DNA of 21,782 nt from a virus, in the IMG/VR virus record IMGVR_UViG_3300036045_000456, positions 1-21,782 of that record; one strand, written 5' to 3'. How positions within the stretch are numbered: position 1 is the stretch's first letter; every line of letters starts with the position of its first letter. The position numbers and the translations under genes were made by a program. Below the pieces are notes generated by a model that had not been told where the DNA came from, made no database searches, and saw only the letters and a program-made list of their open reading frames with translations. Positions 1 through 21,782 of the stretch are shown piece by piece.

Positions 1-46
1 GCAGCCGCGCCTCCACGTCCCAGAACCCCGGCTGTCGTCCCGCCAT
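1..46 (-). CDS. IS5-type transposase, N-terminal fragment cut by window edge
   Basis: Read on the minus strand, an ATG at 46-44 opens a frame encoding MAGRQPGFWDVEARL, which runs off the left edge. This start (a short basic leader, then PGFWDVEARL) matches my recollection of the N-terminus of IS5-family DDE transposases. Only 15 residues are visible, so the catalytic domain cannot be judged. A purine-rich stretch lies just upstream of the ATG. The DNA between this start and about 126 would be the leader and terminal inverted repeat of the element. It appears to have inserted into the transposase gene of a second IS (365-126). Confidence 0.55.
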   Translation of the reverse strand, partial: MAGRQPGFWDVEARL

Positions 47-125
47 GCCCGCCTCGCTCGCCGTCGCCTCAAGCAAACGGAATCACGCTTTCTGCGACAG
101 CGCCAGCCCGGTTTCCGGAGGCGTC

Positions 126-365
126 CAGCTGCCGCTCCGAGCGCACCGAGTAGAAGCACTGCAGCAGCAGCGCCCGCAAGAGCCGCTCGGGCGCGATGCT
201 CGGACGCCCGACCCGCGAGTAGAGCGCGGCGAAATCCGACGACAGGGCGGCCAGCGCCGCGTTGACGACCCCGCGGATCGCCCGCAACGGATGGTCCGCC
301 CGAACTCTCGACTCGAGATCGACATAGGAGAACAGCTGTCCCGTCCGCCGATCCTCGCCCCGCAT
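126..365 (-). pseudogene. Truncated IS5/IS1182-type transposase (N-terminal DUF772-like part)
   Basis: The ATG at 365-363 starts MRGEDRRTGQLFSYVDLE, followed by ADHPLRAIR and GRPSIAPERLLRALLLQCFYSVRSERQL. This is the typical N-terminal DUF772-like segment of IS5/IS1182-type transposases, which normally continues for several hundred more residues with the DDE catalytic core. Here homology stops right after SERQL (about 126). The frame then reads into the leader of the neighbouring IS and ends at 69-71. The gene is therefore a dead remnant of about 80 residues, most simply explained by insertion of the left-edge element. A TTG two codons upstream could also be called a start, but the ATG fits the family. 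Confidence 0.75.
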
Positions 366-479
366 CGCCAACCCCGCCGCTCGTCACCGTTCCTGATCTC
401 CAGGAATCACGCCTCTGCTGACAGCACAAGCCAGGAGTTCTTCAGCAGCCTGCTAGCTCAACTGGCGCGTCGTCCCAGA

Positions 480-2060
480 TTAAATTGCTTGCAGCTTATC
501 AAGGATACGATCAACCAGAGCTTTCGCAGCCACGCGATTGGTTGAGCACTCGTAAATCAAGCCAATAAAGCCCTCGTACATCGAGCGCTTTTCGGGATCC
601 ATGCGTGCCAGCGGCGTCGCAACAATCTCGCCGACCTCCAGACTTTCCAACTCGCTGCGCAATCCTGCAACAACCGCTTTCCGAGCTTCGGCATGATCAT
701 CGGCCAGCACGTCCATTACGGCGACCTTGTGCATCGCGCGCAACACAGGCTCGACCGACTCCAGCATCGCTGTTCGGTCGGGTCTCGCAAGACCGCCCTG
801 AGCGACTACTGCCAGCTTCTGCAGCGCAGTTTCGTGCTGTATCTCGAACTCTCGCTGCCATTTGCGTTTTATCGAACTCGTTCGACAGCGTCGCGCGATG
901 TCCCGCGCCGTAGGGGTGAAGTGATTAAGCAGGTTGTGGAAGTGCGCATTCTGCTCAAAGTGATCGCGCCGCCCGTTTGGCACGATCCTCCTATCAACTA
1001 CGTGCACCTCGCCCACCGACCAACCGTTGAACCGGGCCTCTGGGAACAGGTCTTCCAAGAGAGCATTGTCGCCTACCTGGACGTTCCCGGCGCGCAGCCG
1101 CAGCCCTTTCACCAGCGTCCCGGTTGGCACCGCGCCCTCGTATTCATGATGAAGGAGCCAGCCGATCGCCGCGATATCGCCGTCAATGCCGGGAATCTCG
1201 ACGAAGCAGATGTCGTCGAAGCTGACGCCCACCTTGTCATCGACCGCGAAACGGTCGCGGTGCGGACGATAGTTTGGCTCCGCAGCGCCGTCGATCCAGA
1301 TGTCGAGCGCGCCGAGGTCGAGATAGCGCGAGAGCATCTCCGTGATATCAGCGCCGAAGCGGAACTCCGGTGAGAACGGCACAGGTGCGACCTGGCTAAG
1401 GTACTCCCCGATTGCAGTCGGGCTCATCAAGCGGTCATTGCGCAGCCGCACCACGCCCTTCATTTCAACCTCGAAGAAGCGTTCCGGCGCATCCGCGATC
1501 GCGACACGCTCTAGCGTCGTCACGCTGCGGATGAGGTCGGCGATGCCCGTCCTATCGCCAGCATCGCGCAGTGCCGATTTCAACCGTCTGCAGTCCCAAT
1601 GCAGCTCGGATACTTTCGACTCGCCTGGAGTGCGCGAGCGGAAGACCAGTTCCTGCGCGTAGCCAAGCCCGGCGAGCCGGCCCACGCCGCGGAAACCTCT
1701 TGCTGATGTCCCACGCTTCGCGCTGCCGCCGAGCGCCGTTAGCTTGTGACCGAAGTCTGAGAATGGAACGCCGCAGCCATTGTCCCTGATGCGGACCGTT
1801 CGGGTGCCGGCCTCGACCCAAATCTCTACCTGGCCGGGCTCGCTCTTGGCCAACACGCCCGCCGCCCGCGCCGCGTCGACAGCGTCGGCGGCGTTCTGGA
1901 TGTACTCGCGGTAGACAGTCATCGGGTCGACGTACATTGCGCTCGAAACCAGTTCCAGGACGTCCTTACCAACAAACAGCTCCGGCAACTCGTGCCGCTC
2001 GGCGCCACTGCGGTTCTGTGCCACAGCTCGAGCGACCATGGCAGTTGTGGAGGAGGTCAT
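480..2060 (-). CDS. HSP90-like GHKL ATPase (526 aa)
   Basis: This is a predicted cytosolic ATPase with the Bergerat fold used by HSP90, gyrase B and MutL. Visible motifs are the N box REYIQNAADA (51-60), whose E52 aligns with the catalytic glutamate of HSP90; the G1 box DNGCGV (93-98); and the glycine-rich lid motif GFRGVGRLAGLG (122-133). The order and spacing fit the HSP90 branch. At 526 residues it is shorter than HtpG, and its C-terminal third (from about 385) is mostly helical with no family I can name. The ATG overlaps the stop of the radical SAM gene (ATGA), with no clear ribosome binding site, so translation is probably coupled. It is the last gene of the operon, and IS debris begins about 30 bp downstream. 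It may remodel or gate the other operon products; its substrate cannot be told from sequence. Confidence 0.88.
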   Translation of the reverse strand: MTSSTTAMVARAVAQNRSGAERHELPELFVGKDVLELVSSAMYVDPMTVYREYIQNAADAVDAARAAGVLAKSEPGQVEIWVEAGTRTVRIRDNGCGVPFSDFGHKLTALGGSAKRGTSARGFRGVGRLAGLGYAQELVFRSRTPGESKVSELHWDCRRLKSALRDAGDRTGIADLIRSVTTLERVAIADAPERFFEVEMKGVVRLRNDRLMSPTAIGEYLSQVAPVPFSPEFRFGADITEMLSRYLDLGALDIWIDGAAEPNYRPHRDRFAVDDKVGVSFDDICFVEIPGIDGDIAAIGWLLHHEYEGAVPTGTLVKGLRLRAGNVQVGDNALLEDLFPEARFNGWSVGEVHVVDRRIVPNGRRDHFEQNAHFHNLLNHFTPTARDIARRCRTSSIKRKWQREFEIQHETALQKLAVVAQGGLARPDRTAMLESVEPVLRAMHKVAVMDVLADDHAEARKAVVAGLRSELESLEVGEIVATPLARMDPEKRSMYEGFIGLIYECSTNRVAAKALVDRILDKLQAI

Positions 2061-3688
2061 GCGGCGACCCTTTCGCGTGGCTTGGCATTGCGCACCGGCA
2101 CCGGGCCAACTTCTTCGTAGTCGAGGCCCGCGTCCTCCACTCGCTCATCCTCGGCGGGTCCCATTTCGGCTGCCGCCTCGTTGCGGGCAAGCTCCTTCTG
2201 CTTCGCCCAAATGGCGAACAGCTCCTCCTTGGGCAGGGGCACGTAGAAGCGCAGGACACGTTTCAGGGCCGCAGTTGTCGCCCGCTCAGCGAGACCTACA
2301 AATTCGCGTGGATCACAGGACGAAAGCAACTCGATCAACTCTCTGCGCTCATTACCGTCGAGGTTTTGGTATTCGGCGCAGTACGTGGCGAGCCGCTCCT
2401 CCGGATCGAACCGCTCGTACCAGTCGCGATTGAAGATGAAATCGTGCGGGAGGGCCAAGATGCGCTCATAGTCCTCGAAGGTGTCGCCGAAGGCTCGTTT
2501 GAAAAACGTCGGTTCCCCACTGACGATGCCATGCGTCGCTTGCAGGATGATCTGCATCGATCGGAGCTGATAGCGGGTCCACTTGTTGCCGATGTGGCCG
2601 CGATCGGGCCTGTCGGTCGGCTGGTATCGCATCGGGAACGACCATATTCGTACACCTAGCTCCTCGTTGAGCGTCACGTTGAGCCGCATCCGCTCGAAGA
2701 GGTCCGCAGGGTCGTCGTGAAAGTTGTAAAGCATATAGTTGGACAGTTCGGTCAACTGGTACTCTGCGGCGTATCGCACGGCCTGCTCGTAGGGCTTCTT
2801 CACGCCAAGGTGGTCGAATGCTATCCTCAGTGGTTTCAGGCAAATGGTTGCTAGCTCCCGCAGATACATAGGATCCGTGCACAGGATTCTGGCGTCGACT
2901 CCTTGATTGAAATCGACCCTGCGCTGGGCTGGCACGCGCATCCCGTCGCGCTGCAGCTTGGCGCAAGGCGTGAAGCCGAGGTCGCGGATCTCCGCGATGA
3001 TTTCCTTGAACCGCGGGCTTGCGACGACGTTGTTGTCCATCAGAACCAGGTCCTTCTTCGGACCGTAGTAGGCGTCGATGGCCTTCACGAGTGCGGTTAG
3101 TGACTCCGTGTCCCGCTGTGCGCCTTCAAGCTTTGGGACGCCGCAGAAGTGACACTTTCGAATGCAACCGCGCGACGTATACGCAAAATATGCATCTCGA
3201 ACTGGATATTGGTATTCGATCTGTTCGAGAATGCTATAGTCGGGGACTAGGTCCTCGATTGAACGACCGTGGATGTCGTCGGCATAAAGTTCCTCGGAGA
3301 ACTCGTCCAACTGGAGTGCAACCGCCGGCGGGTCCGACAGCAGACCCTTGATGAAGCGGACCCCCTGCCAGCGCGGCTCCTGCAGGAAGCGGTCGTGCAT
3401 TAAGGACGCGGCTATGCCTCCGACAAATACTTTGTCAGCCTGCCCGTTAGCGACCTCAAGCGCGAAGTCGACAGCCTGCGCAATTCTTGGGTATTCGAAC
3501 GAAAACAGGGTCGTGACGTAGATGCGGTCCCACGCCTGGCTGAGAACTGATCGGTCTTCGCCCTTTATGAAGCGAACGCGGTCTTTCTTCCCCTGGGGGC
3601 CGTGGTATTGAGCGATCTTCATCAGGCCGAGCGGTGGATACTTGTTCTTGTAGCCCGGTTCGATAAGCAAAATGTTCTTGTTAGCCAT
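2057..3688 (-). CDS. Radical SAM enzyme with N-terminal B12-binding-like domain (543 aa)
   Basis: The [4Fe-4S]-binding signature is SRGCIRKCHFCGVP, with CxxxCxxC at C175, C179 and C182. The N-terminal ~130 residues look like the Rossmann-type domain of B12-binding radical SAM proteins: PPLGLMKIA at 18-26 and VFVGGIAASL at 87-96. The cobalamin-binding DxHxxG motif is not evident, so cobalamin use is doubtful. In the barrel, MDNNVV (217-222) and NQGVDARIL (261-269) are strand motifs seen in this class, and a further ~200-residue C-terminal part follows. The reaction would start from a 5'-deoxyadenosyl radical; the substrate is unknown. Its place between a DndB-like gene and an HSP90-like gene suggests DNA or nucleotide modification (inference). 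A ribosome binding site (AAGGTGAT) precedes the ATG, which overlaps the upstream gene by 8 nt. Confidence 0.9.
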   Translation of the reverse strand: MANKNILLIEPGYKNKYPPLGLMKIAQYHGPQGKKDRVRFIKGEDRSVLSQAWDRIYVTTLFSFEYPRIAQAVDFALEVANGQADKVFVGGIAASLMHDRFLQEPRWQGVRFIKGLLSDPPAVALQLDEFSEELYADDIHGRSIEDLVPDYSILEQIEYQYPVRDAYFAYTSRGCIRKCHFCGVPKLEGAQRDTESLTALVKAIDAYYGPKKDLVLMDNNVVASPRFKEIIAEIRDLGFTPCAKLQRDGMRVPAQRRVDFNQGVDARILCTDPMYLRELATICLKPLRIAFDHLGVKKPYEQAVRYAAEYQLTELSNYMLYNFHDDPADLFERMRLNVTLNEELGVRIWSFPMRYQPTDRPDRGHIGNKWTRYQLRSMQIILQATHGIVSGEPTFFKRAFGDTFEDYERILALPHDFIFNRDWYERFDPEERLATYCAEYQNLDGNERRELIELLSSCDPREFVGLAERATTAALKRVLRFYVPLPKEELFAIWAKQKELARNEAAAEMGPAEDERVEDAGLDYEEVGPVPVRNAKPRERVAA

Positions 3689-4739
3689 TTATCACCTTGT
3701 ACCGAGCGCGTTTGCGTGCCTCGCGGATGAGGTCGACGGCCTGCTTGACACCAGCCTGCCCACCAAAGCCCTTGAGCGGACCGGAGGTGGACCAGTCAAT
3801 CGTGCAAGCGAAGTCCGTCAGCGCTGTCGTAAACGCGCGTTTGTCGCAGGGCCGGCCCTCGTCCCGACACTCACCCACGATATCGGCCGCTACCCGCATG
3901 AGCGCGTAGACGCCGATCCCCTTCGTCAACATATGCCGGCGAGGGTCCGCCCACTCCGCAGGCAGGACGGCGCCCACCGCTCGCCAGAAGTCCAGGAGTG
4001 TGCGCACGACGTCCTCGACGGGCGCCTTGGCCGACTTCGTCCCCTTGAGAAACTCGTGAACAGCGAGCTGCATCATCCGCAGCGAGACAATGCGTTTCGG
4101 GCTGGATGTGGCCTTGCCACCCAACTTAAGCCGCCGGTGCCAGGGCGACTCCTCCAAGCTGTTTAGCTGCAGAGCGATGAAGAGTTCGGGTCGTTCCTCA
4201 GTTAGCGCCTCGGCGAGTTGCGCCTCGTGGTAGTCCAGCAGGCTTGTGCTGAGCCCCTTCGCCTTGCTGTTGATGACGCTGAATACCTCCATCTCCTCTC
4301 GTTCGGAGAGGCCGATGAAGCACATGAACGGCAGAGGGATGGGCAGGTCGCCTAGGTGGCCGAGTCGGTGCTGGCAGTCCACCTGCGCCATGATCTTTCC
4401 AGCATCAGCAGCGATCTCAAGCCGAACACGCCCGTCAGTCAGCTCGACTATGCGCCACGCGCCAGCCGCCGATGGCCGCAGGTTCAACGTGAGCGGAATC
4501 GTCGAGCTATCCGGCTCCTTGATGTATCGCCGGAAGTCCTGGCTGTGGCGTTCGTTGAAAGGCCGCTGGTAGCCGCGGCCACTGTCCTCGTCGAGGATGT
4601 CCGGGAAGCTTATGCGATAGAGCAAGTCAGCAGGCGCGAACCCCAACAGGACAGGCCGGTGCGCTGACCGGCCCTTCATGCACTCGATCATGACAGGATG
4701 CGACACGCCGCCGTTCCGCTTCCAAAACTGCACTCTCAC
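3681..4739 (-). CDS. DGQHR-domain protein, DndB-like (352 aa)
   Basis: The core motif is QVDCQHRLGHL (119-129), matching the DGQHR signature with Cys in place of Gly. It is followed by the family's second conserved block, FSVINSKAKGLSTSLLDY (153-170). These place it with DndB-like proteins; DndB binds DNA and represses the dnd phosphorothioation operon. The N-terminal segment RGYQRPFNERHSQDFRRYI (55-73) also fits that family. The length is normal for a DndB. The start is uncertain: a GTG at 4739 is used here, another GTG lies two codons on, and ATGs follow at codons 17 and 21. None has a good ribosome binding site, and a stop codon lies five codons upstream. This is the only gene in the operon preceded by a real gap (71 nt). 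A role in regulating or targeting modification is inferred from the family. Confidence 0.85.
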   Translation of the reverse strand: MRVQFWKRNGGVSHPVMIECMKGRSAHRPVLLGFAPADLLYRISFPDILDEDSGRGYQRPFNERHSQDFRRYIKEPDSSTIPLTLNLRPSAAGAWRIVELTDGRVRLEIAADAGKIMAQVDCQHRLGHLGDLPIPLPFMCFIGLSEREEMEVFSVINSKAKGLSTSLLDYHEAQLAEALTEERPELFIALQLNSLEESPWHRRLKLGGKATSSPKRIVSLRMMQLAVHEFLKGTKSAKAPVEDVVRTLLDFWRAVGAVLPAEWADPRRHMLTKGIGVYALMRVAADIVGECRDEGRPCDKRAFTTALTDFACTIDWSTSGPLKGFGGQAGVKQAVDLIREARKRARYKVING

Positions 4740-4810
4740 GCTGCACTTTCGTCAGCGCCAGGCTGCAGGTCAAGACCGGAAAGGCTTGGCTGTTCGATTG
4801 TCCACAGCTT

Positions 4811-5827
4811 TCAGTCCCCGGATCGGAGCTTACTCCGAACGGCTTCGACCCGCCCGGACAGCTTGTCCAGTTCGAACCGGATCTTCTTGCGCGTCTCTCC
4901 CTGGGCTCGACTGAGGGCCGCCTCGACCTCGGGTTTGACCAGCCACTGTCGGAACTTGGCGAGCTTCTTGTAGGGCGCGCTGTCCGCGCCGGCTTCGACC
5001 GCGTGTTCATGCGCGTCTTCGAAATCGAAACCTCGCGTCGCGAACTTCACCAGCGTCTTCTGCGCAGAGCAAATCACCGGGAGCCGGTCGCGGACATCAA
5101 CCGCTCGGGCGATCTCGCCCGATTTGATCTTCTCCACTACCAAGTCATCAAAGCCGGGCTTCGCGAGACGCGCTTTCCGTACCGCAGATGACTTAAGGTA
5201 TTCGTCGTAGTAGCTCCAGCGGGCGGTATCTGCCTCACCATGGTCGATCATGAACTGATAGACTGCGATCAGATGTTCTACCTTGCGTCTCGAGAGTCCG
5301 ATCTCCTGTGCGAGCTGAGGAGTGCTGATGTCGTGCGCCTTAGAGCGCCGGTACAGGAAGCCTGCCTGCTCGAATGGAGCCCAATCCTTTTTACCCTTGA
5401 TGTGGTATTGCCCGAGAAGGGCAAAGATCAGCGCCTCGTCCAAGTTCTCCGGCAACAGCCGTGCCTTCATCCGGCCCCATTTGATTGGGTCGCCTTTGGC
5501 AAGGGCACGATAGGCGGCGAGCCGGCTGTTGCCCTCCAACACTTCAAGCGTTCCAGCCCGCACGACCACTGGATCGGTGAGGCCCCCGTCGCGCTTGATA
5601 TCCTGGATCAGCGCCTTCACGTGATCCATCTCAAGCAGCCTGCGTTCGATATCGAACTGGCTCGGCTCTCCGCCATCTGCGCGCAGGACCGAGTAGACAC
5701 GGGGATTTTCTACGAAGAAGCAAAGATCGGCTTGCGGCAGGGTCGTCGTCTGAACCGGCACCTCCACTCCGCGAATGAGCAGCGTTTCTCCTGATGCGGC
5801 GGATGCGGCCTGGGCAGTAGCGCTCAT
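4811..5827 (-). CDS. ParB-like protein with HTH (338 aa)
   Basis: Residues ~30-130 resemble the ParB/Srx N-terminal fold. VKALIQDIKRDGGLTDPVVV (70-89) is the usual 'go left or right to find an alternative' region. LEGNSRLAAYRAL (97-109) replaces the classical GERR motif with GNSR, as in ParB-like proteins outside chromosome partitioning. A helix-turn-helix follows (STPQLAQEIGLSRRKVEHLI, 168-187). The segment H-x-x-G-x-x-x-W-x-P at 142-151 is shared with the first gene of the operon, so the two look like distant paralogues. The C-terminal half is charged and helical. The ATG overlaps the SNF2 stop by 4 nt (ATGA). ParB-fold proteins bind CTP, bind DNA or act as nucleases; which applies here cannot be decided. 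It is not a partition ParB: no ParA is nearby. Confidence 0.85.
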   Translation of the reverse strand: MSATAQAASAASGETLLIRGVEVPVQTTTLPQADLCFFVENPRVYSVLRADGGEPSQFDIERRLLEMDHVKALIQDIKRDGGLTDPVVVRAGTLEVLEGNSRLAAYRALAKGDPIKWGRMKARLLPENLDEALIFALLGQYHIKGKKDWAPFEQAGFLYRRSKAHDISTPQLAQEIGLSRRKVEHLIAVYQFMIDHGEADTARWSYYDEYLKSSAVRKARLAKPGFDDLVVEKIKSGEIARAVDVRDRLPVICSAQKTLVKFATRGFDFEDAHEHAVEAGADSAPYKKLAKFRQWLVKPEVEAALSRAQGETRKKIRFELDKLSGRVEAVRSKLRSGD

Positions 5828-7305
5828 AACTCTACAGCTCCGTCCAGTCGTAGCACATCCCGCACCATTTCGCCGAACGCGTAGTCGGCGCGCCGGTCAT
5901 ATTCGGCGCGACCAATGTCACCCTGCCCAAGCTGGGCCGCAAGGTGCTTGGCGCCAAGGAGGGCGTCGACCCAGCTGTCGACGGTCCCGGTGGCGACGAG
6001 GTTCGTGACAAAGCAGGGCTTCTCCTGCGAGATGCGATGAATGCGGTCCTGAGCCTGCAGATAGTCATCGAGGCTGAAGCTTCGGTCAAAGAAAACGGCG
6101 TGGTTCGCCATCGTGAGCGTCAGGCCTTCCTTTGCGGCACCTGGCGTTGCGACGAGCACCTGGCACTCCGCATCGGTCTTGAAGGCGGCGAGGGCTTCCT
6201 GGCGCCTAGGCATGCTCAGCCCCCCGTGCACGACGCCGGTCCCGAACTCTTCGAGGTGTCTGGCGAGCAGGTCGGCGTTCTCAGTGAACGACGTCCACAC
6301 GATAATCTTCTCTCGCGAGTCCACCGCTTCGTGAACGAGCGCGTCGAGTGTCGGCAGCTTACCCGGAGCGGACCGGTATGATTGATCAATCATAGCCGGA
6401 TTGGATGCAACCTGGACGAGACGCAGGAGGCGCTTCAGAAGGCCCTCGGCGTCATCGAGCACGGCGCGCCCCCCCTGGACCACGATGGCGGCGAGTTCGT
6501 CGCGAAACTGATCGTAGATCTCCGCCTGGCGCGCTTCGAGGGCGCATTCAATGTTACGGATGGTCTTGTCCGGAAGCCTAACGCCCGCGCTCTTCTTGGT
6601 TTCCCGGACAGAGAACGGCCGGATCCTCTCAAACAATCCCTCAAGCTCGTTCGCGAATGCAGCGGCGCGCTCAGGGCTCCGACCAAGGTCGTTGGCAAGA
6701 TCCATTTCGTGTTTGAATGCCGCGAAATCGTGGCCCAGTGCAGCCCCGCCGTCGAGGAATCGCACTTGGGACCAGAGATCATAGGGACGGTTGGCGACAG
6801 GCGTGCCAGTCATAATCACCCGTCGGCCGAAGCCCTTCGACAACTCATGGAGGGCCTTGCTGACTGCAGCGTCGGGGTTCTTGATCTTGTGAGCTTCGTC
6901 GAGCAGTACCCCAACTCGCCGCGTCTTCAGGAAGAGCTCAAGGCGCTTTCGCTCCGACAAGACCGTCTCGTAGTGCGTGAGGTAAAGTCGCGCCGGGCTA
7001 TTGAAAGCATAGAAGTTGGCGTTGCGGTCCTGGCTTAGCACGCGCGGTCTGAGATGGCTGTGCTCCGCCACTTCCGAGCGCCAGTTCTCGACCAAACCCT
7101 TCTTTGTGATGATCAGCACAGAGTCGACAATATCTCTGGCAAGCCAGGACAGCGCGAGGTCCAAACCGATCTTCGTCTTTCCGAGACCCTGCTCGTGGAA
7201 CACAGCCGCGAACGGCAAGTCCTTGATCGCCTCGAGCGCGTCGAGTTGATGCGGAAATGCGGGGCGCTTGGACTCGAGGTTGGCCGGCTTCTGAACCTTT
7301 AGCAT
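5824..7305 (-). CDS. SNF2-family DEAH helicase/translocase (493 aa)
   Basis: All superfamily 2 motifs are present. Motif I is HEQGLGKTK (37-45), motif II is LLDEAHKIKN (134-143), motif III is MTGTPVANRP (165-174) and motif IV is around IIVWTSFTENADLLARHL (334-351). Motif V is VATPGAAKEGLTLTMANHAVFFD (385-407) and motif VI is QAQDRIHRISQ (417-427). The arrangement is that of SNF2/RapA-like dsDNA translocases. It ends about 65 residues after motif VI, so there is no fused nuclease; the gene before it encodes a nuclease-like protein that could act as its partner. The ATG lies inside the end of that gene (7-nt overlap). Translocases of this type occur in many phage-defence loci, including DISARM, Dpd and type III-like restriction. 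Confidence 0.95.
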   Translation of the reverse strand: MLKVQKPANLESKRPAFPHQLDALEAIKDLPFAAVFHEQGLGKTKIGLDLALSWLARDIVDSVLIITKKGLVENWRSEVAEHSHLRPRVLSQDRNANFYAFNSPARLYLTHYETVLSERKRLELFLKTRRVGVLLDEAHKIKNPDAAVSKALHELSKGFGRRVIMTGTPVANRPYDLWSQVRFLDGGAALGHDFAAFKHEMDLANDLGRSPERAAAFANELEGLFERIRPFSVRETKKSAGVRLPDKTIRNIECALEARQAEIYDQFRDELAAIVVQGGRAVLDDAEGLLKRLLRLVQVASNPAMIDQSYRSAPGKLPTLDALVHEAVDSREKIIVWTSFTENADLLARHLEEFGTGVVHGGLSMPRRQEALAAFKTDAECQVLVATPGAAKEGLTLTMANHAVFFDRSFSLDDYLQAQDRIHRISQEKPCFVTNLVATGTVDSWVDALLGAKHLAAQLGQGDIGRAEYDRRADYAFGEMVRDVLRLDGAVEL

Positions 7306-7730
7306 GGTCGTTCAACGGAGCGGCTGGTCGATCCATCGAGGACGACGAGCCGGGTCGTTGCGTTTACGAACGGTGCGTTGAGCTCGGCGAGAAGTCGGCG
7401 CGCCGTTGCGCCGGCCGCCAGTGGCACCGCCAGTACGAAGACTCCACCTGGAGTATTGGACAAGTGTCTCAGGAACGCCGCGATCTGACGCCGCGAATGA
7501 TCCGTCTCCAGGTCGCGCTGTGTCTTCGCCTCGCCCACGATGGTCTTCGTGGTCGGCACGTCCGTGGCATGGACGTCGGGCGTATAACCCTCGATGCGTG
7601 GCGGTCGCTCACCGCGCATGGGGCGCACCGCGTCCTCTCGAACAGCGATTTCCACGAACGCCCCGAACTCGCGCTCGGCGAACATTATCACCGCTTGCAC
7701 CAAGCTGGCGTGGGTCGCGGATTCTGGCAT
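7299..7730 (-). CDS. Small PD-(D/E)XK nuclease-like protein (143 aa)
   Basis: The protein carries a compact PD-(D/E)XK pattern. TPD at 50-52 is followed 14 residues later by EAK at 67-69 on a strand (TIVGEAKT), then by a helix containing Q81 (RQIAAFLRHL), all after an N-terminal helix (HASLVQAVIMFAE). This is the core layout of restriction-endonuclease-fold enzymes, here with few additions. It starts one nucleotide after the stop of the first ParB-like gene and runs 7 nt into the SNF2 gene, so the helicase and nuclease are likely made together and may form one complex (inference). The last ~45 residues hold a hydrophobic strand (GVFVLAVPLA) and have no recognised family. Activity requires the D52/E67/K69 triad to be real, which is not proven. 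Confidence 0.72.
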   Translation of the reverse strand: MPESATHASLVQAVIMFAEREFGAFVEIAVREDAVRPMRGERPPRIEGYTPDVHATDVPTTKTIVGEAKTQRDLETDHSRRQIAAFLRHLSNTPGGVFVLAVPLAAGATARRLLAELNAPFVNATTRLVVLDGSTSRSVERPC

Positions 7731-7731
7731 T

Positions 7732-8751
7732 TCAGGACGTGAGCCCGAGCGACTTGGTCAAATTGGACAGCTCAGCCTGCGCCTCAATCAGAGCTTGAGC
7801 GGTCTCACCGCCCGGATCGGCCCCGATCCGCTGATACTCGGCATACGGCAGTGAAGCGACCTTTCCGACGAGGGCGCGGGCAAGTTGCCCGATCTCCGCC
7901 TCCTGCAAGGTCCGACTAAGGTCCGGTTTCTCGAGGACGGCTTCGGCCTTACGGGCGCCGTGCTTGAGGAAGATCTCTCTCGCCTTCTCGTTGCGAAGGA
8001 TGCGCGGCAGTACGCGAACCTTCTGCAACGGGTAAAGCTTGTTCTCGTGAATCCAGCGGGCGAAGTCGCTGATCTCAAATCCCGCGGCAGTAATCGCCTG
8101 CTTGATCCCAGATTTCTGCAATTCAATGAAGCCGCTAAAACGCGTCGTGTCGAAATCGCCATCGTCGCCTACTACAGGGCGGTAGTACTTCTCCATGTCC
8201 GCGTAAGCGTTGATGCTCTCTGTCACCTCTGTCTGCCGCCCTCCGCAAAAGTCGACGATAGTGGCGAACGGTAAGTGGTCCTGCGTACGAAGCTCATGTA
8301 GGTACTTTGCCTTGGAGTAGGGATCCCAAGGTCGGGTTCCAACAAGGTGCACCTGAAGCCGAATGGCGTGGACCGAAGCAGCGTCGATTTCATCATGAAC
8401 GAGCGCTGGGATGTGAGACCAGGAACCTTTGACCCCCGTCCTCCCGAACTCCTTGTAGAGCGCAACTCTAGTGTTGCCTTCTACACAGATTAATTTGCCA
8501 TCCCTAAGTTTGTTTAAGATAACTGGTTGAATGATACTGCCGTTTGTTAGTATGGACTGCTTTAACTTCTCAAATGTGGTCGCTGTCGAGCTACCTGGAT
8601 CGTCATCGTTCGCGGCACCGAGGGCCAGGAAGATCTGTTCCGACGTGGGTTCGTCGCCGTACATCTCGAGAAACTTCCGGATGCGCGGATTGGAACGGTC
8701 GAGCTCGATCTCTTCAACCGCAACGGACTCGTGTTGGCCAGCACTGACCAC
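7732..8751 (-). CDS. ParB-like protein, first gene of the operon (339 aa)
   Basis: The N-terminus has the ParB-type entry VAVEEIELDRSNPRIRKF (10-27). It continues with LKQSILTNGSIIQPVIL (63-79) and CVEGNTRVALYKEF (89-102), where GNTR stands in for GERR. The later H-x-x-G-x-x-x-W-x-P segment (135-144) and a helix-turn-helix-like stretch (ATIVDFCGGRQTEVTESINAY, 163-183) parallel the second ParB-like protein of the operon. The GTG start at 8751 is supported by a strong ribosome binding site (GGAGGG, 6-nt spacing). No ATG with a comparable site is nearby. The gene leads the operon and could help target or sense DNA; its enzymatic state (CTPase, nuclease or DNA binder) is unknown. Confidence 0.85.
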   Translation of the reverse strand: MVSAGQHESVAVEEIELDRSNPRIRKFLEMYGDEPTSEQIFLALGAANDDDPGSSTATTFEKLKQSILTNGSIIQPVILNKLRDGKLICVEGNTRVALYKEFGRTGVKGSWSHIPALVHDEIDAASVHAIRLQVHLVGTRPWDPYSKAKYLHELRTQDHLPFATIVDFCGGRQTEVTESINAYADMEKYYRPVVGDDGDFDTTRFSGFIELQKSGIKQAITAAGFEISDFARWIHENKLYPLQKVRVLPRILRNEKAREIFLKHGARKAEAVLEKPDLSRTLQEAEIGQLARALVGKVASLPYAEYQRIGADPGGETAQALIEAQAELSNLTKSLGLTS

Positions 8752-8895
8752 AGAACTCCCTCCGAGACATCACCCAGCAAGCCGTGAGTCCGGGGAGCCT
8801 AGACAACTCCCGATCAGAGTTCCATCTCTCAACCCACATTAACGTTTCTGTTCGAGCGCGGGCGTCTGGCCGCCGGACCGTCGGTTCGGGGGCGG
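8752..8895 (-). promoter_or_regulatory. Probable promoter/operator region of the seven-gene operon
   Basis: This 144-bp gap separates the operon's first start from the end of the HTH gene of the recombinase cassette, so the operon promoter should lie here. On the minus strand there is a TTGAGA (-35-like, about 8830) followed by a perfect inverted repeat AACTC-N7-GAGTT (8805-8821), about 55 nt before the GTG. No good -10 element is obvious at the normal spacing. The repeat is a candidate operator for an autoregulator such as the DndB-like or a ParB-like protein. All of this is by eye and unproven. Confidence 0.35.
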
Positions 8896-9294
8896 TCAGC
8901 CGAACCGTGATCGCTGCTCCTCCCACGCTGCCGGAACCGCATTCCACAGATCTTCCAGCCGCATCCCCTCCGGCTGCCGCCCGTCAAGGATCTTCTCGAC
9001 GATGTCCGTCGCAAGCAGCGTCAGCCGCAGCATCCGGCTAAGGTAGGCCCGGTCAATCCTCTCCCGTATCGCCAGCTCCTCGATCGTCCCGCAAACCCCT
9101 TCGTCCAGCATCCTCTGCCATCGGAACGCCCGCGCGAGAGCCTTGATGAGAGCGTTATCCACCCGGGGACGCAGTGCCCACGGTGCGCCGTCGGGCGTCA
9201 TCACCAACTTCCTCCCGCCTCGCCTCGCGAAAATCATCGGGATGTGGATCGTGATGGTCTCCCCGTCCGCCGCGACAGTCGTCTGCTTCGTCAA
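8896..9294 (-). CDS. HTH protein of the recombinase cassette (132 aa)
   Basis: The frame is open far upstream, but the natural start is a TTG at 9294 that overlaps the recombinase stop (TTGA) and sits 7 nt after GGAGGG. The product begins TKQTTVAADGETITIHIP and has the segment TIEELAIRERIDRAYLSRML (about 83-102), a ParB/KorB-like helix-turn-helix, followed by LLATDIVEKILDGRQP. Proteins like this commonly follow the DUF2924-recombinase pair in alphaproteobacteria. It probably binds DNA near the recombination site or regulates the cassette (inference). It is the last gene of the cassette, and the defence-like operon begins 145 bp beyond it. Confidence 0.8.
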   Translation of the reverse strand: MTKQTTVAADGETITIHIPMIFARRGGRKLVMTPDGAPWALRPRVDNALIKALARAFRWQRMLDEGVCGTIEELAIRERIDRAYLSRMLRLTLLATDIVEKILDGRQPEGMRLEDLWNAVPAAWEEQRSRFG

Positions 9295-10610
9295 GCCGCG
9301 GCCCTCCGGCTCTCCACCACGTCCCGCACGAGTTCGGCGAGGCCGTTCGGCCGCAGCCGAATCTCGACGCCATGCCTCCGCAATTCGACCCGCTCGACTA
9401 TGAGCTGCACGATCCGCGCCTGCTCCGCGGGGAACAGCTCTACCCACAATGGATCAAGGCGTAGCAGTGCATCCCGAACCTCGTCCTCAGTGACATTGTC
9501 GTGCTCGGCACGAGCGGCGCGCCAAGTGCCGATGATGATCTCCGGCTGCCGGAACACGCCGCGCAACTGGTCGATGACCAACGCCTCGACTTCGGCCGCG
9601 GAGACGCGCCCGACCGGGCACGCGTCCCGCCCTCGCTTCAACACGTCCTGGCTGACGTAGTAGCGGTAGAGCCGATTGCCCTTGCGGGTGTGGGTCGGCG
9701 ACATCGCCGCGCCGGTCGGCCCGAAGATCAGCCCCTTCAGCAGCGCCGGCGTCTGCGCCCGGGTGTTCGCCGATCGGGTGCGGGCGTTCTCGGCAAGGAT
9801 GGCATGGACCTTGTCCCAGAGGTCTTGGTCGATGATCGGCGCATGCTCTCCGGGATAGGCGGTGCCCTTATGGATGGCGAGCCCGAGGTAGGTCCGGTTG
9901 CTGAGGCACTTGTAGAGATAGCCCTTGTCGATCGGGCGGCCCTTGGTGGTCACGACGCCCTCCGCCCGCAGCTCCCACGCCAGCACGGTGGCCGAGCCAA
10001 TGCGCAGGAACCGCTCGAACATCGACCGAACGACCGCCGCTTCGGGCTCGTGCACCATGAGCTTTCGATTCTGCACCACGTACCCGAGCGGCACGCTGCC
10101 CCCCATCCACATGCCCTTCTGCCGTGATGCCCGGATCTTGTCCCGCACCCGCTCGGCGATGACCTCGCGCTCGAACTGGGCGAAGGAGAGCAGGATGTTG
10201 AGCGTCAGCCGCCCCATCGAGGTCGTGGTGTTGAAGCTCTGCGTCACGCTGACGAAGGTGACGCCGGCGCGGTCGAACACCTCTACCAACTTCGAGAAGT
10301 CCATGAGCGACCGCGACAGCCGGTCGATCTTGTAGACCACGACGACGTCGACCAAGCCCTCCTCGATGTCGGCCAGGAGCTGTTGCAGCCCGGGCCGCTC
10401 CAGCGTGCCGCCGGAGAAGCCGCCGTCGTCATAGGCGTCGCGGACCAGCGCCCAGCCTTCCGACCGCTGGCTGGCGATGTAAGCCTCGCACGCCTCGCGC
10501 TGCGCCTGCAGCGAGTTGAACTCCTTGTCGAGCCCCTCCTCGGTCGACTTCCGGGTGTAGACTGCGCAGCGCAGTTTGCGGATCGGCTTCCCCTCGGGAC
10601 CCCGGGTCAT
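9291..10610 (-). CDS. Large serine recombinase/integrase (439 aa)
   Basis: The resolvase domain is complete. The nucleophile lies in YTRKSTEE (Ser22), followed by YDDGGFSGGTLERPGLQQLL, the VYKIDRLSRS catalytic arginine block, and GRLTLNILLSFAQFEREVIAERVRDKI leading into the long helix. A recombinase domain follows (GYLYKCLSNRTYLG), then a C-terminal region. The C-terminal zinc-ribbon cysteines of classical large serine integrases are mostly missing (TGAAMSPTHTRKGNRLYRYYVSQ), as is usual in this alphaproteobacterial subgroup. The ATG at 10610 overlaps the DUF2924 stop (ATGA), which rules out the longer reading frame upstream. It is the likely integrase of the mobile element. Its att sites could not be located. 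Confidence 0.95.
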   Translation of the reverse strand: MTRGPEGKPIRKLRCAVYTRKSTEEGLDKEFNSLQAQREACEAYIASQRSEGWALVRDAYDDGGFSGGTLERPGLQQLLADIEEGLVDVVVVYKIDRLSRSLMDFSKLVEVFDRAGVTFVSVTQSFNTTTSMGRLTLNILLSFAQFEREVIAERVRDKIRASRQKGMWMGGSVPLGYVVQNRKLMVHEPEAAVVRSMFERFLRIGSATVLAWELRAEGVVTTKGRPIDKGYLYKCLSNRTYLGLAIHKGTAYPGEHAPIIDQDLWDKVHAILAENARTRSANTRAQTPALLKGLIFGPTGAAMSPTHTRKGNRLYRYYVSQDVLKRGRDACPVGRVSAAEVEALVIDQLRGVFRQPEIIIGTWRAARAEHDNVTEDEVRDALLRLDPLWVELFPAEQARIVQLIVERVELRRHGVEIRLRPNGLAELVRDVVESRRAAA

Positions 10611-11053
10611 GCTGCACTCCGCTGGCTCTTGAGCCCGAAGAATACTAGCCCGTTCCACCTCGTGCCGGTGATCGCCCGGGCGACCGCCGACAGAGACCGG
10701 TACGGCCGGCCCTGCCACTCGTAGCCCTCGGTCATCACGGTGACCGTGTGCTCGACCCCGTGCCACTCCCGGATGAGTCGGGTGCCGGCGATCGGCATGA
10801 CGTCGTCGCGGATGCGGCGGCGGCTGATGTTGCGATCGGCGAACTGCTCGCCGAGCGCCTCGAGGCGCTTACGCGTCTCCGGTTTCAGCCCGCCGTAGGC
10901 GAGCTCCTGGATGCGGTAGGCGAGCCGGCTCTCGAGGTAGCGCCGGTTGTAGCCCGGGGGCTCGGCGCCGAACAGCGTGCGCCATTCGGCCTTCAGCTCG
11001 GGCAGCGCCATGGTCCTGAGCGCGGCAAGGCGGGCGGGGATCGGGTTAGTCAT
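10607..11053 (-). CDS. DUF2924 family protein (148 aa)
   Basis: The sequence shows the family layout: an N-terminal LAALRTMALPELKAEWRTLFG segment, then YNRRYLESRLAYRIQELAYGGL, and a C-terminal region with GTRLIREWHGVEHTVTV, YEWQGRPYRSLSAVARAITGTRWNG and FFGL. DUF2924 proteins are found almost always directly upstream of a serine recombinase in alphaproteobacteria, as here, with ATGA coupling on both sides. The C-terminal part resembles small DNA-binding accessory domains; a directionality or accessory role is plausible but unproven. Confidence 0.92.
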   Translation of the reverse strand: MTNPIPARLAALRTMALPELKAEWRTLFGAEPPGYNRRYLESRLAYRIQELAYGGLKPETRKRLEALGEQFADRNISRRRIRDDVMPIAGTRLIREWHGVEHTVTVMTEGYEWQGRPYRSLSAVARAITGTRWNGLVFFGLKSQRSAA

Positions 11054-11244
11054 GCAACTCTCCGTCGTGGACGTTTCGCATGACCGCTCTGCCGGGGCGG
11101 GATGTGTAGCGAACTATCTCCCGGTAACCCTGATACGCCTCTTGACTGCCGGGCTCGGAGACGGATCAGCCCGAGAGCGAGCAGCCGGGTCACCTCGGCG
11201 AGGCGCTCGCTTGGCGTCATACGATCGGGGCGAAGGGGGTTCAT
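11050..11244 (-). CDS. Small protein leading the recombinase cassette (64 aa)
   Basis: This short gene starts with MNPLRPDRMTPSERLAEVTRLLALGLIRLRARQ and ends in a basic tail. The N-terminal half is an amphipathic helix. Small proteins of this type commonly precede DUF2924 genes, and here its stop overlaps the DUF2924 ATG (ATGA). A ribosome binding site (AGGAG) precedes the ATG and lies in the loop of a possible hairpin. Its function is unknown; the basic character would fit nucleic-acid binding. Confidence 0.75.
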   Translation of the reverse strand: MNPLRPDRMTPSERLAEVTRLLALGLIRLRARQSRGVSGLPGDSSLHIPPRQSGHAKRPRRRVA

Positions 11245-11268
11245 GCCGGGCTTCTCCTGCTCCCGGCA
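11244..11268 (-). repeat. Hairpin presenting the ribosome binding site of the 64-aa gene
   Basis: TGCCGGG (11244-11250) and CCCGGCA (11262-11268) form a perfect 7-bp inverted repeat with an 11-nt loop. In the minus-strand mRNA the loop contains AGCAGGAGAAG, the ribosome binding site, and one arm ends on the first base of the ATG. The structure could set the translation rate of the cassette's first gene. The repeat is certain; the role is inferred. Confidence 0.45.
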
Positions 11269-11450
11269 CCTGAACCAACCAGCCCACCTGCGGTCCAGTA
11301 AAATCAGCCGCTTAGCGTAGCCCCGCGCGTAGGAAAGCAGGGCCGCGTGACGTTGCGTAAATCGGCTCGAATGGCACGGAATCCGATTGCGCCTGTCACA
11401 TCACGTTCATAGAACGGAGCAGGAACACAACCTTAAGCAGAGTGGTAGGG
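11269..11450. promoter_or_regulatory. Divergent promoter region between integration cassette and replication module
   Basis: This gap lies between the minus-strand recombinase cassette and the plus-strand module, so two back-to-back promoters are expected. A 6-bp inverted repeat AATCGG/CCGATT (11360-11365 and 11383-11388) and two copies of TTGCG are visible. A weak plus-strand pair TTGCGC-17-TAGAAC (from about 11387) could be a promoter. Nothing is strong enough to fix a transcription start. Confidence 0.3.
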
Positions 11451-12143
11451 ATGGTGCTTATCGAGAAGGACTACTTCGCCTTGGAAGAGGTGGCGGAGCG
11501 CTGGCGCGCGCCCATGCGCGACCTCGCCTACATGGCCGAGAACGGAGAGCTGCGGGTATCGGTCCGCCTGTACACCGTGCGCCTCGAAGAGGGGATCTAC
11601 GAGCACGACACACGCGACGGGCATCCGCATCGGATCCCGTTCGATCAATCGTGGTTCAGCGGCCTGCAGGATCTGACCGCCTGTGACGCCCACAGGGTGT
11701 TCCTCCACGGTGAGGCTCGGGTCACTCATTTTCACGCTCAGGGCGACGCCTATGTCGAGATCATCGAGCCCTCCGAAGGGCTCGTGGTTCAGCTTCGGCA
11801 GCTGGTGATCCGACTTGAGGAACGCGACCGGATCGAGGACACACACCGTCGCGCGGGCAGTTCTGTCGCCGCCGGCATCGCACTCCAACACGATGATGAG
11901 TTCCGCGAGCTCCGGCTCGGCCAACTTCGCGTATCGCTCGGCCGGGTGCAGGCGGCGGTGATGAAGCGCCTCTACGAGGCATCCCGATCCGGGGACGGAT
12001 GGTGCTTCGGCAAGACGCTTCTCGCGGAGGTCGGTTCGGCCTCCAAGCGGATGGCGGACGTCTACAAGTCGAAGCCTGCATGGACGTCGTTCATCGAATC
12101 AGATGGCCGCGGTCGCTATCGATTCCGGGTCAGAATACGCTGA
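11451..12143 (+). CDS. Conserved mobile-element protein with C-terminal winged-helix-like domain (230 aa)
   Basis: I do not recognise a named family. The N-terminus (DYFALEEVAERWRAPMRDLAYMAENGELRVSV) looks like a short helix-turn-helix of the kind that recognises or switches genes in mobile elements. A β-rich middle follows, then VIRLEERDRIE. The last ~65 residues (AAVMKRLYEASRSGDGWCFGKTLLAEVGSASKRM, then WTSFIESDGRGRYRFRV) resemble a winged helix. It is probably a transcriptional regulator of the plus-strand module. ATG 11451 is used as the start. A GTG at 11442 is in frame and could instead be used; neither has a clean ribosome binding site. Confidence 0.7.
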   Translation: MVLIEKDYFALEEVAERWRAPMRDLAYMAENGELRVSVRLYTVRLEEGIYEHDTRDGHPHRIPFDQSWFSGLQDLTACDAHRVFLHGEARVTHFHAQGDAYVEIIEPSEGLVVQLRQLVIRLEERDRIEDTHRRAGSSVAAGIALQHDDEFRELRLGQLRVSLGRVQAAVMKRLYEASRSGDGWCFGKTLLAEVGSASKRMADVYKSKPAWTSFIESDGRGRYRFRVRIR

Positions 12144-12208
12144 ACTACGCACGGCTACGCTGCCCATCGCCAAGTCATTTCAGGGACTCGATTTTCGGGA
12201 CCGCAGAG

Positions 12209-12221
12209 GGATAGAGGGGGA
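12209..12221 (+). repeat. G-tract repeat, copy 1 (GGATAGAGGGGGA)
   Basis: This 13-bp word is the exact reverse complement of copy 3 (12294-12306) and nearly that of copy 2. The three copies lie in the 228-bp gap between the 230-aa gene and the HTH gene. A 13-bp inverted match is unlikely by chance even in G+C-rich DNA. They could be operator sites or replication iterons for the module that follows. Confidence 0.6.
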
Positions 12222-12238
12222 TGGATTTCCCCTTGCCT

Positions 12239-12253
12239 TCCCCCTCTCGATCC
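12239..12253 (+). repeat. G-tract repeat, copy 2 (TCCCCCTCTCGATCC)
   Basis: This has the same orientation as copy 3, with two extra bases (CG) before ATCC. Its TCCCCCTCT core is a perfect 9-bp inverted match to AGAGGGGGA of copy 1 (12213-12221), so copies 1 and 2 could form a hairpin or a two-site operator. Confidence 0.5.
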
Positions 12254-12293
12254 GCACAAGCCATTGAATTATCTAGGATGATTTCTCACCATT

Positions 12294-12306
12294 TCCCCCT
12301 CTATCC
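12294..12306 (+). repeat. G-tract repeat, copy 3 (TCCCCCTCTATCC)
   Basis: This is a perfect 13-bp inverted copy of copy 1, about 65 bp upstream of the ATG of the HTH gene at 12372. Similarity to copy 2 continues a little outside the core (TT before, CG and CAC after). Confidence 0.6.
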
Positions 12307-12371
12307 GGCACGACAGCTGACTCCGAACGCGCCATGATTCTCTCCATCGACACCACTCGACGGGGAGACCG

Positions 12372-12602
12372 ATGGCGGTCCAGCACTTCAATCAGGTGGA
12401 GCTCTCGCGGCGCTGGCGCCTGAGCCCGCGGACGCTCGAGCGCTGGCGGTTCCAGGGCACCGGCCCGCAGTACCTCAAGGTCGGCGGCCGCGTCATCTAC
12501 CGGCTGGAGGATGTCGAGACCTACGAGGCCGGGCAGCTCCAGGCGGCCGGGGCGGCAAAGGTCTCCCGGCCGACCGCGCCGCTGCGGCTGGTGCGGGCAT
12601 GA
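12372..12602 (+). CDS. Excisionase/MerR-type HTH protein (76 aa)
   Basis: The segment FNQVELSRRWRLSPRTLERWRFQGTGPQYLKVGGRVIYRLEDVETYE is the HTH_17/MerR-like fold of small phage excisionases and regulators: helix, turn, a recognition helix with TLERWR, then the β-wing VGGRVIYR. A good ribosome binding site (GGGGAG, 4-nt spacing) precedes the ATG. The stop overlaps the next ATG (ATGA). The G-tract repeats just upstream could be its binding sites, and it could act as recombination directionality factor or as switch for the replication module. Both are inferences. Confidence 0.85.
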   Translation: MAVQHFNQVELSRRWRLSPRTLERWRFQGTGPQYLKVGGRVIYRLEDVETYEAGQLQAAGAAKVSRPTAPLRLVRA

Positions 12603-12949
12603 GCGTGGTCAGCATGGCGCGCCCGGTCCGCATCCAGCCTCCCCGGCTCAGCGAGATCGAACTTTGCGCCTGGATCGCGCAGGCCGAGCCGGGCGCAGTC
12701 ATCGAGTACCACCGAGGCTTCCTCGCGCTCGATCGCACCAGCTTCGGCCGCTTCGCCGACACGCCGGCCCGGGCCGCCCTGGCGCAGCTGGGCGCCCGCG
12801 CTCACGACCTCGCCGAGCGTGGCCTCGTCCACCTCGTCCAGCTGCGCCATGGCGCGGAGGACTACAGCTACTTCGCCATCGCCCGGGCCCGCGGCAAAGG
12901 CGCGCTCCCCGACTTCGCATCCCACATCATCACCGAGGAGGCCGCCTGA
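12599..12949 (+). CDS. Conserved prophage protein, unknown function (116 aa)
   Basis: I recognise no domain of known function. The sequence has a conserved-looking block, RIQPPRLSEIELCAWIAQAE then VIEYHRGFLALD, and a C-terminal part with GLVHLVQLRHGAEDYSYFAIAR. It is probably a small globular cytosolic protein. It is coupled to the genes on both sides: ATGA with the HTH gene, and its stop is directly followed by the next start. Confidence 0.75.
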   Translation: MSVVSMARPVRIQPPRLSEIELCAWIAQAEPGAVIEYHRGFLALDRTSFGRFADTPARAALAQLGARAHDLAERGLVHLVQLRHGAEDYSYFAIARARGKGALPDFASHIITEEAA

Positions 12950-13435
12950 GTGACCGCCCCCGCCAACCGTCCCCGGCTCGGGGACTTGCCGACGATGCCG
13001 ATCGGCGACATCGCCGCGCTGCCGGCCGATCTGCTCGCCGTGCTGCAGGAGGAGGCCGAGGAGGCCGCCAAGGCCGCTCGGCAGCTGGCCGACTGGCTGA
13101 ACGGCGCGATCGCGCTCCGCTACGCCGACCGCGCCGCGGCGGCGCGCCGCGCCGAGGGCAAGGACTCCGGCACGGTCCGGCTCGACGACGGCGAGGTGAC
13201 GGTGATCGCCGACCTGCCGAAGAAGGTTGAGTGGGACCAAGCAGCGTTGGGTGGCATGGTCGACCGCATCCGTGCCGCCGGCGACGCCCCCGCCGAGTAC
13301 GTGGAGACGAGCTTCCGGGTGTCGGAGCGGAAGTACGCGGCTTGGCCGGCGTCGATCCGCGAGGGCTTCGACGCGGCACGCACCGTGAAGCCTGGCAAGC
13401 CGACCTTCAGGCTGACGCTCCGACAGGAGCGCTGA
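12950..13435 (+). CDS. Conserved prophage protein, unknown function (161 aa)
   Basis: The GTG start at 12950 directly follows the upstream stop. The N-terminal half is helical and Ala/Glu-rich (LLAVLQEEAEEAAKAARQLADWLNGAIALRYADRAAAARRAEGK), probably a short coiled coil. The C-terminal half carries VTVIADLPKKVEWDQAALGGMVDRIRAAGDAPAEYVETSFRVSERKYAAWPASIREGF, a conserved-looking block. No function can be assigned. About 110 bp without a gene follow before the Sak4-type ATPase. Confidence 0.75.
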   Translation: MTAPANRPRLGDLPTMPIGDIAALPADLLAVLQEEAEEAAKAARQLADWLNGAIALRYADRAAAARRAEGKDSGTVRLDDGEVTVIADLPKKVEWDQAALGGMVDRIRAAGDAPAEYVETSFRVSERKYAAWPASIREGFDAARTVKPGKPTFRLTLRQER

Positions 13436-13545
13436 GGACGGGCGGCGGGCAGCCCGCGCCGAGAGGTCGGGCAGGTTCCCCTTCGGCGCCCGGTCAATCC
13501 CGCCGCTCGTCCGTTCCCTTTCCAACGCCATCACGGGGAGTCCGC

Positions 13546-14394
13546 ATGGCCCTTCGCATCATCAGCGCCGACGAACGACTCTCGGCCGCCGCGAACAAGA
13601 CCTCGTTCGCGATCTTCGGTCCGCCCGGCATCGGCAAGACGACGCTCCTGAAGACGCTGCCCGAAGCGGAGACCGTCTGCCTCGACCTCGAGGCCGGGAT
13701 GAAGTCGGTGCAGGACTGGCGCGGCGCCAGCATCCCGGTCCGGAGCTTCGGCGACTTCCGCGACCTCGCGGTGCTGATCGGCGGCGCCGACCCGGCGCAG
13801 GACAACGCCTCCTGGTACAGCGCTGCGCACTTCGAGCATGTCCGGGCGACGACCCGCGACAGCGGGCTCGAGGCGTTCCTCGCCACGAAGTCAATCGTCT
13901 TCGTCGACTCGATCACCGACCTCACGCGCCAGACGATGCTCTACGCCAAGCAGCAGCCCGAGGCGATCTCGGAGCGCAGCGGCAAGCCCGACGTGCGCGG
14001 CGCCTACGGTCTGCTCGGCCGCGAGGTGATCCAGGCGCTGAAGCACCTGCAGCACGCACCCGGCAAGACCGTGATCTTCGTCGGGGTGCTCGAGAAGGTG
14101 ACCGACGAGTTCAACACCGTCACCTGGCAGCCGCAGATGGAGGGCTCGAAGGCGGGGCGCGAGCTCCCCGGCATCGTCGACCAGGTGCTGTCGATGCACC
14201 TCTTCGGCCGCGACAAGGACGGCGGCTATGTCCTCGACGACAAGTCGGCGGAGCGGCGCCTCGTCTGCCGGGCGGGCAACCCCTACGGCCTCCCGGCCAA
14301 GGACCGCTCCGGTCGCCTCGACATGACCGAGCCACCCGACCTCGGCCAACTCCTCGCCAAGATCAACGCGGCCGGCGCCGCGCCCGCCCTCTGA
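13546..14394 (+). CDS. Sak4-type RecA-like ATPase (282 aa)
   Basis: Walker A is GPPGIGKTT (25-33) and Walker B is IVFVDSITD (117-125), in the short RecA-core arrangement of phage Sak4-like single-strand annealing or recombination ATPases (AAA_24-type). The C-terminal part (WQPQMEGSKAGRELPGIVDQVLSMHLF, 193-219) fits the same group. The natural ATG at 13546 has a GGGGAG ribosome binding site; the open frame upstream of it is not coding. Together with the SSB-like and exonuclease genes behind it, it forms a phage recombination set. Confidence 0.85.
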   Translation: MALRIISADERLSAAANKTSFAIFGPPGIGKTTLLKTLPEAETVCLDLEAGMKSVQDWRGASIPVRSFGDFRDLAVLIGGADPAQDNASWYSAAHFEHVRATTRDSGLEAFLATKSIVFVDSITDLTRQTMLYAKQQPEAISERSGKPDVRGAYGLLGREVIQALKHLQHAPGKTVIFVGVLEKVTDEFNTVTWQPQMEGSKAGRELPGIVDQVLSMHLFGRDKDGGYVLDDKSAERRLVCRAGNPYGLPAKDRSGRLDMTEPPDLGQLLAKINAAGAAPAL

Positions 14395-14416
14395 CCCCGA
14401 GCAACAGGAAACCCCG

Positions 14417-15145
14417 ATGTACGACCTCAACGATGCCCAGCCGCAGATAGCGCCGGTCGGTGAGCTCATCCCCGACGGCACGTTCGCCCGCGTCGCGATG
14501 ACCATCCGCCCGGGCGGGCTCAACGGCGCCACGCCCACCGACGCCGGTCTCCTCAAGGCCTCGGGCTCGAGCGAGGTGAAGCTTCTCGACTGCGAGTTCA
14601 CCGTGGTCGAGGGTCCGTTCGCCCGGCGGAAGTTCTGGCAGACCTTCACCGTCTCCGGCGGCAAGGTCGACGAGAAGGGCCAGTCGAAGGGCTGGAACAT
14701 CGCAAAGAGCGCGTTCCGGGCGATGATCGACAGTGCCTTGGGCCTCGACCCGAAGGACGACAGCGCAGCGGCGAAGTCGAAGCGGGTCATCCACGGCCTG
14801 CGACAGCTCGACGGCATCGTCTTCGTCGCGCGCATCATGGTCGAGCCGGCGTCCAACCCGAACTACAAGGATGCCAACAAGCTCGCCAACGTGGTGACGC
14901 CGGACGAGCCGCAGCACGCCGCGGTACTGCGCGGCGAGATCGTCCCGCCCGATCCGGTGAACGCTAAGCCGCGGAAGGTCGAGGCTGCGCCCACGGCTCC
15001 CGCCTGGACGACGCCCGCACCGACCGCCGCCGCGACACCCTGGGCCGCGCAGGCGGCGCCCGCTCCCGCTGCCGCGCCCGCCGCCACACCGGCTCCGGCT
15101 ACGACGGCGACGCTCGCGGCGACACCGGCCTGGCTCAACGGCTGA
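14417..15145 (+). CDS. Putative SSB-like prophage protein with Ala/Pro-rich tail (242 aa)
   Basis: The first ~165 residues hold a β-rich domain (VKLLDCEFTVVEGPFARRKFWQTFTVSGG, 54-82) and a helical block, WNIAKSAFRAMIDSALGLD. This layout is typical of phage DUF669-like or single-strand-binding proteins that follow a Sak4-type ATPase. Then comes a disordered tail of Ala, Pro and Thr (about 188-236) ending in AWLNG, as in SSB proteins with a conserved tip, although the tip here is not acidic. An AGGA ribosome binding site precedes the ATG. The SSB role is inferred mainly from context. Confidence 0.65.
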   Translation: MYDLNDAQPQIAPVGELIPDGTFARVAMTIRPGGLNGATPTDAGLLKASGSSEVKLLDCEFTVVEGPFARRKFWQTFTVSGGKVDEKGQSKGWNIAKSAFRAMIDSALGLDPKDDSAAAKSKRVIHGLRQLDGIVFVARIMVEPASNPNYKDANKLANVVTPDEPQHAAVLRGEIVPPDPVNAKPRKVEAAPTAPAWTTPAPTAAATPWAAQAAPAPAAAPAATPAPATTATLAATPAWLNG

Positions 15146-15152
15146 GCTAGCG

Positions 15153-15380
15153 GTGACCCCGGACGAGTGGCAGGCGCACGTCACGCGCGAGGCGGCGAGG
15201 GAGATCGGCAGATGGCTCGAAGGCCGTGGAAGGCTCGCCGCACCCGTGTCGTCGCTCACGCTCGCGGACCTCGAGGCGATGGCGAGCGCGGCGATCTGCC
15301 GCTTCGTGGTGATGGGCTCGGAGCGCATCCGGGACCGGCCCGAGGCGAGCCGCGACCTCACCTGGCTCTTGCTGGGATAG
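15153..15380 (+). CDS. Small conserved prophage protein (75 aa)
   Basis: The GTG start is at 15153, 7 bp after the previous stop. It is a helical protein (WQAHVTREAAREIGRWLEG, LTLADLEAMASAAICRFVVMGSERI) with no recognised family. Its 3' end overlaps the zinc-finger gene that follows. The overlapping longer frame that begins at 15167 is not coding across this stretch. Confidence 0.65.
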   Translation: MTPDEWQAHVTREAAREIGRWLEGRGRLAAPVSSLTLADLEAMASAAICRFVVMGSERIRDRPEASRDLTWLLLG

Positions 15381-15748
15381 CCCTCTGCGCGGTCTGCCTC
15401 CGCGAGGCGCGGGGCTTCGGCTTCTGCCGCGGCCTGCGCCACGCGGACTTCCCCTACCACCGCTTCTGCTCGCGACGCTGCCAGGACATCAGCGCGGCGC
15501 TCACCACGAGGACCGACGGCATGATCGACAAGACCGCCCGCGAGACCCAGGCGCTGAAGGACGCCCGGCCGCACTTCGCCGAAGCCCTGACCGCTCTCGG
15601 GCTGATGGCGCCGTTCCTCGACCGCACCGCCGCGGAGATTGACCGGCTCATCGAGGCGGCCGTCACCGGCTACGTCGAGAGCATGCAGCGCCAGGCGGCC
15701 CAGCGGGAACGCACGGGCACCACCTACGACGACCCTATTCCATTCTGA
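15362..15748 (+). CDS. DUF6511-type zinc-finger prophage protein; start uncertain
   Basis: The N-terminus carries a zinc-binding pattern, CAVCLREARGFGFC then H-x-x-FCSRRCQDI, as in DUF6511-type proteins of alphaproteobacterial prophages. A helical half ending in TYDDPIPF follows. The start is a problem: no ATG, GTG or TTG lies in frame between 15212 and 15521, and the ATG at 15521 would remove the zinc site. Candidates are CTG 15362, ATA 15377 (which would form an ATAG overlap with the upstream stop), or ATG 15212, which would overlap most of the preceding gene. The CTG is given here by convention only. The family assignment is more certain than the start. Confidence 0.65.
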   Translation: MALAGIALCAVCLREARGFGFCRGLRHADFPYHRFCSRRCQDISAALTTRTDGMIDKTARETQALKDARPHFAEALTALGLMAPFLDRTAAEIDRLIEAAVTGYVESMQRQAAQRERTGTTYDDPIPF

Positions 15749-15758
15749 GATCTGCACG

Positions 15759-16556
15759 ATGATCGACCTGAATCACAACTCCGGCTGCCAGTACGGCGGC
15801 GCCATGACGCTGCCCGACACCACGGCGCTTGTCGGTGCGGCGATCGACCGGGCACTGCTCGCCCGCCAGCAGGAGCAGACCCCGCGCACCTACGTGAGCA
15901 CATCAGGGCTCGGCCGCGCCTGCCTGCGGCAGATCCAGTACGACTACCTAGCCGCGCCGAAAGACGAAGGCCGCGACTTCGAGCCGCGCATTCTGCGCAT
16001 CTTCGAGGCCGGGCATCGCGGCGAGCACATCGTCGCCGGATGGCTGCGGCTCGCGGGCTTCGACCTTCGCACCGAGCGGACCGATGGACGGCAGTTCGGC
16101 TTCTCGGCGCTCGACGGCGGTTTCAAGGGCCACATCGACGGCTGCCTCGTCTCCGGGCCGGTGCCGCTCCGCTACCCGGCGCTCTGGGAGAACAAGGCGC
16201 TCGGCGCCGCGTCGTGGAAGGACGTGGTGAAGCGCGGGATCACGCTGTCGAAGCCGGTCTACGCCGCGCAGATCGCGCTCTACCAGGCCTATCTCGAGCT
16301 GCCCAATCCGGCGCTCTTCACCGCCCTCAATCGCGACACCATGGAGCTCTACAGCGAGCTCGTCCCGTTCGACCCGAGCCTTGCCCAGTCGATGAGCGAC
16401 CGCGCCGTGGAGGTGGTCCGCGCGAGCGCAGCGGAGGAGTTGCTGCCGCGGGTGGCGCATGAGCGCTCCTCGGTCCTGTGCCGCGGCGGCCGCAGCGCCG
16501 GCGAGTGGCACGGGGCCTGCGCCTGGCAGGACCGCTGCTGGGGAGCTGCGGCATGA
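15759..16556 (+). CDS. Cas4/AddB-like PD-(D/E)XK exonuclease (265 aa)
   Basis: The nuclease core reads HRGEHIVAGWLRLAGF (86-101), GHIDGCL with D127, WENKAL with E144 and K146, and QIALYQAYL with Q171 and Y175. This is the standard D...ExK...QxxxY pattern. C55 (GRACLRQ) plus C241, C254 and C260 (CRGG...ACAWQDRCW) match the four-cysteine iron-sulfur layout of Cas4 and AddB. It is probably the phage recombination exonuclease acting with the Sak4-type ATPase. The ATG at 15759 fits best, with GAGA upstream; the frame further upstream is not coding. It overlaps the next gene (ATGA). Confidence 0.9.
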   Translation: MIDLNHNSGCQYGGAMTLPDTTALVGAAIDRALLARQQEQTPRTYVSTSGLGRACLRQIQYDYLAAPKDEGRDFEPRILRIFEAGHRGEHIVAGWLRLAGFDLRTERTDGRQFGFSALDGGFKGHIDGCLVSGPVPLRYPALWENKALGAASWKDVVKRGITLSKPVYAAQIALYQAYLELPNPALFTALNRDTMELYSELVPFDPSLAQSMSDRAVEVVRASAAEELLPRVAHERSSVLCRGGRSAGEWHGACAWQDRCWGAAA

Positions 16557-17302
16557 TCCCCGACGCCTACGACCTGAAGCGCGTCGTCGCGCGGCATTGG
16601 CGGCGGTTCTGGTGCGGCGAGGAGCTGCGAGGCCTAATCGCAGCGCCGGTCTACCACTTCGCCGACCAGGAAGCCTTCGACTCGGACGAGGTGGACAGCG
16701 TCAGCCGCCGCCTCTCTGCCGAGCCGGTCCGACTGCCGCACCGCCGGGTGGCCTTCGAGGTGCGGGATCGCGGCGAGGATCGGCGCGCCCTCGTCGCCTT
16801 CGCCTATGAGACCGGGACGGGGGTGGAGGCCCTCTTGCTCGCTCGGCTGCGGGCCTCCCGGCAGTGGACCGACGTCCTCGCCCAGGCGCAGTTCAGTTTG
16901 GACGGCTGGGCCGAGGTCGTCGGCAACCCGCTCGGGGAGCCGATGCACGGCGACCATCCCTATGCCCATTGCCTGACCGGCATGGTCTGGCGCGCGCTCG
17001 CGATCCTCAGCGTGGCCGGCACGGCGACCGAGCAGACGGTCTCCCGGGTGCACCGCCCGAAGCTCGCGAGCGCCGGCGTCCGCGGCTGGACCTGGCACCA
17101 GGTCGAGATCGTGCCGGAGCGGCTGGTCCGCGCCTCCGGGCCGACCGGTGGAAGCCATGCCAGCCCCCGTTGGCACGTGCGGCGCGGCCACTGGCGCCAG
17201 ATCGCGGACGGACGGCGGGTCTTCGTGCGGGCTTGCGAGGTCGGCGATCCCACCCGCGGCGGCGTGGTGAAGGATTACTTCGTTGGAGCGCGGGCGGCAT
17301 GA
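16553..17302 (+). CDS. Conserved prophage protein, unknown function (249 aa)
   Basis: The ATG at 16553 overlaps the exonuclease stop; the longer frame from 16478 is not used. The N-terminus (MIPDAYDLKRVVARHWRRFWCGEELR) is helical. The C-terminus has a conserved block typical of small phage proteins: SPRWHVRRGHWRQIADGRRVFVRACEVGDPTRGGVVKDYFV. No catalytic motif is visible. It is coupled by ATGA at both ends, so it is probably part of the replication and recombination machinery. Confidence 0.75.
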   Translation: MIPDAYDLKRVVARHWRRFWCGEELRGLIAAPVYHFADQEAFDSDEVDSVSRRLSAEPVRLPHRRVAFEVRDRGEDRRALVAFAYETGTGVEALLLARLRASRQWTDVLAQAQFSLDGWAEVVGNPLGEPMHGDHPYAHCLTGMVWRALAILSVAGTATEQTVSRVHRPKLASAGVRGWTWHQVEIVPERLVRASGPTGGSHASPRWHVRRGHWRQIADGRRVFVRACEVGDPTRGGVVKDYFVGARAA

Positions 17303-18615
17303 CCGACTTCACCCCGTCGGCCGCGCAGGCAGCAGCGATCCGCGAGATCAGGGACTGGTTCGAGAACCGCACCGACGAGGCCCAGGTCTTCCGGATGTTC
17401 GGCTATGCTGGCTCCGGAAAGAGCACCGTGCTGCGCTTCGCCCTCGACGAGCTCGGCCTCTCGCCGCACCAGGGCGAGCGCGACGGCGGCTGCGTACCCG
17501 GGGTCGTCACCGCCACCTTCACCGGCAAGGCGGCGCACGTGCTGCGCGGCAAGGGCACGCCGGCGCGCACCATCCATTCCCTGATTTACAGCGTGCTCGA
17601 GGCGACCGAGGAGGAGGTCGAGGCCGCCACGAAGAAGGTGCGCGAGGCGGAAGGCTCGGTCCGCACCTTCACCGGCTTCGAGCGCACCGCCGCGGAGGCC
17701 GGCATCGAAGCGATGCGCCAGGCGCTCGCGCAGATGAAGAAGCCGCGCTTCGCGCTCAACCCGCAGAGCGACGCGGCGGACGCGAAGCTCATCGTGCTCG
17801 ACGAGGTCTCCATGGTCGGCGAGGAGATGGCGCGCGACCTGATGAGCTTCGGCAAGCCGATCCTGGTGCTCGGCGACCCGGGTCAGCTGCCGCCGATCAA
17901 GGGCGAAGGCGCCTTCACCCGCGACGCCCCGGACGTCATGCTGACCGAGATCCACCGCCAGGCGGCGGAGAGCGCGATCATCCGCCTCGCCACCATGGCA
18001 CGACAGGGCGAGCCGATCGGCTTCGGGGTCTACGACCGCAGCGTGGCGAAGATGCGCAAGGGCGACGTGACGCCAGCGCAGGCGCTGCGTTCGGGGCAGC
18101 TGATCTGCGGGATGAACGCCACGCGCCTCCAGCTCAACAACGCCATGCGTCACGCCGCGGGCTATGGCGGCGTGCTCCCCTCAGGGCCCGGCGAGAAGAT
18201 CATCTGCCTGAAGAACCAGAACGACATCGGGCTGATCAACGGCATGTTCGTCACGCTGGAGGACGTGGTCGACGAGGGCAGCCTATTCTTCTCGGCGGTG
18301 GTGAAGGACGAGGACGGCCGGTCGGTCCAGCCACCAGACTGCAACGGGGCGCTGGGGCGGCTGCGCATCTACAAGGGGCACTTCGAGGATCATCTCGGCT
18401 TCGACCGCGAACGGCACGACCGCGACTGGCGGGAGAAGCGCAAGCTGACCGAGGCGACCTTCGGCTGGGCGATCACCGCGCACAAGGCGCAAGGCTCGCA
18501 GTGGGAGAACGTCATCGTCTGGGACGACGGGCTCGGCAAGAGCGGGCTCGATCGGCGGCGCTGGCTCTACACCGCGATCACCCGCGACGAGCGCGGTCTC
18601 GTCATCCTCGCCTGA
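17299..18615 (+). CDS. RecD-like SF1B DNA helicase (438 aa)
   Basis: Motif I is GYAGSGKST (35-43), motif Ia is TATFTGKAAHVLRGK (71-85), motif II is LIVLDEVSMV (164-173), motif III is LVLGDPGQLPPI (189-200) and motif IV is near LTEIHRQ (215-221). Motifs V/VI are WAITAHKAQGSQWENVIV (390-407) and WLYTAITRDERGLVIL (422-437). This is the compact form of Dda/RecD2-type 5'-3' helicases encoded by phages. The real start is the ATG at 17299 (ATGA with the previous stop). It probably works with the primase-helicase and exonuclease in phage replication. Confidence 0.92.
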   Translation: MTDFTPSAAQAAAIREIRDWFENRTDEAQVFRMFGYAGSGKSTVLRFALDELGLSPHQGERDGGCVPGVVTATFTGKAAHVLRGKGTPARTIHSLIYSVLEATEEEVEAATKKVREAEGSVRTFTGFERTAAEAGIEAMRQALAQMKKPRFALNPQSDAADAKLIVLDEVSMVGEEMARDLMSFGKPILVLGDPGQLPPIKGEGAFTRDAPDVMLTEIHRQAAESAIIRLATMARQGEPIGFGVYDRSVAKMRKGDVTPAQALRSGQLICGMNATRLQLNNAMRHAAGYGGVLPSGPGEKIICLKNQNDIGLINGMFVTLEDVVDEGSLFFSAVVKDEDGRSVQPPDCNGALGRLRIYKGHFEDHLGFDRERHDRDWREKRKLTEATFGWAITAHKAQGSQWENVIVWDDGLGKSGLDRRRWLYTAITRDERGLVILA

Positions 18616-18630
18616 GCCCCGCGTGCCGCC

Positions 18631-21198
18631 ATGATCGATCTCAACGACGTCTGGTCGCCGCCGGCCCGCGTCGACCTCGCCGCGGTGAAGGCGCAGCTCG
18701 CCGCGACCGCCGCCGGCTGGCTGCCGGACCTCTTCCCGCAGGCCCGCCTTGCGCCCGACCGGCGGACGCTGCGCTGCGCCGACCTCTCGGGCCGCCCGCC
18801 GCGGAAGGAGGGCTCCTGCGTCCTGCACCTCGACGGGCCCTACGCCGGCTGGGGCTTCGACTTCTCGACCGGAGAACGGGCTGGCCTGGTCGACCTGATC
18901 TATCACGCCACCGGGCTCACCGACGGCGCGCTCTTCGAAGAGGCGGCGCGGCTCGCGCGCATGGACCGGCCGGTGCCGGCGCCGCGAGCGAGGCCCGACC
19001 ACACGCTCGAGGTCCGCCGCATCCTCGACGGCTGCCGGCCGCTCGCCGGCAGCCCGGCAGAGGCCTATCTGCGCAGCCGCGGGCTGACGGACCCGAACTC
19101 GACGGACCTGCTCTATCATCCCGACCTCACCGACTACGACGGCGGCCGCGGCTGGCCGGGCATGGTCGCCATCCCGCGGCGTGCCGACGGCACTAAAGTC
19201 GGCGGCATTCATCGGACCTTCCTGCTCGACGACGGCTCGGCGAAAGCGCCGGCGGGAAAGAAGATGCTGGGCTCCGTGGCCGACGGCGCGGTGCGGCTCT
19301 TCCCGATCGGCGACGACGGACATCTCGGCATCGCCGAGGGCGTCGAGACTGCGCTCGCCGCGCAGGCGATCTTCGGCGTGCCGGTCTGGGCCGCGCTCTC
19401 CGCCGACGGCGTGGCGCGCTGGCAGTGGCCGGCCGACCTGCGGCGCGTCACGATCTTTGCCGACGCCGGCGAGGCCGGACGCGCGGCGGCCGCCCGGCTC
19501 GCCGAGCGGCTGACCGCCGGGGGGGTTCCGAACGAGATCGTGGCGCCGCTCCATGGCGACGACTTCAACGACGACCTGCAGCGCGGCGCGGCGGCGGCGG
19601 ACTATGGACGCGCGCCGGACGTGACCGACACCGAGGCGACGCCGGCGACCGTCGCGGGCAAGCCCGGCGCCGGCACCCTCTGTGCCGAGCTCGAAGCCGC
19701 GGCCGAGGCGTTGACCAACCCGCCCGACGTCGCCGCGCTGGGCACGCTGCTCGGGCGTCTGGTTCTGGCCAGGCTCGACCCGTTGCCGGAGCGGCAGGTG
19801 CTGGCGCGAATGAAGAGCCGGACCGGCATCGCCATGTCGGTGCTCGAGCGGCAGCTCGGCGAGCTGCGCCGGCGACTGAACGCGACCGGCGGCCTGTCGC
19901 ACCGCGCCGTCCGTCCGGCCTGGTCGCACCAGCTGCGCCTCGACCTCGCCGGCCAGCCCGAGCGCAACGAGGCCAACGTCATCACCGCGCTCGGCTGCGA
20001 CGAGGCCTTCGCCGGCGCGATCGTCTTCGACGATTTCCGCAAGGAGGTGCTCGTCACCCGGCCGCTGCCCTGGTCCCCGGCGGGCGAGCGCTTCCCCCGC
20101 TCCTGGACCGACGCCGACGACGTGCGCGCGGCCGCCTGGCTGCAGCACCGGGAGCTGAACGTGACCCCGATGACCGTGAGCCGCAGCGTCCTCGCCGTGG
20201 CGCGCGAGACCATGGTGCATCCGGTTCGCGACCATCTCGGCGCGCTGGCCTGGGACGGGGCGCCGCGCATAGAGACCTGGGTCCCGCGCTACCTCGGCGC
20301 CGAGGACACCACGTTCAACCGATCGGCCGGCGCGCTCTGGCTGATCTCTGCGGTCGCCCGCATCTTCCGGCCCGGGGTCAAGGCCGACCACATGCTGGTG
20401 CTCGAGGGCCCGCAGGGCGCCGGCAAGTCCACGGCGCTGAAGATCCTCGCCGGCGAGGACTGGTTCACCGACGAGCTGCCCGACCTCGGCTCGAAGGACG
20501 CCGCCATGCACATGCAGGGCGTCTGGATCATCGAGATCGCCGAGCTCGACGCCATAGGCAAGGCCGAGGTGTCGCGGATCAAGGCGTTCCTCACCCGCAC
20601 CACCGACCGTTTCCGTCCGCCCTACGGCCGCTACACCATCGAGGTGCCGCGGAGCTGTGTCTTCGCCGGCACGGTGAACCCGGACGCCTATCTCCGCGAC
20701 GAGACCGGCGCCCGCCGCTTCTGGCCGATCCGCTGCGGGAGCATCGACACCGCGGCGCTCGCCCGCGACCGCGACCAGCTCTGGGCCGAGGCCGTCGCCC
20801 GGTTCCGCGCCGGCGCGATCTGGTGGCTCGACAGCCCCGAGCTGACCGACGCCGCCGCGCGCGAGCAGGACAAGCGCTACCAGGTCGACGCCTGGGACGC
20901 GCTGATCGCCCGCTGGATCACCCACGAGGTGCGGACGGTCGCCGGCTCCTCGCCCTACGACCCGCCCCGCACCGAGAGCGTGGAGCGCGCGGCGCCCCTC
21001 ACCGACGTGTCGGTCGGCGAGATCCTCGGCCAGTGCATCGGCCTCGAGCCGGGGCGGTGGACCCGTGCCGACCAGATGCGCGCCGGCGCCTACCTCAAGG
21101 CGAAGGGCTGGGAGCGCTATCAGACCCGTAAGGCGAAGGGACGGCACGGCGCGAAGGAGTGGCGGTACCGCAACCCGGCCCCGGCCGGAGAGGACTGA
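18631..21198 (+). CDS. Toprim primase fused to VapE-type helicase (855 aa)
   Basis: The N-terminal third holds a primase-like domain with AEAYLRSRGLTDP (143-155, DUF7146-like). A Toprim segment follows: IAEGVETALAAQ with E236, and VTIFADAG with D278, where the usual second Asp is absent. HGDDFNDDL (308-316) comes next. The C-terminal half is a VapE-type SF3 ATPase: Walker A GPQGAGKST (593-601), Walker B VWIIEIAELD (631-640), and GARRFWPI (693-700) with the arginine finger. The order primase then helicase is that of phage and mobile-element replication initiators. The start MIDLNDVW has no strong ribosome binding site but follows the previous gene by 15 bp. Confidence 0.92.
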   Translation: MIDLNDVWSPPARVDLAAVKAQLAATAAGWLPDLFPQARLAPDRRTLRCADLSGRPPRKEGSCVLHLDGPYAGWGFDFSTGERAGLVDLIYHATGLTDGALFEEAARLARMDRPVPAPRARPDHTLEVRRILDGCRPLAGSPAEAYLRSRGLTDPNSTDLLYHPDLTDYDGGRGWPGMVAIPRRADGTKVGGIHRTFLLDDGSAKAPAGKKMLGSVADGAVRLFPIGDDGHLGIAEGVETALAAQAIFGVPVWAALSADGVARWQWPADLRRVTIFADAGEAGRAAAARLAERLTAGGVPNEIVAPLHGDDFNDDLQRGAAAADYGRAPDVTDTEATPATVAGKPGAGTLCAELEAAAEALTNPPDVAALGTLLGRLVLARLDPLPERQVLARMKSRTGIAMSVLERQLGELRRRLNATGGLSHRAVRPAWSHQLRLDLAGQPERNEANVITALGCDEAFAGAIVFDDFRKEVLVTRPLPWSPAGERFPRSWTDADDVRAAAWLQHRELNVTPMTVSRSVLAVARETMVHPVRDHLGALAWDGAPRIETWVPRYLGAEDTTFNRSAGALWLISAVARIFRPGVKADHMLVLEGPQGAGKSTALKILAGEDWFTDELPDLGSKDAAMHMQGVWIIEIAELDAIGKAEVSRIKAFLTRTTDRFRPPYGRYTIEVPRSCVFAGTVNPDAYLRDETGARRFWPIRCGSIDTAALARDRDQLWAEAVARFRAGAIWWLDSPELTDAAAREQDKRYQVDAWDALIARWITHEVRTVAGSSPYDPPRTESVERAAPLTDVSVGEILGQCIGLEPGRWTRADQMRAGAYLKAKGWERYQTRKAKGRHGAKEWRYRNPAPAGED

Positions 21199-21265
21199 TC
21201 GTCCTGCAGGCAGAGCGACCCATCGGCTCCGGCGCGCTCGCGATCAGGCACGCCGGGTCCGGCCG

Positions 21266-21736
21266 TCACGCGACCTCGCTTCCTCCCCTGGCGGCGGGTC
21301 TCGCCCACCGGAGCTTCCGCGTCCGCTCGATCGTGTAGTCCATGCCGCGCTTGCGGTTCACCTCCCGGCCGTTCAGCTGCCAGGTGATGACGCAGAGGGC
21401 GTACTCCCAGTGACGGACCGCGGTCGCCCGGGTGACGCCGAAGCGGTGGCAGATGTGCTTCCACGGCATGCCGTCGGCGCGGGCCCAGACGAGGTTCGCA
21501 TGGAGCCGGGACAGGAACCGGTTCCACGTGATCGTCTCCTCCATGCGGCTGATCGCCTGCGGCGAGGGCAGCACCTTCATCGGCCGCGGCGCCTGGTCGG
21601 CGATCTCGCGGGCGGTGAGCACGACGTCGGGCCAGGTGCTGAAGTACCCGCGCCTCTGCGGCCCCGGCAGCGCGGCGAGCACCGCCGACGCCTCGGAGAG
21701 CCGCTCCTCGACCCTCTCGCGTGTCCAGTCAGCCAT
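21266..21736 (-). CDS. DUF6362-type prophage protein (156 aa)
   Basis: The layout is WTRERVEERLSEASAVLAALP, then FSTWPDVV, SPQAISRMEETITWNRFL, and LVWARADGMPWKHICHRFGVTRATAVRHWEYAL, a helix-turn-helix-like stretch, then WQLNGREV. This matches DUF6362-type proteins of alphaproteobacterial prophages, which look like DNA-binding or packaging accessory proteins. ATG 21736 is preferred over an upstream ATG at 21760 because a GAGGCG ribosome binding site lies just before it. It is convergent with the primase-helicase gene across a 67-bp gap that shows no clear terminator. Confidence 0.82.
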   Translation of the reverse strand: MADWTRERVEERLSEASAVLAALPGPQRRGYFSTWPDVVLTAREIADQAPRPMKVLPSPQAISRMEETITWNRFLSRLHANLVWARADGMPWKHICHRFGVTRATAVRHWEYALCVITWQLNGREVNRKRGMDYTIERTRKLRWARPAARGGSEVA

Positions 21737-21782
21737 GCTGCGCCTCGCCCGCCTCGGCACGCCTGCCGTAGAGCTTGTCGCC
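21729..21782 (-). CDS. C-terminal tail of an upstream gene, cut by window edge
   Basis: In the minus strand the frame GDKLYGRRAEAGEAQHG ends at a TGA (21731-21729) that overlaps the start of the DUF6362-type gene by a few bases. That kind of overlap is the norm throughout this element, so this is probably the end of the preceding gene. Only 17 residues are visible; nothing can be said about function. Confidence 0.4.
   Translation of the reverse strand, partial: GDKLYGRRAEAGEAQHG

What the first reader, a model, noticed from the sequence alone, without database searches (positions are those of the whole stretch)
480..8751. Candidate undescribed DNA-modification/defence operon: ParB, nuclease, SNF2, ParB, DndB-like, radical SAM, HSP90 ATPase
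Seven minus-strand genes with tight coupling combine a possible modifying enzyme (radical SAM), three ParB/DGQHR-type proteins, a helicase plus a separate PD-(D/E)XK protein, and an HSP90-like ATPase. The operon is less G+C-rich than its surroundings and sits next to a serine recombinase. The helicase-nuclease pair looks restriction-like; DndB-type proteins belong to DNA sulfur and deazaguanine systems. The hallmark genes of Dnd, Dpd, BREX and DISARM are absent. I know of no described system with this set.
Basis: partly seen in the sequence, partly recalled or inferred. Interest (0 to 1): 0.88.

Follow-up and report, generated by a model that had tools for sequence, protein, structure and literature searches.

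The report
Radical-SAM/HSP90 defence-like gene cassette system
A mobile element carries a seven-gene cluster built around a radical-chemistry enzyme and an HSP90-like ATPase that, in about a hundred other genomes, is coupled to swappable DNA- or RNA-cutting gene sets; it looks like an undescribed bacterial immune system that probably marks "self" with an unknown chemical change, though no function has yet been tested.

Summary
They recur: 15 loci, window included, share the exact order and orientation, and 13 more have the ParB-nuclease-SNF2-ParB block inverted. Across 94 loci the constant unit is smaller. A radical SAM enzyme (94/94) is followed directly by an HSP90-type ATPase (93/94), often preceded by a DGQHR (DpdB/DndB-like) protein. 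The ParB-nuclease-SNF2-ParB block is a swappable cassette (A). It alternates with one large nuclease-DGQHR protein (C): never both in 94 loci, exactly one of the two in each of 12 plasmids, with at least 8 swaps forced on the radical-SAM tree. A PIN-RNase/HSP90 pair (B) is an add-on. A distant prophage has the radical-SAM/HSP90 pair inside a DISARM operon (DrmA, DrmB, Mrr) with no methyltransferase in that operon. Short phage homologues sit next to PP-loop and cytosine-methyltransferase genes. Best reading: a modification-and-restriction-like defence system whose mark is written by a B12-like-fold radical SAM enzyme. DNA modification and anti-phage activity are inferred, not shown. Dnd, Dpd, DISARM and Zorya membership fails. 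PADLOC has no model for the core, and no paper found describes it.

The parts
480..2060 (-). HSP90-type ATPase (526 aa), core gene
   Evidence: HATPase_c_3 5e-7; GHKL residues and a PNGRRD motif kept in 93 homologues; AlphaFold2 pLDDT 88.6, the 50 best PDB matches listed are HSP90/TRAP1-type chaperones, best E 8e-14; directly follows radical SAM in 93/94 loci, with a 4-nt overlap in 49.
2057..3688 (-). Radical SAM enzyme (543 aa) with a B12-binding-like N-terminal domain, core gene, presumed modifying enzyme
   Evidence: Invariant CxxxCxxC (C175, C179, C182) and FNQGVDAR in 32 diverse homologues, mean column identity 68%; pLDDT 82.8; best PDB folds MiaB, MgmA, TsrM, AprD4, OxsB.
3681..4739 (-). 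DGQHR-domain protein (352 aa or slightly shorter; start codon uncertain), part of the core in about half of loci
   Evidence: TIGR03187 4e-39, DpdB 2e-17; 8-nt overlap with radical SAM conserved in 27/46 loci.
4811..5827 (-). ParB-like protein 2 (338 aa), cassette A
   Evidence: ParB-type match (TIGR00180 4e-4); EGNxR motif in family; ParB-like genes in 48/94 loci, always where SNF2 is.
5824..7305 (-). SNF2-type helicase/translocase (493 aa), cassette A
   Evidence: SNF2-rel 2e-27; EQGLGKTK and LDE motifs kept in 48 homologues.
7299..7730 (-). Small PD-(D/E)XK-like nuclease (143 aa), cassette A
   Evidence: D52...E67-A-K69...Q82 conserved in 17 diverse homologues; found beside SNF2 in 46/48 loci.
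7732..8751 (-). ParB-like protein 1 (339 aa), cassette A
   Evidence: Weak ParB_N; EGNTR motif; on plasmids found only in 7 of the 12 radical-SAM plasmids.
9291..10766 (-). Large serine recombinase (true start probably about 150 nt inside), mobility, not part of the mechanism
   Evidence: Resolvase 6e-42, Recombinase, Zn_ribbon_recom; the same trio (DUF2924, recombinase, small HTH protein) lies near the system in L002, L004 and L007.

Best explanation
The cluster is a modular modification-and-restriction-like defence system. (1) Core: the radical SAM enzyme, with its HSP90-type ATPase partner and usually a DGQHR protein, writes a chemical mark on host DNA; in the closest precedent the DGQHR protein DpdB drives a modifying enzyme with ATP. 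(2) Cassette A: two ParB-like proteins recognise or clamp DNA, the SNF2 motor translocates on it, and the small PD-(D/E)XK protein cuts DNA lacking the mark. In other loci cassette C, a single protein joining a nuclease-like domain, a DGQHR domain and a possible HEPN domain, does the same job; B (PIN RNase + second HSP90) is a back-up or suicide arm. Shown: gene content, intact motifs, folds, obligate linkage, cassette exchange, mobility, and a DISARM operon carrying the pair with no methyltransferase in it. Inferred: that the substrate is DNA, that the mark protects self, that the cassettes cut unmarked DNA, and that phage is the target. What bond is changed is unknown.
For: Core linkage: 94/94 radical SAM, 93/94 HSP90; the same 12 of 72,556 plasmids; the same 2 of 297 genomes. 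Cassettes A and C exclude each other: 0 of 94 loci with both, Fisher p 3e-7 in all loci and 2e-6 in 61 well-flanked loci (sequences are related, so indicative only); plasmids split 7 (A) + 5 (C) = all 12. At least 8 A/C label changes forced on the tree. In L040 versus L028, DNA identity (81%) over the core begins at the DGQHR gene, with the cassette upstream exchanged. Window and nearest relative L015 show the same. The partner slot can be filled by known restriction machinery: L097 has DrmA 3e-161, DrmB 1e-52, NERD-helicase and Mrr in one operon with radical SAM-HSP90, and the only DNA-methyltransferase-like genes seen on that contig are two phage-type genes on the other strand at least 14 kb away; DISARM normally carries a DNA methyltransferase, and DrmAB ATPase is lower on methylated DNA (PMC9142583). 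DGQHR is the DpdB/DndB family; DpdB ATPase drives dPreQ0 insertion (PMC12839542). Short phage homologues sit immediately beside PP-loop genes (7 of the 10 loci that have one, 0.85 expected) and C5-methyltransferase genes (3 of 5, 0.55 expected), while helicase, DnaB and SSB controls do not. Rare, patchy, cross-phylum and mobile: 2/297 genomes in each of two groups; at least 7 phyla.
Against: No measurement of any DNA modification or phage phenotype exists. The best fold match is MiaB, a tRNA enzyme, closely followed by a protein methylase, so RNA or protein is possible. DGQHR is missing from about half of the loci. B and perhaps C carry RNase-type domains (PIN, weak HEPN), which DNA restriction does not need. 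HSP90 has no known role in DNA modification. The DISARM combination rests on one contig. Nothing identifies which protein, if any, reads the mark. Phage loci used for adjacency are not independent.
Confidence: 0.5

Rival explanations
1. The radical SAM-HSP90 core modifies RNA or a protein rather than DNA, for example a tRNA or a partner protein, and the nuclease cassettes are released when that modification or the HSP90 partner is disturbed by infection (guard or toxin-antitoxin logic).
For: Closest solved folds are MiaB (tRNA) and MgmA (glutamine methylase). HSP90 usually acts on proteins. Cassette B is a PIN RNase plus a second HSP90; C has a weak HEPN match. Alternative nucleases around one constant core also fit a guard model.
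Against: Cassette A and the DISARM partner are DNA machines (SNF2, PD-(D/E)XK, ParB, DrmAB, Mrr). DGQHR relatives belong to DNA modification systems. Phage homologues neighbour DNA methyltransferase genes. The radical SAM lacks the N-terminal cluster cysteines expected of MiaB-type methylthiotransferases (sequence).
Confidence: 0.22
2. The radical SAM enzyme makes a modified nucleotide that poisons phage replication (as viperin-type enzymes do), and the other genes act separately.
For: Radical SAM enzymes with nucleotide substrates exist (viperin and OxsB, from my own knowledge); OxsB is among the fold matches. Phage homologues sit beside PP-loop genes.
Against: Does not explain obligate HSP90 and DGQHR linkage, exclusive A/C cassettes, or the DISARM operon. 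PADLOC returned no match for this radical SAM.
Confidence: 0.1
3. Type IV-like logic: the core modifies or senses invader DNA and the cassettes cut modified DNA, so self carries no mark.
For: ParB/DGQHR proteins could read modified bases; the system is rare and modular like type IV systems.
Against: A resident constitutive modifying enzyme beside a modification-dependent nuclease would endanger the host. The nearest analogues (Dnd, Dpd, DISARM) mark self.
Confidence: 0.08
4. The cluster serves mobile-element competition or maintenance (plasmid or prophage exclusion, addiction) rather than phage defence as such.
For: Carried on plasmids and on elements with integrases, serine recombinases and phage replication genes; ParB-fold proteins act in plasmid conflicts (literature cited in PMC10853773).
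Confidence: 0.1

Closest known systems
Dpd (7-deazaguanine DNA modification and restriction)
   Same: A DGQHR/DpdB-family protein is coupled to a modifying enzyme; SNF2 helicase (DpdE-like match), nuclease and further genes.
   Different: The modifying enzyme is a radical SAM protein. No match to DpdA, DpdC, DpdD or DpdF-K among the seven genes; an HSP90-type ATPase is constant.
Dnd/Ssp/Pbe phosphorothioation systems
   Same: Logic of one modification core with alternative, exchangeable restriction modules; DndB-family protein.
   Different: No DndC (PP-loop), DndD or DndE, no DndFGH; DGQHR resembles DpdB more than DndB.
DISARM
   Same: A distant radical SAM-HSP90 pair lies inside a DrmA-DrmB operon (L097), in place of the methyltransferase DISARM normally carries.
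   Different: The window has no DrmA, DrmB, DrmC or methyltransferase; its motor is a short SNF2 protein.
Zorya (ZorD)
   Same: The SNF2 domain matches ZorD best among PADLOC families (3e-41).
   Different: No ZorA or ZorB motor genes; the helicase is 493 aa, without the other ZorD parts.
PD-Lambda-5
   Same: Both window ParB-like proteins weakly match PD-Lambda-5_A; in L098 a full-length PD-Lambda-5_A homologue lies directly before a related radical SAM gene.
   Different: No PD-Lambda-5 pair in the window; the match is weak (0.003-0.009).
Cobalamin-type radical SAM enzymes (MgmA, TsrM, OxsB, AprD4) and MiaB
   Same: B12-binding-like N-terminal domain plus radical SAM barrel with CxxxCxxC.
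   Different: 13-16% identity; extra helical C-terminal domain with a conserved EDERVEDAGL tail; substrate unknown.

Membership tests
Dpd | DpdB-family DGQHR protein | tested here: inconclusive
   DpdB model 2e-17 but 63 bits against a cut-off of 300.
Dpd | DpdA transglycosylase and DpdC in the operon | tested here: not met
   No such match among the seven genes.
Dnd | DndC, DndD, DndE in the operon | tested here: not met
   Only a weak DndB match (27 bits, cut-off 29.1), no DndC/D/E.
Dnd | DNA phosphorothioate in the host | not testable with these tools
   Needs mass spectrometry.
DISARM | DrmA and DrmB | tested here: not met
   No DrmA/DrmB match in the window; SNF2 only matches the helicase part of DrmD models.
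DISARM | DrmA and DrmB beside a radical SAM-HSP90 pair in relative L097 | tested here: met
   DrmA 2.8e-161 over 54-1149, DrmB 1e-52.
Zorya | ZorA and ZorB | tested here: not met
   Neither found; ZorD NCBIfam score 79 against cut-off 1500.
Catalogued defence system in PADLOC-DB 2.0.0 | Models for radical SAM, HSP90 or the 143-aa protein | tested here: not met
   No PADLOC match for P0002, P0003 or P0007 at E 0.1.
Radical SAM superfamily | CxxxCxxC cluster motif in a radical SAM barrel | tested here: met
   C175, C179, C182 invariant in 32 sequences; fold matches.
Cobalamin-dependent radical SAM | Cobalamin binding | not testable with these tools
   Fold is B12-like, but AprD4 shares the fold and, from my own knowledge, lacks cobalamin.
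HSP90 family | GHKL ATPase domain followed by an HSP90 middle domain | tested here: met
   Foldseek best matches HSP90/TRAP1 over about 480 columns; no canonical C-terminal domain match was checked separately.
Restriction-modification (functional definition) | Self mark that blocks a cognate nuclease | not tested
   Needs experiment.

The most novel reading that the evidence does not exclude
A previously unknown DNA (base, sugar or backbone) modification is installed by a B12-like-fold radical SAM enzyme with an HSP90 partner, forming a self-marking module that has been plugged into at least three unrelated restriction machineries (SNF2/PD-(D/E)XK/ParB, nuclease-DGQHR fusion, DISARM/Mrr). It would be the first defence system in which radical SAM chemistry writes the self mark and the first in which an HSP90-type ATPase is a core part.
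Probability: 0.38. Interest if true: 0.93.

Novelty: new variant of a known kind. Interest (0 to 1): 0.8.

Why it matters
It adds radical SAM chemistry and an HSP90-type ATPase to the parts list of bacterial immunity, with a clear prediction that one mass-spectrometry experiment can test: a new, cysteine-motif-dependent change in host DNA. The cassette exchange (A against C, and one DISARM hybrid) gives a natural experiment on how marking and cutting modules are recombined. It also gives a lead to the function of the widespread, unnamed phage radical SAM family phrog_9298, which may be the phage counterpart or counter-measure.

Tried and rejected
Seven genes as one fixed system: rejected, the ParB-nuclease-SNF2-ParB block is exchangeable. 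DGQHR as obligatory: rejected, 47 of 94 loci. PIN/HSP90 block B as obligatory: suggested by its presence on all 12 plasmids but rejected, since only 1 of 25 genomes without B at the locus has it elsewhere. Known system: Dnd, Dpd, DISARM, Zorya tested and not met. Literature: ten searches, none describes radical SAM with HSP90 in defence; the two closest comparative papers (PMC10853773, PMC12839542) and the YprA paper (PMC12458937) lack it. N-type DNA methyltransferases near phage homologues are not closer than chance.

Full report
What is there. The window is an IMG/VR virus record of 21,782 bases. Seven minus-strand genes lie between 480 and 8751 as reported. Family searches support SNF2, HSP90-like ATPase, radical SAM and DGQHR/DndB for four of them, and give only weak ParB-type matches for two. 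The 143-aa protein has no family match, but its alignment keeps a PD-(D/E)XK pattern. The G+C dip and the neighbouring serine recombinase are confirmed. To the right lie phage- or plasmid-type replication genes, a Sak4-like AAA_24 ATPase and a Toprim-VapE primase-helicase, so the operon rides on a mobile element.

Recurrence. Radical SAM relatives were found in 12 plasmid records, 7 other virus records and 146 stretches of bacterial genomes, of which the best 80 were kept. I clustered all ORFs of 94 loci, window included. Radical SAM is in 94 by construction; an HSP90-like gene follows it directly in 93. Then come SNF2 in 48, ParB-like in 48, DGQHR in 47 after profile search, PIN_8 in 29 and a large DGQHR protein in 18. 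No other family outside integrases, recombinases and transposases is widespread. Fifteen loci share the exact seven-gene order and 13 more have the four-gene block inverted. The loci with an assigned phylum span Pseudomonadota, Acidobacteriota, Verrucomicrobiota, Chloroflexota, Gemmatimonadota, Nitrospirota, Binatota and Latescibacterota; some are from metagenome bins, whose labels can be wrong. Two independent checks that do not depend on the 94 loci agree: full-length radical SAM, HSP90 and DGQHR occur in the same 12 of 72,556 plasmids, which are about 8 after removing duplicates, and radical SAM and HSP90 in the same 2 of 297 genomes.

Modules. Cassette A is ParB, PD-(D/E)XK, SNF2, ParB (sometimes a third ParB). 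Cassette C is one protein of about 780 aa: an N-terminal restriction-endonuclease-like region (QLEDDVW...MGF...RQ[IL]DVFAKDDETVFIVECT, with T where Lys is usual), a DGQHR domain, and a weak HEPN match in one of two members scanned. Cassette B is a PIN_8 protein plus a second HSP90-like ATPase. Rarer partners are a HerA-like ATPase with a second HSP90 and a protein of 280-320 aa, and an AIPR protein (L085). A and C never occur together: 48 loci A, 18 C, 0 both; Fisher p 3e-7, or 2e-6 in 61 loci with over 8 kb on both sides. These p-values ignore relatedness. The tree answers that: at least 8 label changes between A and C are forced by well-supported branches, and the window itself (A) groups with three C loci. 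In Sphingomonas L040 (A) and L028 (C) DNA similarity starts at the DGQHR gene and covers the core, with different cassettes upstream. On plasmids 7 records have ParB1 of A and 5 have full-length C, together exactly the 12. B is compatible with both and optional.

The core proteins. The radical SAM protein is unusually conserved, 56-88% identity to the window's across phyla, while HSP90 ranges from 29 to 69% and the 143-aa protein from 18 to 64%. This fits an enzyme with a fixed substrate beside fast-evolving partners. The model (pLDDT 82.8) matches MiaB, MgmA, TsrM, AprD4 and OxsB: a B12-binding-like domain plus a radical SAM barrel. Whether cobalamin is bound is unknown. The HSP90 model (pLDDT 88.6) matches HSP90/TRAP1 over most of its length, so it is HSP90-type rather than merely a generic GHKL ATPase. 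Gene overlaps are conserved: 4 nt between radical SAM and HSP90 in 49 of 93 loci, 8 nt between DGQHR and radical SAM in 27 of 46.

Distant relatives. In a gut element (L095) a HerA-like gene, HSP90 and a 38%-identical radical SAM are adjacent. In a prophage (L097) one strand carries HSP90, UvrD-like helicase, a 358-aa protein, DrmA, DrmB, NERD-helicase, radical SAM, HSP90 and Mrr. A simple motif scan of the rest of that contig showed only two methyltransferase-like genes, in the phage region of the other strand at least 14 kb away. Since DISARM operons normally carry a methyltransferase and DrmAB responds less to methylated DNA (PMC9142583), the radical SAM-HSP90 pair sits where a marking enzyme is expected. 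This is a single case. In L098 a related radical SAM gene follows a PD-Lambda-5_A homologue, which the discoverers describe as a compact RM+Abi type system with a methyltransferase domain (PMC9519451). Short phage homologues (phrog_9298 type) occur in 71 loci; PP-loop genes of the PAPS-reductase type are next to them in 7 of 10 loci that have one (0.85 expected) and C5-methyltransferases in 3 of 5 (0.55 expected), while three control families show no such closeness. Loci are partly related and the families were picked after looking, so this is a lead.

Mechanism. I commit to a modification-and-restriction-like system: core writes, cassette A or C reads and cuts, B kills or backs up. Shown are gene content, motif integrity, folds, linkage, exchange and mobility. 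Inferred are DNA as substrate, self-protection, cutting of unmarked DNA and phage as target. The main rival is RNA or protein as substrate with guard-type activation of the nucleases, because of the MiaB/MgmA folds, the HSP90 partner and the RNase-type domains of B and C.

Novelty. Tests for Dnd, Dpd, DISARM and Zorya fail on defining genes. PADLOC-DB (2023) has no match for radical SAM, HSP90 or the 143-aa protein. Ten full-text searches of open-access papers found no description; subscription papers, most preprints and newer catalogues such as current DefenseFinder were not available, so prior description cannot be ruled out.

Noticed in passing
window 13231-14391 and 18631-21195: Sak4-like AAA_24 ATPase and a Toprim-VapE primase-helicase on the plus strand: phage or plasmid replication genes, so the operon is cargo of a mobile element.
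   Followed up: partly
window 8896-11053; L002, L004, L007: A trio of DUF2924 protein, large serine recombinase and small HTH protein recurs close to the system in four elements; probably its integration module.
   Followed up: partly
L097 3002-13481 (contig G620): DISARM DrmA and DrmB with NERD-helicase, radical SAM, HSP90 and Mrr in one operon on a prophage, no methyltransferase in the operon.
   Followed up: yes
L098 8364-11617: A full-length PD-Lambda-5_A homologue directly before a radical SAM gene related to the core enzyme, without an HSP90 gene in the stretch held.
   Followed up: partly
L099-L169: Phage radical SAM family (phrog_9298 type, about 300 aa) of unknown function, often immediately beside a PP-loop PAPS-reductase-like gene.
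   Followed up: partly
window 2057-3688, C-terminal end of the protein: A conserved acidic tail (EDERVEDAGL) after a disordered, variable linker in the radical SAM protein; possibly a docking motif for a partner.
   Followed up: no
L046 13174-17172, L050, L069, L077, L086: A further cassette: HerA-like ATPase, second HSP90-like ATPase and a 280-320-aa protein that by eye looks methyltransferase-like; adjacent to cores that lack A, B and C.
   Followed up: partly
L085 2656-4647: An AIPR (abortive infection phage resistance) protein, Pfam 2e-33, directly before the radical SAM gene.
   Followed up: no
L012 23686-25629: Patatin-like phospholipase and DncV-like nucleotidyltransferase genes (CBASS-type) a few kb from the system on a Mesorhizobium plasmid.
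   Followed up: no
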